From NCBI RefSeq assembly GCF_001412655.1, contig NZ_CP012996.1:2356001-2420000 (forward strand): a DNA stretch of 64,000 nt, given 5' to 3'. Origin of the DNA: Pedobacter sp. PACM 27299 (lineage in GTDB: Bacteria; Bacteroidota; Bacteroidia; Sphingobacteriales; Sphingobacteriaceae). Made by a program: the position numbers and the translations under genes. Positions 1 through 64,000 of the stretch are shown here, one piece after another (the first letter of the stretch is position 1; every line of letters starts with the position of its first letter). The notes beneath the pieces were generated by a model, which did no database searches, was not told the DNA's origin, and worked only from the letters and a program-made list of their open reading frames with translations.

Positions 1-75
1 TATATGAAAACTTACAAGATCAGTAGGATTGCTGATCGTATCAATACCTACGAAAAAATTATACCAATTCAGTAA
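1..75 (+). CDS. Possible 3' end of an upstream gene (partial)
   Basis: Frame 1 is open from the first base to a TAA at 73-75 and reads as a plausible lysine/isoleucine-rich C-terminus ending in YEKIIPIQ. It has no start inside the window other than an ATG at 4, so if real it is the tail of a gene lying to the left. Only 24 codons are visible, so no family can be assigned and chance is not excluded. Confidence 0.2.
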   Translation, partial: YMKTYKISRIADRINTYEKIIPIQ

Positions 76-291
76 AATTTAAGTTTGTAGTCCAATTAAT
101 ATTCACTGGTTTGAAAATAATTAATGAATTATTCACTTTGAGCCATTTTAATGAAGATAATTGAAAGGTGTTTATTGTGCTGATCTGCTTTATCTTAAAG
201 AAGATTTTAAGTAGCCTATCATTGGGATTGTGTAAGTATGGGGAATTGTTTGTGCAGTCATTGTGTTTGATTTTTATCAGAGTGTAAAGTA

Positions 292-312
292 GATTGTATA
301 ATTTATACAATC
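292..312. repeat. Perfect 9-bp inverted repeat (operator or hairpin)
   Basis: GATTGTATA and TATACAATC are exact reverse complements separated by ATT. Flanking TGTAAA (upstream) and TTTACA (downstream) can extend the pairing across a short internal loop. No long T-run follows directly, so it fits a palindromic operator as well as the end of an upstream transcript. Confidence 0.5.
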
Positions 313-368
313 CATTTACAACTTTTACAATCGTAATGATTTCTCAAATATTATTGTCTAGCTTTAAT

Positions 369-417
369 CTATGAAATCACCTGTTTAAGAAGTGTTTTTC
401 ATAGAACAGCTATTTTT
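369..417 (+). promoter_or_regulatory. Possible attenuator with two competing hairpins
   Basis: CTATGAAA (369-376) is complementary to TTTCATAG (397-404). Inside its loop, CTGTT (381-385) can instead pair with AACAG (405-409), which is followed within three bases by T6 (412-417). The second pairing resembles a weak intrinsic terminator and the first an antiterminator or pseudoknot partner. This is seen by eye only; no folding energy was computed. Confidence 0.3.
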
Positions 418-507
418 TAAGATGAATAGATCCAGACAATAGGCTGAACAGTTTCTAAATGAGTGGGGGTGAGATTTCTTGGATGTTTTAATTCAAAATC
501 AGCTGCT

Positions 508-527
508 GTAACTGATGTAGCGAAGCT
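508..527 (+). promoter_or_regulatory. ops-like element, copy 1 (array leader)
   Basis: The 20-mer GTAACTGATGTAGCGAAGCT differs at one base from a copy just upstream of the upxY gene (26909-26890, minus strand). It contains GTAGCG, also central to the E. coli ops element (GGCGGTAGCGTG) that recruits the NusG paralog RfaH, and can form a small TAGC-GAA-GCTA hairpin extending to 528. It lies 139 bases before the first gene of the plus-strand array, in the same orientation as transcription. Function as an UpxY loading or pause site is inference. Confidence 0.5.
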
Positions 528-666
528 ATAAGTGCCCCTGATGATTTGAATTCCACATTAAACTGTATTAACATCAAACGATTACCTCATCAATTTTTGT
601 GATGCTTTCTTGCCAGCATCAATTCCAAAATGATATTCTGATTCATTCATTATTTAAACCATCAAC

Positions 667-1959
667 ATGCTAGATTCGCGTACTAAAATTGGTATTATCG
701 GCCTCGGATATGTGGGGCTTCCCTTGGCAGTGGAATTCGCTAAGCAATATAAAGTATTGGGTTTCGATATAAATGAAGAGCGCATTTCCGAACTCAAGTC
801 AGGATATGATCATACACTTGAAATAGATACTGATTTATTGAATCAGGTGCTGACCAATACCTGTACTTCTGAAAAGGGCTTATTCTGTACTAATGACGCT
901 GAACTTCTAAAAAATTGTACCATTTTTATTGTTACCGTACCTACACCGGTAGATAAGAATAATCGCCCTAATCTGATGCCTTTAATTAATGCAAGTATCA
1001 CTGTCGGCGGCGTTCTTAAAGCAGGGGATATCGTTATTTATGAATCAACAGTTTATCCCGGCGTTACAGAAGATGAATGTGTACCGGTGCTGGCTAAAAT
1101 CTCTGGCCTTAAGTTTAATATTGATTTTTATGCAGGCTACTCTCCAGAACGGATTAATCCTGGCGACAAAAAGCATACAGTAGCAAATATTCTTAAAATA
1201 ACTTCAGGTTCCACCCCTGAAATTGCAGAAATTGTGGACCAATTGTATAAATCGATCATTACAGCAGGCACTCATAAGGCTTCCTGTATTAAGGTTGCTG
1301 AAGCGGCTAAAATTATTGAAAATGCACAGCGTGATATTAATATTGCTTTTGTGAATGAATTGGCTATGATTTTTAATCGCTTAGGCATTAATACAAATGA
1401 AGTATTAGATGCTGCCAGCACCAAATGGAACTTTTTAAATTTCAGACCAGGTCTAGTTGGGGGGCATTGCATTGGTGTAGATCCTTATTACCTGGCGCAG
1501 AAAGCTCAGGAAGTAGGATATCATCCAGAAATTATCTTAGCTGGAAGAAGGGTAAATGATGGTATGGGCGCTTACGTAGCCGATCAGCTGGTGAAACAAA
1601 TGATTCAAAAAGATACCCATATTGTTGGTGCAAAAGTGCTGGTATTGGGCTTCACATTTAAAGAGAACTGTCCGGATGTAAGAAATACTAAAGTTATTGA
1701 CATCATCAACAGGTTAAAAGAATATAATGTAGAAGTAACTGTTCATGATCCATGGGCCAATGTGGTGCATGCAAAACATGAATATGGTATTATATGTGAA
1801 AATGGGGAGTCTAAAACCAGAAAATACGATGGGATACTAGTTGCGGTCGCCCATCAGGAGTTTAAAAGTATTGAGTTGGGTAGATTATGTAAAAAGAATA
1901 CAGTGGTATATGATATTAAATCATTGCTCCCTAATGCATCAGTTGATTTCCGATTATAA
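667..1959 (+). CDS. Nucleotide-sugar dehydrogenase (WbpO/TviB type)
   Basis: Predicted cytosolic NAD-dependent 6-dehydrogenase that oxidises a UDP-hexose(amine) to the uronic acid for polysaccharide assembly. The 430-residue protein has the usual family length. It opens with the Rossmann motif GLGYVGLP (residues 12-19) and carries the active-site block [11 protein letters not shown] with the nucleophilic Cys268, followed by the C-terminal UDP-binding domain ([15 protein letters not shown]). The overall pattern is closest to the Vi-antigen TviB/VipA and WbpO group, acting on UDP-GlcNAc or UDP-GalNAc rather than UDP-Glc; the exact sugar is inference. ATG at 667 puts the NAD motif at the expected N-terminal position. 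It is the first gene of the array and the flippase begins five bases after its stop. Confidence 0.9.
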
Positions 1960-1964
1960 AGGTA

Positions 1965-3413
1965 ATGGATCTACAGGGGAAAACAGTTTATGGTGTGCTT
2001 TGGTCAGTCGGACAGGAGCTAAGCTCAAAATTCATAAGCTTTTTGATCACTGTAATTCTTGCTAGAATCCTTTCTCCTGCAGAATTTGGTTTGATTGCAA
2101 TGCTCTCTATTTTTATCGTAATCGGTAACTCCCTATTGGATGGTGGACTAACCTCCTCCTTAATTAGAACCACAGAAGTCACGCAAAAAGATTGCTCTAC
2201 CGTCTTTTATTTTAACTTGATAGGCAGTGTATTGGTATATGGAATTTTGTTTTTATCCGCTCCTTTTATAGCCAGATTTTATGAACAGCCAATACTCAGT
2301 AATGTCGTTCGGGTATATGGAATCTCATTAATCATAAATGCCTTTTTTGGAATCCAGCAAACACTGCTGGTGAAGGAGATGAGGTTCAAAACAATGACTA
2401 TGATTCAGATACCATCAGTAATAGGTGGTGGAATAGTAGGCGTTTTTTTAGCTAAAATGGGATATGGAGCCTGGAGTTTAGTGTGGATGAGTCTCGTTAC
2501 TTCATTAATATCTACGATACTCCATTGGTATTGTTCTCCCTGGCGACCAGTAATGATATTTGATTCGGCCAGCTTTAAAAGCCATTTTCACTATGGCTAT
2601 AAACTTACTTTATCTAGCATGATTGATAAGTTGTATCAGAATATCTATACCATCATTATAGGTAAATTCTATATGCCGGCCCAATTGGGTTTTTATTCAA
2701 GAGCCGATTCTATTAGTCAGCTGCCAATAGGTATCATCTCCTCAGCCGTAAATAAAGTCACTTTTCCAATGTTTGTAAACCTATCACACGACAATGAGCA
2801 GTTGGTATATGTGTATCGGAAAGTAATGCTGCAGGTGTTATTCTGGATGGCACCGACTTTAATTGCCCTCTGTGTGGTGGCTGAACCCTTATTTCGATTA
2901 ATGCTGACTGATAAATGGCTTCCGGCCGTCCCATATTTTCAGATTTTATGCATCGCAGGGATCACTTATCCAATACATGCTTACAACTTAAATATTTTAA
3001 AGGTAAAAGGTCAAACTCATTTATTTTTGAGACTGGAAATGATAAAAAAGGTGTTTTGTGTAATCGGTATTCTTTGTGTATTTCCCTTTGGAATTTACGG
3101 TCTGCTTTACTTTCAATTGTTTTTCAGTTTTTTCGGCTTGTACATCAATTCAATTTATACAGTCAGGTTTATCAACTATCCTTTTGTAAAGCAAATAGTA
3201 GATATTCTACCCACTTTGTTCATTTCAGGGCTTGTAGGCATCACTTGCTTTTTTTTCGATAAGCTCCTTGTTGCTGCAAATTTTAATGATCTATTCAGAA
3301 TTATAGTTTTAGGCCTCAGTTATTTTGTGGGTTACTTTGCTGCAAGTTACCTGTTTAAATTATCTGCAATTATTGATTTTAAACAACTCATCTTAAAAAG
3401 ATTATATCAGTAA
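1965..3413 (+). CDS. Polysaccharide flippase, Wzx/MOP superfamily
   Basis: Integral membrane protein of 482 residues expected to flip undecaprenyl-linked repeat units across the inner membrane. The N-terminus reads as a WzxC-type flippase (short amphipathic start, then FISFLITVILARILSPAEFG), with about twelve to fourteen hydrophobic segments spread over the whole length, as in the MOP superfamily. It begins five bases after the dehydrogenase stop, so the two are almost certainly co-transcribed. A polymerase and an initiating transferase in the same array make a complete Wzx/Wzy pathway. Family assignment is firm; substrate is unknown. Confidence 0.88.
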   Translation: MDLQGKTVYGVLWSVGQELSSKFISFLITVILARILSPAEFGLIAMLSIFIVIGNSLLDGGLTSSLIRTTEVTQKDCSTVFYFNLIGSVLVYGILFLSAPFIARFYEQPILSNVVRVYGISLIINAFFGIQQTLLVKEMRFKTMTMIQIPSVIGGGIVGVFLAKMGYGAWSLVWMSLVTSLISTILHWYCSPWRPVMIFDSASFKSHFHYGYKLTLSSMIDKLYQNIYTIIIGKFYMPAQLGFYSRADSISQLPIGIISSAVNKVTFPMFVNLSHDNEQLVYVYRKVMLQVLFWMAPTLIALCVVAEPLFRLMLTDKWLPAVPYFQILCIAGITYPIHAYNLNILKVKGQTHLFLRLEMIKKVFCVIGILCVFPFGIYGLLYFQLFFSFFGLYINSIYTVRFINYPFVKQIVDILPTLFISGLVGITCFFFDKLLVAANFNDLFRIIVLGLSYFVGYFAASYLFKLSAIIDFKQLILKRLYQ

Positions 3414-3475
3414 AAAATCCTCAACCGAAGCCTTCGAAAGGAAAATTAATGAATTGTTGGAATTAATCACAAAAC

Positions 3476-4345
3476 ATGGAAACAAATGATCAAGAAGTTA
3501 TGGTTAGCGTGAGCTGCCTAACCTACAATCATGAGCAGTATATTGCTCAGGCAATTGAAGGGTTTCTAATGCAAAAAACAAAATTCAAATTTGAAGTTCT
3601 GGTCGGTGAGGATTGCTCAACTGATGGGACCAGGAAAATTGTAGAATTTTATCAGAAAAACTATCCTGAAATCATTAAAATGGTTACCTCTGAAAAGAAT
3701 GTAGGATTAAAAGATAATTTTAACCGAATCGTTAAACAGGCCAAAGGAAAATATATGGCAATGTGTGAAGGTGATGACTTCTGGACGGACCCTTATAAAC
3801 TTCAAAAACAAATTGATTTTTTAGAGAATAACCCGGATTATATCATCTGCTGTCATTATTCGAAAATTATTGACCAGCATGGTGAAACTCTTTATGTACA
3901 TCCAAACCCGGTAAGTCTGGAATTTGGTTATGAAGATATTTTACAAGGAAACAAAGATGAAACCTTTACCGCAACATTGATCTATAGAACCAGCCTGGAT
4001 GTAACCCACATGGGGAATCAGGACTGGTACCTTAAATGCCATGCACCAGATAAGTTCTTGAAATTATACGCTACAGCAGTTACCGGAAAGAAAATTTATG
4101 TCATGCCGGAAGTAATGAGCTGCTATAGGAAACATGTTGGCGGGGTTTGGAGCATGGTAGATCCCCAGGTCATTAGAGGCCGGATGCTCAGCGACTTTAA
4201 TGTGATCATAAAAAACTTTAAATATCCGACCTCATTAAAATGGAAACTGCTGAGGGTATATTCTAAAAACTATCTGCGCCATGACATCAGGCATTTACAG
4301 CTGAACAACGCGATTAGCACTATCAAATACCTTTTACTTTACTAA
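3476..4345 (+). CDS. Glycosyltransferase family 2
   Basis: Cytosolic GT-A fold transferase of 289 residues, predicted to add one sugar to the growing repeat unit. It opens with MVSVSCLTYNHEQYI, the typical GT2 beta-strand plus nucleotide-binding turn, continues with VLVGEDCSTDGT, and has the acidic metal/nucleotide motif CEGDDFWTDPYKLQKQ near residue 100. The C-terminal part is basic and may lie against the membrane. The donor and acceptor cannot be read from sequence. A 62-base gap separates it from the flippase. Confidence 0.88.
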   Translation: METNDQEVMVSVSCLTYNHEQYIAQAIEGFLMQKTKFKFEVLVGEDCSTDGTRKIVEFYQKNYPEIIKMVTSEKNVGLKDNFNRIVKQAKGKYMAMCEGDDFWTDPYKLQKQIDFLENNPDYIICCHYSKIIDQHGETLYVHPNPVSLEFGYEDILQGNKDETFTATLIYRTSLDVTHMGNQDWYLKCHAPDKFLKLYATAVTGKKIYVMPEVMSCYRKHVGGVWSMVDPQVIRGRMLSDFNVIIKNFKYPTSLKWKLLRVYSKNYLRHDIRHLQLNNAISTIKYLLLY

Positions 4346-4407
4346 GTAAAGGTTAAACCTATACTCGATCTCAAACAAGTAGTCCTACCGTTAACAATCG
4401 TTGTTAG

Positions 4408-5505
4408 ATGAAAAAGCTCAAACTTTTTTTTGTAATTAATTCCCTCACTGCAGGTGGTGCAGAGCGCGTGGTGACCAACCTGGCCAACTATTTTAATCAG
4501 GAAGGCTTTCCCGTGACTATGGTTTGCCTTAATTATAAAGCGCCGGTTTATAGGGTAGATCAAGGAGTTAAGCTTGTATATCTGACGAATCGGGCAAACA
4601 AAGACCACCTGTTTTATCGCTTTTGGTTCGCGATGCTGACTTTCTTTAAATTGCTGCGCCTTTTGATGAAGGAGAAACCTGGTTGTGTCATCTCTTTTAT
4701 GACCTCAGCTAATCTATGGGCAGGTTTAACCTGCAGTTTAACAGGTACTCCATTTATAGTTTCTGAGCGTACTACACCAGACAATACCATTAACAAGTTT
4801 AATTTTGCCTTGAAATGGATTTATTCCCTGATCTACAGCAAATCTAAAGCAATCGTCATACCTGCAAAAGCTATGGAGGACTGTTTGAAGAAAAATAAGT
4901 CTTTTCAAAAACTGAATAATTTTTATCTGATTAAAAACTATGTCAATGTTTTTCAACTGCCAGGTCTGGAACAGGTTCATTATAAAAAATTTATCCTCGG
5001 CGTTGGTCGACTTTCCTATGAAAAAGGCTTTGACCAGTTAATAGAGGCCTACAGTAAAATACATACTCCAGAAATTGATCTGGTTATCGCTGGCGATGGA
5101 GACGATCGTGACCTCCTGTTGGAGAAAATCAGAAGTCTTGGCCTATCTAATCAGGTGCAGTTGATTGGTGCTAAAGAGAATTTACAGGACTATTACCAGC
5201 AAGCAGAATTATTTGTACTTCCCTCCAGAAATGAAGGTTATCCGAATGCCTTAATTGAGGCGATGAGCATGGGCTGCCCTAGTATCGCGATGGATTGTGA
5301 ATTTGGGCCCGCTGAGATCATCGAAAATAGGAAAAACGGTATCCTGGTAGAAGATAAAAATATAAATATGCTGGCCGCGTCTATGTCAGAGGTTTTAAAC
5401 GACGCAGTATTTAAAAATAGGCTTTCCAAAGGCGGGAAATTAATCGGTAAAACTAACTCTCAACAAGCCATTACCTCAAAATGGCAGGACTTAATATTGA
5501 GCTAA
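4408..5505 (+). CDS. Glycosyltransferase family 4
   Basis: GT-B retaining glycosyltransferase of 365 residues. The N-terminal domain carries the acceptor-side signature LTAGGAERVVTNLA, the central part GVGRLSYEKGFDQLIEAY marks the start of the donor-binding domain, and SRNEGYPNALIEAMSMG is the EX7E nucleotide-sugar motif. It is one of four GT4 proteins in the array (others at 8092, 10219 and 16267), all diverged, suggesting different linkages rather than recent duplication. The specific sugar is unknown. Confidence 0.88.
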   Translation: MKKLKLFFVINSLTAGGAERVVTNLANYFNQEGFPVTMVCLNYKAPVYRVDQGVKLVYLTNRANKDHLFYRFWFAMLTFFKLLRLLMKEKPGCVISFMTSANLWAGLTCSLTGTPFIVSERTTPDNTINKFNFALKWIYSLIYSKSKAIVIPAKAMEDCLKKNKSFQKLNNFYLIKNYVNVFQLPGLEQVHYKKFILGVGRLSYEKGFDQLIEAYSKIHTPEIDLVIAGDGDDRDLLLEKIRSLGLSNQVQLIGAKENLQDYYQQAELFVLPSRNEGYPNALIEAMSMGCPSIAMDCEFGPAEIIENRKNGILVEDKNINMLAASMSEVLNDAVFKNRLSKGGKLIGKTNSQQAITSKWQDLILS

Positions 5506-5529
5506 ATATTTTTTCTAATCCATCTGGTT

Positions 5530-6126
5530 ATGTACGTTAAAAGAGTATTTGATGTCGTAGTTGCCTTTTTTGGGGTTTTAATGCTCCTGATTCCTTTTGT
5601 GATTGTTGCCATTTTAATTATCGCTGACTCAAAAGGAGGTGTTTTTTATAAGCAGACAAGGGTGGGAAGAGATAAGGTCAATTTTGAGTTGTTGAAGTTT
5701 AGAACCATGTATGCCAATTCTGATCAGTTGGGTTTACTAACTGTGGGCGATCACGATAAGCGAATAACAAAAATTGGATATTGGTTACGGAAGCATAAAG
5801 TTGATGAATTACCCCAGTTACTGAATGTTTTGAAGGGCGACATGAGTTTCGTAGGGCCAAGACCAGAGGTGATTAAATATGTGGAACTGTATGATTTACA
5901 GCAAGTGCAGGTGCTTTCTGTTAAACCTGGGATTACCGATTGGGCATCAATTGAGTTCTCCGAAGAAAATGAACTGCTGGCTAAATCTGTCGATCCGGAG
6001 AGTTTCTATATCAATGAGATCATCCCTTCCAAGATCATACAGAATTTAAAATATATCAATAAACATGATATCTGGGTCGACTTGACCATCATATTCCTGA
6101 CGTTAAAAAAAATAATGATCAGGTAA
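5530..6126 (+). CDS. Initiating sugar phosphotransferase (small PglC/WcaJ-like form)
   Basis: Monotopic membrane enzyme expected to transfer a sugar-1-phosphate from UDP-sugar to undecaprenyl phosphate, the first step of repeat-unit assembly. At 198 residues it is the minimal catalytic form without an N-terminal transmembrane bundle: a basic start plus one hydrophobic re-entrant helix (FDVVVAFFGVLMLLIPFVIV), then YKQTRVGRD, LLKFRTMY and VDELPQLLNVLKGDMSFVGP, all conserved in the family. A second, larger sugar transferase at 60698 belongs to a different locus. It follows the GT4 gene by 24 bases and precedes the polymerase by 16. Confidence 0.9.
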   Translation: MYVKRVFDVVVAFFGVLMLLIPFVIVAILIIADSKGGVFYKQTRVGRDKVNFELLKFRTMYANSDQLGLLTVGDHDKRITKIGYWLRKHKVDELPQLLNVLKGDMSFVGPRPEVIKYVELYDLQQVQVLSVKPGITDWASIEFSEENELLAKSVDPESFYINEIIPSKIIQNLKYINKHDIWVDLTIIFLTLKKIMIR

Positions 6127-6142
6127 TCAAAATCAATAGAAT

Positions 6143-7387
6143 ATGTTACTTAAAAAGTTAATGATCACGTTTTTTATGACATCGTACCTCTATACTTTGT
6201 CGTTCGGGATTTTCATGACTCAAATTTTCAGAATTCCGGCACCATTTGTCTTTTGCCTGCCACTGATCTTGTTTTTTAAAGAGGGAAAGCTTCCCTTTTT
6301 ATATACAAAAGAAGCGATTCTCTTCTTCTTAGCGCTATTTTTTTATGATTTTATTGGAATGGCTGATCGTCTTGCCTTTTTCGCCAGTCTCATTGTGATT
6401 TCATGCTGTATATTTTATTTTAATTTTTTCGTGGGCTATAACAGACGCAGGTTTAATCTTTCCATGGCCATATTTTATGGGCTTCTTTTTTTCTCCGCGG
6501 TGATCATGGTCCTGAATCATTTTTTGCCTGCACGGATAGATCAATTGAGAAGTACATTGCTGAACGATACTATTATGCAAAGCCCGGCAGGCTTGGCGCT
6601 AACACAGTTTAATTATGGATATCAGCTGGCAGCTTTGGTTTCATTTATGTTTGTTTTTACGCATGTATTCCGATTAAACATACTCATTAAACTCCTCGCA
6701 TTTATTATATGTGTTACCTTCATTTATCTCGGAATGAACAGATCCGTTTTTGTCACCTTTTTATGCTCTTCCTTCTTGTTCGCGGTTTTTTATTACCGGT
6801 ATAAATCCATTTTCATCATCAGCGCTGCGGTATTAATTGGTTTTGTTTCTTATGCATTTATCATCAAAGAAAACTTCGATGCCAAGAATAATATTATGGC
6901 TAAAAATGAGGGGAAGAATGCAAATTACTATAACCGGGTAGGGCTTTCAGAAGAGAATTTGAAGGTCTATGCGGATTATCCATTCGGATTGATCTTTTAT
7001 GGGAAAAACTGGGGAGAGGTGACTTATAGGAGTACAATTTTCACAAATGGATTGACCTCTCATAATGCCTACCTGATGTTTTTTACCTATTTAGGACCTT
7101 TTTTAGGATTGGGATTACTGATATTTCTTTACTACAATATCGGGAAAATATTTCTGGGTGTACTGTTCAAGATAAAGCTCAAGGAGAATGCCATGTTAAT
7201 TGGGTTATGCTTTTCTTTTTTAGGTGTATCTATCAATGCTTTTTCTCATAATGGCTGGTTGGTAAGTGCAGATGGACCTACTTTATTTTTGTATTTCAGT
7301 ATCCTCCACCTGGCTAAGATTCAGGCCTGTCAAAACGCTCAGGAACCGGATGAAATTGTAATTGATCATCAATATGTTAAAATATAA
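6143..7387 (+). CDS. Wzy-like O-antigen/EPS polymerase
   Basis: Polytopic membrane protein of 414 residues with about ten to twelve hydrophobic helices and one larger loop around residues 250-300, the arrangement of Wzy polymerases and O-antigen ligases. The sequence is poorly conserved, as is normal for this group, so the call rests on topology, length and its position between an initiating transferase and glycosyltransferases. It would join flipped repeat units in the periplasm. Its last codons overlap the next frame, and the better ATG of the following gene lies 14 bases before its stop. Confidence 0.75.
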   Translation: MLLKKLMITFFMTSYLYTLSFGIFMTQIFRIPAPFVFCLPLILFFKEGKLPFLYTKEAILFFLALFFYDFIGMADRLAFFASLIVISCCIFYFNFFVGYNRRRFNLSMAIFYGLLFFSAVIMVLNHFLPARIDQLRSTLLNDTIMQSPAGLALTQFNYGYQLAALVSFMFVFTHVFRLNILIKLLAFIICVTFIYLGMNRSVFVTFLCSSFLFAVFYYRYKSIFIISAAVLIGFVSYAFIIKENFDAKNNIMAKNEGKNANYYNRVGLSEENLKVYADYPFGLIFYGKNWGEVTYRSTIFTNGLTSHNAYLMFFTYLGPFLGLGLLIFLYYNIGKIFLGVLFKIKLKENAMLIGLCFSFLGVSINAFSHNGWLVSADGPTLFLYFSILHLAKIQACQNAQEPDEIVIDHQYVKI

Positions 7388-8075
7388 TACGGTAATCGTG
7401 GAAGATAAAAAACTCAAGGACATCGTAGACTGGGACGTTGTAAACTGGGCAAAGGCCCTGGATTATTGGGAGAAAAATGCGGACTTAAAAAACAAAGGGT
7501 ACAATTGTCTGGAGCTTGGGACGGCAAATGGTGGACTATCATTATGGCTGTCGCTCCATCAGAATAAGGTGCTGTGTACAGATCTATTGCCGCCAAAAGA
7601 AAACGCACGAAGTATTCACAAAAAATACAACTGTGATTCTAATATTGAATACGCGGCAATGGATGCCTTAAATATCCCTTTTGAAAGTCATTTCGATATT
7701 GTTGTGTTTAAATCAATTCTTGGTGGGATCAGTCAAAATGGAAAAGATGAAAACAAATTAAAAACCTTAAATGAAATACATAAAGCACTTAAGCCAGGGG
7801 GGAAGCTGTTATTCGCGGAAAATTTGGAAGCTTCACTATTTCACAAGATGCTAAGGAAGAAATACGGTACACCTGATTGGAACTATGTGCGATTGAATGA
7901 AATAGAGGAGATTTTTCAGTCCTTTAAAAATGTATCTTTTACTACTGTAGGTTTTTTTGGCTGTCTGGGTAGAAATGAAAAACAAAGAAATATTCTTGGT
8001 AGGATAGACAACCAAATTGAAAAGATGATTCCCCAAAAAATGCACTATATCATGATTGGTATCGCTTACAAATAG
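7374..8075 (+). CDS. Class I SAM-dependent methyltransferase
   Basis: Cytosolic methyltransferase of about 233 residues. Motif I is CLELGTANGGLSLWL, the acidic end of strand two is VLCTDLLPP, and the post-motif region ALKPGGKLLFAENL is typical of class I enzymes. The frame is open from a TTG at 7362, but ATG at 7374 is preferred because it gives MLKYN directly and a normal short overlap with the polymerase gene. Position in the array suggests it methylates a sugar or a lipid-linked intermediate; this is inference. About 16 bases separate it from the next glycosyltransferase. Confidence 0.8.
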   Translation: MLKYNTVIVEDKKLKDIVDWDVVNWAKALDYWEKNADLKNKGYNCLELGTANGGLSLWLSLHQNKVLCTDLLPPKENARSIHKKYNCDSNIEYAAMDALNIPFESHFDIVVFKSILGGISQNGKDENKLKTLNEIHKALKPGGKLLFAENLEASLFHKMLRKKYGTPDWNYVRLNEIEEIFQSFKNVSFTTVGFFGCLGRNEKQRNILGRIDNQIEKMIPQKMHYIMIGIAYK

Positions 8076-8091
8076 AAAATAATGTTTACTC

Positions 8092-9189
8092 ATGACTAAA
8101 ATAGCACATATTGTAGGAGATTTAGGAAGAGGCGGCGCGGAACGTTTTGTGGTTGATTTATGTAATGAACTCGCAGAGAAGGCCGAAAATGAAGTGTACT
8201 TAATCTCACTTTGTGACAATGATCCAGAAACTACTTTTGTGAATGAAATCTCTGATAAAGTAAGCTACGCTTCATTTTACAAAACACCAGGATTTAGTAT
8301 GGAAGTTTTTTTAGAATTGACCAACTGGCTGGTCGCAGAGAAAATGAATGTCGTTCATTCTCATTTAAACTCCTTAGAATATCTGCTGCTTTATAGGCTT
8401 AAAAGAACAGAAACGAAGTTTTTTCATACCATACATTCTACCGCAGAGGCGGAATGTCCAGGGCGCTTCCTGAAGTTCCTGAGAAAGAACCTCTATAAAA
8501 GAAATTTAATCAGACCAATCGTAGTTTCCAAAGATGGAAGTGAGTCCTTCCGTAAATACTATAGACTGGAAAACGAAATTATAATTGAGAATGGTAGGCC
8601 ATTTCTAAACAGAACAGCTGAGTATCCAGGATTGCTGAATAAATACAAAGGGGCGCCTAATACCTCCCTTCTTGTTCATGTTGGCAGGATCATTAAAGTA
8701 AAAAACCAACGATTACTAATTGAAGCGGTGCAGCAGTTTAATGCCGCAGAAGAACAGAAATGCAGGCTGCTGATAGTCGGCGATGTGCGTGATGAGCCAT
8801 TGCATCAAAAATTGCTGGAGCTCACAGAAGGGGATCATTACATCGAATTTCTGGGAGGAAGAGATAACATCGTGGATTACCTGAGTATCGCTGATTTCTT
8901 TTGCTTATCAAGTTTTTATGAAGGGATGCCTATTTCCTTGATTGAAGCGCTGTCTGTGGGTTGTATCTCTATTTGCACCCCTGTAGGTGGGATTAAGAAT
9001 ATGATTGACCATGAAGTTACAGGATTCTTAAGTAGGGACGAGAGGTTGGAGAGTTATTATCAGGCCATCCGGGAAGCCGTATTTTATGCTGATAAACCAA
9101 AAATAAGAGAGAATAGTAGAAATATATTCAAGTCAACCTATCATATTGGCGCTTCAGAAAAAAAACATAGCCAGACCTATAATCTATAG
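8092..9189 (+). CDS. Glycosyltransferase family 4
   Basis: GT-B transferase of 365 residues. It shows HIVGDLGRGGAERFVVDLCNEL at the N-terminus (acceptor side), LVHVGRIIKVKNQRLLIEA at the start of the C-terminal domain, and SSFYEGMPISLIEALSVG as the EX7E donor motif. It is closer in overall pattern to the transferase at 10219 than to that at 4408. Predicted to act on the cytosolic face during repeat-unit assembly; donor sugar unknown. Confidence 0.87.
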   Translation: MTKIAHIVGDLGRGGAERFVVDLCNELAEKAENEVYLISLCDNDPETTFVNEISDKVSYASFYKTPGFSMEVFLELTNWLVAEKMNVVHSHLNSLEYLLLYRLKRTETKFFHTIHSTAEAECPGRFLKFLRKNLYKRNLIRPIVVSKDGSESFRKYYRLENEIIIENGRPFLNRTAEYPGLLNKYKGAPNTSLLVHVGRIIKVKNQRLLIEAVQQFNAAEEQKCRLLIVGDVRDEPLHQKLLELTEGDHYIEFLGGRDNIVDYLSIADFFCLSSFYEGMPISLIEALSVGCISICTPVGGIKNMIDHEVTGFLSRDERLESYYQAIREAVFYADKPKIRENSRNIFKSTYHIGASEKKHSQTYNL

Positions 9190-9279
9190 TGCTGCATTCA
9201 ATATAAATCCAACGCATCAAATCATCTTAATTTTTTAATAGCTGGCGATTTCTTTGATTCCGGCTTTATCCTGATAAAT

Positions 9280-10173
9280 ATGAATAACGTTATTGATAGA
9301 TATTTTGGCGCCGATAAATGGAATATAGGAATGATCAGGCAGTCTCAGCGAGATTTAGTGCTTAGGAAAGGTTTCAGCAGAAAAGTGTTATGGCTTAAAG
9401 AAGACAAGGCAGATTATTCTGCAGATCCTTTTGTAGTCAATATCAAATCAAACCTTTATATCTATTATGAAGAGCTCAATTTTTGGAAAATAAAAGGTAA
9501 GATTTCCCAGATCAAGAATTTTGATTTTAGCTCTAAACAAAAGGTAACCGGGTTTCTGCCCAGTGATATTCATTTATCCTACCCTTATATTTTTGAAGAT
9601 AAATCAGCATTTTACTGCATCCCGGAAACAGCTGATATTGGAGAAGTTAGCCTTTATCAGGTAAATCCTGAAAATCCTGCAGCCATCTTAAAGAAAAAAG
9701 TATTGTTAAGTGACGCGCGTTATGTAGACAGTTCTATTGTCAAATATGGTGGGAAATACTGGTTATTTACAAATATTGATGGCAAGTTAAATGAATTGTA
9801 TATCTATTATTCGGAACATTTAGATGGAGAATTCCTTCCTCATGCTCAGAACCCGATTCCGGTAAACTGTAAAAACTGCAGGGGGGCAGGGAGTTTGTTC
9901 CTAGTTGATGATGTGCTGTTTAGGCCAACGCAAAATCTTGAGATCCGATATGGTGGTTCAATTATGATCAATAAAATCACCGCGCTTACGCCCAGTACTT
10001 TTGAGTCTGAAGAGGACTTTGAATTGTTTCCCGAAGCTCCTTATTTATCGGGGATGCATAACATCAGTTTCGCCAAAGATTTTATCGTTGTAGATGGGAA
10101 AAGAAGAAGGCATTCGCCAATTACTCCTGTACACCGGTTATTGAAAAAGATCTTCTATCAAAGATCATATTGA
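9280..10173 (+). CDS. Five-bladed propeller protein, GINT1 N-terminal-like
   Basis: Protein of 297 residues without a signal peptide. Recurrent short blade motifs such as YSADPFVV, LSYPYIFED, DARYVDSSIVKYGGKYWLFT and GAGSLFLVDDVLFRPTQN match the five-bladed beta-propeller seen at the N-terminus of glucosamine inositolphosphorylceramide transferase-like proteins and distantly in GH43 folds. In bacterial surface-polysaccharide loci such domains occur alone or fused to formyl- or glycosyltransferases; here it stands alone. Catalysis is uncertain, because it may be an accessory sugar-binding protein. It sits between two GT4 genes, supporting a role in sugar transfer or modification. Confidence 0.65.
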   Translation: MNNVIDRYFGADKWNIGMIRQSQRDLVLRKGFSRKVLWLKEDKADYSADPFVVNIKSNLYIYYEELNFWKIKGKISQIKNFDFSSKQKVTGFLPSDIHLSYPYIFEDKSAFYCIPETADIGEVSLYQVNPENPAAILKKKVLLSDARYVDSSIVKYGGKYWLFTNIDGKLNELYIYYSEHLDGEFLPHAQNPIPVNCKNCRGAGSLFLVDDVLFRPTQNLEIRYGGSIMINKITALTPSTFESEEDFELFPEAPYLSGMHNISFAKDFIVVDGKRRRHSPITPVHRLLKKIFYQRSY

Positions 10174-10218
10174 TCCTTTAGCAAATATTAGAATACAAAC
10201 AGTTTTTTATTCGATCTT

Positions 10219-11325
10219 ATGGGACAGCATGTTTTGTTTATTACAACGGGCCTACGGAAAGGCGGTGCAGAAACGCAGCTGATAAAAATTGCGCGGTTTT
10301 TAAAAAGCCGGCAATACAAGGTTAGAGTTGTTTCCTTAAAACCTATAAATGATTTCAATATTGATTTTCAAATGGAAGGCCTGGACGTGGTGTTTCTCAA
10401 AAGCTGGAGTCGTCATCCCTTTTCGAATCTTTTACGGCTACATAAGACAGTCAGGGAATTTAATCCGGATGTGGTCATCGCGTTTATGTTTATCGCCATC
10501 ATTTTTGCCCGTTTTCTAAAAATGTGCTTTGGTTTTAAACTGATCTCTTCCATAAGAACCCCTGTAATTGCCAATAAGTGGTACGTGCTCTTTAAGCTCA
10601 CCGCAGATGGGGACGATGTAGTGGTGTATAACTCCTACAAATCGAAATCTAATTTTGAACAAAATAAGCTGGTTAGGAAGCCAGGCCTGGTGATCAATAA
10701 TGCCATTTCCATTCCTGCGCTTTCCAGGACAAGCGATCACCATGCTGCGAAGAAGCCTTTTGTCTGGATTTCAATGGCCCATTTTGTTCCTGAAAAGGAT
10801 TATGTAACGCTATTTAAAGCGATATCCTTAATGAAAAATGAAAACTTCAGACTAGATGTTTTGGGTAATTTATTTGATCAGGATTGGCCTTTTGAAATGA
10901 TTAAAGAATTGGATATAGCACACCATGTGAAACTGTTGGGATTAAAAACAGAGACCCACACTTTCCTCGAGAAAGCAGATGGTTTTGTGCTTTCTTCTTT
11001 TTTAGAGGGAATGCCAAATGCATTATTGGAAGCTATGGCCTATCAAAAACCTGTAATTGCCTCCGCCGTTGCTGGTATTGAAGAATTACTTGAAAATGTG
11101 GATGCTGGTTTTCTTTTTAAACAAGGTGATGCGGTAGAGCTTGCGGCAAAAATGAAGCGCATCATGCATATTCCAGTTCAGGAACGGAAGGCAATGGGGG
11201 AAAATGGAAGGCGACATATAGAACAGTACTTTTCAGAAGAAAAAGTTTTGCAGGATTGGTTGTCATTAATCGGACAGGTTGCTGATCACAAGATGGTTTC
11301 TTTATCAGGATTCTTATTACGATAA
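10219..11325 (+). CDS. Glycosyltransferase family 4
   Basis: GT-B transferase of 368 residues with TTGLRKGGAETQLIKIARFL at the N-terminus, a donor domain beginning near VWISMAHFVPEKDYVTLFKA, and SSFLEGMPNALLEAMAYQKP as the EX7E motif. A basic hydrophobic stretch near residues 85-110 (VVIAFMFIAIIFARFLKM) suggests peripheral membrane association, common in this family. The specific linkage is unknown. The gene ends about 40 bases before the asparagine synthase-like gene. Confidence 0.87.
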   Translation: MGQHVLFITTGLRKGGAETQLIKIARFLKSRQYKVRVVSLKPINDFNIDFQMEGLDVVFLKSWSRHPFSNLLRLHKTVREFNPDVVIAFMFIAIIFARFLKMCFGFKLISSIRTPVIANKWYVLFKLTADGDDVVVYNSYKSKSNFEQNKLVRKPGLVINNAISIPALSRTSDHHAAKKPFVWISMAHFVPEKDYVTLFKAISLMKNENFRLDVLGNLFDQDWPFEMIKELDIAHHVKLLGLKTETHTFLEKADGFVLSSFLEGMPNALLEAMAYQKPVIASAVAGIEELLENVDAGFLFKQGDAVELAAKMKRIMHIPVQERKAMGENGRRHIEQYFSEEKVLQDWLSLIGQVADHKMVSLSGFLLR

Positions 11326-11364
11326 CTACCTGCAAATTCAATTTAACGCTTAAAATCAGAAAAC

Positions 11365-13208
11365 ATGTGCGGAATATTTGGAACCTTAAATTTTAATTCC
11401 AGTAAAGACCAACAACATATTTACCGTGATTTGTTTCATCGTGGGCCAGATGAGCAACGTCATGTTCAACAAGATAATCTGGAGTTATACCATACCAGAC
11501 TGGCCATACAGGATCTGACTGACCAAGGTCAGCAGCCGATGAAATATGAAGAGCTCACTATTGTCTTTAATGGAGAGATTTATAATCACCTGGACATCAG
11601 AAAAAAATATGGCTTGCAGAGTTCTTCAAGCTCTGATACGAAAACCATTTTGATGTTATACAAAGTCATTGGAATGAAAATGTTAGAGGAGTTCGATGGC
11701 ATGTTTGCCTTTGCTTTATATGATTCCCTCAAAAAAAGCTTTACCTCGTCAGAGATCGTGCAGGAAAGAAACCGTTGTATGTATATGTTAAAGGACTGCA
11801 ATGCGTTTTTTCTTCCGAATTGAATATCCTATCCAAAGTGGTGCGTCCCGAAATAGATGAGGCGGCTATAGCGGATTACCTATATCTGGGCTATCATTAC
11901 AGAAAAGCCACCCCTTATCAAGGGGTATCAGAACTGGAGAATGGCTGTTATCTGGAGATAGACACCCATACCAATCTCAGTAAAAAGGTGAAATGGTTTG
12001 ATATGGCTATTTACTATCAGCAAGAGAATAAATTAAGGTATCCTGATGCGATTGAAATGTTAGACCATCACCTTCATTTGGCGATAAAAAGAAGAATTGA
12101 TAGCTCAGATCTGGATGTCGGGGCATTTTTAAGCGGTGGGATTGACAGCGGATTGGTGACCTCAATCGCAGCCGAACATACCACAAATTTAAAGACGTTT
12201 ACCGTTAAGGTAGAAGGAAGCTATGATGAATCTCATCTGGCGCAAAAAGTAGCTCAAAAATATTCAACCAACCATACGGTGGTGGACATCACTTTTTCAG
12301 ATTTACAAAAAGACATAGAAAAAATACTCATCAACCATGGTGAACCGAATTGTGATAATTCGGCAATTCCTAGTTACTATGTTGCAAAAGAAGCAAAAAA
12401 ACACATCACAGTCGTGTTAAACGGCGACGGAGCCGATGAATTGTTTGGTGGTTACCGCCGTTATGTGCCTTTCAAACATTTTGATTTTTTTAATTCAGGT
12501 AAGGTAAGTACTACTGCTGCTAAAGTGCTGACCAGCATTCTGCCAATTGCAAATGAAAAACAAAGTAGTTATAACTATGTGTATCGTTTATTAAAGTTAG
12601 CTGGTTATGATGATTTGCTTAAGGTATATAATTCGGCATCCTGTGATCTGTTTGTTGGCTTTGAAGATCAGTTTATTCGTAAACCATTGATGAAAGAGCT
12701 CACAGCAGACCTGATGACCATCAATCAAATGCCAATTACCTCGTTAAAAAAGATCATATTTACGGATTTTCAATCCATGCTGTTCAGCCGATTGCTTCCT
12801 AAAATGGATATTGCTACAATGGCCCATTCCCTGGAGGGAAGAAGCCCATTTCTATCCAAAGAAATATTGGAATTCGCCCCAGGCTTACAAGATCATTTTA
12901 AAATAGATAAGTTCAAAACTAAGCCGATTTTAAGAGACCTCGCGATCAGGTACCTGCCTGAAGCGCTGATCAACCAACCTAAACGTGGGTTTGAAATACC
13001 CCTGAAATCCTGGGTTAATGGCGAGTTGAAGGCCATTATAAACGATTACCTGCTAGCTCCAGACGCGCTTTACGGGAAAATCATTAAGCAAAGCTTTATT
13101 GAAGATTTACTGCAGTCAAAAGTTAAAATCTCCGATGAAAGAAGGGCGAAAATTCTCTTCTGCATTTTCGGACTGGAAGTTTGGTTCAAAGGCTGTTATC
13201 GCCAATAG
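11365..13208 (+). pseudogene. asnB-like: Asparagine synthase-like amidotransferase, split by a -1 frameshift
   Basis: Two overlapping frames make one protein: 11365-11823 encodes the N-terminal glutaminase half (Cys2 in MCGIFG, HRGPDEQ, FNGEIYNH) and 11775-13208 encodes the synthetase half (PP-loop SGGIDSG, GDGADELFGGYRR, EGRSPFL). The frame is lost at seven adenines (11731-11737). Reading one base back there restores K-L-Y-L-V-R-D-R-A-G-K-K-P-L-Y, which is exactly the expected family sequence, and gives about 614 residues, normal for AsnB homologs in polysaccharide loci. A single missing A in an A8 run explains it. It may be a true mutation, a sequencing homopolymer error, or a gene decoded by slippage. 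In such loci the enzyme likely amidates a sugar acid or similar substrate rather than making free asparagine. Confidence 0.9.
11731..11738 (+). other. A7G slippery run at the asnB-like frameshift
   Basis: AAAAAAAG begins on a codon boundary of the upstream frame (AAA AAA AGC). Slipping back one base gives AAA AAA AAG and enters the downstream frame. This contains A-AAA-AAG, the same run used for -1 frameshifting in E. coli dnaX, although its phase here differs from the classic X-XXY-YYZ arrangement. RNA polymerase stuttering that adds one A would have the same effect. Confidence 0.6.
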
Positions 13209-13283
13209 CATTTCCAACTCCTTTTTTCAACCAGAAAATCCCTTTGGATTTAAAATCAGATTTAAACACTTAAAATAAACACT

Positions 13284-14405
13284 ATGAAAATTTTAGTAAC
13301 TGGTACAGCCGGATTTATAGGCTTTCATTTAGCAAAACGTTTATTGGAAAGAGGAGATGAAGTTGTTGGAGTAGACGTCATCAATGATTATTACGATATC
13401 AATTTAAAACATGCCCGCTTGGAGGAAACTGGGATTTCCCCAGACCTTATTGTATATGATCAACCCATAGCAAGTACAAAATACGACAACTATGTATTCG
13501 TGAAATTGGACCTGAACGATAAGGATGGGATGATGGAACTCTTTAATGCCCATCATTTTGATGCCGTATGTAATTTGGCAGCCCAGGCTGGGGTAAGGTA
13601 TAGTCTCACAAATCCATCAGCCTATGTGGATTCTAATATTAGTGGATTCCTGAATGTGCTGGAATGCTGCAGATTTGCCAATGTGAAGCATCTCCTGTAT
13701 GCGAGCTCTTCCAGTGTTTATGGTTTAAATGCAAATATGCCCTTTTCGGTTCATCATAATGTAGATCATCCCGTATCCTTATATGCTGCCTCTAAAAAAT
13801 GCAATGAGCTAATGGCGCATGCTTATAGCCACCTTTTTAATCTGCCAACTACTGCCTTAAGATTTTTTACAGTCTATGGCCCTTGGGGTAGACCGGATAT
13901 GGCTTTGTATATCTTTACAAAAGCCATTATGGAAGGTAAGCCAATTGAGATTTTTAATAATGGGAATATGAGTAGGGATTTTACCTATATTGATGATATT
14001 GTGGAAGGAATTCTACGGTTAATAGATCAGCCGGCAAAAGCTAATGTGAACTGGGATGCCGCTCAACCAGACCCTGCGAGTTCAAATGTGCCATTCCGTT
14101 TATTCAATATAGGTAGAGGAGCACCGGTAACACTATTGGATTTTGTGAAAGAAATAGAAGAAAATATCGGTATTCCCGCCATTAAACAGTTCTTACCAAT
14201 GCAATCCGGGGACGTAGCCGCTACCTGGGCCGATATTACACCGCTAGTGAATGAGCTGGATTACCAGCCAGCAACCTCAGTGAAAGAGGGCGTGCACAAA
14301 TTTGTAGACTGGTACAAAATGTTCTATGGATATCATAAAGAATCGAGGAGAAGGTCAAGAATCAGGCCATCAAATCAAATTCTTGTCTATGGAAATAAAG
14401 TATAG
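13284..14405 (+). CDS. NAD-dependent epimerase, UDP-glucuronate 4-epimerase type
   Basis: Extended short-chain dehydrogenase of 373 residues. The NAD motif is TGTAGFIGFHLAKRL, the Ser/Thr region is LLYASSSSVYG, and the catalytic YxxxK is YAASKK. The N-terminal VINDYYDINLKHARLEE and AAQAGVRYSLTNPSAYVDSN are characteristic of the CapI/UDP-glucuronate 4-epimerase group, so UDP-GlcA to UDP-GalA interconversion is likely. Together with the 6-dehydrogenase at 667 it indicates uronic acids in the polymer. The final 25 residues are basic and extend past the usual domain end. Confidence 0.87.
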   Translation: MKILVTGTAGFIGFHLAKRLLERGDEVVGVDVINDYYDINLKHARLEETGISPDLIVYDQPIASTKYDNYVFVKLDLNDKDGMMELFNAHHFDAVCNLAAQAGVRYSLTNPSAYVDSNISGFLNVLECCRFANVKHLLYASSSSVYGLNANMPFSVHHNVDHPVSLYAASKKCNELMAHAYSHLFNLPTTALRFFTVYGPWGRPDMALYIFTKAIMEGKPIEIFNNGNMSRDFTYIDDIVEGILRLIDQPAKANVNWDAAQPDPASSNVPFRLFNIGRGAPVTLLDFVKEIEENIGIPAIKQFLPMQSGDVAATWADITPLVNELDYQPATSVKEGVHKFVDWYKMFYGYHKESRRRSRIRPSNQILVYGNKV

Positions 14406-14635
14406 TATATTTTAAGGAAATAAAAGTCATTAAAAGGTCATGAAATAAAAATGTGCAATAACTGTGAAATCGCTTTACACCCTGTTTTACAGTTATATAA
14501 TCTTCATCTGAATGCTGGAAACCTAACTTTTGAGCTGCTATTAAGCCTCTATACTGTATCCAATTGTAACTTTTGAGATACAATTTTTTTACAACCTCCC
14601 CGTTTAGGAGATGTATTTAAAAATTAGAGCGTTTA
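14406..14635 (+). other. Intergenic region with two hairpins before the lyase gene
   Basis: No gene is seen. ATAACTGTGAAA (14458-14469) pairs over 12 positions, with one G-T, with TTTTACAGTTAT (14485-14496). Further on, AATTGTA (14562-14568) pairs with TACAATT (14579-14585), followed by five more T residues, an AT-rich weak terminator. This suggests the lyase gene is transcribed separately from the genes before it. Confidence 0.4.
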
Positions 14636-16036
14636 ATGGAAAGATTGAAAGAAAAATTAAAAAAAGTGTGTGTGTTAAGTTTATTGTTATCGACAATTTT
14701 AACGTTTAGTCAATGTAAAAAAGAGGGGATGAGACCTGCGGACTCTGGCAACCCCCTCAGTAATGAAACCCCTGGAGTGTTAGATTCTCAATTGGTGAGT
14801 GGATCGGCTTCAGGAACAATGCAACTGAATGTCGCTACCGGGACTTCTGATGGAGGTTTTTCTTTAAGGATTCCAATGGATGCTAAACTAACCAGCGATT
14901 CTAATGAGAAACCAACAGCTTCTACAGTTAGAGTCTTTGAAAATGGAGTAGAAATTGGCCCAGGTCACTCTTCACATGATGACATCAGAACTCAGGGAAA
15001 AGGCCGTTTCAGCCACAAATCAAATTTCCTGTTTTTATCAGCCTCTGATAACTCAGATCCAAAAACAAACGGTAAAAAGTATACCTATACTGTAAACGGA
15101 CAGGGTGGCGCTACTTTAGACCCAACTCCGCCAACTACGGAGCAGCCTACCGCCCCAGTGGCTGGGAATGAACCTATTGGTTATGCTTCAGTGAATGGGA
15201 AAACTACAGGTGGTGCCGGCGGACAAACCCTTACGGTAACTACTTTGGATGCACTTAAAAGCGCTTTAAGTTCTAAATCACCTTTGATTATCCAGGTGTC
15301 TGGAACGATTACAGGTACAGGTTTGCTTCAGGTAGAATCTAACAAAACGATTTTGGGCCTTAGCGGATCTAAGCTAATTGGTGCGGGTCTGTTGATCTAC
15401 GGAAAGAACAATGTAATTGTTAGAAATATGACGATTAGTAAAGTACGTACCTATTCTAATATTATCATTAAAGAAGGTGCTCATCACGTATGGGTAGACC
15501 ATTGCGATCTTGGATCAGAGCTGGTCAGCGACTGGGATTATTATGATGGATTATTGGATGTTGGAACAGGTGCTGATTATGTGACTTTATCATGGAATAA
15601 ATTACATGACAATCACAAAGCAATGCTGATCGGTTTTAGTTATACCCGTCCAGATGATGCCAATCACCTAAAAGTAACCGTACACCATAACTTGTTCTCT
15701 AACATTTCAGAACGTACTCCTGATGTGAGATACGGAAATGTTCATGTATTCAATAACTATATGTTGAATGCAGGGTATGTTGGATCACTAATGGGTGCAA
15801 CTGTAAGAGTAGAAAATAACTATTTCAAAGGTTCTTCTCTTCCAATCAGAACTGAAATTAGCCCGGTTGCAGGTGTAATCAGTGGTTTAAGTACCAACAT
15901 TTTTGAAAGCTCTGGAAGCAACAAAATTACTTCGGCTCCTTCAACATGGGTACCAACTTATGAGTATAAATCAGCGCTGGATGCAGCAGCAAACGTACCA
16001 GCTATTTTAACTAAAAGTGCTGGTGCAACTTTATAA
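14636..16036 (+). CDS. Secreted lipoprotein of pectate lyase family PL1
   Basis: Lipoprotein of 466 residues: signal peptide VCVLSLLLSTILTFSQC with the lipobox cysteine followed by KKEG, a pattern fitting surface export in Bacteroidota. Residues about 60-155 form a Ser/Thr-rich domain of unknown type. After a proline/threonine linker, the PL1 right-handed beta-helix carries HHVWVDHCDLGS, YYDGLLDVGTGADYVTLSWN, LHDNHKAMLIG and HHNLFSNISERTPDVRYGN, containing the expected Ca-binding acidic residues and catalytic arginine region. Being inside an EPS locus that makes uronic acids, it may trim or release the locus's own polymer, or degrade plant pectin; both are inference. A strong terminator follows at 16065. 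Confidence 0.85.
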   Translation: MERLKEKLKKVCVLSLLLSTILTFSQCKKEGMRPADSGNPLSNETPGVLDSQLVSGSASGTMQLNVATGTSDGGFSLRIPMDAKLTSDSNEKPTASTVRVFENGVEIGPGHSSHDDIRTQGKGRFSHKSNFLFLSASDNSDPKTNGKKYTYTVNGQGGATLDPTPPTTEQPTAPVAGNEPIGYASVNGKTTGGAGGQTLTVTTLDALKSALSSKSPLIIQVSGTITGTGLLQVESNKTILGLSGSKLIGAGLLIYGKNNVIVRNMTISKVRTYSNIIIKEGAHHVWVDHCDLGSELVSDWDYYDGLLDVGTGADYVTLSWNKLHDNHKAMLIGFSYTRPDDANHLKVTVHHNLFSNISERTPDVRYGNVHVFNNYMLNAGYVGSLMGATVRVENNYFKGSSLPIRTEISPVAGVISGLSTNIFESSGSNKITSAPSTWVPTYEYKSALDAAANVPAILTKSAGATL

Positions 16037-16064
16037 TTTTTTAAAAATTAAATAATACCACACC

Positions 16065-16105
16065 ACCATTCAAGCTATTTATATAGATAGCTTGAATGGT
16101 TTTTA
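16065..16105 (+). terminator. Rho-independent terminator after the lyase gene
   Basis: ACCATTCAAGCTAT (16065-16078) and ATAGCTTGAATGGT (16087-16100) form a perfect 14-bp stem with an 8-base loop, followed by TTTTTA. It separates the lyase gene from the glycosyltransferase at 16267, so the plus-strand array is not one uninterrupted operon unless antitermination occurs. Confidence 0.88.
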
Positions 16106-16266
16106 ATCATCATCCCCCTTTTACGCCTCTTCGATCTTAATTGAGCTTCATCTTCCGATACTCCCAAATGTGTCTTATTTAGTATTTATGCTGCTCCATT
16201 AATAAAAATGGCCGCCATAATTCCTCCTATATAATAGATTTTGATTGCATTAAATCGCTTTGTATT

Positions 16267-17415
16267 ATGGACAATAACAAAAAAAATGTGTTGATTGCCT
16301 GCGATTCTTCCCATACCTTACTGGAGTTTCGCGGTAAACTTATCGAAGAACTGGTAAAAGGGAATAATGTGGCTGTTTTTACGCCTACCATCTCCAGACA
16401 GCAGGTTAGAGATAAGTTAGAAAGTCTGAATGTAAAGGTGTATGAGAACAATTTGAATGGAAGCAATGTCTCTATCTTTGCTGATCTTAAATATATCATT
16501 CAGTTGCACAAACTGATCAAAAAAACTAAGCCTGATGTGTTTTTTCCCTATACTTTTAAACCAGTAATATATGGGACAATGATTGCGAAAATATGTAAAA
16601 TAGCCTGTATAACACCGATGCTGACAGGTTTAGGTTATAATTTCAGTAATAATGGAAAAAAAAACCGGCTGCTGAGCGCCATCACTAAAATCTTACTTAA
16701 AATCAGCCTAAAAGGCAATAAGGGAATTCGTATCATCTTTCAGAATAAAGATGATTATCATAAATTATTGGAGACCGGAATTATTAGTCAGAAACAAGAG
16801 GCATTTGTAGTCAATGGCTCAGGGGTAGACCTAAGTCATTATGAGTATACCGAACCCGATACTTCAAATATTAGCTTCCTGATGATCTCCAGATTGATCA
16901 ATGCTAAAGGAGTTAAAGAATATTATGAAGCCGCCAAAACCATCCGCCACAAATATCCCGATGCCAAATTTAAACTGATTGGTTCTTTTGATAATAATAT
17001 CGACTCCATCACCCTGGAGCTGTTCTCTAAAATTCTATTTGATGACACCATAGAATACATTGGAAGAGTAGACGACGTGAGACCTTACATTAAAAATGCT
17101 TCAATTGTAGTATTGCCCTCCTACTATGGAGAGGGTGTTCCAAGGTGCATATTAGAGGGAATGGCAATGGGGCGAGCCATCATTACCTGTGATTCCGTGG
17201 GCTGTAGGGAAACCATACACAATTCTTCAGTCGGTCGTAATGGCTTTTTAGTTCCCGTGAGAAATGTTTCTGCACTCGTATTAAAGATGGAATATTACCT
17301 CAACAATACCGCAGATATTATTTTGTACGGGCTCAATGGAAGGAGCTTTGCAAAAGAGAAGTTTGATGTGAATCTGGTCAATGCGGATATGCTTAGGATC
17401 ATGAACCTTGTTTAG
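16267..17415 (+). CDS. Glycosyltransferase family 4
   Basis: GT-B transferase of 382 residues. N-terminus LIACDSSHTLLEFRGKLIEELV, then a TKPDVFFPYTFKPVIYGT acceptor-domain motif, the donor domain opening at NISFLMISRLINAKGVKEY, and LPSYYGEGVPRCILEGMAMG as the donor-binding EX7E motif. The pattern resembles the PglA-like group of N-acetylhexosamine transferases that act after an initiating sugar; that specificity is inference. It lies after a strong terminator and starts a second transcription group within the array. Confidence 0.87.
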   Translation: MDNNKKNVLIACDSSHTLLEFRGKLIEELVKGNNVAVFTPTISRQQVRDKLESLNVKVYENNLNGSNVSIFADLKYIIQLHKLIKKTKPDVFFPYTFKPVIYGTMIAKICKIACITPMLTGLGYNFSNNGKKNRLLSAITKILLKISLKGNKGIRIIFQNKDDYHKLLETGIISQKQEAFVVNGSGVDLSHYEYTEPDTSNISFLMISRLINAKGVKEYYEAAKTIRHKYPDAKFKLIGSFDNNIDSITLELFSKILFDDTIEYIGRVDDVRPYIKNASIVVLPSYYGEGVPRCILEGMAMGRAIITCDSVGCRETIHNSSVGRNGFLVPVRNVSALVLKMEYYLNNTADIILYGLNGRSFAKEKFDVNLVNADMLRIMNLV

Positions 17416-17456
17416 AGTATAAAAAAAAAAACGACATATTGTAATTATTATTTATC

Positions 17457-18494
17457 ATGTCATATCACTTGATTAGTATTCAGCAATCAACAGAATGGAT
17501 TGCCTGTGTTCGTGCGGCTGTAAACTATGATTTTTATCATACCTGGCACTATCATGCGCTGGAGAAAAGTGGAGAGCCGATACTTTTCGTATATCAAGAG
17601 AAGGGTGTTTTTATCGCTCTTCCATTGTTAAAAAGGGAAATTAATCACTCCGGTTTATTTGATTTAACCTCAGTGTACGGATATTCTGGTCCGATTTCTA
17701 ATTTAATGTTTAAAGACATCAGTGATCAATTCCTTGAAAATTTTAAACAGTATTTTTTAGAATTTATGAAAGTGGAGGGGTATATCTGTTTGTTTTCCAG
17801 GCTAAATCCCTTTATTGATCAAAAGGTGCTCATAGAAAAAATAGGAGGCTTAGCTGATAATGGAAAAACAGTCTACATAGATCTCTCGGTTTCCATTGAG
17901 GAGCAAAGGGCGAGCTATGAAAAAAGACTGGGCAGGCAAATCAGGCAGCTCAGAAAAATGCCATACCATATAAAAGAAGCAGGTACAGATCAGGAAATTC
18001 GCTTATTTACTGCAATGTACACTGAAAATATGCTGAGATTGGGAGCCGGAAAACGCTATTTTTATGAGGAGAAATATTTTATGGAACTCCTTAAAAGCAA
18101 TAGGGAGGAATGTAAATTAATTTTGATTTATGATGGTGAAGAAATGATTTGTGGCGCAGTGATTATGTGTGCTGGAAATGTAATTCGTAATCATCTTTCT
18201 GCAACTGCCAGCGCTTACGTTCATTATTCTCCTAGTAAATTGCTGACAGATGAAATTAGTGTGATTGGCCGCCGACTTGGAAAGCAGTATTTTCACCTTG
18301 GCGGTGGTTTGGAAGGCAAGGAAGATTCCTTGTTTCGATTTAAATACTCTTTTTCCAGACTTTTACTGGAAGACAATACCTGGAGGTTTGTATCCGATCA
18401 TCTGGTTTATAATGACTTGGTAAAGGAACGAAACGACAGTAGAAATGTTAACTATTTCCCATTGTATCGCGTTCCCGCATTATCCATCAAATAA
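17457..18494 (+). CDS. FemAB/GNAT-like acyl- or aminoacyltransferase, copy 1
   Basis: Protein of 345 residues built from two GNAT-fold halves, as in FemAB and BioF2-like acetyltransferases. The C-terminal half has YSPSKLLTDEISVIGRRLGK, HLGGGLEGKEDSLFRFKYSF and a closing aromatic segment, which are hallmark features of the family. It is clearly paralogous to the protein at 19943: both begin with WTA/WIACVRAAVNYDFYHTW-like sequence and share VYGYSGPISN. Such proteins attach amino acids or acyl groups to envelope glycans or lipid-linked sugars. The substrate here is probably a sugar amine of the polysaccharide repeat; this is inference. Confidence 0.75.
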   Translation: MSYHLISIQQSTEWIACVRAAVNYDFYHTWHYHALEKSGEPILFVYQEKGVFIALPLLKREINHSGLFDLTSVYGYSGPISNLMFKDISDQFLENFKQYFLEFMKVEGYICLFSRLNPFIDQKVLIEKIGGLADNGKTVYIDLSVSIEEQRASYEKRLGRQIRQLRKMPYHIKEAGTDQEIRLFTAMYTENMLRLGAGKRYFYEEKYFMELLKSNREECKLILIYDGEEMICGAVIMCAGNVIRNHLSATASAYVHYSPSKLLTDEISVIGRRLGKQYFHLGGGLEGKEDSLFRFKYSFSRLLLEDNTWRFVSDHLVYNDLVKERNDSRNVNYFPLYRVPALSIK

Positions 18495-18548
18495 GATTTC
18501 TTTAAAATTCGATAATTAACTAAAGTTTAACCTATAAATCTATGTGCT

Positions 18549-19352
18549 TTGAAAAATAAATTTATTTATTCCGAAGCCACTTTAAGTGACTTTGAGGATG
18601 CAATTGACGAATATGGCTGGGTCATCTATGAAGATGCTGTTAATGAGAAGATGATCAATACCATAATCAATGACCTGGAACCAGCCTATTTAACGAGAAG
18701 GGAAATTCAAGTTCAGAATGGTATTGAGACAAATATGGAAGGCACACTGCACCATCTGCTGGAGAAGGAGAACTTTAGTATGCCATTCTTGTCCCAGAAG
18801 TATTGCGATAGAGAAATGAGACATTTTCTGGATGGTAATTATATCGTAAATGGAATAAGTGGAGTGCTCAACTTTAAAAATTTTAAAGCCTATGTCCACA
18901 ATGTTCATCGGGACATCAGGAGCTTCACCGGAGATTTTAAAATTGCGATCCAAATGATTGTTTTACTAGATGATTATACCCTTGATAATGGTGCAACCTA
19001 TTTTCTTTCCGGATCTCATAAGAAAGATGTGAAGCCATACGAGGTGTTTTTCTATGAGCAGGCAGACAGGGCAGTGGCGAAGAAAGGAAGTATTATATTA
19101 TTTGATTCTAACATCTGGCATGCTGTGGGGCTGAATAATACTGATGGCCCCAGACGTGCATTGACCCTAACGTTTACCAGACCTTTTTTTAAACCCCAGT
19201 TTGATTTCCCCAGGTTTTTGGGATATGAGTATGGAGAAAGCTTAAATGACCATTTGAGGCAGGTCATTGGATACAATGCTCGTATCTCTGCCAATTTACA
19301 AGAATTCTATCAACCTCCGCATTTAAGAATGTATCAACCTGGTCAAGGCTGA
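18549..19352 (+). CDS. Phytanoyl-CoA dioxygenase (PhyH) family protein
   Basis: Fe(II)/2-oxoglutarate-dependent dioxygenase-like protein of 267 residues. The metal triad is visible as H-R-D in VHNVHRDIRSFTGDF and the distal histidine in DSNIWHAVGL, followed by the 2-oxoglutarate-binding arginine region GPRRALTLTF. The only upstream in-frame start is TTG at 18549; the nearby ATG at 18542 is in another frame and stops at once. It likely hydroxylates a sugar-linked or acyl substituent of the polymer, given its flanking acyltransferases. The substrate is not predictable. Confidence 0.8.
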   Translation: MKNKFIYSEATLSDFEDAIDEYGWVIYEDAVNEKMINTIINDLEPAYLTRREIQVQNGIETNMEGTLHHLLEKENFSMPFLSQKYCDREMRHFLDGNYIVNGISGVLNFKNFKAYVHNVHRDIRSFTGDFKIAIQMIVLLDDYTLDNGATYFLSGSHKKDVKPYEVFFYEQADRAVAKKGSIILFDSNIWHAVGLNNTDGPRRALTLTFTRPFFKPQFDFPRFLGYEYGESLNDHLRQVIGYNARISANLQEFYQPPHLRMYQPGQG

Positions 19353-19403
19353 TGCTGTTCCCCTTTAGCCTAAATGTATCATTCGTTGAATAAATAAAAT
19401 AAC

Positions 19404-19901
19404 ATGAATAATCCTGTCTATTTAAGGCCCTTAGAGATCGAGGATGCTAAAATCTCTTATCAATGGCGTAATGACCCAGAAATATGGGTATATACCGAGT
19501 TTAGCCCCGCTCAACCGGGAATAACGATGGAAAAAGAAACGGAATGGCTCCGTCTTAAACTAGAGAAATTAAATGATAAGCGCTTTGCCATTTGTTTAAA
19601 AGAAACAGATCAATATATTGGGAATATACAATTGATTGATTTAAAAGATGGCCAAGGCGAGTTTCATCTGTTTATTGGGGAGCGTCAATTTTGGGGGAAA
19701 GGTATAGGGAAAGCCGCTACTCAACTCATTCTTGAAACTGCATTTTCTGAGCTGAGCCTGGAAAGTGTTTTCCTATTTGTACATGAAGACAATGTCGCCG
19801 GTCTTTCAATTTATAAAAAAACGGGCTTTGTTCCTGTAAGCAAACACCAACAGCAACTGAAAATGCTGTTGACAAAACAGACATTCACTCCCTTTAGCTA
19901 A
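19404..19901 (+). CDS. GNAT N-acetyltransferase (RimJ/RimL type)
   Basis: Single-domain GNAT of 165 residues. It has the N-terminal block LRPLEIEDAKISYQWRNDPEIW, the acetyl-CoA-binding strand-loop FHLFIGERQFWGKGIGKAAT (motif A) and the C-terminal FLFVHEDNVAGLSIYKKTGF. In this context it could acetylate the 4-amino group of a UDP-4-amino-dideoxysugar made by the nearby dehydratase and DegT enzymes, as PseH-like and PglD-type enzymes do. That role is inference from neighbours. It stands between the PhyH gene and the second FemAB-like gene. Confidence 0.8.
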   Translation: MNNPVYLRPLEIEDAKISYQWRNDPEIWVYTEFSPAQPGITMEKETEWLRLKLEKLNDKRFAICLKETDQYIGNIQLIDLKDGQGEFHLFIGERQFWGKGIGKAATQLILETAFSELSLESVFLFVHEDNVAGLSIYKKTGFVPVSKHQQQLKMLLTKQTFTPFS

Positions 19902-19942
19902 TCGGCTGTCCTAATTATTTATTTTTTAATATCCATACGGCT

Positions 19943-21007
19943 ATGAGAAAATTAATCACCCTTCTCGAGAGAAAGGAATGGACTGCGTATGTCAATGCTG
20001 CTCTGGAGTACGATTTTTACCATACCTGGTTCTATCATTCTTTAGATCACACAGGCAATCCTTTTCTTTTTGTTTATGAAGAAGATCAGCACTACATCGC
20101 TTTCCCATTGCTTAAAAGAAATATATCTGATAGTTCATTTTCTGATCTGAGTTCAGTCTACGGCTATACCGGGCCAATATCCAATCAGAAATTCGAGGAT
20201 ATTGATGATTGCATGATCGATAATTTTAAAGTATCATTTTTAGATTTCCTGGATAAAGAGCAGAATGTGTGTGTGTTTTCAAGGCTTCACCCACTTTTTA
20301 ATCAATACTTGCTATTTGAGAAATTTGGAGGGGTTTATGAAAATGGGAAAACAGTGGCCATAGATTTAACCCTTTCTATAGAGGAACAACGAGGGAAATA
20401 TAGAAAAACCACACTGAAAAACATCAAAAAATGTAGGAAAGCTGGTTACTCAGTTAAACAAAGTAGAGACCAAAACGACATCACGCTATTCTATGATATG
20501 TACACCAGAAATATGGAAAGAGTGGAAGCGGCAGATTGTTACTTTTTTAGTAAATCGTATTTCAATTATCTGATTGATAATGATGATTTTGATTGTCGAT
20601 TGTTACTGGTGTATGCTAATGATGTCATTGTATGTGGGATGATTGTAACCTTCACACATGGCATTATTCAGGTACACCTGGTGGGAACAAAACCAGCATA
20701 TTTAAGGGAATCTCCTGCAAAATTTTTAATAGATGAAATTACCCTGATCGGTAGAAATGAAGGAATGAAATACCTGCACCTCGGAGGAGGAGTAGGCTTT
20801 AAAATGGATACTTTATTTAATTGGAAAGCGGGCTTTTCAGATCTTTTTCTGGAATATAAAAGCTGGCGTTATGTGTCCAATACTTCTGTTTATCATTCGC
20901 TGGTTAGTAAGCGAGAAATTGATGAGCGTATAAGTATTGATTTTTTTCCGCTCTATCGGGCGGTGTTAAATAGTTTAACATTTGGTTTTCTTCAACTGGT
21001 TATCTAA
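19943..21007 (+). CDS. FemAB/GNAT-like acyl- or aminoacyltransferase, copy 2
   Basis: Paralog of the gene at 17457, 354 residues, aligned end to end by shared blocks: YDFYHTW, FVYEE, LLKR, SSVYGYTGPISNQ, VFSRLHPLFNQ, NGKTVAIDLTLSIEEQRGKY, YLHLGGGVGFKMDTLFNWKAGFS and DFFPLYR. A pair of such enzymes in one locus suggests two different acylations, or sequential additions, as FemA and FemB do in cell-wall bridges. It is about 10 bases upstream of the dehydratase gene and probably co-transcribed with it. Confidence 0.75.
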   Translation: MRKLITLLERKEWTAYVNAALEYDFYHTWFYHSLDHTGNPFLFVYEEDQHYIAFPLLKRNISDSSFSDLSSVYGYTGPISNQKFEDIDDCMIDNFKVSFLDFLDKEQNVCVFSRLHPLFNQYLLFEKFGGVYENGKTVAIDLTLSIEEQRGKYRKTTLKNIKKCRKAGYSVKQSRDQNDITLFYDMYTRNMERVEAADCYFFSKSYFNYLIDNDDFDCRLLLVYANDVIVCGMIVTFTHGIIQVHLVGTKPAYLRESPAKFLIDEITLIGRNEGMKYLHLGGGVGFKMDTLFNWKAGFSDLFLEYKSWRYVSNTSVYHSLVSKREIDERISIDFFPLYRAVLNSLTFGFLQLVI

Positions 21008-21018
21008 ATCTTCATATT

Positions 21019-22965
21019 ATGAAAATGCTCCTGTTTCGTGACAAAATATATTCGCGTTGGCTGATCCTGTTTATTGATCAGATTATCGTTGTATGGACAT
21101 TATTTATGTCCTTCCTGTTACTTCACAAATTTGAATATGTAGAATTAGGTTATTCAAATTTTGTCATTTATACCTGTTTGTATAGCTTGATTTCAATTGC
21201 CGTATTTATGGTGATGCGGATTCATACTGGAATTATACGGTATTCTAATACGGAAGATATCATAAGAATATTTATGGCAGTGCTGTTCACCAGTATTATT
21301 TTTACCATTACCAGTAATGTCTTTTTTGTGCCGGATTTTAAACTTTCTTCAAAATGGTTTCCCGAAATACTGATTATAAATTTTTTCGTTTCTTCCTCTT
21401 TATTGATTATGCTCAGAGTGGCCGTGAAAAATTTGTTTTTTTATATGAAAACAATGGAGCCCAATGATAAAAAAGAGAATATACTAATTTATGGCTCTGG
21501 AAGAGATTCTATTCTAGTGAAAAAAGCATTGGAAGGAGGAAATACAAATGACTTAAATGTCTTTGCTTTTGTAGATGACAATGCCGATAAAATCAATAAA
21601 CATATTGAGCAGAAAAACGTTTACCATTCTAGGTCAATTGAAGCTTTACAGCATAAATTTAATATACAGAAGGTGCTTTTTGTTGGGGATGATTTGAATG
21701 TAAATGGGAAGAAAGTAACGATTGATAAATGTATTGAACTAGGCATAAAAGTAGTTACGGTTCCGCAATCTGATAAGTGGTTATATGGTAAACTCACGCC
21801 GAATCAAATTAAAGATTTAAAGATTGAGGATTTATTACATAGGGAGCCAATCGTCCTGACTAAAAATAATATCTTCAGGGAAATGCAAGGGAAACGCATC
21901 CTGATCACAGGTGCTGCAGGTTCTATAGGCTCCGAAATTGTGCGTCAGATCGTAGGTTTTAATCCAGAATTTGTGGTGTTATGTGACCAGGCTGAAACAC
22001 CTCTTCACGATTTACAATTAGAGATTGAGGATGATTTTAAAGGAGCAAAAACTCATGTTGTCATGGCGAACATTCAAAATAAATGTCGGATGAAATCAAT
22101 CTTTGAAGAGTATCAACCTCAAATTGTTTTCCATGCGGCAGCCTATAAACATGTTCCTATGATGGAAAACAACCCTTCTGAAGCTATTTTAACGAATGTA
22201 ATGGGGACTAAAAATATTGCAGATTTGGCCATAGCGTATGGCGTCGAAAAATTTGTGATGATCTCCACAGATAAAGCTGTACGGCCAACTAATATTATGG
22301 GCGCTTCCAAACGTCTTGCCGAAATGTACATTCAATCCCTTAACAATGAAAAAAACTTAAACATATCAAATGAGAAATCAATTACTCATCAAACAGAAAC
22401 GCAGACAAAATTTATTACCACCAGATTTGGCAATGTTCTGGGATCTAATGGCTCTGTGATTCCGAGATTTAAAGCACAGATCGCTCGGGGAGGGCCTGTA
22501 GCTGTAACGCATCCTGAAATCACCAGGTATTTTATGACGATTCCAGAATCCGTACAATTGGTGCTGGAAGCTGCATCGATGGGCAATGGAGGGGAGATCT
22601 ACATCTTTGATATGGGAGAACCCATTAAAATTGTGGACCTGGCTACCAACATGATTAAATTAGCCGGATTAATCCCGGACAAAGACATTAAAATAATATT
22701 TACAGGGCTAAGACCTGGAGAAAAACTATATGAAGAACTGCTGATGCTGGAAGAAGAAACCATTTCTACTTATCATCCAAAAATTAAAATTTCAAAAATT
22801 ATAAGCTATAGTATTTTCTATATTCAAAATGTAATTGAAGAGCTGCTGCTGCTTAATAATTCCAATAACGACTTAGCAATGGTTAAAAAAATGAAGGAAA
22901 TAATTCCAGATTTTAAGAGTAAAAATTCAAAATATGAAGACATAGATCATTATTTGGTTGGATGA
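21019..22965 (+). CDS. Membrane nucleotide-sugar 4,6-dehydratase (CapD/WbpM/PglF family)
   Basis: Protein of 648 residues, usual length for the long family members. Four transmembrane helices occupy roughly residues 12-135, followed by a CoA-binding-like Rossmann domain (ILIYGSGRDS) and a second, catalytic Rossmann domain with ITGAAGSIGSEIVRQI, HAAAYKHVPMMENNP and STDKAVRPTNIMGASKRLAE. The Met in NIMGASK replaces the usual YxxxK tyrosine, as in WbpM and PglF, which convert UDP-GlcNAc to the 4-keto-6-deoxy sugar. With two DegT aminotransferases nearby this points to a bacillosamine-like or related amino sugar. It is the last enzyme gene on the plus strand of the array. Confidence 0.9.
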   Translation: MKMLLFRDKIYSRWLILFIDQIIVVWTLFMSFLLLHKFEYVELGYSNFVIYTCLYSLISIAVFMVMRIHTGIIRYSNTEDIIRIFMAVLFTSIIFTITSNVFFVPDFKLSSKWFPEILIINFFVSSSLLIMLRVAVKNLFFYMKTMEPNDKKENILIYGSGRDSILVKKALEGGNTNDLNVFAFVDDNADKINKHIEQKNVYHSRSIEALQHKFNIQKVLFVGDDLNVNGKKVTIDKCIELGIKVVTVPQSDKWLYGKLTPNQIKDLKIEDLLHREPIVLTKNNIFREMQGKRILITGAAGSIGSEIVRQIVGFNPEFVVLCDQAETPLHDLQLEIEDDFKGAKTHVVMANIQNKCRMKSIFEEYQPQIVFHAAAYKHVPMMENNPSEAILTNVMGTKNIADLAIAYGVEKFVMISTDKAVRPTNIMGASKRLAEMYIQSLNNEKNLNISNEKSITHQTETQTKFITTRFGNVLGSNGSVIPRFKAQIARGGPVAVTHPEITRYFMTIPESVQLVLEAASMGNGGEIYIFDMGEPIKIVDLATNMIKLAGLIPDKDIKIIFTGLRPGEKLYEELLMLEEETISTYHPKIKISKIISYSIFYIQNVIEELLLLNNSNNDLAMVKKMKEIIPDFKSKNSKYEDIDHYLVG

Positions 22966-23075
22966 TCAATAGTTTTTATTTTTTTATAATTTTACTTGCT
23001 TTATTGTCATCTTTTTGTTATTTTTAGTATAGATCTCATCCCTCTAATTCTAGTTAACATTTTAAACTTATTTCT

Positions 23076-23465
23076 ATGAATTTAAATGTAGGTCAAGTAA
23101 TTGAACATGTTGTAAGAAAGGATCATATGGGGATCACTGAACTTTCTAGGAAATTACACGTTAGTAGACGAACCATATACAATTGGTTTGATCAGGAGTC
23201 TTTAAGTTTTGATGTTATTTGTAAAATTGGGAACGTCATTAATCATGACTTTTCTAAGGAATTTCCAGATGACTTTGCTCGTTTACAAGATGAAGCTAGA
23301 GAAAAGAAATTAGATCTGATGAGCAATGAAGAAAATGCTATGGCGAACTACTCAACCGCTGTAAATTATTGGATGAACAAATACATCAAACTACTCGAAA
23401 AATATAACGAGCTGTTAAGTCAGAGTTTTCCGAAGCAGTATAATGAAATAGGATCAGATAAGTAG
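23076..23465 (+). CDS. Small helix-turn-helix protein
   Basis: Protein of 129 residues. Residues about 15-45 (MGITELSRKLHVSRRTIYNWFDQE) form a clear helix-turn-helix of the Cro/XRE or resolvase type. The remaining helical part with EREKKLD-like heptads and LLEKYNELLSQ is a probable coiled coil for dimerisation. It lies at the end of the EPS array, 110 bases after the dehydratase, and is closed by a strong terminator. It could be a locus regulator; no operator can be assigned. Confidence 0.75.
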   Translation: MNLNVGQVIEHVVRKDHMGITELSRKLHVSRRTIYNWFDQESLSFDVICKIGNVINHDFSKEFPDDFARLQDEAREKKLDLMSNEENAMANYSTAVNYWMNKYIKLLEKYNELLSQSFPKQYNEIGSDK

Positions 23466-23520
23466 CTGCTCAAGCCCCAAAAAAGATTTTTCTGTAACCA
23501 CTAGCTTCAGCTAGAAATTG

Positions 23521-23554
23521 AAAAAGGTGTCCAATTGTTTTGGACACCTTTTTT
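23521..23554 (+). terminator. Terminator after the small HTH gene
   Basis: AAAAAGGTGTCCAA pairs perfectly with TTGGACACCTTTTT around a 5-base loop and continues into T residues. The A-run on the left makes it potentially bidirectional, fitting its location between convergent gene sets. Confidence 0.88.
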
Positions 23555-23611
23555 ATGTTTGGGCGATGAGCTAGGATAAGTCTGGGTATCAGTAAACGTT
23601 TATTTTCCGGC

Positions 23612-23646
23612 AAAAAAAAGGAGGTCTGACAGACCTCCTTTTTTAT
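23612..23646 (-). terminator. Terminator of the minus-strand aminotransferase operon
   Basis: AAAAGGAGGTCT pairs with AGACCTCCTTTT around GAC, with A-run and T-run on either side, so it reads as a strong terminator on both strands. It closes the minus-strand wza-wzc-upxY-DegT series 27 bases after the last stop codon. Confidence 0.88.
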
Positions 23647-23672
23647 AACAAACGAAGACAGTTATCAAAGAA

Positions 23673-24932
23673 TTAACTGCGGTATGATTTGATAAGTGAC
23701 AATTCCTGATGTTTGTTATGCAGCATTTGTGATTGAACAGATTTAATCACGGCATCGATAATGTAGTCTGTATCTTCATCGGTTAATGTAGGGTAGATAG
23801 GTAAGGAAATTTCACAGGCATATTGTTTATAGCTATTTGGATAATTCGCAATATTATATCCCGTTTTCTTAAAATAAGTTAACATTGGCATTGGGATGAA
23901 ATGAACGTTGACAATAACTCCAAAAGCCACGATATCTTCAATGATACGATCTCTTTGAGCCTCTGTGATATGTTTAAGGCGCATCGGGAAGATGTGATAG
24001 GAAGATTCCCTGGAGTAGTCTTTTAATGTTGGTGGAATAAACCACTCGTAATTACTTAAAATGCTGCAGTATTTTTCTGCTATTTTTCTACGCTCAGGCA
24101 ACAGCAAACGTTTGTATTGTTTGATTTGTGCTAAGCCTATCGCCGCACAGATATCAGGCATATTAATTTTTAATCCCTTATAGAGAATGTCATACTTCCA
24201 GTTGGCACCTTTCGATTTCGCATAAGCATCTTTGTTCTGGCCGTTTAATGAAAATATTTTGAGGAACTTATATTCTTCATTATGGTCGAAATTACCGGGC
24301 AAGTTTAAGCAGGCACAGCCTCCTTCAGCAGTGGTAATATTTTTTACAGCATGAAAAGAAAAGATAGTAACGTCGCTGCTTACCGCTGCGGAATGGCCCA
24401 TATAAGTAGAACCAATGGAATGTGCGGCGTCTGCAATCAGGAGGATTCTGCCAAGTTTTCGCTGTTCTTCTGAATTCGCTGTAAATAAGCTTCTGATCCT
24501 GGCGCTCCTGATTAATGATTTAATGGTGTTGTAATCACAGGGTAAACCAGCAATGTCGACCGCAATAATTGCCTTAGTCCTAGAGGTAATGGCCATTTTT
24601 ATGCGTTGAGGGTCTATGGTCAGGTCGTCAGCAATATCTACCATCACCGGTGTAGCGCCGCAATGTAAAACACATAGAGCGGTTGCACAATAAGAGTAGG
24701 CAGGTATAATGACTTCATCGCCTTCTTTTACACCGAACCATTTTAACATCATTACTGCACCAGAAGTCCAGGAGTTTACGCAGACGGCAGCTTTAGATCT
24801 GGTTAAGCGCATCACCTCCATCTCCAGTGCCATCACCTTTGGTCCGGAGGTAATCCAGCCAGACTTGAGTGTATCCATTACTTCATTAATTACATTTTGG
24901 TCAATAAACGGTGGTGAGAATGAAATGTTCAT
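23673..24932 (-). CDS. DegT/DnrJ/EryC1/StrS aminotransferase, copy 1
   Basis: PLP-dependent sugar aminotransferase of 419 residues. The PLP lysine lies in FHAVKNITTAEGG, the phosphate-binding region in VCVNSWTSGAVMML, and ADAAHSIGS is the conserved aspartate motif. The length and the N-terminal FIDQNVINEVMDTLKSGWITSGP are standard. It probably aminates the 4-keto-6-deoxy sugar made by the CapD/WbpM-type enzyme at 21019. A roughly 25-residue insert around IRSARIRSLFTANSEEQRKLG is larger than in most relatives. It is the last gene of the minus-strand operon, 88 bases after the other aminotransferase. Confidence 0.88.
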   Translation of the reverse strand: MNISFSPPFIDQNVINEVMDTLKSGWITSGPKVMALEMEVMRLTRSKAAVCVNSWTSGAVMMLKWFGVKEGDEVIIPAYSYCATALCVLHCGATPVMVDIADDLTIDPQRIKMAITSRTKAIIAVDIAGLPCDYNTIKSLIRSARIRSLFTANSEEQRKLGRILLIADAAHSIGSTYMGHSAAVSSDVTIFSFHAVKNITTAEGGCACLNLPGNFDHNEEYKFLKIFSLNGQNKDAYAKSKGANWKYDILYKGLKINMPDICAAIGLAQIKQYKRLLLPERRKIAEKYCSILSNYEWFIPPTLKDYSRESSYHIFPMRLKHITEAQRDRIIEDIVAFGVIVNVHFIPMPMLTYFKKTGYNIANYPNSYKQYACEISLPIYPTLTDEDTDYIIDAVIKSVQSQMLHNKHQELSLIKSYRS

Positions 24933-25020
24933 GATTTTAGGTTTAAGTTGATGAAAGCTTATGATTGGTTTGTTTAGTTTAATGAAAGGTTTAATAGAGG
25001 AGCAGAGCTACCCAATAGTA

Positions 25021-26190
25021 TCACTTGATCGCCCTTAAATCATTAATTTCTGTGGCGATTTTGTTGGTCACCTGTACGCCAAAATTATCTGTAGCAACTG
25101 GTACTGCATCGGCATAATTCTGAGTTCTTAAAATGACCCTGCAAATCATATCCAGGTCAGGAAGTGTTAAAGTATGATAAAGCGGCAGACAAACAATCCT
25201 GCGGGAAATATCCTCGCAAACAGGCATGGACACTGGATCCACATAGGGTAGGGTAGAGAGTGAGGGTGAAAAATACCTTCTGCAGTAGACTTTGGAAAGT
25301 TCGAGTTTTTCCATACACCGATGCCTTAATTGTTCCGTCTCAAATAATACCGGGAAATAGGCGTAATTATAGTCTTTAGCTTTATTTAACTTTGGAAAAC
25401 GACCTTTGATTTTCCCTAATTGCTGGTAATAATGAAGAGACAGGAGTTTTCTTCTTTCGAGGATCTCATCCACATACTTCAGATTACACAAGCCCATAGC
25501 CGCATGAAATTCGCAATTTTTGCCGTTTACGCCCAATCCTGCAAAAGTATCAGGACTGCTATGGCCAAAATTCCGGATGTACTGCATTTTATTCAGGAGT
25601 TCTGGATCACGCGTGAAAACAGCTCCTCCCTCGGTCGTATGGAATAGCTTGGTGGCATGGAAACTGGTCGCCGTGATGTCTCCATAATCAAATACAGACC
25701 TGTTTTTGTACTGCGTCCCAAAACAATGTGCTGCGTCATAAATCACCTTTAATCCATGTCGGTCTGCTATCGCCTGAATGGCATCAATGTCGCATGGATT
25801 GCCATAAACATGGGTGGCCAGAATGGCAGAAGTGCGAGGGGTAATCGCAGCCTCAATTTTAGTCGGATCTATGTTAAAAGTCTCACTGTCGATGTCTACA
25901 TAAACTGGCTTGCAGCCCTCCCAGACTATACTGCTGGTGGTGGCAACATAAGAGAAAGGGGTAGTGATAATCTCCCCCTTTAGCTCCAAGGCTCTAATGG
26001 CTAACTGCAAAGCAAAAGTGCCATTACAGACGAACAGCATGTGGTTTACATTCAGGTATTGTTTAAGTTTTAATTCAAGGTCATTTAGCAATGGTCCATT
26101 ATTGGTGAGCCATTGACGTTCCCAGATGCTGTCAATATATTCTTTAAATTCTTCTGCTTTTGGGAGAAATGGTTTAGTTACAGGAATCAT
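25021..26190 (-). CDS. DegT/DnrJ/EryC1/StrS aminotransferase, copy 2
   Basis: PLP-dependent sugar aminotransferase of 389 residues. PLP lysine in FHATKLFHTTEGG; aspartate motif YDAAHCFGT; N-terminus MIPVTKPFLPKAEEFKEYI. It is well diverged from copy 1, so the two likely act on different keto-sugars or at different positions; WecE-like and VioA-like members have similar form, but I cannot choose between them. About 110 bases separate it from upxY upstream on the minus strand, and it is expected to be under antitermination control if UpxY acts on its own transcript. Confidence 0.87.
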   Translation of the reverse strand: MIPVTKPFLPKAEEFKEYIDSIWERQWLTNNGPLLNDLELKLKQYLNVNHMLFVCNGTFALQLAIRALELKGEIITTPFSYVATTSSIVWEGCKPVYVDIDSETFNIDPTKIEAAITPRTSAILATHVYGNPCDIDAIQAIADRHGLKVIYDAAHCFGTQYKNRSVFDYGDITATSFHATKLFHTTEGGAVFTRDPELLNKMQYIRNFGHSSPDTFAGLGVNGKNCEFHAAMGLCNLKYVDEILERRKLLSLHYYQQLGKIKGRFPKLNKAKDYNYAYFPVLFETEQLRHRCMEKLELSKVYCRRYFSPSLSTLPYVDPVSMPVCEDISRRIVCLPLYHTLTLPDLDMICRVILRTQNYADAVPVATDNFGVQVTNKIATEINDLRAIK

Positions 26191-26301
26191 AAGATTAGTT
26201 TTAAAGGTGGAAATTTATTACATAGTGCAGCGGCCATTTAGGAGGATCATAAATGGACTGGAGCTTTCTTTGAAAAGAAGTATTTGGAGTATTTATCTAA
26301 C

Positions 26302-26835
26302 TTATATGGCTGTATTTAGCATGACATCAGCGATGGGAACACTACTCAGCACAGCACAGTTCAAATGGTCTAAAACCATCAGGACGTACTTGCCCTGGAC
26401 CTTAATCACGGTTCCTTCCTGATTGTAAAAGATGCCGTGTTTAATACGGATGCGGTCACCATGATTTATATCTTGTGAATTGATGATCTCACAAGCCACA
26501 TCTCTATTCATCAGTTCCTCAATTTTTTCAATCACACTATCCCTGATCACCGCAGGTTTCCCCATATAATATATGAAGTTTAAAACGCCTAGGGTTTGTC
26601 TTACTTTGTATGCTTCACGCTCATTTACCCAAACAAATACATAACCGCTAAACAAGGGTAAATCAACAATTTTCTTTCGGTCTGCCCATTGATTTGTGAC
26701 GCTGCGAATTGGACAGTAGGATTTAATGTCCTGCTGTTTTAATAACCGATCCACTTTTTTTTCCCATCTCGGACGGGTATAAACTACAAGCCAGTGCCTG
26801 CTCCAGTTGCTACTGGAACCAAATTGATTTTCCAT
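26302..26835 (-). CDS. upxY: UpxY-family transcription antiterminator (NusG paralog)
   Basis: Specialised NusG protein of about 177 residues. The N-terminal NGN domain reads HWLVVYTRPRWEKKVDRLL, CPIRSVTNQWADRKKIVDLP and LFSGYVFVWV, and the C-terminal KOW domain has GDRIRIKHGIFYNQEGTVIK. In Bacteroides fragilis the UpxY proteins prevent premature termination in the leaders of their capsule operons. ATG at 26835 is chosen; a TTG at 26862 would add nine residues that are not typical. It lies between wzc and the aminotransferases. A 20-mer nearly identical to one in the leader of the plus-strand array occurs 54 bases before its ATG, so this protein is the natural candidate to act on both. Confidence 0.87.
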   Translation of the reverse strand: MENQFGSSSNWSRHWLVVYTRPRWEKKVDRLLKQQDIKSYCPIRSVTNQWADRKKIVDLPLFSGYVFVWVNEREAYKVRQTLGVLNFIYYMGKPAVIRDSVIEKIEELMNRDVACEIINSQDINHGDRIRIKHGIFYNQEGTVIKVQGKYVLMVLDHLNCAVLSSVPIADVMLNTAI

Positions 26836-26889
26836 ATAGAGAATGTTTAATTGTGAAGGCAATAATTAGTATGGATATAAAAAGGGCAG

Positions 26890-26909
26890 AGCTTCGCTAC
26901 ATCACTTAC
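26890..26909 (-). promoter_or_regulatory. ops-like element, copy 2 (upxY leader)
   Basis: On the minus strand it reads GTAAGTGATGTAGCGAAGCT, 19 of 20 bases identical to copy 1 at 508-527. It lies in the 117-base gap between the wzc stop and the upxY ATG, in the sense orientation of transcription. TGCCCTT follows three bases further and TGCCCCT follows copy 1 at a slightly larger distance. A role as an antiterminator or pause element is inference. Confidence 0.5.
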
Positions 26910-26952
26910 ATGATTGTGGTGTGGAAACACTTAGATTAGGGGTAATTATGTA

Positions 26953-29268
26953 TTAGTTTTTTGAGACCTGATAACCTAAACCGTAACCATATCCAAATCC
27001 TCCATATCCATAGGTATTGCTGTTCTCAATTTTTGCATCATTAAATACGACCATAGGATTGGTCAGTTTTTTATAATACAGGATATCTTTTAATATGTTC
27101 AATTGTAATTTATCAGTATAATTGTAACGGATCAGATAAATGCTAAGGTCGGTGTAGGCAGATAAGCTAAAAGCATCAGCAACCTGTCCAACAGGCGCCG
27201 TATCAATGATGACATAGTCGAACCGGCTTTTCAATTCTTCTACCAATTTTCCGATTTTTGGATGCATCATCAGCTCCGCAGGATTGGTGGTAATAGGACC
27301 ACAATCCACGACAATTAAATCATGGTATTTTCTTGAATTCATGAGCAAATCATCGATACTCACATCGGGATTTAATAGGTAATCGGTGATGCCAATTTTT
27401 GAATTTAAATGAAGCTTCTGCAGCAACTGAGGCTCGCGCATATCAAACTCCAATAATACCACCCGTTTATTTACGGAAGCTAAAGTGAGGCCTAGATTGA
27501 TAGAGAAGAATGTTTTGCCTTCGGATTTCATACAGGAAGTAATCAGCATGACCTGATCAGGCATCCCATTGTTCATGAAGTTAAGGTTACTTCTAATGTA
27601 CCTGAATAATTCAGTAATGGTAGACCTGCTACTGTGGTCTATCATAGCTGCTTCATTTTTGCTGACATGGTTTAATACGCCTAAAACAGGTACGCCAGTC
27701 AGCAGTTGGATGTCTTTTACGTCTCGTACTTTATTATTGAATAATGACCTGCCGTAGATAAAGGCAGCAGGAATAAGCAGGCCGGCAAAGCTGGCACACA
27801 GGTAAATCAATTCCTTTTTTGGAGTTACTGGTACACTATTATACGCTGGTTTATCGATGATTTGAGAAGTTGGGACTGTGGCGGATAAGGAAAGCGTAGT
27901 TTCTTCTCTTTTTTGTAATAAATACCTATATAATCCTGATTTTACGCTTTGCTCTCTGGTTCTTTCCAATAGCCCACGCTCTACTGCAGGTACCGCACGA
28001 ACTTTAGAGTTAAATCTTGAGCTCATGGCCTGCTGATTGTTTCTTTCAATTTGTAAGCCTCTCTTGATGTTCTGCAGGTTTTCTTGAATGTTCGATTTTA
28101 AACTCACTAATTGTGCAGTCAGGTTCTGTACTAAAGGATTGCTTTCCTCAGAACTCCTCAGCATTTTTGCCCTTTCCTGCTGGGTCGCATTATACTTCGC
28201 TGTTAAGTCATTTAAAGTCGCATTATTGATGTTTAATGCGCTAGGGACAACATTTAGGTTGTTGTTTTGAAGGTATTTTTCCAGGGAGGACAGGACGTTA
28301 AGCTGGGTGTTTGTAGAAGATAGCATTTGTCCGTATTCTCCGGATTTATTTACATTGACAACTGCATCAGCATTGACATCGGTCACCATGTTTTCCTGTT
28401 TGTAATTTTCTACATCATGCTCTACACCAGTTAAATCCAGACTGAGTGCATTCAGCCTTTTGTCAATAAATTTGATGGTATTCAGGGCAATCAGGTTTTT
28501 CCTAATTACATCTTCTTCGTTGTATTTTCTGATGAGTACCGTTAGAATATCAAGGCCCCGTTGGGGGATATTGTCCGTTAAACTGATGACAATTGTGTTG
28601 GCATCTTTTACAACGGGCAGTACAATCAGGCCTGTTAAGCTGTAGGATTCTGCCATGCGATGCAGGTTTTTAAATTTCAAAACCACTGGATCGGTATAGT
28701 TTTTAAAGGCAGGGCCTTTGCTGACGATAATTTTATAGCCTGATTGCTGTACCACACTGTTGTAAGGCAATGTATACTTGTTGTTATTGTCGGTAAGGAC
28801 ATACTCCTGATCACTATAAGGACTTATTGTCGGTTTTTTAAGGTACCCACTTGCATTTACGCCAAGAACACTCACTTTTATCGGTACATTTTTTCCGTAT
28901 AGCTCTTTGTCTTTTAAGGTGCCTTTAATGAAATAAGCAGTTTCTAAGGATAGTGATTTCAGCGTTTTATAAATCAGATCCCTGGAGCGTAAAACTTCCA
29001 TTTCATTGTCTGCTTTGCGATCGCTGCGGAACATATTCAGGTCGCTAAATGCACTTTCTTTAACCTGTCCTTCGCCTTTTTGATCATCCTGAACCATTAA
29101 AGTACTGCTTACTTTATACCTTGGACTGAGTGTTTGCAGGTAGAGAAAACTAGCCCCCAGACCTATTAAAAATGCCAGGATAAAAGCGTACCAGTATTTT
29201 AAGTACTGCTGTATGTTTTCCCTTAAATTCTCCAGCGCAGAAGGGCTTTGATAAACGTTTGAGTTCAT
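26953..29268 (-). CDS. Polysaccharide co-polymerase and tyrosine autokinase (Wzc type)
   Basis: Inner-membrane protein of 771 residues controlling chain length and export. It has a Wzz domain with TM1 near residues 26-46, a long periplasmic coiled-coil/GNVR region, TM2 near residue 500, then a cytosolic BY-kinase. The Walker A is SCMKSEGKTFFS, Walker A' is LLEFDMREPQ (family usually has an Asp-rich form like LLIDADLRRP), and Walker B is YVIIDTAPVG. The C-terminus is glycine/tyrosine-rich (GYGGFGYGYGLGYQ), the expected autophosphorylation cluster. It follows the wza-like gene by 25 bases. It is expected to work with the OM export protein and the flippase/polymerase made by the plus-strand array. 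Confidence 0.92.
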   Translation of the reverse strand: MNSNVYQSPSALENLRENIQQYLKYWYAFILAFLIGLGASFLYLQTLSPRYKVSSTLMVQDDQKGEGQVKESAFSDLNMFRSDRKADNEMEVLRSRDLIYKTLKSLSLETAYFIKGTLKDKELYGKNVPIKVSVLGVNASGYLKKPTISPYSDQEYVLTDNNNKYTLPYNSVVQQSGYKIIVSKGPAFKNYTDPVVLKFKNLHRMAESYSLTGLIVLPVVKDANTIVISLTDNIPQRGLDILTVLIRKYNEEDVIRKNLIALNTIKFIDKRLNALSLDLTGVEHDVENYKQENMVTDVNADAVVNVNKSGEYGQMLSSTNTQLNVLSSLEKYLQNNNLNVVPSALNINNATLNDLTAKYNATQQERAKMLRSSEESNPLVQNLTAQLVSLKSNIQENLQNIKRGLQIERNNQQAMSSRFNSKVRAVPAVERGLLERTREQSVKSGLYRYLLQKREETTLSLSATVPTSQIIDKPAYNSVPVTPKKELIYLCASFAGLLIPAAFIYGRSLFNNKVRDVKDIQLLTGVPVLGVLNHVSKNEAAMIDHSSRSTITELFRYIRSNLNFMNNGMPDQVMLITSCMKSEGKTFFSINLGLTLASVNKRVVLLEFDMREPQLLQKLHLNSKIGITDYLLNPDVSIDDLLMNSRKYHDLIVVDCGPITTNPAELMMHPKIGKLVEELKSRFDYVIIDTAPVGQVADAFSLSAYTDLSIYLIRYNYTDKLQLNILKDILYYKKLTNPMVVFNDAKIENSNTYGYGGFGYGYGLGYQVSKN

Positions 29269-29293
29269 GTTTTTATAATTAAAATAGAACAGA

Positions 29294-30046
29294 TTATCTG
29301 AGTATAACGGTTAGTAGTACAGCTGCTGCTGAAACGCAGGTAGATATGATCGGAAGTAAGGTGTTGTTTGAATTGACCTGTCTTTCTTTTGATTTGTCGG
29401 GCTCGACATAAACGATGTCATTCTGTTTTAAATGGAAATATGGGGAGTTGTAGCTGTCCTTATCATTCAGGTTTAGCCTGGTCATGTTGCGCACGCCGTC
29501 TTCTTCCCGAATAACAAGTACGTTTTCCCGTTTGCCAAAAACGGTCATGTCACCGGCCATCCCCAAGGCTTCTAATAAATTAATTTGCTCACCGGGAACG
29601 TTTAATGAAGCCGGATGATTTACCTCTCCAATCACTGTAATTTTGAAATTGACAAGTTGGAGATCCACATAAGGATCCTTGATCTGTTTCCTTAATACCT
29701 GGGTAATTAAAGCCTGTGCTTCTTCTAAACTTAAGCCTTCGACTTTTACTTCGCCAATCAGTGGTAGATTGATGTTTCCAGCATTGTTAATCCTGAACCC
29801 CCCTTTACTGTTTATAGGGGTATTGCTATTGTTGGCATTTGCACTTGCAAATAATACATTGTACTCTGTATTTAAGCTGGTTAGAGAGATACTCAGCTGG
29901 TCGTTCTTTTGCAGCTTTAACTGTGCTGCACTTTGAATAATATCATTGGAGCCCTTAGGAAGGTTGCTGAAATAGACTAGATTTCTTTGTGGAGCACAAC
30001 TGAAAAAAATCAGTGAAATGAACAAAGTAAACGTTAAATTTTTCAT
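29294..30046 (-). CDS. Polysaccharide export outer-membrane lipoprotein (Wza family)
   Basis: Lipoprotein of 250 residues: signal peptide LFISLIFFSC, then APQRN without the C-K-K-D/E signature, so it is probably retained facing the periplasm. The polysaccharide biosynthesis/export domain contains LQKNDQLSISLTSLNTEYN and GGFRINNAGNINLPLIGEVK, followed by an SLBB domain (ITVIGEVNHPASLNVPGEQINLLEALGMAGD). The C-terminus has a hydrophobic helix LLPIISTCVSAAAVLLTVIL, as in Bacteroidota members that insert this end in the outer membrane. It is the first gene of the minus-strand operon. Confidence 0.9.
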   Translation of the reverse strand: MKNLTFTLFISLIFFSCAPQRNLVYFSNLPKGSNDIIQSAAQLKLQKNDQLSISLTSLNTEYNVLFASANANNSNTPINSKGGFRINNAGNINLPLIGEVKVEGLSLEEAQALITQVLRKQIKDPYVDLQLVNFKITVIGEVNHPASLNVPGEQINLLEALGMAGDMTVFGKRENVLVIREEDGVRNMTRLNLNDKDSYNSPYFHLKQNDIVYVEPDKSKERQVNSNNTLLPIISTCVSAAAVLLTVILR

Positions 30047-30404
30047 TTTGATGGAGGTTAAATGAATTAACTACTTGATATCCCCGGAATTCTTAGAATA
30101 AAGTTAGATAAATAAAAAACCATAAAAAGAGTAGTTGTTCAAGTTGTGTTTTAAATTGTGAACCTGCACACATTTAATTTACGAAACTGCGCAAATGGGA
30201 GGATGAATTATACAAATTAGTGATAAATGCTAGCGATATTTTTACAGTTACTTTGCAGCTCTTGAACCGTTAAAGTCGATAGTTGTCGGGCATTCCAAAA
30301 AAAGAAGGAGCACAGGGCGTAAAATGAAAATTATTGAGCTTTAATTCGAATGTATATCTCTGTTTTAAATTTAAACACCATTTAATTTAAACATTAAGGA
30401 TCCG
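30047..30404. other. Divergent intergenic region between export operon and PPK2
   Basis: 358 bases with no gene. It must hold the promoter of the minus-strand wza operon and that of the plus-strand kinase gene. I found no perfect TAnnTTTG box in either direction, and no copy of the ops-like 20-mer. Confidence 0.5.
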
Positions 30405-31322
30405 ATGAACGTTCTATCCTGTAAAGACAAATACTTGCCAATGAAAAAGGAGATCGAAAAGTCCCGGGTTATGCCCGGTAAGAAATTTTCACTAAAAGAT
30501 TACGATACTGCTTATACAGGTGACCGGGAAAAGGAAGCCGGAAAGGAGGAATTGGATCTGACGAAAGAAGAGCTGAGTAAATTGCAGGAAACCCTGTATG
30601 CTGCAGATTCTCATTCTATTCTTATTTTGTTCCAGGCGATGGATGCCGCAGGGAAAGATAGTGCGATTGCTCATGTGATGTCTGGATTAAATCCTCAGGG
30701 CTGTCAGGTGTATAGTTTTAAGACGCCAACTTCTGAAGAATATGACCATGATTTTCTATGGCGTCACTATAAAGCACTACCTGAAAGAGGGCGTATTGGC
30801 ATTCACAATAGGTCGCATTATGAAAACGTATTGGTTTGTAAAGTCCATCCTGAATATGTACTCAAAGAGAAGATCCCTGGGTATGATACGGTAAAGAAAA
30901 TAGATGATAAGTTTTGGAAAAGGCGATATGAGAGCATTCGCAACTTCGAAAAGCACATCACTGATAATGGAACTGTGGTGATCAAGTTTTTCCTTTATGT
31001 CTCCAAAGATGAGCAAAAAGAAAGGTTCTTAGAGCGGATAGACAATCCGGTTAAAAACTGGAAGTTCTCTTCGGCTGACATTACAGAGCGGGAAAAATGG
31101 GACGATTATATGTCGGCATACGAACAGGCTATTGAAGAAACATCTACTGAAAAAGCACCCTGGTACATAATTCCTGCTGATAAAAAGTGGTATGCGAGGT
31201 TATTGATCAGCCAGATTTTAGAACAGCATCTGAAAGATATGGACTTGAAATTTCCTGTACTTGATGAGGATGAAATGGCGAAACTAGAAGAAATACAAAG
31301 GTGCTTACTACTCGGCGGCTAA
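30405..31322 (+). CDS. Polyphosphate kinase 2 family protein
   Basis: Cytosolic PPK2 enzyme of 305 residues that transfers phosphate between polyphosphate and a nucleotide. Walker A is FQAMDAAGKDSAI, and the lid and Walker B region has GRIGIHNRSHYENVLVCKVHPE, the family signature. EYDHDFLWR (substrate lid) and WKFSSADITEREKWDDY are also conserved. This resembles the single-domain class that phosphorylates AMP/ADP or generates nucleoside triphosphates from polyP; direction and nucleotide are not certain. An ATG 30 bases further in (30435) would also leave the core intact. The gene stands alone between the EPS and B12 loci and ends in a strong terminator. Confidence 0.9.
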   Translation: MNVLSCKDKYLPMKKEIEKSRVMPGKKFSLKDYDTAYTGDREKEAGKEELDLTKEELSKLQETLYAADSHSILILFQAMDAAGKDSAIAHVMSGLNPQGCQVYSFKTPTSEEYDHDFLWRHYKALPERGRIGIHNRSHYENVLVCKVHPEYVLKEKIPGYDTVKKIDDKFWKRRYESIRNFEKHITDNGTVVIKFFLYVSKDEQKERFLERIDNPVKNWKFSSADITEREKWDDYMSAYEQAIEETSTEKAPWYIIPADKKWYARLLISQILEQHLKDMDLKFPVLDEDEMAKLEEIQRCLLLGG

Positions 31323-31326
31323 AATC

Positions 31327-31353
31327 TTTCGCCCCGAAGAGGGGCGAAATTTT
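31327..31353 (+). terminator. Terminator after PPK2 gene
   Basis: TTTCGCCCC (31327-31335) and GGGGCGAAA (31341-31349) form a perfect 9-bp stem with a five-base loop, followed by TTTT. Confidence 0.9.
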
Positions 31354-31424
31354 CTAAGCCTCCTGCTAGCAAGCTCCTTTTTCAGGCGTCTGCAGCCCAT
31401 CAGCTATTATAACAAGGGCTAAAG

Positions 31425-31456
31425 TTTGTTCTTCGCTGGATTATTGAGTACATTTG
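31425..31456 (+). promoter_or_regulatory. Bacteroidota consensus promoter of the B12 operon
   Basis: TTTG (31425-31428), a 20-base spacer and TACATTTG (31449-31456) match the Bacteroidota sigma-ABfr consensus TTTG-N19-21-TAnnTTTG. Transcription would start near 31462, just before the riboswitch aptamer. Confidence 0.75.
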
Positions 31457-31463
31457 CCACGCT

Positions 31464-31640
31464 TTTGGTTCCTGGTGATTTTTACCTGGATTAAAAGGGA
31501 ATACGGTGTAAATCCGTAACTGTCCCGCAGCTGTAAGCTCTATAACGGTATTCAAATCGAAGCCACTTTTTTTTACTCTATGTAGGGTTTGAATTGGGAA
31601 GGCAGGATCACCGGGAGTAAGTCAGAAGACCTGCCATAAG
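31464..31640 (+). ncRNA. Cobalamin (B12) riboswitch
   Basis: The segment has every conserved block of the cobalamin aptamer in order: TTTGGTTCCTGG at the 5' side, AAGGGAATACGGTGTAAATC with CCGTAACTGTCCCGCAGCTG at the core, a variable arm, GGCAGGATCACCGGGAGTAA, and the B12 box GTCAGAAGACCTGCC (31621-31635). It lies 114 bases before a BtuB-type receptor gene. The stretch between contains AGCTTTC/GAAGCT pairing that could be part of the expression platform. B12 binding would be expected to lower expression of the operon. Confidence 0.93.
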
Positions 31641-31749
31641 TATAATATTTCATAGCTTTCGGGGATTGAAGCTTGGAGTGAGTGCTTGTTTACTGTATTT
31701 CATTTCCTTGATCTAACTGTTTGCTGTGGGTAAATGACTCACAACAAAA

Positions 31750-33831
31750 ATGAGAAGAAACAAATTTGCCGGTTTGGGCATCAAAGCTTGTTTTTTTACT
31801 ATTCTAGCCTTTACAGGGCTCGGAGGAGTTATGCCTTTAAATTTGCAGGCACAGACTCAGCCAGTTAAACCAGAAAGTCGTCGGGATAGCTCAGGCCAAC
31901 AGGATTCCCTGGAAAAAGTCAATGCTTTGAAAGAAGTGCAGATTAAGACCATAAAACTTAGCAGGCGACAAACGTCTTCTACTCCTTTACAAATTCTTTC
32001 TGGTGCAGAGCTGGAAAAGCTAAATAGCCTTTCCGTAGCCGATGCAGTGCGTTATTTCTCTGGGGTACAGCTTAAAGACTACGGTGGAATTGGCGGATTA
32101 AAGACCATCAATGTTCGTAGTATGGGGAGTAACCATACTGCAGTGTTTTACGATGGTGTACAATTGGGAAATGCGCAAAATGGACAGGTAGACCTGGGTA
32201 AGTTTTCATTAGATAACATTGAAGAGATAGAATTGTATAACGGACAGAAGAGCAGCATTCTTCAGTCTGCTAAAAGCTTTGCTTCGGCAAGCTCTTTATA
32301 CCTGAAAGCCAGGCAGCCAAATTTCGAAGCCGGCAGGAGTAATCGTCTTAAAGCTGCTTTCAGAACAGGCTCATTTGGTTTGGTAAATCCTTCTATATTG
32401 TGGCAGAGTAAATTGAGCGAGCATACTTATAGCACAGTTAGTGCAGAATTGAAAAAAGCAAACGGTCGTTACAAATACCGCATTACGAACGGTGTTTATG
32501 ATACTACAGCAGTTCGTACGGATGGGGATGTAGAAGCGATGCGACTGGAACTTGGTTTAAATGGCATCTTGTCCGACAGTAGTAAATGGAATGTTAAGCT
32601 ATATGGTTACAAAGACAATCAGGGTTTACCTGGCGCCATTGTAGCCAACGTTTTTCACTTTGCACAGCGCATGTGGAACCGCAATTTCTTTGCGCAATCT
32701 GCTTATGAAAAGAACATCGGGAAATACAGCCTGGTCGCTTCAGCCAAATATTCAAATGATTACATGCGTTTCCTGAATCCGGATATTGTAAAAACCACAG
32801 GTTTTCTAGACAATACCTACCATCAGCAGGAACTCTATCTCTCTTTAGCGAATAAGCTGAATATTAATAAATTCTGGGATGTGGTCTGGTCTGCTGATTA
32901 CCAGTTGAATGATATGAATGCCAATCTGGACCTCTTTGCTTATCCCACAAGATATACTTTGCTGAATGCCGTAGCTACCCAATTTCATTTCGACAGGCTG
33001 GATATTCAGGCAAATCTATTGAGTACCCTGCTGAAGGATAAAGTAGAATCTGGTCCTGCAGCAGGAAGTAAAAATGAATTGACCCCTACAGTAATGGTAT
33101 CCTGGCAACCTTTTAATCAAAAGGAATTCAGAATCCGATCTTTTTACAAGAGCATTTTCCGGATGCCTACCTTTAACGATCTTTATTATACTTTTTACCA
33201 GTTTACGGTACTGCGTCCGGAATATACCAAACAATATGACCTCGGTTTTACTTATATCAAAGGTTATGAGCATCGCGCGCTTAAACAATTTTCTATCCAG
33301 GCTGATGCTTACTTTAATCAGGTGAAAGATAAGATTGTGGCCGTTCCGGGAACCTCACAGGCCATGTGGAGTATGAGAAACTTAGGAAAAGTAGAAATAA
33401 AAGGAATGGATGTCAATGTTCAGTCCGCCTGGGAATTGGCTGATGCCCTTAATTTAAGTCTGGGGCTTACCTATACTTATCAGCAGGCGATTGATGCTGA
33501 TCCAATATCTACGACTTATAAAGATCAGATCCCTTACACCCCTAAACATAGCGGCACCTTTTTAGCAGGGGCTTCCTACAAGAAATTTGCCCTGAATTAT
33601 AGCTACCTCTATACAGGTGAACGTTACGACCAGAGCGCCAATATTCCTAAAAATTACGTACAGCCCTTTTATACCCATGATCTGGCCCTGCATTACCATA
33701 CGCAAATCCAAAAACGGAAATTAAGGCTGACAGGGGAGGTTAATAACCTCCTAAATCAGGCTTATGCAGTCATCACAAATTATCCGATGCCAGGCCGCTC
33801 TTACCGATTCAGTTTAACCTATGAATATTAA
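31750..33831 (+). CDS. btuB: TonB-dependent outer-membrane cobalamin receptor
   Basis: Outer-membrane beta-barrel receptor of 693 residues. It has a signal peptide ending near AQTQ, a TonB-dependent plug domain (PLQILSGAELEKLNSLSVADAVRYF, then TINVRSMGSNHTAVFYDGVQLG) and a 22-strand barrel ending in the aromatic strand YRFSLTYEY. There is no N-terminal STN or carboxypeptidase-like domain, unlike SusC. Position directly behind the cobalamin riboswitch makes B12 or a related corrinoid the substrate with good confidence. It is followed after three bases by a BtuG-like lipoprotein, as in known Bacteroides B12 loci. Confidence 0.92.
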   Translation: MRRNKFAGLGIKACFFTILAFTGLGGVMPLNLQAQTQPVKPESRRDSSGQQDSLEKVNALKEVQIKTIKLSRRQTSSTPLQILSGAELEKLNSLSVADAVRYFSGVQLKDYGGIGGLKTINVRSMGSNHTAVFYDGVQLGNAQNGQVDLGKFSLDNIEEIELYNGQKSSILQSAKSFASASSLYLKARQPNFEAGRSNRLKAAFRTGSFGLVNPSILWQSKLSEHTYSTVSAELKKANGRYKYRITNGVYDTTAVRTDGDVEAMRLELGLNGILSDSSKWNVKLYGYKDNQGLPGAIVANVFHFAQRMWNRNFFAQSAYEKNIGKYSLVASAKYSNDYMRFLNPDIVKTTGFLDNTYHQQELYLSLANKLNINKFWDVVWSADYQLNDMNANLDLFAYPTRYTLLNAVATQFHFDRLDIQANLLSTLLKDKVESGPAAGSKNELTPTVMVSWQPFNQKEFRIRSFYKSIFRMPTFNDLYYTFYQFTVLRPEYTKQYDLGFTYIKGYEHRALKQFSIQADAYFNQVKDKIVAVPGTSQAMWSMRNLGKVEIKGMDVNVQSAWELADALNLSLGLTYTYQQAIDADPISTTYKDQIPYTPKHSGTFLAGASYKKFALNYSYLYTGERYDQSANIPKNYVQPFYTHDLALHYHTQIQKRKLRLTGEVNNLLNQAYAVITNYPMPGRSYRFSLTYEY

Positions 33832-33834
33832 AAT

Positions 33835-34986
33835 ATGAATAGCATGAAAATCCATAGAAATTCTGCTTTGATCCTATTGATCTTGCTGAGCCTATATATA
33901 AGTGCCTGCCGCAAGGATGCACAGGTCATTCCTGAAGAGCAGGATCGTGTATTGCCAGCTGATCCTTCGCGCCAGCTGCAAGGCTTTTACCTGGTAAATG
34001 AAGGAAATATGGGCATGAATAAAGCCTCCCTGGATTATATGGATTTTTCTACCGGAATCTACAGAAGGAACATTTACAATCAGCAGAATCCCGCACAAAT
34101 CAATGGCCTCGGAGATGTAGGTAATGACATTGCGATCTATGGATCTAAGTTATATGTAGTAGTCAATGCTTCTAATAAAGTAGAAGTGATGGATGCTAAA
34201 ACAGGCAAACGCATTAAACAAATTAACGTGACGAATGCACGCTACATCACTTTTAGTGCTGGGAAAGCTTATGTAAGTGCTTACCTCGGAAAAATAGGCG
34301 TTCCTAACGCGCCAAATGGAGTGGTCATACAAATCGATACCACCTCGCTTACAGAAGAAAAACGTGTTGAAGTAGGCAGGCAACCTGAAGAAATGGCGGT
34401 TGTAGGGCAAAAATTATACGTTGCCAATTCAGGTGGATACACCCCTTTAAACTACGATACCAGGGTTTCTGTCATTGACCTCAACTCATTTACCGTACTG
34501 AAAAATATAGAAGTTGCCATCAATCTGCATCGCGTAAAAGCAGATCGATATGGAGATATTTATGTGACTTCCAGAGGGAATTACTTAGATATTCACTCCA
34601 AAATATTTGTGATTGATACCAAAACCGATGAAATAAAAACACGTTTTGATATTGGTGCCAGTAATCTCGCCATAGATGACGATATCGCCTATTTCTATGG
34701 CTCAGAATGGAGTAATAATACGGGGAAATTTACCCTGAGCTATGGTATGCTGGATGTAAAAGAAGAGAAAATTTTGAGTAAAAAGTTCATTTCAGATGGA
34801 ACAGAAGCTAATATTATGATTCCTTATGGGATTGCAGTGGATAAATACACGAAAGAAGTTTTTGTAACGGATGCCCGCGATTATGTTTCGCCGGGAGTAC
34901 TGTATTGCTTTGACCCTTCAGGGAGAAAAAAATGGTCTGTGGTTACCGGCGATATCCCAGCTCATTTTGCTATGGTCTATAAATAA
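33835..34986 (+). CDS. BtuG-like beta-propeller lipoprotein, copy 1 (DUF5074/YncE)
   Basis: Lipoprotein of 383 residues: signal peptide LILLILLSLYISAC followed by RKDA. The rest is a YncE/DUF5074-type beta-propeller, recognised from recurring blades such as GFYLVNEGNMGMNKASLDYMD, VVVNASNKVEVMDAKTGK, VGRQPEEMAVVGQKLYVANSG and PYGIAVDKYTKEVFVTDA. In Bacteroides thetaiotaomicron, BtuG is a surface propeller that captures B12 with very high affinity and hands it to BtuB. The immediate coupling to the btuB gene supports the same role here. Start at 33835 has a second ATG nine bases on; either works. Confidence 0.85.
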   Translation: MNSMKIHRNSALILLILLSLYISACRKDAQVIPEEQDRVLPADPSRQLQGFYLVNEGNMGMNKASLDYMDFSTGIYRRNIYNQQNPAQINGLGDVGNDIAIYGSKLYVVVNASNKVEVMDAKTGKRIKQINVTNARYITFSAGKAYVSAYLGKIGVPNAPNGVVIQIDTTSLTEEKRVEVGRQPEEMAVVGQKLYVANSGGYTPLNYDTRVSVIDLNSFTVLKNIEVAINLHRVKADRYGDIYVTSRGNYLDIHSKIFVIDTKTDEIKTRFDIGASNLAIDDDIAYFYGSEWSNNTGKFTLSYGMLDVKEEKILSKKFISDGTEANIMIPYGIAVDKYTKEVFVTDARDYVSPGVLYCFDPSGRKKWSVVTGDIPAHFAMVYK

Positions 34987-35044
34987 CATGATCTATAATA
35001 AACAAATTATCATTAACACAATCTATAATAAACACAACCTAAAC

Positions 35045-36157
35045 ATGAATACATCAATTACTAAATCAGGAAGATCATTCCTCTTCCTTGCCACAGCAGG
35101 CTTATTGTCATTAAGTGCTTGTAAAAAAGATAAATTACCTGAAATTCCGCCACAGTCTTTATCAACCGTTGGGGTATACGTACTCAATGAAGGTACTTAT
35201 AGCTCAACAACAGGTGCTTCAGCGAGTTCTATCAGCTACTATGATGTGGTATCGCAAAAGGTAGAGATCGATTATTTCAAGAAGCAAAATAATAGAGCAC
35301 TTGGTGATAATGCGAATGACTTGAAGCAATATGGCAGTAAAATTTATTGTGTGGTAACCGGAACAACTCAAAGTGCTAAAGATTCTTACCTGGAAGTGAT
35401 CAGCGAGTCGACCGGAAAATCATTGAAACGCATTGCATTTTCAGATGAAAATGGAGGTTTTATGCCAAGAAATATCGTATTTGATAAAAACAAAGCGTAT
35501 ATCTCGGGCTATGATGGTAAGATTACTAGATTGGATACTGCGAGTTTAACGATCGACAGCAGATTGCTTGTTGGTGGTGCATTAGAGCAATTGGCCATCG
35601 CTAAAAACAAAATTTATGTGACCAATTCAGTACACCCATCATTCCCTTCACCGATTAATTCTTCTGTATCTGTAGTGGACATCGCCACCTTTACGAAGTT
35701 GAAAGAAATCCCTACTGCGCTTAATCCAAGAGCAATTTCTGCCACAACTTCTGGCGATTTATTCGTGCTGACTTCTGGGGACTTTCCAACTATTCCTGGT
35801 ACAATCGACAGGTTGAGCAGCACTTCAGATACCAGATTGAGCACCGGCAGTGATTTAGGTCTTTCATTTCTGAGCATCACCGGAACAACAGGTTTTGCAA
35901 TTGGCTATGCTCTTTTTATTAAATCTTTTGATGCGAATACTGGTACATTGGGGAATGATCTGATCAAAGATGCAACAGTAATTAAAGCTCCGTATGCGGT
36001 AACAGCAGACGCATTTGAAAAAACTTTTTACGTAGCCGATGCAAAAGACTATAGCAGTAATGGTATGATGTTCTGTTTCGGAGCAGATGGAAAAGCTAAA
36101 TTCAGTTTTGAAACGGGTATTTCGCCTAAACTAGCAGTATTCAAGTATGGCTATTAA
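35045..36157 (+). CDS. BtuG-like beta-propeller lipoprotein, copy 2
   Basis: Lipoprotein of 370 residues. The frame is open further upstream, but the signal peptide MNTSITKSGRSFLFLATAGL, ending in the lipobox SLSAC followed by KKDK, fixes the start at 35045. It has propeller blades like copy 1: GVYVLNEGTYSSTTGASASSIS, DNANDLKQYGSKIYCVVTG, VGGALEQLAIAKNKIYVTNS and APYAVTADAFEKTFYVADAKDY. Copies 1 and 2 are recognisably homologous but diverged. A second surface B12-binding protein, or one specific for another corrinoid or for a complex partner, is plausible. Confidence 0.82.
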   Translation: MNTSITKSGRSFLFLATAGLLSLSACKKDKLPEIPPQSLSTVGVYVLNEGTYSSTTGASASSISYYDVVSQKVEIDYFKKQNNRALGDNANDLKQYGSKIYCVVTGTTQSAKDSYLEVISESTGKSLKRIAFSDENGGFMPRNIVFDKNKAYISGYDGKITRLDTASLTIDSRLLVGGALEQLAIAKNKIYVTNSVHPSFPSPINSSVSVVDIATFTKLKEIPTALNPRAISATTSGDLFVLTSGDFPTIPGTIDRLSSTSDTRLSTGSDLGLSFLSITGTTGFAIGYALFIKSFDANTGTLGNDLIKDATVIKAPYAVTADAFEKTFYVADAKDYSSNGMMFCFGADGKAKFSFETGISPKLAVFKYGY

Positions 36158-36198
36158 CCATTTTTCCTATTAAATATCATATCTAAAATCATCATATA

Positions 36199-37062
36199 AT
36201 GAAAATTAAGCACTACCTGACTTTTGTGGGAATGGCCGCTTTGGCATCCTGTTCAAAAGACTCAGAACTAACACCAGAACCTCCTGTTGTTCCAACGAGT
36301 TTTGTCTCTAAATTAATCGAATATCAGCCGGCTCCAGGCCAGTTTATCAATACCGATCTTGGCAATTTGAAAGGTGCAAATACGATCATCGGTAAAAAAG
36401 GAATGGTGAGTCTTGGTGCTTGGGGTGGATTTATTGTGCTTGGCTTTGACCACACCGTCATCAATCAGACAGATAAAGACGATATCATTGTTTATGGAAA
36501 TCCATTAGAAAACTTCTCAGAGCCAGGTATTGTTTGGGTAATGGAAGACACCAATGGCAACGGATTGGCGGATGATATCTGGTATGAAGTGGCAGGCAGC
36601 GAGTTCAATAAACCGGGTTATCAGCGCAACTATGCTGTAACCTACAGCAAACCTGCAGCTGATACTGATCCAGTACCATGGTTAGATAGCGATGGCCATG
36701 CTGGGGTAGTAAAAACAAATAGCTACCATGGGCAAGCTTATTTCCCTGATATGAAAGACAAAGATGGGAAAACGATAACCAGCTATACGATAAAAGGTTC
36801 TAAACTGCCTTCAACGAATGTGGATATGACCGTTCCTTCAATGGTCATCAGTAAGCCTTTTGCCTGGGGTTACGCAGATAATTTAGTGGACGGGGATAAA
36901 ATTGACATCGCAAATGCGATAGATCAAAATGGAAAAAAAGTGGTTTTGAAAGGAATCAATTTCATTAAAATCCAAACGGGCGTCCAGGCAGACCTGGGAT
37001 TGTTGGGAGAACTATCTACAGAAGTTACGGGTGTGGAAGACATCAGTCTGATTAAAAAGTAA
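36199..37062 (+). CDS. Cell-surface lipoprotein of the B12-uptake locus
   Basis: Lipoprotein of 287 residues, signal peptide FVGMAALASC followed by SKDSE. It is not a BtuG-type propeller. The core contains NTIIGKKGMVSLGAWGGFIV, GFDHTVINQTDKDDIIVYGN and a calcium-binding-like loop DTNGNGLADDIWYEVAGSEF, then SYTIKGSKLPSTNVDM. I recognise it as the type of secreted protein repeatedly found in Bacteroidota cobalamin operons, but I cannot give it a biochemical function. Its placement between two BtuG-like genes and within the riboswitch-headed operon suggests a part in B12 capture at the surface. Confidence 0.7.
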   Translation: MKIKHYLTFVGMAALASCSKDSELTPEPPVVPTSFVSKLIEYQPAPGQFINTDLGNLKGANTIIGKKGMVSLGAWGGFIVLGFDHTVINQTDKDDIIVYGNPLENFSEPGIVWVMEDTNGNGLADDIWYEVAGSEFNKPGYQRNYAVTYSKPAADTDPVPWLDSDGHAGVVKTNSYHGQAYFPDMKDKDGKTITSYTIKGSKLPSTNVDMTVPSMVISKPFAWGYADNLVDGDKIDIANAIDQNGKKVVLKGINFIKIQTGVQADLGLLGELSTEVTGVEDISLIKK

Positions 37063-37085
37063 CACATTCTAACCATTGCTGATGG

Positions 37086-37131
37086 TTATCCTTTATCTGG
37101 GAGCAGAAAAAGTTTTTCAAATAAAGGATAA
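37086..37131. repeat. 11-bp inverted repeat within the B12 operon
   Basis: TTATCCTTTAT (37086-37096) and ATAAAGGATAA (37121-37131) are perfect reverse complements separated by 24 bases, in the only long gap (114 bases) of the operon. The loop contains AAAAAG/TTTTTC. There is no following T-run, so it may be a processing or stabilising hairpin, or an operator. Confidence 0.45.
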
Positions 37132-37176
37132 TACATCGCATTCATAAAATAATATATATACAATTCAACAAACTAA

Positions 37177-38262
37177 ATGAAGATTACCAATTTTAAAGGA
37201 TTAGTAGTAGCTGCTATTTTCAGTGCTGCGCTATTCTCGTGTAAGAAAGATGCAGAAACAGTAGTAGCACCAGAAGTTTCTGGAAAATATGAAAATGGCT
37301 TTTTTATCATCCATGAAGGATGGTTTGGCCATGGTACGGGATCTGTATCATTTTACGATGCAGGGACTGGAACATTGAGAGATAGTATTTTCCAAAAAGA
37401 GAATCCAGGGAAAGGATTTGAGCCAGCAAGCTCTACCGTACAATTTGGTACGGTTTTCAATAAAAACCTATATGTAGTGAGTAAAGCAAAAGGGCCTGTT
37501 GTAGTGGCTGATGCGGTTACTATGAAAGAAGTAGGTAGAATTCCTGCATCTGCGGAATACGATTGGAAAGCATTTGTAGGTATTGATGAGAATAACGGTC
37601 TTTTAAGCAGCAACGATGGGGTTTATCTGGTAAATCTAAAAACCTTCAAAATTTCAGCTAAATTATTAGGTGCAACCGGACAAATGGGGGATATGCTGAA
37701 AACAGATAAATATATCTATATCATTTCCCGAACAGAAGGTGCAGTCATTTACAATACTTCGGATCTTAGCCTTCAAAAGAAAATTGCAGGTGTAACCATG
37801 GGTTTTGTGCAAACACCAGATGGGAAAGTATGGTTCACAGGTGGTAAAAATCTCTATAAATCGGACCCTATAACTTTGGAAACGGAAACTATAGAATTGC
37901 CATTTGCCACTTACAACACCTTTAATGCCTGGTTTTCTTCGCCAATGGTTGCTTCAACCAAAGAAAATGCAGTGTTTATGATCAACATTTCCAGCGGATG
38001 GGGTGGTGGTAAAAACATCTACAAGTATGTTTCTGGTGATAAAACTTCCTTAGATAAACCTTTCATTACAACCCCTGATCTGCAGAGTTTCTATAAAAAG
38101 AATCTAGGTTATTATGCTAAAACAGATCAGATTGTAACCACTACATTGTTGAGTGGTTATGTCAGTAATTTCCTGAACATCTATGATGCAAAAACTGGAA
38201 CATTAAGTAAAACAGTTCCATTCAGCGGTTATTATTTTCCGGCAATGTTTGCCTTCCACTAA
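37177..38262 (+). CDS. BtuG-like beta-propeller lipoprotein, copy 3 (DUF5074)
   Basis: Lipoprotein of 361 residues: signal peptide VVAAIFSAALFSC followed by KKDAET. It is a DUF5074-like propeller with GFFIIHEGWFGHGTGSVSFY at the first blade, YVVSKAKGPVVVADAVTMKEV, GLLSSNDGVYLVNLKTFK, TPDGKVWFTGGKNLY and a terminal SGYYFPAMFAFH. It is the most diverged of the three; loops near residues 250-300 (SSPMVASTKENAVFMINISS) are longer than in copies 1 and 2. It is expected to be on the cell surface with the others. Confidence 0.82.
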   Translation: MKITNFKGLVVAAIFSAALFSCKKDAETVVAPEVSGKYENGFFIIHEGWFGHGTGSVSFYDAGTGTLRDSIFQKENPGKGFEPASSTVQFGTVFNKNLYVVSKAKGPVVVADAVTMKEVGRIPASAEYDWKAFVGIDENNGLLSSNDGVYLVNLKTFKISAKLLGATGQMGDMLKTDKYIYIISRTEGAVIYNTSDLSLQKKIAGVTMGFVQTPDGKVWFTGGKNLYKSDPITLETETIELPFATYNTFNAWFSSPMVASTKENAVFMINISSGWGGGKNIYKYVSGDKTSLDKPFITTPDLQSFYKKNLGYYAKTDQIVTTTLLSGYVSNFLNIYDAKTGTLSKTVPFSGYYFPAMFAFH

Positions 38263-38325
38263 AGCTTGTCGCCATAGGCTTTTTTATGCCGTGGAAAAAA
38301 TATAACTTTGTTTTATAATATATAC

Positions 38326-38904
38326 ATGAATATGTCTGAATCTAAATTCAACCCGCGTTCGATCATCCTGTTGTTGATGATCATCTTTGTAAGCATTATC
38401 CGTATTACAGCACCTTTGTCTGGCGACTTTAAAGAGATCGCTAACTTTTCAGCTGTAGGAGCAATTGCCTTATTTGGCGGCGCATATTTCAATAATAATG
38501 TTAAAGCATTTGCTTTTCCTATGCTGATATTGGTACTGAGTGATATTTTTATTGCTAAGATTTCAGGATACGGATTTTTCTATGCAGGATGGTACTGGAC
38601 TTACATTGCAATCATCGCAATGGTAGCAGTTGGTAAACTGATGATGAAAAAAATAAATGTAGGCACATTCATGTCTGCTACTTTCATCGGTGTTTTCCTT
38701 CACTGGATTTTAGCCGACATTGGTCCAATGTATGCTCCGAGCATCTATCCAGCAACTTTAGCTGGTTACGGACAATGTTTAATCAATGCTATTCCATTTG
38801 AATTGAATTTCCTTTACGGCACAGTAGTGTATGGAGCGGTAATGTTTGGTGCTTTTGAAGTGTTGAAAGCGAAATACCCATCGTTAAGTTTAGCTAAAGC
38901 ATAA
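38326..38904 (+). CDS. Small integral membrane protein, putative vitamin transport component (DUF6580-like)
   Basis: Membrane protein of 192 residues with about five hydrophobic helices: SIILLLMIIFVSIIRITAPL, NFSAVGAIALFGGAYF, AFAFPMLILVLSDIFIA, WTYIAIIAMVAVGKLMM and TFIGVFLHWILADIG, then a final pair near the C-terminus. Size and topology resemble ECF-type S components (substrate-binding subunits). The frame extends upstream to a TTG at 38308, but ATG at 38326 is preferred. As the last gene of the riboswitch-controlled operon it may move B12, or a precursor, across the inner membrane. That is inference; no ATPase or T component is nearby. Confidence 0.65.
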   Translation: MNMSESKFNPRSIILLLMIIFVSIIRITAPLSGDFKEIANFSAVGAIALFGGAYFNNNVKAFAFPMLILVLSDIFIAKISGYGFFYAGWYWTYIAIIAMVAVGKLMMKKINVGTFMSATFIGVFLHWILADIGPMYAPSIYPATLAGYGQCLINAIPFELNFLYGTVVYGAVMFGAFEVLKAKYPSLSLAKA

Positions 38905-38935
38905 TTAACAAGGTTTACAGTTATAAAAGATAAGC

Positions 38936-38988
38936 AATCCCGGGATTGCTGCGGAGCATACTCCTCAGCATCCCGGGATTTTTTTTAC
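38936..38988 (+). terminator. Terminator of the B12 operon
   Basis: AATCCCGGGA (38936-38945) pairs with TCCCGGGATT (38971-38980), extended inward by TGCTG with CAGCA across a one-base bulge, and followed by a run of T residues. This ends the operon that began at the riboswitch. Confidence 0.9.
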
Positions 38989-39035
38989 CTGTATTTGCCA
39001 TGATTTGTCCTCAATTTATCATTAAATTCAACCTT

Positions 39036-39719
39036 ATGAAAAAGAAATTAGTCGTATTAACGGGAGCAGGAATCAGTGCAGAAAGCGGATTGAAAACCTT
39101 TCGGGATACGGATGGCCTATGGGAGGGTTTTAATGTCTATGACGTCGCTACACCTGAAGCCTGGCGAAAAAATCCAGAAATGGTACAGGATTTTTATAAC
39201 CAACGCAGAAAACAGGTTTTGCTGGCACAGCCGAATGATGCGCACAGGGCATTAGCAGAGCTGGAGGCAGATTATGATGTCCACATCATCACCCAAAATA
39301 TAGACGATTTACATGAAAGAGCGGGTTCTACAAAAGTGACCCATTTACATGGGGTCATCACGCGCTCGCAATCTGACGGAAATCCTGATTTAACCTATCC
39401 AATCAATGGCTGGGAGTTAAAAATGGGGGAGTTTTGCGAGTTGGGAACGCAGCTGCGGGCACATGTAGTATGGTTTGGAGAGGCCGTGCCTATGATTGAG
39501 GAGGCGGCTAAAATTTGTGCTGCTGCTGAAGTATTCGTGTTGATAGGCAGCTCTTTGGCGGTATATCCGGCTGCAGGACTGATTGATTTTGTTCCAGCGC
39601 AAAGTCCAATCTACATTATTGATCCAAAAATCCCACAAGTGAGAAACAGCCATCAGGTGATTAAAATTGAAAAGAGGGCGGTTTCGGGAATGAGGGATCT
39701 TGTAGAACTGTTAACTTGA
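39036..39719 (+). CDS. Sir2-family NAD-dependent protein deacylase
   Basis: Cytosolic sirtuin of 227 residues. NAD-binding LTGAGISAESGLKTFRDTDGLW, the TQNIDDLHERAG block, and the catalytic histidine in THLHGVI are all present. YNQRR matches the Y-x-x-R acyl-pocket motif of SIRT5/CobB-type deacylases, so activity on succinyl- or malonyl-lysine is possible. The four zinc cysteines seen in many sirtuins are absent. The frame is open up to 38946, but that extension overlaps a terminator and gives a spurious hydrophobic N-terminus, so ATG at 39036 is used. The gene is separate from the B12 operon despite the historical name cobB for this family. Confidence 0.87.
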   Translation: MKKKLVVLTGAGISAESGLKTFRDTDGLWEGFNVYDVATPEAWRKNPEMVQDFYNQRRKQVLLAQPNDAHRALAELEADYDVHIITQNIDDLHERAGSTKVTHLHGVITRSQSDGNPDLTYPINGWELKMGEFCELGTQLRAHVVWFGEAVPMIEEAAKICAAAEVFVLIGSSLAVYPAAGLIDFVPAQSPIYIIDPKIPQVRNSHQVIKIEKRAVSGMRDLVELLT

Positions 39720-39723
39720 GGGA

Positions 39724-41520
39724 TTAGAAAAAGGTAATCCCTGCATTCCATCCATACCAACCTTTATTGTTGCCACTAAAATTATGATGTTTGTCGGGCA
39801 CAATTTGCTGCTTGTAATTTTTTGCACTTGAACCTATAGGTGCATCGCTGTTGTAAAAAGAATATGCTGGTCCGCCAAATAGGGTGACTCCTTTAATCAA
39901 CTGTATCTGGAGGTTCATTTGGAATTTAGTTAAGACATTGGAATACTTCCAATTGCCAAGATACAAGTATTGAAAGCTTAGTTCAGGTGCAATAGACAGG
40001 TGTTTACTGAAGATGAAGTCATGGCCAAAACCAAGGCCAAACGTGGCTATTTTTGCAGTGTCAGTAAAAGTTTTGCCAACAAAGAGAATGTTGTACAGGT
40101 TGGCATTCCCGGTTTTTAAAGCCACATTCGTTTGCACCAATTCATTGGTAGAAACAGAAATCTTATGGTAACCATCCCCCACAAAATTGAGCAGTCCTAA
40201 GCTCGTACCTGTAGAGGAGCCTGAAAAGTTCAGGAGCGCCAATTGAAAACCTGTGTTTTTCTTTGCGATATTAAATAATCCGGCAATCTGTATTCCTGAT
40301 GATGTTCTGGAAGAAATGTTCATTAAGCCGGCAATTCCAACGCCCCTAGAGTTTCTGGAATTGATATTAGCCAATCCAGAAATCTGAAAACCATCTTTAT
40401 TCCCGCTGTTAACATTCAGTGCACCTGCGGTCTGAAAACCTTTCATATCACCGGTCACCATATTTGCAAGCCCTGCAATCTGAAAACCTTCCACATTCCG
40501 TTTCACGACATTTAATGCGCCTGCAATTTGCAGTCCTTTCATATTTGTTCGCACATCATTGTGTAAGCCGGCCACCTGTATCCCTTGAACAGAACCACCA
40601 ACCACGTTGAATGCACCAGCCACCTGCAATGCCCTGACTTCAGCTTTACTCAGGTTAAAAAGCCCGGCGATTTCAAAGCCATCTACTCCGGCAGTATAAC
40701 CTCCAATCACATTAAAGGAAACTTTATTGATTACTTTAGAACTCATCATGCCATGAGAACTCAGGCCAGGGGTAAGGGAAGCCTGGAAAGGAGTATTTGC
40801 GAAAAAACTCGGAATATTCAGGTTTTGAATTCTTTGAGTCGAAGAAATGAAAAACCGACTAATGCCTAACTCTTCAATCGCATTATTAGCTACCGTCCCT
40901 TTTTCCTTGTCAGGGTCATCATAAGATTCAGGTTTAATGGTGATATCGGCCAGGAAAACCAAGGCGGTATCTCTATACGTCTCTTTACTGGCGGTTAGAA
41001 TCACCTCTTTGTGTTCTCCTTTGAAACGCAGCTTGAAATAACCATCATGGTCTGTCAGCGTAGATTGCAGCAATCTTTTTTCATAAACACTGGCTTGTTT
41101 TACTTTACGACCTGTCTGCGTATCGATAACATAACCGCTGATCAGGTAAAGGTTGTCAGCTGTAGTGATGTTATCCGGCTCAATGGTCAGGTGGTTGACT
41201 GCATAACGTAAAATTACATAGTTTTCACTTTCTTTGTAATCCACTTTTCCATCAAACATCTGGTCTAGAATTGTTCTTACGGGCATATTTCTAATGTTCA
41301 TATTCACCAGGCTATCCTGATTAAACAGGGCCCCATTATAGGCGAAATAGAAATCTCCGGCTTTACTCATCTTATCGAGCACCTGACCGATAGGTTCCTG
41401 CTTTGCCGTAAAACTTAGGCGTCTGGAAAGATTTCGCTGAATATTACTCGTCGTTTCGGGGGACTGTGCACTTGCAACACTAAAAAGGAACAGAAAAAAT
41501 AAGGTGAGTTTGGTCTTCAT
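39724..41520 (-). CDS. STN-domain surface-repeat protein (non-TonB FecR partner)
   Basis: Outer-membrane-directed protein of 598 residues with signal peptide ending near SVASAQ. Residues 35-105 form an STN domain (SFTAKQEPIGQVLDKMSKAGDF region), residues about 125-190 a carboxypeptidase-regulatory-like beta-sandwich (SGYVIDTQTGRKVKQASVYE), residues about 280-447 ten or so 16-residue repeats of the form GxQxAGxxNxxxxxxx, and the final 150 residues a likely beta-barrel. STN normally signals to FecR from a TonB-dependent receptor, but no plug or TonB barrel is present. It is the third gene after an ECF sigma factor and a FecR protein, ending four bases from the sirtuin stop on the other strand. 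Confidence 0.75.
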   Translation of the reverse strand: MKTKLTLFFLFLFSVASAQSPETTSNIQRNLSRRLSFTAKQEPIGQVLDKMSKAGDFYFAYNGALFNQDSLVNMNIRNMPVRTILDQMFDGKVDYKESENYVILRYAVNHLTIEPDNITTADNLYLISGYVIDTQTGRKVKQASVYEKRLLQSTLTDHDGYFKLRFKGEHKEVILTASKETYRDTALVFLADITIKPESYDDPDKEKGTVANNAIEELGISRFFISSTQRIQNLNIPSFFANTPFQASLTPGLSSHGMMSSKVINKVSFNVIGGYTAGVDGFEIAGLFNLSKAEVRALQVAGAFNVVGGSVQGIQVAGLHNDVRTNMKGLQIAGALNVVKRNVEGFQIAGLANMVTGDMKGFQTAGALNVNSGNKDGFQISGLANINSRNSRGVGIAGLMNISSRTSSGIQIAGLFNIAKKNTGFQLALLNFSGSSTGTSLGLLNFVGDGYHKISVSTNELVQTNVALKTGNANLYNILFVGKTFTDTAKIATFGLGFGHDFIFSKHLSIAPELSFQYLYLGNWKYSNVLTKFQMNLQIQLIKGVTLFGGPAYSFYNSDAPIGSSAKNYKQQIVPDKHHNFSGNNKGWYGWNAGITFF

Positions 41521-42500
41521 TACTTTTTATTAGACAGCTGGATTTCCTTTCCGTTACTGCTATAGGTTAAATTTAAACCCTGGCAAATGATTCCCAGGTT
41601 GTAATCTAATGGCACATTGAGTTTCAGTGTGGTATTTAGAGTCAGGTTTTTAATAGCGGGTTCTACATTGATTTTAGTGTCGTAAGCCTGACTTAATACT
41701 TCAGCCAATTTCCATAGTTGCGTGTTTTTAAGGATAAATACCTTGGTTCTGTAATAGCTGTACAGCTCATCTTTATTCTGTTCTTTAACCAGCTTTTGAG
41801 CATTGGAATTGATGAGCACACGTTCTCCGGCTACCAGATTAATGGTTTCTCCTTTCAGGCTCACTTTGACGATACCAGTTTCCACAATTACTTCCGTTTG
41901 CTGATGAATATGTTTCACATTAAAAGATGTACCGACTACTTTCACAGCTACCTGATCTACTTTGATGATAAAAGGATGGCTTTTATCTGGAGCCACATTA
42001 AAGAATACTTCCCCGGAATCCAGTCGCACACTGCGGTCGGTCTTGAAGTTCGAAGCATAGCTCAAGGATGATCTCTTGTTTATAGTCAGCTCTGATCCAT
42101 CAGGTAGTTTTTGGATGATGACTTCCCGATTTGCTGCTATGGCCATATATTTTTCCGGTGTCAGTACTTCATAAAAGACCCAGGCACCCAGGGCCAATAT
42201 CAATACTGCTGCCACATTGATCCAGGTATATTTTCTTTTGATGGGCAAAACTAAGGCCTTTTCTTTTTCAGTTGGCTTTTCTTTTTTATTCACTTTTTCT
42301 TTAAAGCTGAGCCAGGCAGTCTCTTCATTTACGGTGCTTTTTGGCGCCAGTAATTGACTGCTTTCCCAGATCTTCTCCAGTTCCAGAAATTCGGAAATGT
42401 GTTTAGGATCGGCAGCCAGCCATTTTTCAACAGCCGTGTTTTCCTCCTCACTCGTCTCCTTCAGTAGAAACTTTATCAATAATTCATCAGTCATGACCAT
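41520..42500 (-). CDS. FecR-family anti-sigma factor (DUF4974 C-terminus)
   Basis: Inner-membrane regulator of 326 residues. Cytosolic N-terminus (about 1-90) to bind the sigma factor, one transmembrane helix NVAAVLILALGAWVFYEVL, a periplasmic FecR domain (VIIQKLPDGSELTINKRSSL, VRLDSGEVFFNVAPDKSHPF, VVGTSFNVKHI, VETGIVKVSLKG) and a C-terminal STN-like/DUF4974 domain (LWKLAEVLSQAYDTKINVEP). It shares its start with the sigma gene end (five bases apart) and its stop overlaps the start of the STN protein gene by a single base. This is the standard signalling triad, with an unusual output partner. Confidence 0.92.
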   Translation of the reverse strand: MVMTDELLIKFLLKETSEEENTAVEKWLAADPKHISEFLELEKIWESSQLLAPKSTVNEETAWLSFKEKVNKKEKPTEKEKALVLPIKRKYTWINVAAVLILALGAWVFYEVLTPEKYMAIAANREVIIQKLPDGSELTINKRSSLSYASNFKTDRSVRLDSGEVFFNVAPDKSHPFIIKVDQVAVKVVGTSFNVKHIHQQTEVIVETGIVKVSLKGETINLVAGERVLINSNAQKLVKEQNKDELYSYYRTKVFILKNTQLWKLAEVLSQAYDTKINVEPAIKNLTLNTTLKLNVPLDYNLGIICQGLNLTYSSNGKEIQLSNKK

Positions 42501-42504
42501 CGTG

Positions 42505-43089
42505 TTAATTGAAAAAATCTTTGTAATACATAATTCCTAATAAGATCAGGACTAAAAAATCGGACAGCTTTAAGCGCAGTATCCGTAATGCTTTGCCCAT
42601 TTGGTTTTCCACTGTTTTAATAGATAAGCCTAATTGATCTGCAATTTCCCGGTATTTAAGTTCTTCAAACCGGCTCATTTGAAAGATCGTTCTGCATTGT
42701 TCAGGCAACTCATTCATTGCGATACTGAGGTTGTTTTTTAGATCATTCATTTCTACCTTCGCAGAAGCCGGTTCTGAGCTCGCGAAAACGTTGTTCATCG
42801 TGTGTTCCTGATGTTTGAATTTTATTTTTTCATGTTTCAGGTAATTCAAACAGTCGTTATGAATACACTTGTATAGGTATGCTTTAACGGAAGTCGAGAT
42901 CTGGAGCATTTCCCGCTTTTCCCAGAATTTCATAAACATACCTTGAACCATCTCTTCGGCAGTATCATGGTCTTTTAGGATCACAAAAGCATAAGCATGC
43001 AGTGCCTTGTAATGCAATTTGAACAATTGTTCAAAAGCGGCATCATCGTATGACTGTGGATTTGGGGATAGGGGATCTGTTAACTTCAC
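42505..43089 (-). CDS. ECF RNA polymerase sigma factor
   Basis: Sigma-70 family ECF factor of about 194 residues. Region 2 reads AFEQLFKLHYKALHAYAFVI, TAEEMVQGMFMKFWEKREML and AYLYKCIHNDCLNYLKH, and region 4 LPEQCRTIFQMSRFEELKYR with KTVENQMGKALRILR. The frame is open from a TTG at 43107, but GTG at 43089 is preferred because a perfect TAnnTTTG box overlaps the TTG codon. It is followed after five bases by the FecR gene, its predicted antagonist. The C-terminal SDFLVLILLGIMYYKDFF is a short hydrophobic tail, common in Bacteroidota members. Confidence 0.88.
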   Translation of the reverse strand: MKLTDPLSPNPQSYDDAAFEQLFKLHYKALHAYAFVILKDHDTAEEMVQGMFMKFWEKREMLQISTSVKAYLYKCIHNDCLNYLKHEKIKFKHQEHTMNNVFASSEPASAKVEMNDLKNNLSIAMNELPEQCRTIFQMSRFEELKYREIADQLGLSIKTVENQMGKALRILRLKLSDFLVLILLGIMYYKDFFN

Positions 43090-43104
43090 GCGTTTAATTC
43101 TAAT

Positions 43105-43112
43105 CAAATATA
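43105..43112 (-). promoter_or_regulatory. -7 box of the sigma/FecR promoter
   Basis: The minus strand reads TATATTTG, a perfect match to the Bacteroidota TAnnTTTG element. No TTTG -33 box is seen at the usual spacing. Transcription would start near 43098, consistent with translation from GTG at 43089. Confidence 0.4.
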
Positions 43113-43154
43113 TTAGTTTCTATGGGCTTATGCACTGTCAGTAATACCAAATCG

Positions 43155-44651
43155 TTAAAGGTCAATTCTTTTGAGCATTTCTATACCTGTTTCGGAATTC
43201 GTGGTAATCAGATCAATGTAAACCACTTTTGGAAACCAGAAAGAGCCCCCTTTAACCTTAACAAACACGCGTTTTAATAAATGATTGCGTCCCTCATCCT
43301 TAATGTAGATGTGGTATTTTTGATCTGTTTCAGACCTGATCAGGTACATTGGCATCTTCTGATAAGCAGCCAGTCGGATTTCATAGGCTTCATTTCCCAG
43401 CGCCTTAGATTTTACACCATAGGCGAACTTTTGCTCTATACTAGTCAGCGGTTTTAATCTGCCCTGCTCTTCATATCTGATCCATGAGCCTTTAACGGGG
43501 GCTTTCGGGTCTAGTTGTCCATCTTCTCTATAATTTAGCTCATAAACCACCGTATTCGCATCTGGGGTTCTTTGTAGAAAGAACAAGAGATTCTTTCCGT
43601 TTGGAATAGGTAAAGGCTCGATGTTTTTTAGGGGTTGCGCATCTACTACCTGTGTCAGTACCAATAGAATCACCAATACGATGGCTGTGGTTTTAATATG
43701 GCTTTCTTTTGTTACACGAACCTGCTGATCCCTTTTCAATTTATGTCGGTATATCTTCCCTGGACTGGCGAAAATGAAAAACAAACACTCCCGGAGTCCA
43801 TCACTTTGCTGTACATCTTTTAACATATCACGGTATTCGTGGAAGTTCAGTACAAAAGGATTGCTTTTGTTTTCAATTGGAGTAGTAAGTCCATAAATAG
43901 GCTTTTCCTCCTCATATTGAAAAGTGCCGAAAAGATGATCCCAAATCATGAATGTGGCACCGAAATTCTTATCCAGGTATTTTTCCTGACTTCCATGGTG
44001 TACCCGATGGTTAGAAGGAGTACCAAAATACTTTTCAAAAAACGGGGGCAATTTACCGATGGCTTCTGTATGCACCCAGAACTGATAAAGGGTACTCAGC
44101 TGACTCGCTACCAAAAAGATCACTGGATGAAAACCCATTAATGCCACTGGAATGAAGAACACGGTTTTGAAATGCTGCACCCAGCTTTGGCGAAAAGCAA
44201 CGGTGAGGTTATAGTGTTCTGCGGAATGGTGTACCACATGAGTTGCCCAAAAGAAGCGGTTAAAATGGGAGATGCGGTGCGACCAGTAACTGCAGCAGTC
44301 GTATATAATGAAGCAGGGGATTAACGTCCACCAATTCAGTTCCATGCGCCATGGCAGCAGGTTGTAAATCCAGATTGCGCCATAAATCAGCACCACTTTC
44401 ATCAGCACATTCACCGCCAGATTACCTATTCCTACCAATAAAGAACCTATTGTTTCTTCCTTTTCATAGGTTTTATGCGCCCCGAAATGAGACATCAGAA
44501 ATTCTATTAATGCCAGGATAAATACCGCTGGCAGTGCATAAGCGATCAAATTGGGAGCTTCCTCCTGCATCAGGTAGCTGTCTGCAAAGTTAATTTTTGT
44601 TGCCCCAAATAAAGGGAGCATATCCAGCCATTCGGTAGTTAGAGTTGCCAT
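43155..44651 (-). CDS. Sterol desaturase/fatty acid hydroxylase fused to a DUF4833 domain
   Basis: Protein of 498 residues. The N-terminal two-thirds is a fatty acid hydroxylase-type membrane domain with four to six helices and the di-iron histidine boxes SHRISH (H125, H129), HVVHH (H138, H141, H142) and NHRVHH (H215, H218, H219). After a further hydrophobic helix around residue 325 (IKTTAIVLVILLVLTQVVDA, like a secreted N-terminus) comes a periplasmic C-terminal domain of about 150 residues resembling DUF4833 (FLQRTPDANTVVYELNY). The hydroxylase probably modifies a lipid. It starts 10 bases after the repeat protein at 44662 and ends 48 bases before the sigma gene's open frame. Confidence 0.75.
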   Translation of the reverse strand: MATLTTEWLDMLPLFGATKINFADSYLMQEEAPNLIAYALPAVFILALIEFLMSHFGAHKTYEKEETIGSLLVGIGNLAVNVLMKVVLIYGAIWIYNLLPWRMELNWWTLIPCFIIYDCCSYWSHRISHFNRFFWATHVVHHSAEHYNLTVAFRQSWVQHFKTVFFIPVALMGFHPVIFLVASQLSTLYQFWVHTEAIGKLPPFFEKYFGTPSNHRVHHGSQEKYLDKNFGATFMIWDHLFGTFQYEEEKPIYGLTTPIENKSNPFVLNFHEYRDMLKDVQQSDGLRECLFFIFASPGKIYRHKLKRDQQVRVTKESHIKTTAIVLVILLVLTQVVDAQPLKNIEPLPIPNGKNLLFFLQRTPDANTVVYELNYREDGQLDPKAPVKGSWIRYEEQGRLKPLTSIEQKFAYGVKSKALGNEAYEIRLAAYQKMPMYLIRSETDQKYHIYIKDEGRNHLLKRVFVKVKGGSFWFPKVVYIDLITTNSETGIEMLKRIDL

Positions 44652-44661
44652 GGTTTTTTGA

Positions 44662-45786
44662 TTAAAAGATGAATTGGATGCCTCCGGAATAGCCGATGTA
44701 CAGGGCCTGGAAATCCGCGGAACGATCGCCCCAGGTATGGATGAATTTCTTATGGAGGTTCCTGCCTTCTGTAGTGTTTGTGCTTAGGAAATTAAAGGAG
44801 GGGCCTCCAAATAATTCGAGGTGGTTGCCCAGTTTTAAAGCGGGTAAAATGCGGAGTGCCGATTTAAAATATTCTCCTGATTTAAAGCTTTCTAATACGG
44901 TGGCGCTGAGTTCTGTGTTCAGTCTGAAAGCAGTCGTTTGAAACCAATGTGCACCAATGCCAGCTTCCATCGCGTAAACTTCTTTTTTATTCTTTAGGTT
45001 GTAGCCAATGCCGAGAATACCATAAGTGACCTTTCCTCCGGAACGAAAAGAAAGCATTCCAGTTTGGGTTTCATCCATCGTTAAACTGATAGTTTTTTTC
45101 CCTTTTTTTACCAGGTTGATGATTCCGATAGGATAATCACTGCTGTCGGCAATATTGATAAATCCTGCGGCTTGTATCCCTTTTACCTTTTTAGCAATAT
45201 TGATGAATCCGGCGAATTGCGACCCTTTTACATCTGATGCGGTATTCATAAACCCAGCCAACTGCGATGCAGATACGTTTTTCTGCGCGATGTTTAGGAA
45301 ACCCGCCAGTTGTGATCCTTTAACCGTATTTGCTTTATTTAAGAAGCCCGCAAATTGAACGCCTTTCACATTTCCCCGGGAAACATTGGCAAAACCGGCA
45401 AAGGCTGCGCCCTGATTTTCCCCGGAAGTATTTAGAAATCCGGCAAATTGTAAACCTGTTGCTTTTTTTCCAATATGATTGGAAAACATAGCGATTTGCG
45501 TTCCCGTAGCTTCATTGCGGACAATATTTGAAAGACCAGCAAAGCTGAATCCTTTTTCAACAGAGGAGACTCCTGCCAGTAAATGAAAAGAAAGCTTATT
45601 GGTATCTAAGGGAGCGTGTGTGCCATTGCTGCTTAAAGGGTAGACCAATCCAATATGGATTTTTTCTGATCCGCTGCTTTGTGCGAAAGCGTTGGTGTCG
45701 GAAGAAAGGAATAAGCCGGTAAGGGCGATGGCCAGATAACCTGGTTTTAAGAATTTTAAAGTTTTGTTGTAATCGGTAGTCCTCAT
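44662..45786 (-). CDS. Surface-repeat protein with GxQxAGxxN solenoid
   Basis: Secreted protein of 374 residues with signal peptide GYLAIALTGLFLSSDTNAFAQ. Residues about 70-228 are 15-16-residue repeats such as GLQFAGFLNTSGENQ, GVQFAGFLNKANTVK and GSQLAGFLNIAQKNVS, ending in PIGIINLVKKGKKTIS. The C-terminal part resembles a small outer-membrane barrel ending GYSGGIQFIF. The repeat and C-terminal pattern matches the STN-domain protein at 39724 and recalls Leptospira surface-repeat proteins of the LA_2272 type. Its function is unknown. Being two genes upstream of the sigma/FecR/STN triad suggests a paralogous effector or target. Confidence 0.72.
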   Translation of the reverse strand: MRTTDYNKTLKFLKPGYLAIALTGLFLSSDTNAFAQSSGSEKIHIGLVYPLSSNGTHAPLDTNKLSFHLLAGVSSVEKGFSFAGLSNIVRNEATGTQIAMFSNHIGKKATGLQFAGFLNTSGENQGAAFAGFANVSRGNVKGVQFAGFLNKANTVKGSQLAGFLNIAQKNVSASQLAGFMNTASDVKGSQFAGFINIAKKVKGIQAAGFINIADSSDYPIGIINLVKKGKKTISLTMDETQTGMLSFRSGGKVTYGILGIGYNLKNKKEVYAMEAGIGAHWFQTTAFRLNTELSATVLESFKSGEYFKSALRILPALKLGNHLELFGGPSFNFLSTNTTEGRNLHKKFIHTWGDRSADFQALYIGYSGGIQFIF

Positions 45787-45850
45787 TTTTGTCTGATTTT
45801 GAAATGAGACAACACAAGGAGGACTTACCCCTACGAGCTTTTAAAATAAA

Positions 45851-47077
45851 TTAATGCACAAAGGCACCTGGCTCTTTACTTTCTGGAATTTGAACCTTAA
45901 TATTTTTTCTGCCAATGATCAGAATCATCAAGGCAATAATAGTAGTACCTGTCATGATGGCTACCATAGGAACCGCCGATCTGATCTCAAACATACTGAC
46001 TCCGAATGAAGCCAAAGCACCCAATCCCATTTGTACGGCACCCATTAACGCCGATGCACTCCCGGCATTTTTGCTGAATGGTGCAAGTGATAAAGCGGAA
46101 GTATTTGGATTGGTAAAGCCCAGACAGGATAGGAATAAGAAGAGTAAGATGACGGTTTCCATTAGGCCAAACCAATTGTAAACGCTACCAATCAAGAAAA
46201 ATACCACTACAAAAACCTGTATGCTCAATGCGGCGAAAATCACTTGTTCACTTTTATATTTTCTCAATAACAGCGTATTTATCTGACTTGAACCAATTAA
46301 TCCGGTAGCCAGTAAGGCGAAAATCCAACCATAAGCCTCTTCAGACACTTTAAAAATATCGATGAAAACAAGTGGTGAACCGGAGATATAGGCAAATAAC
46401 CCAGCAAAGGCCAATGCGCCACTGAAGGCGTAAGTATAAAACTGTGGATCTTTGATCACAGAAAGAAAGTTTTTGATAATAGGGACCGGCTTCAACGAAA
46501 GACTGGTGTCTGGTTTATAGCTATCTGGTAACCAAAGCCAGCTGGCAACTAGATTCAATACCCCTAAGCCCATCAAAATGATGAATACGGAATGCCATCC
46601 CCAGGCTACTGTAACATAGCCGCCCAAGGTAGGGGCAACCATTGGCGAAACACCCACTACGAGCATCAGCAAGGCGAAAACTTTGGCGTTTTCTTTGACC
46701 GGGAAGAGGTCTCTTACCATTGCAATTGAAGCTACTGCTGCGGCACAGCTGCCGATTGCCTGCATAAAGCGCAATGCGATTAAGGTATCCAGACTGCTGG
46801 CAAATACGCAGCCTGCAGAAGCCAGGATATAGACGATCAGTCCGATGTATAAGGGTTTTTTCCTTCCAAAGCGGTCTAATAAAGGGCCATATAGAAGCTG
46901 GCCAGCAGAAATTCCAATGAAATAACTGGATAGTGAAAGAGATATTTTAAGTACAGTAGTGTTTAGATCTTTTGCAATTGCTGGAAATCCAGGAAGGTAC
47001 ATGTCGATTGAAAAGGGGCCTAACGCAGTTAGGGATCCTAATAATACAATCAGGAGGAAGTATTTTTGTTTTGTCAT
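45851..47077 (-). CDS. MFS drug exporter, Bcr/CflA family
   Basis: Twelve-helix major facilitator of about 408 residues. DMYLPGFPAIAKDLNTT in helix 1, GPLLDRFGRKKPLYIG as motif A, and the whole arrangement match Bcr/CflA-type bicyclomycin/sulfonamide and L-cysteine exporters. The frame is open to an ATG at 47113, but ATG at 47077 (MTKQKYFLLIVLLGSLTALG) gives a normal N-terminus. A TATATTTG box lies at 47094-47087, very close to that ATG, so the mRNA could be nearly leaderless. Substrate is not predictable. Confidence 0.88.
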   Translation of the reverse strand: MTKQKYFLLIVLLGSLTALGPFSIDMYLPGFPAIAKDLNTTVLKISLSLSSYFIGISAGQLLYGPLLDRFGRKKPLYIGLIVYILASAGCVFASSLDTLIALRFMQAIGSCAAAVASIAMVRDLFPVKENAKVFALLMLVVGVSPMVAPTLGGYVTVAWGWHSVFIILMGLGVLNLVASWLWLPDSYKPDTSLSLKPVPIIKNFLSVIKDPQFYTYAFSGALAFAGLFAYISGSPLVFIDIFKVSEEAYGWIFALLATGLIGSSQINTLLLRKYKSEQVIFAALSIQVFVVVFFLIGSVYNWFGLMETVILLFLFLSCLGFTNPNTSALSLAPFSKNAGSASALMGAVQMGLGALASFGVSMFEIRSAVPMVAIMTGTTIIALMILIIGRKNIKVQIPESKEPGAFVH

Positions 47078-47217
47078 TAGCTGCTGCAAATATAGGAATT
47101 GTACTTTTGGCATCCGCCGAAATCTGGTATTTTATCCAAACATAATCACTGGCATAGCGTTTTTTAATTATATAAGTTTTAAGCAGGATTTTGTAAGTTA
47201 CAGGAAAGAAAATACCT

Positions 47218-47225
47218 TATTTTTG
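47218..47225 (+). promoter_or_regulatory. Possible -7 box of the AraC-type gene
   Basis: TATTTTTG matches TAnnTTTG. A TTTG at 47190-47193 is 24 bases upstream, longer than the usual 19-21 spacing, so the match is partial. The gene starts at 47258. Confidence 0.4.
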
Positions 47226-47257
47226 TAATTGTTTTTTTAACTTCGGAAAGCTAGATT

Positions 47258-47824
47258 ATGATGTTATATGTAAAGAATATGGTGTGCGACCGATGTGTGA
47301 TGATTGTTCGTCAGCAGTTGGAGCAGCTTCATTTCGAGGTAAAGGACATTACATTGGGTAAGGTAGAGGTGGCTCCGGATCCAACTGCCCATCAGTTGCA
47401 GGACATTTCAGCTACTATGGAGCTGCTCGGTTTTGAATTGATGGATAAGGAAAAGGACCAGCTGGTAGAACAGGTCAAAAATAAGGTGATTGAGCTAGTG
47501 CATCACTCCGATTTAAATGAGGTTCATCAGAGTCTGATATCCATCATTGCAGATCGTTTGGATAAGGATTATGCTTATCTGAGCCGATTATTTTCCGACG
47601 TAGAAGGCCTCACCATTGAGAAATATATCATTCAACAGAAAATAGAAAAGGTGAAGGAATTGCTGGAATATGGAGAGTTGAACCTGAACGAAATCGCTTA
47701 TAAAATGGGCTATAGCAGCAGTGCGCATCTATCTGCGCAATTTAAATCGGTAAGCGGTTTAAGTCCCAGTAAATATAAATCCTCTAGCTTAAACAAAAGG
47801 AAACCCCTGGATAAAATCAAATAA
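47258..47824 (+). CDS. AraC-family regulator with metal-binding-like N-terminus
   Basis: Regulator of 188 residues. Residues 1-65 resemble a heavy-metal-associated fold, with MVCDRC supplying a CxxC at Cys10 and Cys13 and a matching beta-alpha-beta pattern. Residues about 80-185 form an AraC-type double HTH: LSRLFSDVEGLTIEKYIIQQ, KVKELLEYGELNLNEIAYKM and GYSSSAHLSAQFKSVSGLSP. Such small HMA-AraC fusions occur in Bacteroidota, often near metal transporters. Here it stands next to the Ter locus and the MFS exporter. A metal signal is inference. Confidence 0.8.
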   Translation: MMLYVKNMVCDRCVMIVRQQLEQLHFEVKDITLGKVEVAPDPTAHQLQDISATMELLGFELMDKEKDQLVEQVKNKVIELVHHSDLNEVHQSLISIIADRLDKDYAYLSRLFSDVEGLTIEKYIIQQKIEKVKELLEYGELNLNEIAYKMGYSSSAHLSAQFKSVSGLSPSKYKSSSLNKRKPLDKIK

Positions 47825-47888
47825 GCCTGCCGATTTTTGTAACATTACCTTTCGAATTACATTCTAAACTGGAAATTTAAACACACAG

Positions 47889-48584
47889 ATGCCTTTTTAT
47901 AAACACTATTCATTTGATTTATGGCTGACATTGATCAAATCCAACCCGGCTTTTAAAACGGAGCGGACAAAATATTTTCATGCCCATTACAATTCCAGAA
48001 AGAAAACTATAGAAGAGGTCGCTTTGGTTTTTAGACAGGTAGATTTAATGGTGAATGCCATTAATGAAAAGACTGGAAAAAATATTGATGCCGATGAAAT
48101 GTACCTGATGGTGATCAGTATTATTAATGAGTATTCCACGGAATTTCAAGACGTCGATACCGCCGCATTATACCTGGAAATGGAAAAACTGCTGTTGAAT
48201 CATATGCCTTTGCTTTATAACGAAGCATCCCTGACCGTACTGAGCGAATTGAAATCACCTGGGCTGAGTACCATAAATATTTTAAGTAATACCGGTTTTA
48301 TCAAAGGAATAACATTGAGAAAAGTGCTGAGCCATTTGAAACTGGATGAATTCCTGGATTTTCAATTGTACTCAGATGAACTGCGTTTATCTAAACCTAA
48401 TCCCGAGTTTTTTCAATTGATGCTGGATACCATTGATCGGGTAAAGCACCCTGAAATTGGTTTACATGAAATTATTCACGTCGGTGATAATCCTGTTGCC
48501 GATGTAAATGGAGCGAAGGCGATGGGCATTCATACCTTGCTGATCAATTCAAATGATTTATTAATTTCACACTTACGCTCATGA
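47889..48584 (+). CDS. HAD-superfamily hydrolase of the Ter locus
   Basis: Haloacid dehalogenase-type phosphatase of 231 residues. Motif I FDLWLTL (Asp10, with Trp at the +2 position), motif II ILSNTG, motif III KPNPEFF and motif IV VGDNPVADVNGAKAMG are complete. The four-helix cap lies between motifs I and II (about residues 25-110). The ATG of the next gene overlaps its stop (ATGA), so translation is coupled. In published comparative analyses, Ter loci often include HAD and phosphoribosyltransferase genes thought to make a nucleoside-like compound; this pair fits that description. Confidence 0.85.
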   Translation: MPFYKHYSFDLWLTLIKSNPAFKTERTKYFHAHYNSRKKTIEEVALVFRQVDLMVNAINEKTGKNIDADEMYLMVISIINEYSTEFQDVDTAALYLEMEKLLLNHMPLLYNEASLTVLSELKSPGLSTINILSNTGFIKGITLRKVLSHLKLDEFLDFQLYSDELRLSKPNPEFFQLMLDTIDRVKHPEIGLHEIIHVGDNPVADVNGAKAMGIHTLLINSNDLLISHLRS

Positions 48585-49417
48585 TCCCATATACCTACGC
48601 TCTTCATAAAATAAACAATACCGTCGATTTTGGCTTTTCTGCGGATGATTACAGCAGGTTTAAGTTTGGTGATGACTTGGTTTCCAAAGCATTTGGGAAA
48701 GATCTAGCCGCAGGCTTTATTAAATATTACTTGCAGGAAAATTTGATTACGGAGCAAATTGTGGTCATTTCCAGTCCTTATTGTTTCATTCCTACGGCAA
48801 CTTTTGCCATGAAAAATGCATTTGTATCACATTTGAACCGTTGGCTGGTAGCGCATGGCGGATTGGTGGTGCAGGAAGCAAAAGTACATCGAACCATCAC
48901 GTATAAGGAAGATTACGGCGGACTAAGTGCGGAAGAAAGAATGAACCTGATTGGCAATGATTCTTTTCATATCGACAAAGATTTCTTAGCAGGCAAGACC
49001 CTGCTTTTTCTGGACGACATCAAAATTACCGGCAGTCATGAGCGCATGATCCTGAAAATGGTAAAGGAGTATGGTTTGAAAAACGACATCCACATGCTTT
49101 ATTTTGCGGAGTTGGTCAATAAAGACATTCATCCGAATGTGGAAAATCACCTGAACTATCATTTAGTGAAATCAATATTTGACTTGGAAGAGATCATTAA
49201 AAGTGGAAATTTCGCGGTCAATACTAGGATTGTAAAGTATCTCTTGAACAGTGATTTTGAAAGTTTCTGCATTTTTATAGAAAAACAAAATCTGGAGTTT
49301 TTGGAGAGTCTGTATGACTTGTCTTTAGGGAATAGCTACCATACAATCCCATCATACGAGGAGAATTTGAATCATTTGAAAAATCACCTGCAGCAGCAAA
49401 CTTTTAAAGTCAGTTAG
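48581..49417 (+). CDS. Phosphoribosyltransferase-family protein of the Ter locus
   Basis: Protein of 278 residues with the PRPP-binding loop FLDDIKITGSHE, the defining type I PRTase motif (two acidic residues then TGS). Its N-terminus YTYALHKINNTVDFGFSADDYSRF and the C-terminal helical part are particular to Ter-associated members. The gene overlaps the HAD gene by four bases. The two together could form and dephosphorylate a ribosyl compound. Its chemistry has not been shown, to my knowledge, and the base or acceptor is unknown. It is followed by a terminator. Confidence 0.78.
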   Translation: MIPYTYALHKINNTVDFGFSADDYSRFKFGDDLVSKAFGKDLAAGFIKYYLQENLITEQIVVISSPYCFIPTATFAMKNAFVSHLNRWLVAHGGLVVQEAKVHRTITYKEDYGGLSAEERMNLIGNDSFHIDKDFLAGKTLLFLDDIKITGSHERMILKMVKEYGLKNDIHMLYFAELVNKDIHPNVENHLNYHLVKSIFDLEEIIKSGNFAVNTRIVKYLLNSDFESFCIFIEKQNLEFLESLYDLSLGNSYHTIPSYEENLNHLKNHLQQQTFKVS

Positions 49418-49436
49418 TGCGCTAAAATAAATATCG

Positions 49437-49468
49437 AAGCTCCTGTATAAAAGTACAAGAGCTTTTTT
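49437..49468 (+). terminator. Terminator between HAD/PRTase and terD genes
   Basis: AAGCTC, one mismatch, TGTA pairs with TACA, mismatch, GAGCTT around a six-base loop, followed by T5. It indicates that the HAD/PRTase pair and the terD-terC set are separate transcripts. Confidence 0.75.
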
Positions 49469-49968
49469 GTTTAGAATATACTGACAAAGAGTAACTAGAT
49501 TCTAGACTATGTCTTTAGAATGAGGGGAATATGCGCTCCTTATGGGTTCCTGTTTATTAAATCTTCAATACTTCAATAGGACCTTAATAGGTGGTTGATA
49601 GTTCCTTGATAGGGGCTAAAGGACCTATTAACCCTGATTCAAGGATCATTTAAACCCGAAGAAGTTAAGAGCAGATCTTGATGCTTCCTAATAGGCAGCT
49701 CGAACTGGATCTGCGGTTGTGGTCTTCGGAAGTCCATATCAAAAACAATTGTCACAGGATCTTCAAATAGGAGGAACTGATAAGAGAAAAAACCTATTTT
49801 TTACATTAAAAAGCTAGTTTTTTCCCTTAAAAAATGATATTTTGCAGGTACTGATCATTGTGATTGATTTTGAGAAATGTAATCTGTGAAACTACAGATT
49901 TGTAAGGAAAAAACAAGCCCTTGAAGCAGTATTGTTAATGATTGATTATAATTTAAAATTGATGAAAT
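49469..49968 (+). other. Intergenic region upstream of the terD genes
   Basis: 500 bases without a gene. It contains the four-copy 11-bp tandem repeat at 49576-49619 and further ATAGG words (near 49691 and 49767). A promoter with recognisable TAnnTTTG was not found, though near-matches lie around 49810-49850. Confidence 0.5.
49576..49619 (+). repeat. Four 11-bp tandem repeats ahead of the ter operon
   Basis: ATAGGACCTTA, ATAGGTGGTTG, ATAGTTCCTTG and ATAGGGGCTAA begin at 49576, 49587, 49598 and 49609, exactly 11 bases apart, with a conserved ATAGK start and variable middle. Such spacing places each unit on the same face of the DNA helix, as for iterated regulator sites. Function is inference. 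Confidence 0.6.
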
Positions 49969-50523
49969 ATGGCAATTAATTTGCAAAAAGGACAAAGGGA
50001 GAGCATTGATGCTCCTAAATTTACGATCGGTTTAGGATGGGATACCAATAGTTCTACTACGGGTACTGCATTCGATTTAGATGCTTCGATTTTTATGTTA
50101 GATGATCAAAAGAAATTAGTTTCTGATCAAAACCTGGTTTTTTATAACAATCTGGTTTCTCCTGACGGTTCAGTAGAACATACTGGTGATAACTTAACCG
50201 GTGATGGTGATGGTGATGATGAGCAAATCAAAATAGATTTGACAAAAATAGACCCTAAAGTTAATGAGATTTGCGTTGTGGTCACCATTCATGATGCAGA
50301 AAACAGAAAACAGAATTTTGGTCAGGTGAGAAATTCTTTTGTTCGTATTTTTGATGCTTCCAGCAATGAAGTGATCTTGAAATATGAATTGGAAGAAGAT
50401 TTTTCAATTGAAACTGCGGTAGAATTTGGTAGAATTTACAAACGTGAAGGAAAATGGAAATTCGAAGCAGTAGGAATGGGTATGAAAGGTGGTTTACAGG
50501 ATTATTTAAATAAATATCAATAA
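49969..50523 (+). CDS. terD: TerD-family calcium-binding stress protein, copy 1
   Basis: Cytosolic protein of 184 residues. The TerD fold is shown by GLGWDTNSSTTGTAFDLDAS, the calcium-binding segment HTGDNLTGDGDGDDEQIKID, and RNSFVRIFDASSNEVILKYE. The metal loop GDGDGDDE is intact. TerD proteins are part of the tellurite resistance/chemical stress system, probably as metal-dependent components of a membrane-associated complex with TerC and TelA. It is the first gene of the second ter transcript and precedes copy 2 by six bases. Confidence 0.92.
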   Translation: MAINLQKGQRESIDAPKFTIGLGWDTNSSTTGTAFDLDASIFMLDDQKKLVSDQNLVFYNNLVSPDGSVEHTGDNLTGDGDGDDEQIKIDLTKIDPKVNEICVVVTIHDAENRKQNFGQVRNSFVRIFDASSNEVILKYELEEDFSIETAVEFGRIYKREGKWKFEAVGMGMKGGLQDYLNKYQ

Positions 50524-50529
50524 AAAATT

Positions 50530-51144
50530 ATGGCAATTAATCTTCAAAAAGGACAGCGTATCAGTCTTGAAAAGAGCAACGGAAGCAAGCTTCAAAATAT
50601 TTGTGTAGGAATTAACTGGGGTGCCATTGAGAAAAAAGGCATGTTTGGTTTTGGTAAAACAAAAGAAGCAGTAGATTTAGATGCAAGTTGTGCCCTATAT
50701 AATGATAAAAAACAACTGGTAGATGTCGTTTACTTCGGGAGTTTAAAATCTAAAGATGGTGCAGTAAAACATAGCGGTGACGATTTAACCGGTGATATGG
50801 GGGGGGATGATGGCTTGGATAATGAGGTGATTACCTTAGACTTCTCCCAGCTGAATCCAGCAGTAGAATATGTAGCATTCGTCTTAAATAGTTTTAGAGG
50901 TCATGATTTTGGAACCATTCCTTTCGCTTCTATTCGTATTTATGAAGGAAATCCAAAACAGGTAAGAGAAGTGTTTGCTACTTATGATATTGCAAATGGC
51001 GCAGGTTTTGCTGGTCATGTATCTATGGTTTTAGGGGTGTTTTATAAGAGAAACGGAGAATGGAAATTCAATGCGATCGGAGAGCCTACTAAAGATAAGA
51101 AATTAGAAGAAACCGTGAATACAGTAACACAAAGCTATCTATAG
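50530..51144 (+). CDS. terD: TerD-family calcium-binding stress protein, copy 2
   Basis: 204 residues, TerD fold with CVGINWGAIEKKGMFGFGKT, VDLDASCALYNDKKQLVD, KHSGDDLTGDMGGDDGLDNE and FGTIPFASIRIYEG. The metal loop differs from copy 1 (GDMGGDDGLDNE) but keeps the acidic positions. N-termini of the two copies are nearly identical (MAINLQKGQR), a sign of duplication followed by divergence. It is six bases from copy 1 and 32 from the telA gene. Confidence 0.92.
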   Translation: MAINLQKGQRISLEKSNGSKLQNICVGINWGAIEKKGMFGFGKTKEAVDLDASCALYNDKKQLVDVVYFGSLKSKDGAVKHSGDDLTGDMGGDDGLDNEVITLDFSQLNPAVEYVAFVLNSFRGHDFGTIPFASIRIYEGNPKQVREVFATYDIANGAGFAGHVSMVLGVFYKRNGEWKFNAIGEPTKDKKLEETVNTVTQSYL

Positions 51145-51176
51145 ACTCTAAAGGTAAAGGAACATTTTATTGAATT

Positions 51177-52280
51177 ATGGAAATAAACCCGAATAATACC
51201 CAAAGCCTGAGCCCAGTTCCGGTTAAACTGGACAAGGATGGAAATGTTGATCTGGCAACGATCAGCCCGGAAGAGGTAAAGAAATATAGTGAAATTAATA
51301 AGTCGCTGGTGCCTTCTGACGTGAATTCTATCTTGAATTATGGAGTAGAAGCGCAGAACTCTATGGAGAAATACAGTAATGATTTTTTATCATCTGTAAG
51401 AACCTATAATAGCGGTGATGTAGGTGGTTTGATTAATGAACTGCTGACTGAGCTGAATTATATAGATGTTACCGAATTGGAACAGAGTGGTTTTAAATCC
51501 TTCATTTCAAAAATTCCTTTTCTGAAGAATCTGGTAGTTGACGTTAAAAAACTCTTTCAAAAATATGATGTGGTGGTCAATAATATTGACAAAATCACTA
51601 ATAAAATTAAGGCTGGCCGCTTAAATTCTATCAAGGACAACAGTTCATTGCAAACCATGTTTGATAACAATGTATCTTATATCCACCAGATGGAAGAACT
51701 GATTATTTCAGGACAACTGAAGTATGAAGAATTGAAGCTGAAACTGGCGGAAATGGAAGGTAGACCTGCTGATTTTGAGGATTATGAGATCGCCGATTTA
51801 AGGGATTTCGTCACTAGACTCGACAGACGTTTGGCAGACATGAAAATTGTTCGCTTTATCATGCTGCAATCATTGGCTCAGATTCGTGTGGTGCAGAATA
51901 ACAATACTTCTATCGCTGAAAAAGCACAGTCTATTGTATCTACGACCATTCCGGTATGGAAAAACCAGCTGACTATTGCTGTGGCTTTACAAAGGCAAAA
52001 AGCCAATGTAGAGATGCAGAAAAAGATTTCTGATACGACCAATACAATTCTGCAAAAGAATGCAGAAATGCTGAAACAGAATAGTATTGATGTGGCGACG
52101 GAAAATGAAAAAACGGTAGTATCATTAGATACGCTGAAAATGACTACGCAATCGTTGATCGAAACCTTGAATGAGGTGAAGAAAATTCATGAAGAAGGAG
52201 AGAAGAGCAGAAGAGTATTGGATGGGGAATTGAAAACTCTGGAATCTGAATTGAAGAAAAACGTGACGCGCGTTAATTAA
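51177..52280 (+). CDS. telA: TelA-family toxic anion resistance protein
   Basis: Largely alpha-helical cytosolic protein of 367 residues, matching the TelA family. Recognisable blocks are SEINKSLVPSDVNSILNYG, FKSFISKIPFLKNLVVDVKK, FQKYDVVVNNIDKITNKIKA and IVSTTIPVWKNQLTIAVALQ. Long heptad-rich helices in the C-terminal third suggest oligomerisation. It is involved in tolerance to tellurite and cell-wall-acting compounds in other bacteria; the mechanism is not settled. Eight bases separate it from the next gene. Confidence 0.9.
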   Translation: MEINPNNTQSLSPVPVKLDKDGNVDLATISPEEVKKYSEINKSLVPSDVNSILNYGVEAQNSMEKYSNDFLSSVRTYNSGDVGGLINELLTELNYIDVTELEQSGFKSFISKIPFLKNLVVDVKKLFQKYDVVVNNIDKITNKIKAGRLNSIKDNSSLQTMFDNNVSYIHQMEELIISGQLKYEELKLKLAEMEGRPADFEDYEIADLRDFVTRLDRRLADMKIVRFIMLQSLAQIRVVQNNNTSIAEKAQSIVSTTIPVWKNQLTIAVALQRQKANVEMQKKISDTTNTILQKNAEMLKQNSIDVATENEKTVVSLDTLKMTTQSLIETLNEVKKIHEEGEKSRRVLDGELKTLESELKKNVTRVN

Positions 52281-52288
52281 AAAAATCG

Positions 52289-53251
52289 ATGGATGACCGC
52301 CGTAATTATATTTTAAAGGAATCCCGCACAGAGATCAGCCGTTTACAGCTGCTCTCTGTGTTTTTTGAGGAGGAAGCGGTTTATAAAATATACCTGCGCA
52401 GCCAGGTGATACATCAGCTATTTGAACAGAATGAAGAATTGGATATTGATAAACTGGAACTTTTTCATGTCCAGTTTACCTCCAGTGTCATCGAGCTGCT
52501 CAGAAAAATAAAGAAAAATAATGAGAAGAATGTCAGCCTGATCTATGATGAAATAGAGCTGAATAAGGAGCTGATAGAGCGAATGAGTAACTCTGTCTTT
52601 ACAGATAAGAATTTTAAGCTGGACCAGCAGAAACAAGCCTTAAAGATCAATTTGTCTTTAAGGAAGCTTTTTGAGGTACTGTCTGAGTTGAGTACCGATT
52701 TTCCTTTTTCAAAAAACATCAATTCATTTAGCTCCAGATATGCTAAAGATTTTTATTATAACATTACTCCTGATCAGTTGACTGAACTGATTCAATACGA
52801 TCCTAAAAATGTGTATTTAAATATACATGCAACGATCGAACGAAAGTTAATGGGCACTCTTTGTAAGTACGATTTTAAAACGGAGTTTTTTTGCGGATTA
52901 AAGTCAGGGCAAATGATCATTGAGGTTTATAAGTTCCTGGAAGTGGACCGGTATTTTCTCTTTTTCCCCAACAGAAATCTCTTTCTGTTTTGTGATATGG
53001 AGGTGTTAAAGGAGGTCGATTGGACGAATAACCTATCAGAAAAGGAAAAGATGATTCAGGAGCTTTCCTACAAAAATGATAAGCTGGAAAGTAGTGCTGC
53101 GGCACTAAAAACTTATATTCCCAAAGAAATTATCGACCTCTTGGAGGAGAATTACCTGAAAATTTCAGATATAGATTTCCTGGAACATTTGAATAATTTT
53201 GATGTACAGGCTAATATTTTAAAGGCAATGCTTAAAACCGATCTTTTTTAG
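52289..53251 (+). CDS. Ter-locus protein of unknown function
   Basis: Protein of 320 residues, no signal peptide or membrane segment. Its N-terminal half is helical (SRTEISRLQLLSVFFEEEAV, FTSSVIELLRKIKKNNEKNV), the middle has mixed alpha/beta sequence (YNITPDQLTELIQYDPKNVY, FKTEFFCGLKSGQMIIEVYK), and the end is a helical pair. I do not recognise a family. Close spacing to telA (8 bases) and 38 bases before terC makes it a conserved-looking member of the operon, probably a structural or adaptor protein. Composition and codon use are like its neighbours. Confidence 0.7.
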   Translation: MDDRRNYILKESRTEISRLQLLSVFFEEEAVYKIYLRSQVIHQLFEQNEELDIDKLELFHVQFTSSVIELLRKIKKNNEKNVSLIYDEIELNKELIERMSNSVFTDKNFKLDQQKQALKINLSLRKLFEVLSELSTDFPFSKNINSFSSRYAKDFYYNITPDQLTELIQYDPKNVYLNIHATIERKLMGTLCKYDFKTEFFCGLKSGQMIIEVYKFLEVDRYFLFFPNRNLFLFCDMEVLKEVDWTNNLSEKEKMIQELSYKNDKLESSAAALKTYIPKEIIDLLEENYLKISDIDFLEHLNNFDVQANILKAMLKTDLF

Positions 53252-53289
53252 CATTTTTAACACAGTAAATTTTAAAACAATAATTTAAC

Positions 53290-54279
53290 ATGGATAATAA
53301 TTTGATTAATCATCCCGGTGTGATCATCGGGTTTGCGGTACTGGTCGTCGTGATGCTACTGCTGGATTTGGGCGTTTTTAATAAAAAGGCACATGCCGTA
53401 ACCAGCAAGGAAGCTGCAATATGGTCTGTAGTTTGGATTACTTTATCTATGGCATTCAGCGGGGTAATTTATGTGACCTCCGGATTTGAGAAGTTTACTC
53501 AATTTCAATCGGCATACTGGATTGAGAAGGCATTGTCGGTCGATAACCTCTTTGTATTTATCCTGGTATTCGGATTTTTTAAAGTACCTAAAGAGCTACA
53601 CCATAAGGTGTTATTTTGGGGTATTATTGGTGCCTTATTGTTCCGTGCAATTTTCATCTTCGCCGGTGTAGGATTGATTAACTTAACCTATTTGCCTGAA
53701 ATGACGCTATTTGGTGAGGTGATTCGCATCAATGTTGTCTTATTGATTTTTGGTCTTTTCTTAGTCTACGCTGGTATTAAATCATGGGTGGCTGATGACG
53801 ATGACGATGAAGAAAAAGACTTTAGCAAAAGTGCTGGTGCACGTTTGATCTACAAATTCTTTAAAGTATCAAAGGAATTTGACGGTGCTAAATTTTTCAC
53901 TGTAGAAAATGGAATTAAAGTAGCCACACCTCTATTGGTAGTGGTTGCGGTAATTGAGTTTACAGATTTACTTTTTGCAGTAGATTCAATCCCTGCGATT
54001 TTTGCGATTGCTCCGGATGATCCACTAATTCTATATACGTCTAACATTTTTGCAATCCTGGGTTTAAGAGCCCTGTATTTCCTATTGGCTAATTTTATCC
54101 ATATGTTCAGCTTATTGAAATATGGATTGGCGATTATCTTGTCCTTCATTGGAGTTAAAATGGTGATTGCGCCATTCTATCATATTTCTTCACCACTATC
54201 ATTGTCGATTGTAGGTGGAGTATTGATCTTATCAGTAATTGCTTCTATTATTTTTGTACCAAAAGAGAAAGCAGCATAA
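53290..54279 (+). CDS. terC: TerC-family integral membrane protein
   Basis: Membrane protein of 329 residues with about nine helices. The TerC signature FTDLLFAVDSIPAIFAIAPD and the preceding QSAYWIEKALSVDNLFVFIL contain the paired aspartates thought to bind metal. An acidic cytosolic loop DDDDDEEKD lies near residue 180. Family members (including Alx) are linked to manganese and tellurite handling, often at the site of protein translocation. It closes the ter operon and is followed by a terminator at 54301. Confidence 0.92.
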   Translation: MDNNLINHPGVIIGFAVLVVVMLLLDLGVFNKKAHAVTSKEAAIWSVVWITLSMAFSGVIYVTSGFEKFTQFQSAYWIEKALSVDNLFVFILVFGFFKVPKELHHKVLFWGIIGALLFRAIFIFAGVGLINLTYLPEMTLFGEVIRINVVLLIFGLFLVYAGIKSWVADDDDDEEKDFSKSAGARLIYKFFKVSKEFDGAKFFTVENGIKVATPLLVVVAVIEFTDLLFAVDSIPAIFAIAPDDPLILYTSNIFAILGLRALYFLLANFIHMFSLLKYGLAIILSFIGVKMVIAPFYHISSPLSLSIVGGVLILSVIASIIFVPKEKAA

Positions 54280-54300
54280 GCTCAACAGGAGTGGTATGGA

Positions 54301-54335
54301 AAAGGCCTGGGTTTTAATAAACTCAGGCCTTTCTT
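54301..54335 (+). terminator. Terminator of the ter operon
   Basis: AAAGGCCTG pairs with CAGGCCTTT (54323-54331 region), extended inside by GTTT/AAAC around TAAT. The T-tract after it is short (TTCTT). Confidence 0.75.
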
Positions 54336-54396
54336 GTGATAGGAGATTTCTATATTTGAAGCGGGCATCTATGATGAGGCCTGAAAACCACTTAGC

Positions 54397-54750
54397 ATGC
54401 AATACCATTTAGAGATCAGTCTTCCAGCAGATTTTTCTATCAGAGATAGGGAAAAGGCAATACTTGAGTTGTTGGAAGCTAATAAAGAGCCTTTAGCATT
54501 AATGCTGCAAGGATACCATACAAAAGAAAAGGTACGCCATGTCTTATTAACAGCAGATAGTCTGATGTTAGATGGAGCAGGGAAGGGGAGTGTTACCGCT
54601 GTTTATCAGCTGGAAGAATATAATGTCTGCAGTGCTATTGATCGGATCGATATGGAAAGCATGATCCTCAGTTTCCTCATTGATGAACTGCGCAATACAT
54701 TGAAAGTATCAGGTGTTTTTATCCCGGAACGCGAACCGGATTCTTTTTAA
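54397..54750 (+). CDS. Small conserved-looking protein of unknown function
   Basis: Protein of 117 residues, soluble, with alternating alpha/beta character (LEISLPADFSIRDREKAILE, VRHVLLTADSLMLDGAGKGS, DMESMILSFLIDELRNTLKV). No recognised motif. It stands alone between the ter terminator and the OmpA gene on the other strand. Length and codon use look like a genuine gene. Confidence 0.65.
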   Translation: MQYHLEISLPADFSIRDREKAILELLEANKEPLALMLQGYHTKEKVRHVLLTADSLMLDGAGKGSVTAVYQLEEYNVCSAIDRIDMESMILSFLIDELRNTLKVSGVFIPEREPDSF

Positions 54751-54760
54751 TTTTGGGCAT

Positions 54761-54788
54761 AAAAAAACCGGCAATTACTTGCCGGTCT
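54761..54788 (-). terminator. Terminator of the ompA-like gene
   Basis: ACCGGCAA pairs with TTGCCGGT around TTAC (54767-54786). On the minus strand the stem is followed by a run of seven T, so it terminates the OmpA transcript 22 bases after its stop. Confidence 0.85.
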
Positions 54789-54810
54789 TCCTTCTTATGA
54801 GTTGATTAAA

Positions 54811-56151
54811 CTAGTACAATGTAAATTCTACTCTTCTGTTCTGTTGACGACCAGCTGCAGTTTTATTGGTTGCAATTGGTTGGTTTGGACCGTAACCTAC
54901 TGCCTCAATACGTGATGCATTAGCGCCTTGAGAAACTAAGTAAGCTTTAACTGCTTCTGCTCTGTCTTTCGATAAACGTAAGTTTAACGCCATAGAACCA
55001 GTATTATCTGTGTGACCAGCTAATTTAAGGCTGAAGTTTTTCTCTACTAATAATGCCGCAACACGGTTTAAAGTAGGGAAAGATTTATCACGAATGGTTG
55101 CTTTTCCTAAATCAAATTCCAAGTTTTTAATCGCTTCAGATACTACTTTACGATCAGCTTCTGTGATGATGATTTTTTCTTTGATTATAGGAGCTACTGC
55201 AACGAATGGACATCCTGAACCATCAACAACTGTTCCTGCTGGAGTACCAGGGCATTTGTCAAATTTGTTTGCTACGCCATCTCCGTCGTCATCTCCCATT
55301 TCTTTAGCATAGATTTCTCTATCTCTTGCCGCTTTTTGTTCAGCTGTAGACAATGCATTTCTTAATGCTGCACTCTCTTCTGCACTTTCATTACGTAAGT
55401 TAGCTAATGAGCTGTAGTTTTGTAATTGTGGTTTTGATTTGCTACCTAATGCAAATTCGATACCTGCATGTCCATAAGAGAACTTATCAAATTTACCCGT
55501 GTTTAGACCGTCAAATTCAGCAGTCTTTGTGAAGTTTACATCATAACCGAAGTCTAAGTTAATGCCTTTAGCTACGCCTAATTTGAAACCTGCACCTACA
55601 GGGATAAAGTATCCATCTTTGTAATGGTTTTGTACGGTAGTTGTACCATTAGAGTTTTCAGCACCTGAAGACATATAACCCACACCACCTTTTACGTAAG
55701 GAATCAATACTGCATTTTCGTTGTTAATGCTGATGTTAGCCAGATTGTATACCGCTGTTAAAGCTGCAGACCATTCAAGATGCGTCTCAAAAGTAGTGTT
55801 GCTGCCAAAATATTGAGGTGTTCCTAGGGGATTGAACTGTCCCGAGCCTTTTACTTTACCAGCAAGGAAATCTGCTTGTAAACCTAAAGCTGGAAGGATT
55901 TGTTTTTTGATGTATCCACCATAACCTAATGCTTCTCTAGCGCTATTGTAATCTCTATTAGCACCGTTAAAAATAGTATTTGAGCTAAGTACACCTGCAT
56001 GAGCACCAATTGACCAGGTGCGGAATTCTTTTTTTCCGAAACGGCCAGTAGCGTCAGGAGTTGTATCTTGTGCGAATAATTGCGATGAAGCACCCAATAG
56101 GGTCACTACCATTGCGGCTTTTGTAATGTTGGATTTCATATTCTTTTTCAA
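54811..56151 (-). CDS. OmpA-family outer-membrane protein with TSP3-type linker
   Basis: Outer-membrane protein of 446 residues. Signal peptide ending near QLFAQ; an eight-stranded barrel-like domain (about 35-235) with GYGGYIKKQILPALGLQADF and GVGYMSSG; a calcium-binding thrombospondin type 3 segment DDDGDGVANKFDKCPGTPAG near residue 290; and a C-terminal peptidoglycan-binding OmpA domain (KLAGHTDNTGSMALNLRLSK, RAEAVKAYLV, GYGPNQPIATN). It should anchor the outer membrane to peptidoglycan and is probably abundant. It stands alone with its own terminator. Confidence 0.92.
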   Translation of the reverse strand: MKKNMKSNITKAAMVVTLLGASSQLFAQDTTPDATGRFGKKEFRTWSIGAHAGVLSSNTIFNGANRDYNSAREALGYGGYIKKQILPALGLQADFLAGKVKGSGQFNPLGTPQYFGSNTTFETHLEWSAALTAVYNLANISINNENAVLIPYVKGGVGYMSSGAENSNGTTTVQNHYKDGYFIPVGAGFKLGVAKGINLDFGYDVNFTKTAEFDGLNTGKFDKFSYGHAGIEFALGSKSKPQLQNYSSLANLRNESAEESAALRNALSTAEQKAARDREIYAKEMGDDDGDGVANKFDKCPGTPAGTVVDGSGCPFVAVAPIIKEKIIITEADRKVVSEAIKNLEFDLGKATIRDKSFPTLNRVAALLVEKNFSLKLAGHTDNTGSMALNLRLSKDRAEAVKAYLVSQGANASRIEAVGYGPNQPIATNKTAAGRQQNRRVEFTLY

Positions 56152-56340
56152 TTAGATATTTGCGTTCTTCAATTGTTGAACTACAATCCTCCTTGAAATA
56201 ATCTTGCCAAACACATTTTAGGGGTTAAATAATTAAGAATACATTAATAATGAGCTAGTTATTGGGTTTTTGAAAAATGGCTGAATTTCCATAAATAGGG
56301 ATCAACGCTTGGAATTTGTGTATAGTATTTTAGACATTTA

Positions 56341-57729
56341 TTATAAATCGAAGATTTCTCCGAGCTCTGGAATGCTGACTTTATAGTTGATTTCCCGCAA
56401 TGCTTCGGCAAGACTTTGCGTGCTTTTATCTTCGCCATGAACTAGAAATACCTGTTTTAAGAGTATAGGATCTTGTTGTTTTACAGTATTCACCAAATCC
56501 TGGTGATCCCCATGTCCGCTCAAAAGATCTGTTTTTTGAATTCCAGCGTACACCATTAAGTCCCGGTTCCTCAGTCTTACAATAGCATCTCCACGAAGTA
56601 AACGGTGGCCTAGTGTGCCTTTTGAACAATAGCCGATGAATAGGATGGTGCAATAATAGTTTTGTATATTATAATATAAGTGGTCTTGTATTCTTCCGCC
56701 TTCCAGCATTCCAGCAGAAGATATGATGATACATGGTTCATGGTAATTGGAAATGGAAATACTTTCACGTTTATCCTGTACATAAGAAAGTCCCTCAAAT
56801 TCGAACTCATCCCCCTTGTTTTTATAAAATTCCTGAGCCTCTTGATTCAGTAAATGATGATGTCTACGGTAAATAGTGGTAGCAGACTCTGCCAGGGGGC
56901 TATCTACAAATATTTTTACGTAAGGAAGTAAGCCTTTACTGAAGATTTGATTTAAGGCAAATACGAGTGCCTGTGTTCTGCCAATGCTAAAGGCCGGAAT
57001 GATCAGCCTCCCGGGGGATTTAATACAGGACTCCTGAATGGTGGCCACTAATTTTTCCTCCAGGCTCATTTCTTTGCTGTGGAGCCTTCCGCCATAAGTA
57101 GATTCGGAAACCAGATAATCTACTTGTGGAATGGGATCAGGATCGGATAATACAGGATAGTTACTGCGGCCAATATCACCTGTAAATGCTATTTTTTTAG
57201 TAATTCCCTGATCTTCGACGGTCAAAACAACTGCTGCTGCACCAAGCAGGTGACCTACAGGGATAAATTCCAGGCTCAGCTCCGCATTGATGCGGAATGG
57301 TTTATGGAAGTTTAGGGTCACAAATCGGTCAACCGTATCCATGACGTGTTTATGCAGATAGAGCGGCTGCGGACCTGGTCCTCTTTTTCTACGTCCTTTA
57401 CTCGGCTTGCTCTGTTTACTTAGAAAAATGTTAACAGAATCAAGTAAAAGCAATTCCGCGAGGTCAGCCGTAGGTGGAGTACATAGGATCTGGCCTTCAA
57501 AGCCCATTCTGATTAGGGTAGGTAGATTTCCAGAGTGATCAATATGGGCATGGGTAAGGATCACTACATCTATAGCAGCAGGATCAAATGGAAAGTATTG
57601 GTTCTCTTCTTGATAGGTCTCTTTCTCATAATCCAGACCACAATCTACCAATATTTTGTAATCTTCTAATTCCAGCAGATGCATGCTCCCTGTTACCTGT
57701 CTTGCTGCTCCCCAAATGGTCAATTTCAT
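56341..57729 (-). CDS. Beta-CASP metallo-beta-lactamase-fold RNase-like hydrolase
   Basis: Cytosolic MBL-fold protein of 462 residues of the beta-CASP type (YSH1/CPSF-like). The zinc ligands are HAHIDHSGNLP, then GHLLGAAAVVL, IAFTGDIGRS, and the C-terminal SGHGDHQDL and LVHGE. The beta-CASP insertion has IIPAFSIGRTQALVFALNQI and a RHHHLLNQE stretch. Such bacterial proteins are usually annotated as RNA exonuclease/mRNA 3'-end processing-like; activity here is not shown. The gene begins 35 bases after the SDR-like gene and probably forms an operon with it. Confidence 0.87.
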   Translation of the reverse strand: MKLTIWGAARQVTGSMHLLELEDYKILVDCGLDYEKETYQEENQYFPFDPAAIDVVILTHAHIDHSGNLPTLIRMGFEGQILCTPPTADLAELLLLDSVNIFLSKQSKPSKGRRKRGPGPQPLYLHKHVMDTVDRFVTLNFHKPFRINAELSLEFIPVGHLLGAAAVVLTVEDQGITKKIAFTGDIGRSNYPVLSDPDPIPQVDYLVSESTYGGRLHSKEMSLEEKLVATIQESCIKSPGRLIIPAFSIGRTQALVFALNQIFSKGLLPYVKIFVDSPLAESATTIYRRHHHLLNQEAQEFYKNKGDEFEFEGLSYVQDKRESISISNYHEPCIIISSAGMLEGGRIQDHLYYNIQNYYCTILFIGYCSKGTLGHRLLRGDAIVRLRNRDLMVYAGIQKTDLLSGHGDHQDLVNTVKQQDPILLKQVFLVHGEDKSTQSLAEALREINYKVSIPELGEIFDL

Positions 57730-57764
57730 ATTCCGGTATTCCTTAAATGCAGCAATATATCAAT

Positions 57765-58613
57765 TTAAAATTTATTGCGATCCATCCATTCCGAAAAATC
57801 AGCGATCCGGTATTGATATTGCAAGGCGGTATTTGAAGGCGCTCCGCAAACAATTTTCCAATTTAATAATTCATCATTGAAGGCTGGTAAAGGCAACTGA
57901 GCTTGTTGTGCAGCTTTAACATAAAAGACTTGTTTACTGGGATGGTCAGGGCTGCATACATTATATATGTGACCAAAGGCAGCCTGCTCAATCAAGGCCA
58001 GCGTAAATTCTACACAGTCTTCCTGATGCACCAGATTTACCGGAGCCTGTCCATTTGGAATGTCCTGTTTCCCGGCAAAGAACCTTCCTGGGTTTCTCCC
58101 TGGGCCGATTAATCCGGCAAAACGTAGGATGGTAGTGGTAAAAGAAGAATTGGAGCTTAACCATTGTTCTGTCTCCAGCATGGCTTTACCGGAAGCAGTA
58201 TCAGGTATTGCCGGACTTGAGCTAGTTATTTCCGCATTAGATTCCCCATAAACAGCAGTGGAGCTGATAAAGATCACCTGTGGTATTTTTTGAGCTTGTG
58301 CTAAAGTCGCTATCTTTTGGATTTTCCCTAAAAAGGAGGCCTGTTCGGAAGTATTCCTTTTGGGAGGTATAGCGATCAGCAGCAGATCTGTTTGGAAAAA
58401 CTCTGGATGACTTTCTATAGCATCTTCCTGAAAATTGAGCAGGAAAGGTTGGATAGACAGAGCAGCGAGCAGTTCCATTTTCTCCGGACTGGTACTGGAC
58501 CCTTTTACCTGGTAGCCGGCAGATAGGAGGCGCTTAGCGAGCGCTAATCCATACCAGCCACAGCCAAGAATACTGACGGTCGGTTTTTTAATTGCTGTTG
58601 AGTTGGTTTGCAT
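57765..58613 (-). CDS. NAD(P)-binding SDR/epimerase-like protein (YeeZ type)
   Basis: Protein of 282 residues. The NAD(P) motif is ILGCGWYGLALAKRLL, an atypical short Rossmann entry. LLIAIPPKR, VIFISSTAVYGE and RFAGLIGPGRNPGRF resemble YeeZ-like atypical extended SDRs. A YxxxK is not clear (YGESNAE only), so catalysis is doubtful and it may act as a redox-sensing or regulatory protein. It is upstream of the beta-CASP gene in the same orientation. Confidence 0.72.
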   Translation of the reverse strand: MQTNSTAIKKPTVSILGCGWYGLALAKRLLSAGYQVKGSSTSPEKMELLAALSIQPFLLNFQEDAIESHPEFFQTDLLLIAIPPKRNTSEQASFLGKIQKIATLAQAQKIPQVIFISSTAVYGESNAEITSSSPAIPDTASGKAMLETEQWLSSNSSFTTTILRFAGLIGPGRNPGRFFAGKQDIPNGQAPVNLVHQEDCVEFTLALIEQAAFGHIYNVCSPDHPSKQVFYVKAAQQAQLPLPAFNDELLNWKIVCGAPSNTALQYQYRIADFSEWMDRNKF

Positions 58614-58634
58614 AGGAATGCGTTGCTGATTAAA

Positions 58635-58671
58635 TAAAAAAGGGGTAATGCCTGAGCATCCCCCCCTTTAT
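58635..58671 (-). terminator. Imperfect terminator after the cold-shock gene
   Basis: On the minus strand AAGGGGGGATGC pairs imperfectly with GCATTACCCCTT, followed by T residues. It separates the csp gene from the SDR-like gene. Confidence 0.55.
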
Positions 58672-58687
58672 ACAATGAATGTAAAGA

Positions 58688-58894
58688 CTAAAGAACGGTT
58701 ACGTTTGAAGCCTCAGGACCTTTTTTTCCTTCATTCAATTCGAATTCTACGCTGTCTCCTTCATTCAATTCTCTGAATGAATCTCCTGCAATCGCAGAAA
58801 AATGTACGAAAATATCTTTTCCTCCATCTTCTGGAGTTATAAATCCAAACCCTTTTGCAGAATTAAACCATTTAACTTTTCCTGTTGTACGCAT
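58688..58894 (-). CDS. Cold-shock domain protein (CspA family)
   Basis: RNA-binding protein of 68 residues. [20 protein letters not shown] contains RNP1, and IFVHFSAI contains RNP2, with the usual [17 protein letters not shown] end. Full family length. It stands alone; the long upstream untranslated region would allow temperature-responsive folding as in other csp genes, though I have not shown a structure. Confidence 0.95.
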
Positions 58895-59218
58895 ATTATT
58901 ATATATATATTTCGAGGTGAAAATAATGAATTGAATATTAATATCAAAATCTTAAAGTGAGGGTGGAGCATATTTTAAACATAGGAAATTTTATTTTGTT
59001 AAAACCTATCTTAGAGGGACTTGTTAATTTAGCCAGGCGGTGATCAGCAGGTAATTGGCTTTCATTTTGGTTCATCATGCAGGCTAAGGTCTAGTGCTGA
59101 TGTGATTTAGCTCCTTAATGTAAGCCAGGTATCTTTTGATATCAACTGGAAATACATTCCGGATAGTTAAATAGGAGGGGTAGTTTAATGGTCGTAATTA
59201 AAGAATTGTAGGGACAAT
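58895..59218. other. Intergenic region upstream of csp and the small gene
   Basis: 324 bases, no gene recognised. It contains the csp 5' leader on the minus strand, beginning with an AT-rich TATATATATA tract at about 58907-58916. Nothing else definite is seen. Confidence 0.45.
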
Positions 59219-59428
59219 ATGATGAATTATAGGAAAAATCAACTCAGCAACAGAATTTATGAGGAAAAAAATAACCTTGGTTTAGACGCCGATGGCTCTT
59301 CTGAGGATTTTTCATTCAATAGTTATTTGAATAGCGACCATGAAAGAGTAACAGGGAATCCCGATGGGGAAAATGACCTGAAGTATCCAAACCTTCCAGT
59401 AGAACGGAGTTCTTTAATGGACAAATAA
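59219..59428 (+). CDS. Small acidic protein of unknown function
   Basis: Frame of 69 residues, hydrophilic and acidic (GLDADGSSEDFSFNSYLNSD, NPDGENDLKYPNLP). It has no motif, signal or helix-rich core. GGGACA/AGGGGT-like purine stretches precede the start. It may be a genuine small gene but could also be a chance frame. Confidence 0.4.
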   Translation: MMNYRKNQLSNRIYEEKNNLGLDADGSSEDFSFNSYLNSDHERVTGNPDGENDLKYPNLPVERSSLMDK

Positions 59429-59729
59429 AACTACGTAGTGAAGGCCCTATTTATTGGTCAGAAAAGATGCTTTAAAAGCTATTTTGGCGGTGTAACACGT
59501 ATTTCTACAGTGTGAATAGTTGTAGAATAATGCCCACAATGGGGTGTTTATTGGGAAAATAAACCTCCTTTAATCTAAGGTTTATCAAATCATCAATGCT
59601 ATTTTTAATATAGAAAATAGGTCTCAATTAGCTTAGGCCTGAGTTTATGAGTTTATTTTTGCCTTCATTTCCGCAAAATACAGGCTTGGCTTGGTTTTTT
59701 CCCTTAATATCTTGTTAAATTACAGGAAA
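59429..59729 (+). other. Intergenic region with a possible promoter
   Basis: 301 bases without a gene. TATTTTTG at 59654-59661 matches the Bacteroidota -7 element for the lipoprotein at 59730, but no matching -33 box is visible. GTTTATT-rich AT stretches precede it. Confidence 0.4.
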
Positions 59730-60104
59730 ATGCGCGTTTTATCTCCCTTATTGTTAATAGTAATGGTTGCTTTTTTAAGCAGCTGTAAGAAAGACAATTC
59801 TTTAGATAGTCTTGATCATGTGATTTTAAAGCGTGAAGGTCTTTTAAGAGTGGAATGCAGTAATTGTGAAGTCAGGTATCAAGTCAATAGCAAGGACTAT
59901 AAGGTAGGGATTGATCAGGGAAGTAATGATATGGCTTTTTATTATTCTGGTGATTTTGCCTTAGTGACAGAGGTACTTTCTAAAGAAGAACAAAAAATAA
60001 GGGTGCTGGTGGTCGACGCCTTCGGTCGGGTAGTGTCTAATGAATTGAATAAATGGTCCGCTGGTGAACGCCGCAAGAAGACATTTGAGATAAATATAAA
60101 ATAA
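59730..60104 (+). CDS. Small lipoprotein of unknown function
   Basis: Lipoprotein of 124 residues: signal peptide SPLLLIVMVAFLSSC followed by KKDN, so it probably reaches the cell surface. The mature part is a small beta-rich domain (LLRVECSNCEVRYQVNSKDY, DFALVTEVLSKEEQKIRVLV). Cys residues in ECSNCEV could form a disulfide. The frame opens at 59691 but ATG at 59730 has an AGGAAA just before it and gives a proper signal peptide. It lies directly before the second EPS locus. Confidence 0.7.
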   Translation: MRVLSPLLLIVMVAFLSSCKKDNSLDSLDHVILKREGLLRVECSNCEVRYQVNSKDYKVGIDQGSNDMAFYYSGDFALVTEVLSKEEQKIRVLVVDAFGRVVSNELNKWSAGERRKKTFEINIK

Positions 60105-60123
60105 ATGAGCTGGTAGGAAATAT

Positions 60124-60150
60124 GGAATTAAATAATTCCTGCTTTTTTTT
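60124..60150 (+). terminator. Terminator after the small lipoprotein
   Basis: GGAATT (60124-60129) and AATTCC (60134-60139) form a short stem, followed three bases later by T8. Confidence 0.6.
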
Positions 60151-60194
60151 AAATCAAAGAAACTTTAATTAAAGGTTTAAGTAGAAAAAGCATT

Positions 60195-60698
60195 ATGTTT
60201 ACAGATAAAATCAGTAACAACAATAGTACAACCAGACCACCTGAAACAGATCACGCTCCATATTTGGATAAGTTTTTGTTGTGGAGTTCTGGCAAGACGC
60301 ACACTAAAGAATACATGGAAAGTAAAACTGGTCACAGAAAAAGCATATTAATTGTAGATGACGAACTTAGTATTCTCAAGCTGTTGAGTTTCATTTTGGC
60401 CGCAGATTATGATTTAATCATTAAAAAAAGTGGGATAGAAGCAATTGCCTGGTTAGAAGAAGGCAATGATCCTGACCTGATTATATCTGATTTGATGATG
60501 CCTTATTTTGATGGAAGTTCTCTAATCAGAAACCTTAAAATAAGTGGCTTCTATAGAAATACACCGGTAATCTTACTGTCGGGCGCCGAGGATCTTGCTG
60601 AAAAAGTAAAAAATATGCCGTTTAAAATAGACAGTTATTTAGAAAAACCTTTTAATCCGGCAACATTAAAAACTCAAATTGCTCAACTTATCGCATAA
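60195..60698 (+). CDS. Response regulator, single receiver domain
   Basis: Protein of 167 residues: a 45-residue hydrophilic N-terminal extension, then a canonical CheY-like receiver (ILIVDDELSILKLL; phospho-acceptor Asp99 in LIISDLMMP; LLSGAED; YLEKPF). No output domain. An internal ATG at 60315 would give just the receiver. It overlaps the next gene by one base, so the two are translated together. With the downstream sugar transferase carrying a degenerate receiver, this suggests phosphorylation-controlled polysaccharide initiation; inference. Confidence 0.87.
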   Translation: MFTDKISNNNSTTRPPETDHAPYLDKFLLWSSGKTHTKEYMESKTGHRKSILIVDDELSILKLLSFILAADYDLIIKKSGIEAIAWLEEGNDPDLIISDLMMPYFDGSSLIRNLKISGFYRNTPVILLSGAEDLAEKVKNMPFKIDSYLEKPFNPATLKTQIAQLIA

Positions 60699-61774
60699 TG
60701 AACACGTCTACAATTAATCGTCCTCAAATTAATGCTAAAATTGTGCATTTCGGAAAACTCCTTAAAAGTGTGATTTCCGAAGAATTTGATGCCAATGTAG
60801 AGCAAATGGATGATCCTGAAGACTTTAAAAGGTATCTGGATCAGCAGTCTTTACTAACCTTGCCGGATATTATTTTAATTGAAGTGGATGACAATAAGAA
60901 TTGCTTCGATCAGATTAGAGAAATTAAGAAAAATCCTTTACTTCAGGGATTGATCATCGTGCTGCTTGGCATCAAAGAAGATAAGAAATGGAGACAGCAG
61001 GCTTTGGAGCTGAAGGTCAATGATTATTATACTTATCCATTTCCTCTGGAAGATTTTTGTGAAAGACTTAATTTTTTAGTTAAATTTAAGTTAATCAAAC
61101 CTAAATTAATGGAATTGGCTCAAACAGTAGAGGTGGAATACCAAACTCCCTTCGCAAAACGTGCATTTGATGTGATTGCATCAGGCATGGCACTGTTATT
61201 TTTATTTCCATTGTTCATCATTGTTGCCATCTTAATTAAATTAGAATCCAAAGGCCCTATAATTTACAAGAGTAAAAGGGTAGGTGCAGGGTATCGCATT
61301 TTTGATTTCTATAAATTCCGCTCCATGAGAAGTGATGCGGATAAGATGCTGGATTCCATTGCTAATTTGAACCAATATGCCAATGAATCAGATAAAAAGA
61401 ATGGTAAAGCGGCTTTTGTGAAGTTTAAAGATGATCCAAGAATAACTAAGCTGGGTGCATTTTTAAGGAAAACGAGTATTGATGAGCTGCCACAGCTAAT
61501 CAATGTGTTTATCGGTGACATGTCGCTGGTAGGCAATCGCCCGCTGCCTTTATATGAAGCAGAACAGCTGACCACCAATGAATGGTCTACCAGATTCCTT
61601 GGCCCTGCAGGCTTAACCGGTTTATGGCAAATCAGCAAAAGAGGGAAGAAAGATATGTCCGAAACAGAACGCAAGGAACTAGATAACTTTTACGCAGACA
61701 ATTATTCGATATTACTGGACCTTAAAATTATATTGAAAACGATTCCTGCATTGATTCAAAAAGAAGAAGTTTAG
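60698..61774 (+). CDS. Sugar transferase fused to a pseudo-receiver domain
   Basis: Protein of 358 residues. Residues about 10-130 have the alternating alpha/beta pattern of a receiver (PDIILIEVDDNKNCFDQIRE, LIIVLLGIKEDKKWRQQALE, NDYYTYPFPLEDF) but without a convincing phospho-acceptor environment: the Asp-Leu-x-Met-Pro motif is lost. From about residue 150 it is a bacterial sugar transferase: FDVIASGMALLFLFPLFIIV, YKSKRVGAGYRIFDFYKFRS, TSIDELPQLINVFIGDMSLV and GLTGLWQISKRGKKDMSE. It likely initiates a second polymer on undecaprenyl phosphate. It starts on the last base of the response regulator's stop codon. Confidence 0.88.
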   Translation: MNTSTINRPQINAKIVHFGKLLKSVISEEFDANVEQMDDPEDFKRYLDQQSLLTLPDIILIEVDDNKNCFDQIREIKKNPLLQGLIIVLLGIKEDKKWRQQALELKVNDYYTYPFPLEDFCERLNFLVKFKLIKPKLMELAQTVEVEYQTPFAKRAFDVIASGMALLFLFPLFIIVAILIKLESKGPIIYKSKRVGAGYRIFDFYKFRSMRSDADKMLDSIANLNQYANESDKKNGKAAFVKFKDDPRITKLGAFLRKTSIDELPQLINVFIGDMSLVGNRPLPLYEAEQLTTNEWSTRFLGPAGLTGLWQISKRGKKDMSETERKELDNFYADNYSILLDLKIILKTIPALIQKEEV

Positions 61775-61846
61775 CCTCAACACATAATCTTAATTAGAAA
61801 CAAAAATATAAACGCTTAAATCAAATTCTCTTAACCACACTAAATC

Positions 61847-62527
61847 ATGAAAAATCTATTTAAAATGGCATTAATTGTATTAATGTTTATAAGCCTAGAT
61901 ACTTACGCTCAGGAATCAATTATCGGCGATATTAAATATGCTGATTTGGAGAAATACATTGCATTAGCAAAACAGAACTACCCAAGAAGAAAAGCCTTGA
62001 ATGAGACGGTAACGAAAGCAAAAGCTGAATTGCCAATTACTGCACTATCTTACCTGGATATATTTAATGCTTCTTATTTCTACAGACCTGAAAAGAAATC
62101 TGTGATCGATCCTATAAACCCATATAATGTGAATGGATTCCAGTTCGGAATTAATGTGAATCTTGGTGCTTTCTTACAAAAACCATTTACTGCTAAAAAA
62201 GCCAAATCTGACCTAAAAATTGCCCAATACCAGGCAGATGAATATGAACTTGCATTGGCTGTTGAAGTAAAAAGAAGATATTATACGTATATTCAACAAA
62301 TAAGCCAGCTGAAAATTTATAGTCAAAGTGTTCAGGATAACAAGAATGTTGCTGATAATCAATTGTATAAGTTTGAAAAAGGCGAAATTACGTTAGATAC
62401 CTATAATCAATCAAGAATTAACCTGACGAATGCAAATACATCAAAAATTCAAGCGGAAGTAAATTTGCTTAATGCTAAAGATTCATTGGAAGAAATTATT
62501 GGTGTCAAACTTTCCGAAGTTAAATAG
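61847..62527 (+). CDS. Half-length TolC-like outer-membrane factor
   Basis: Secreted protein of 226 residues: signal peptide LIVLMFISLDTYAQ, then one OEP-like repeat with the typical coiled-coil start (YADLEKYIALAKQNYPRRKA, KAKSDLKIAQYQADEYELAL, EVKRRYYTYIQQISQLKIYS, INLTNANTSKIQAEVNLLNA). Full TolC proteins have two such repeats and about 430 residues or more, so this is half length. It may work as a trimer with other partners or as a polysaccharide-export accessory. It starts 72 bases after the sugar transferase and 22 before the Wzz-like gene. Confidence 0.75.
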   Translation: MKNLFKMALIVLMFISLDTYAQESIIGDIKYADLEKYIALAKQNYPRRKALNETVTKAKAELPITALSYLDIFNASYFYRPEKKSVIDPINPYNVNGFQFGINVNLGAFLQKPFTAKKAKSDLKIAQYQADEYELALAVEVKRRYYTYIQQISQLKIYSQSVQDNKNVADNQLYKFEKGEITLDTYNQSRINLTNANTSKIQAEVNLLNAKDSLEEIIGVKLSEVK

Positions 62528-62549
62528 ATAAATATTTTAGCCCCTAATA

Positions 62550-64000
62550 ATGGATATAAAAGCATTTTTAAAAGTTCTTAATAAATATAAATGGTTATTG
62601 ATTTTGGTGCCCATCACGGCAGCAGTCATTACTTTCTTTCTGGTAAAAAATCTTCCTAAGGAATACAGCTCTGAGGCGCAGATTGCTACTGGACTTGTGG
62701 ATCAATCTAAACAAGTAGTTGGTGCTGGAACTCAGAATGCTGATTATTTTAAAATAAATCAGCAATTTTCTAATATCATTGAAAGGATGAAAATGAGAAG
62801 GATCATGAGCATTCTGTCTTATCGTCTCATCCTCCATGACCTTGAAAACCCGAAGGATCCCTTTAAACCTTATAGTCCTAAACTGGATTCTCTTGATAAC
62901 AACCAACGCCAGGAGCTGATACAGATATTTAATGAAAAGCTGCAGCAAAAAAGCGTGGTGACGATTCTGGACAATAAGGGCAAGTTCAAATTATACGATA
63001 TCCTGTCCTCTATGGGTTATAACAAAGAGGATTTAGAGAAAAAACTAAACATTTACAGACCTGATAATAGTGATTTTATTAACGTTAATTACGTTTCTGA
63101 AAACCCAAAGCTGTCTGCTTTTGTCGTGAACACCTTAGCCATAGAATTCATTAATAATTATGGACGAGATGTAAATACCAATCAAAATAATTCCATTCAG
63201 CTACTGGATTCCTTGTTGAAAAAGAAGGAAAGCACAATGAATGAGAAGAATGCCGCGTTAAAAGAATTTAAGATGAAAAATGGGGTGTTAAACCTCGACA
63301 AACAATCTGAAATTGTTTATACGCAGATTTCTGCTAATGAAGAGCGCAAGGCTCAGGCAATTAGAGAGATTCAGGCAAACCTGATGGCTATTGCAGATAT
63401 TGATGCCAAACTGAATGGGCGATCAGGTGATAGTTTTTCCCAAGGAAACTCTACAGTTGATAATAGAGCTATCGTGAACCTTAAAAACCAGTTGAAAGAG
63501 GCAAATGATGCTTATATCGATGGTAACTTTAAAGTGAGTGATAAAAAGAGAATAGATTCTCTTTCCAGACTAATTGATCGTTTGAGTTCGAGAATTTCTG
63601 ATGGTGATGTAACCAATCCTATAGCCTCAAGACAAGGTTTGATCCAACAAAAGCTGGCTTTACAAACAGCTGTAAGTCAGGCTAAGGGAAGTATTAAGTC
63701 TATTGACAATGAATTGGCGATGTTGAAAGCCAAGTACAATAGCATGGTTCCATTTGATGCAGGTATTCAGAATTATGAACGTGATGCTGAATTGGCAACT
63801 AAAGATTATATGGCCTCGTTGGACTCCTATAATCAAACCCGTACAGAACAAAATATTGCGTTAAAACTTCAGCTGGCTCAGGTTGGATTGGAAGGACCTC
63901 CAATGCCGTCAAAAGGAATTATTTACATTGGCTTAGCAGGAATAGCCAGCTTTTTCATCTGCTTCGTTTCTGTTTTGATTATTTTCCTATTGGACAATAC
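62550..64000 (+). CDS. Wzz/chain-length determinant-like protein (partial, runs off the window)
   Basis: Open frame of 483 codons with no stop by the window end. It begins MDIKAFLKVLNKYKWLLILV, with TM1 (LLILVPITAAVITFFLV), followed by a Wzz domain, long coiled coils (LLKKKESTMNEKNAALKEFK; RIDSLSRLIDRLSSRISDG) and then a second TM near the end (IYIGLAGIASFFICFVSVLI). The form matches exopolysaccharide co-polymerases; a BY-kinase domain may follow beyond the window. It should act with the sugar transferase at 60698. Confidence 0.85.
   Translation, partial: MDIKAFLKVLNKYKWLLILVPITAAVITFFLVKNLPKEYSSEAQIATGLVDQSKQVVGAGTQNADYFKINQQFSNIIERMKMRRIMSILSYRLILHDLENPKDPFKPYSPKLDSLDNNQRQELIQIFNEKLQQKSVVTILDNKGKFKLYDILSSMGYNKEDLEKKLNIYRPDNSDFINVNYVSENPKLSAFVVNTLAIEFINNYGRDVNTNQNNSIQLLDSLLKKKESTMNEKNAALKEFKMKNGVLNLDKQSEIVYTQISANEERKAQAIREIQANLMAIADIDAKLNGRSGDSFSQGNSTVDNRAIVNLKNQLKEANDAYIDGNFKVSDKKRIDSLSRLIDRLSSRISDGDVTNPIASRQGLIQQKLALQTAVSQAKGSIKSIDNELAMLKAKYNSMVPFDAGIQNYERDAELATKDYMASLDSYNQTRTEQNIALKLQLAQVGLEGPPMPSKGIIYIGLAGIASFFICFVSVLIIFLLDN

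Follow-up and report, generated by a model that had tools for sequence, protein, structure and literature searches.

On comparison of their sequences, two near-identical 20-mers in a 64-kb stretch of the Pedobacter sp. PACM 27299 genome (hereafter, the window) are cases of one conserved bipartite element, roughly ATGTRASYGA-N3-RGCGNAGCY-N-T-R. We consider it quite likely that this element recruits the NusG paralog UpxY to paused RNA polymerase by way of a mini-hairpin in the non-template DNA, in cis on the operon that encodes UpxY and in trans on a distant EPS array. The comparisons show the conservation of the element, its strand, its position, its link to UpxY, and its pairing, and from them we infer a transcription start, pausing, UpxY binding, and an effect on expression.

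The first-pass annotation had placed the 20-mers at 508 to 527 (plus strand) and 26909 to 26890 (minus strand), outside coding sequence and ahead of genes in the sense direction. All of this holds: they are identical at 19 of 20 bases, the single difference being C or G at position 5, and by the window's gene coordinates both are intergenic and sense oriented to the next gene. The first ends 139 nt ahead of the ATG at 667, the start of the first EPS-array gene, and the second ends 42 nt ahead of the upxY ATG at 26847. No third copy with up to three mismatches occurs in the 64-kb window, and 100 shuffles also gave none. When the search was extended to the rest of the genome (one contig, 6.15 Mb), the full element was found at the two window sites only, a result shared by the wider patterns used in the 20-mer, family/phylum, and 23-mer scans. 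On its own, the 10-mer GTAGCGAAGC is no commoner in the genome than chance would give, with nine matches and nine in the reversed control, and only its two window matches carry the full element. An Rfam search of window positions 1 to 30500 returned two matches, both far below the gathering score and away from the element.

The EPS array (667 to 23465, plus strand) runs in one direction and, by Pfam-type profile matches to the part of its genes scanned, encodes a sugar dehydrogenase, a flippase, glycosyltransferases, a sugar transferase, a protein with a weak Wzy_C match, AsnB parts, an epimerase, and others. Within it, an AsnB-like protein is split into overlapping frames at 11365 to 11823 (GATase part) and 11775 to 13208 (synthase part), which suggests a frameshift or sequencing error, and a pectate-lyase-domain gene lies at 14636 to 16036. 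The gene at 26302 to 26847 (minus strand), which had been called upxY, does encode a UpxY-family NusG paralog, with an NF033644 score of 130.7 bits against a curated cut-off of 100. On the same strand, it is preceded by a wza-like polysaccharide export gene (29294 to 30046; profile match) and a wzc-like chain-length/tyrosine kinase gene (26953 to 29268), whose stop falls 43 nt before the element, and followed by two DegT-family aminotransferase genes (23673 to 26190). Since the element lies between wzc and upxY, UpxY would promote its own operon; since the other copy lies in the leader of a 23-kb EPS array, about 135 nt from its predicted start, the same UpxY would drive that array in trans.

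We described the anatomy of the element from 227 instances, with positions 0, 12, and 20 to 23 left free in the scan. From its upstream hairpin arm to the predicted +1, the element spans 498 to 530 (plus strand) in the array leader, as placed by pattern search and leader alignment, and 26887 to 26914 (minus strand) in the upxY leader. Its upstream part, H1, is a predicted hairpin whose arms covary across instances. In the array leader (498 to 516), ATCAG (498 to 502) and CTGAT (512 to 516) enclose the loop CTGCTGTAA; in the upxY leader, ATCAT (26914 to 26910) faces GTGAT (26905 to 26901) with one T-G pair. The base that differs between the window 20-mers sits in this stem, and the opposite arm differs too. 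Anchored stems have at least four Watson-Crick pairs in 127 of 215 instances, against a mean of 63.5 and a maximum of 78 when arms were swapped between box classes, and at least five pairs in 76, against a mean of 23.2 and a maximum of 35. Exact arms occur as CTGA-TCAG in 44/120, CTTA-TAAG in 4/9, CCGA-TCGG in 4/5, and GCGA-TCGC in 2/5, while H1 is weak in the type of the window's upxY copy, where the GTGA box has its exact arm TCAC in 7 of 76. An earlier test that left this stem unanchored gave a weak signal, with 58 of 215 instances reaching p ≤ 0.05 and a median p of 0.225 (0.575 in the GTAAGTGA class), and the evidence for H1 is taken from the anchored, swapped-arm test instead.

The right half of the element can form the AGC-GAA-GCT hairpin proposed by the first-pass annotation, here termed H2, at 519 to 527 in the array copy and at 26898 to 26890 in the upxY-leader copy. 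Its outer positions, 12 and 20, are pairable in 225 of 227 instances (G-T 111, A-T 73, G-C 41, not pairable 2); the patterns that retrieved many of these loci already required R at 12 and Y at 20. The loop is GAA in 221 instances and GGA in 6, with GTA seen once, at class level. Passages of PMC4686876 describe DNA mini-hairpins with a GNA or GNNA loop and two or more G-C pairs as extraordinarily stable and give a melting temperature of up to 78°C for GCGAAGC. Nearest-neighbor energies predict low DNA stability for H2, at -0.1 and -0.6 kcal/mol in the two copies and 0 for the G-T form, the commonest; standard energies of this kind do not reproduce the reported stability. Among the positions left free, T0 is present in 218/227, T22 in 219/227, and a purine at 23 in 210/227, giving a pause-like consensus G13...T22 R23. 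The conserved T22-purine looks like a pause, predicted with T at -1 and A at +1 in the array leader (529 to 530) and with T 26888 and G 26887 in the upxY leader.

In the mechanism that we favor, RNA polymerase would transcribe the element, the left half and the upstream arm would fold as H1, a hairpin in the nascent RNA that ends some 13 nt upstream of the 3′ end of the transcript, and polymerase would pause with T22 at -1; this register, and with it the placement of H1 behind the RNA:DNA hybrid, is predicted. Positions 12 to 20, exposed as non-template DNA, would fold into the GC-GNA-GC mini-hairpin H2, and at this site UpxY would bind the paused complex, perhaps also contacting the left box in its duplex form upstream, and remain bound as an anti-pausing, antitermination factor. 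UpxY of Bacteroides reportedly reads the non-template strand and the upstream duplex of paused polymerase, and nascent RNA hairpins are said to aid its recruitment; the bipartite element fits such a system well.

Alternatively, UpxY or a partner might read the element as nascent RNA, in the way reported for LoaP, and not as non-template DNA. We regard this as unlikely, on evidence that points both ways. In its favor, H1 covaries, the commonest outer pair of H2 is the G-T (G-U) wobble, sense orientation suits RNA as well as it suits non-template DNA, and for the array copy an RNA fold of -4.5 kcal/mol with an extended stem is predicted. There is also a precedent for a leader element of a NusG paralog in LoaP and the dfnA leader hairpin, described in a passage of PMC12691694. 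As a candidate LoaP-type RNA hairpin, H1 covaries but reaches four Watson-Crick pairs in only the 127 of 215 instances given above. Unlike in the LoaP case, however, the core hairpin would sit inside the RNA:DNA hybrid if polymerase pauses at T22. Furthermore, AGCGAAGCU alone is predicted to be unfolded as RNA, the upxY copy folds poorly, and the near restriction of the loop to GAA, GGA, and a single GTA is what stable DNA mini-hairpins show.

Across the genus, the pattern GTRASYGAKRNRGCGAAGCY, a 20-mer form of the element, was found at 108 places in 66 of 145 genomes, and the 23-mer GKRASYKANNNRGCGAAGCYNTR in 100 of 145, with reversed controls of 0 and 0/145. NF033644 matches above the cut-off occur in 118 genomes; the 23-mer is present in 100 of these 118 and in none of the remaining 27 (Fisher p ~1e-17; kinship ignored, as in the other counts). 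Among the 27, of which 6 are <90% complete, 25 have as their only match one at E ~1e-16 to 1e-18, which is probably core NusG, and 2 have none. The 18 genomes with UpxY and no 23-mer (G007, G013 to G017, G036, G043, G046, G049, G057, G096, G105, G113, G120, G124, G127, and G136) include one with the 20-mer form (G105) and two with near matches (G046 and G127, at L065 and L078). An exact 13-mer, searched first, gave 38 places in 26 of 145 genomes against 6 in the control and was abandoned as a probe, as it mixed leader copies with other matches; among the 30 places listed, 11 were leader copies, and T22 was present in all 11 versus 3 of the other 19.

Many copies at unrelated places, one of the outcomes that the first-pass annotation said would refute its proposal, were not found in the genus: no genome holds more than three copies of the 23-mer. 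This bears on the idea that the element is a functionless repeat or recombination remnant, for which the near identity of the two window copies could be cited. Given the low copy number, the repeatable positions, the empty reversed controls, and the fact that the two window leaders are not alike outside the element plus its upstream arm, we give this idea hardly any credence. It is also improbable, to our minds, that some other factor, such as housekeeping NusG/NusA or a duplex-binding regulator, uses the element as its pause or leader signal, with UpxY nearby because of shared EPS loci. Such a factor would suit the many copies in the phylum sample that have no UpxY in the fetched flanks and the fact that some copies precede non-polysaccharide genes, yet the element is absent from all 27 genomes of the genus that lack an above-cut-off UpxY, and its position tracks the UpxY clade.

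We examined this position in 30 loci and 80 regions drawn from the NF033644 matches listed, a sample in which three regions (L145 to L147) had been picked for a 13-mer match, not for UpxY. The sampled loci contain 117 UpxY reading frames, or 108 distinct proteins. In clade A, defined by at least 46.5% identity to the window's UpxY, the element is upstream and in sense orientation at 41 of 41 fetched UpxYs, one of which (G070) came in through the 13-mer, with none downstream and none antisense. In 40 of the 41, wzc lies on the upstream side, its stop 39 to 246 nt before the element, and 10 of the 41 have two copies of the element, 72 to 86 nt apart. All 38 named relatives (Pedobacter, Sphingobacterium, and Mucilaginibacter; UpxY identity 49 to 95%) have the element ahead of upxY. 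In clade B, it is downstream instead, exact and in sense orientation at 32 of 48 UpxYs, with none upstream or antisense; 15 of the other 16 have at least 19 of 21 positions downstream, for 47 of 48, leaving L041 without. The gene next after the element is asnB in 23 of 24 clade-B-type copies. Clade C, the remainder class (n = 19), has one exact match (at a B-like protein), three near matches, three sites with the right half only, two near matches on the opposite strand, and ten UpxYs with none. The three right-half sites (L094, L095, and L111) lie downstream of upxY and combine AGCGAAGCTTTA with a different left box, perhaps representing another UpxY specificity class. In some relatives (L187, L188, L190, and L366), the element lies opposite to the upxY strand and heads a divergent operon.

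In ten genomes (our own, G012, G030, G038, G059, G070, G098, G114, G125, and G128), whose UpxYs are at least 78% identical to the window's, the array copy precedes the orthologous dehydrogenase gene; the element itself led to these leaders, and finding it in them is not an independent count. Together with the 41 clade-A upxY genes, they bear out the conservation in orthologous leaders on which the original proposal depended. In nine of the ten, the array copy lies 26 to 28 kb from the upxY copy, while in G125 it is on a separate contig. Independent of this way of finding them, little is conserved in the eight array leaders that were aligned except a palindrome block, a promoter-like block, and AATCAG plus the element. 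The palindrome ATTGTATAATTTATACAAT (293 to 311, plus strand) stands just ahead of the promoter-like block and is a possible operator. In the promoter-like block, TAGCTTTA (359 to 366, plus strand) resembles the -7 box of the promoter consensus, and the array element would begin about 135 nt after the corresponding predicted transcription start. Just before the start of the window, a short opposite-strand frame begins like an HTH protein.

The first-pass annotation had likened the 20-mers to ops, the RfaH recruitment element, through the GTAGCG that both contain. In part this stands: both window copies share 7 of 12 ops bases in their best register, and GCG is constant across the family. However, ops itself (GGCGGTAGCGTG) is not matched by either window copy, and GTA (positions 10 to 12) varies family-wide. 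With positions 9 to 12 varying across instances, we set GTAGCG aside as the ops-equivalent core. We would instead place this core at positions 12 to 23 (RGCGAAGCYNTR), because these are the bases that the family conserves and because the hairpin and the pause-like bases coincide there. In the 12-to-23 register, the window copies agree with ops at only 4 and 5 of 12 bases, and the composite form GGCGAAGCTGTG has 7 of 12.

Like ops, the element is a short sense-strand sequence in the leaders of long operons (as predicted from sequence), with a NusG paralog as its proposed partner and candidate targets in trans. In this register, GCG at 13 to 15 and T22 coincide with ops, which according to PMC7819879, in the passage concerned, matches the consensus pause. 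Element C14 can pair with G18, as ops C3 pairs with G8, and G13 can pair with C19 too; for ops in solution, a passage of PMC5995543 supports C3:G8 only and regards the other stem pair seen in the crystal as a likely packing artifact. We read the ops stretch GCGGTAGC as a GNNA-type mini-hairpin, so that the GC-GNA-GC core would be the physical counterpart of the enterobacterial GC-GGTA-GC stretch. Unlike ops, the element has a GNA loop in place of GGTA, no counterpart of the flipped T6, a conserved left box, and an upstream hairpin, and it often lies inside the upxY operon. The protein differs as well: among 41 clade-A UpxYs, RfaH K10 is R in 39 and Q24 is kept in 37, whereas H20, R23, and R73 are not conserved, so base reading by UpxY must differ from that by RfaH. 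One further possibility is that RfaH sites and UpxY sites depend on the same physical device, namely a stable mini-hairpin that DNA forms within the transcription bubble.

Passages of PMC7593976 report that B. fragilis has its own UpxY for each capsule locus and call the recruitment mode of NusG paralogs encoded in their own operons unknown in 2020. Here, one upxY gene occurs together with two sites 26 kb apart. With a site and its register defined, and a pause base and a non-template hairpin predicted, UpxY recruitment becomes directly testable in environmental Bacteroidota, and candidate UpxY targets, including trans targets like the array, would become predictable from sequence. We found no description of the element's sequence in the open-access literature searched, and its novelty relative to the Bacteroides UpxY site is provisional (Saba et al. 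2024, cited for upstream-duplex contacts in a passage of PMC12691694).

Beyond the genus, the family scan found the element in 59 of 301 genomes and 8 of 25 genera (our own included), with 1 control match. A looser pattern gave 49 places in 39 of 395 genomes of the phylum; as the control gave 15 matches, about a third of these places could be chance. At class level (apparently Bacteroidia), the right half, [AG]GCGNAGC[CT]NT[AG], lies in sense orientation at 31 of 82 distinct UpxYs and antisense at 2, in a set that includes our own family and some loci with short flanks, and with no left box required. Loop-scrambled controls at the same UpxYs gave 0/0, 0/4, and 2/0 (sense/antisense), and GNNA-loop sites numbered 5 sense and 2 antisense. 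The two antisense matches look like real, divergent elements. Although absent from the search pattern, the left box GTGACT or GGGACTGA recurs at the class-level sites. The other 51 UpxYs have no sense match; five of the six that were tabulated for family f11 are among them. As a route to Bacteroides capsule loci, UpxZ (PF06603) was uninformative, with no match in 247 genomes and equally none in 14 control genomes.

Whether Bacteroidota have an ops of their own, a phylum-wide bipartite element with a GC-GNA-GC mini-hairpin core at a pause that marks long operons for UpxY-type antitermination (exopolysaccharide, and perhaps tail-sheath, Cas6, and FHA), is a proposition that we hold to be as plausible as its negation. 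If it is true, a genome sequence would be enough to predict whole regulons. From a list of 58 downstream genes, 32 were searched against Pfam, with UpxYs and repeats left out, and ten were examined singly. Asparagine synthase and sugar dehydrogenase were each matched five times, polysaccharide export four times, and epimerase/dehydratase three times; single matches were to glycosyltransferase, glycosyl hydrolase 88, FHA, Cas6, and others. The Cas6 gene follows a single copy (L370:2437, plus strand) and the FHA-domain gene, with T6SS_FHA_C just below the cut-off, follows another (L255:1520, minus strand), both in genomes outside the class; given the phylum-scan control, some such singletons may be chance. 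At four loci, the element lies ahead of phage-tail-sheath-like genes, which may belong to contractile-injection operons, and the regulon of the factor may therefore reach beyond polysaccharides. Two copies on the minus strand at L364 precede a gene at 1638 to 3245 with a Pfam Phage_sheath_1C match, and L194 shows the same placement. At L250 (1501, plus strand), the gene has no Pfam match, and at L252 (1501, plus strand), it is sheath-like by its first residues only.
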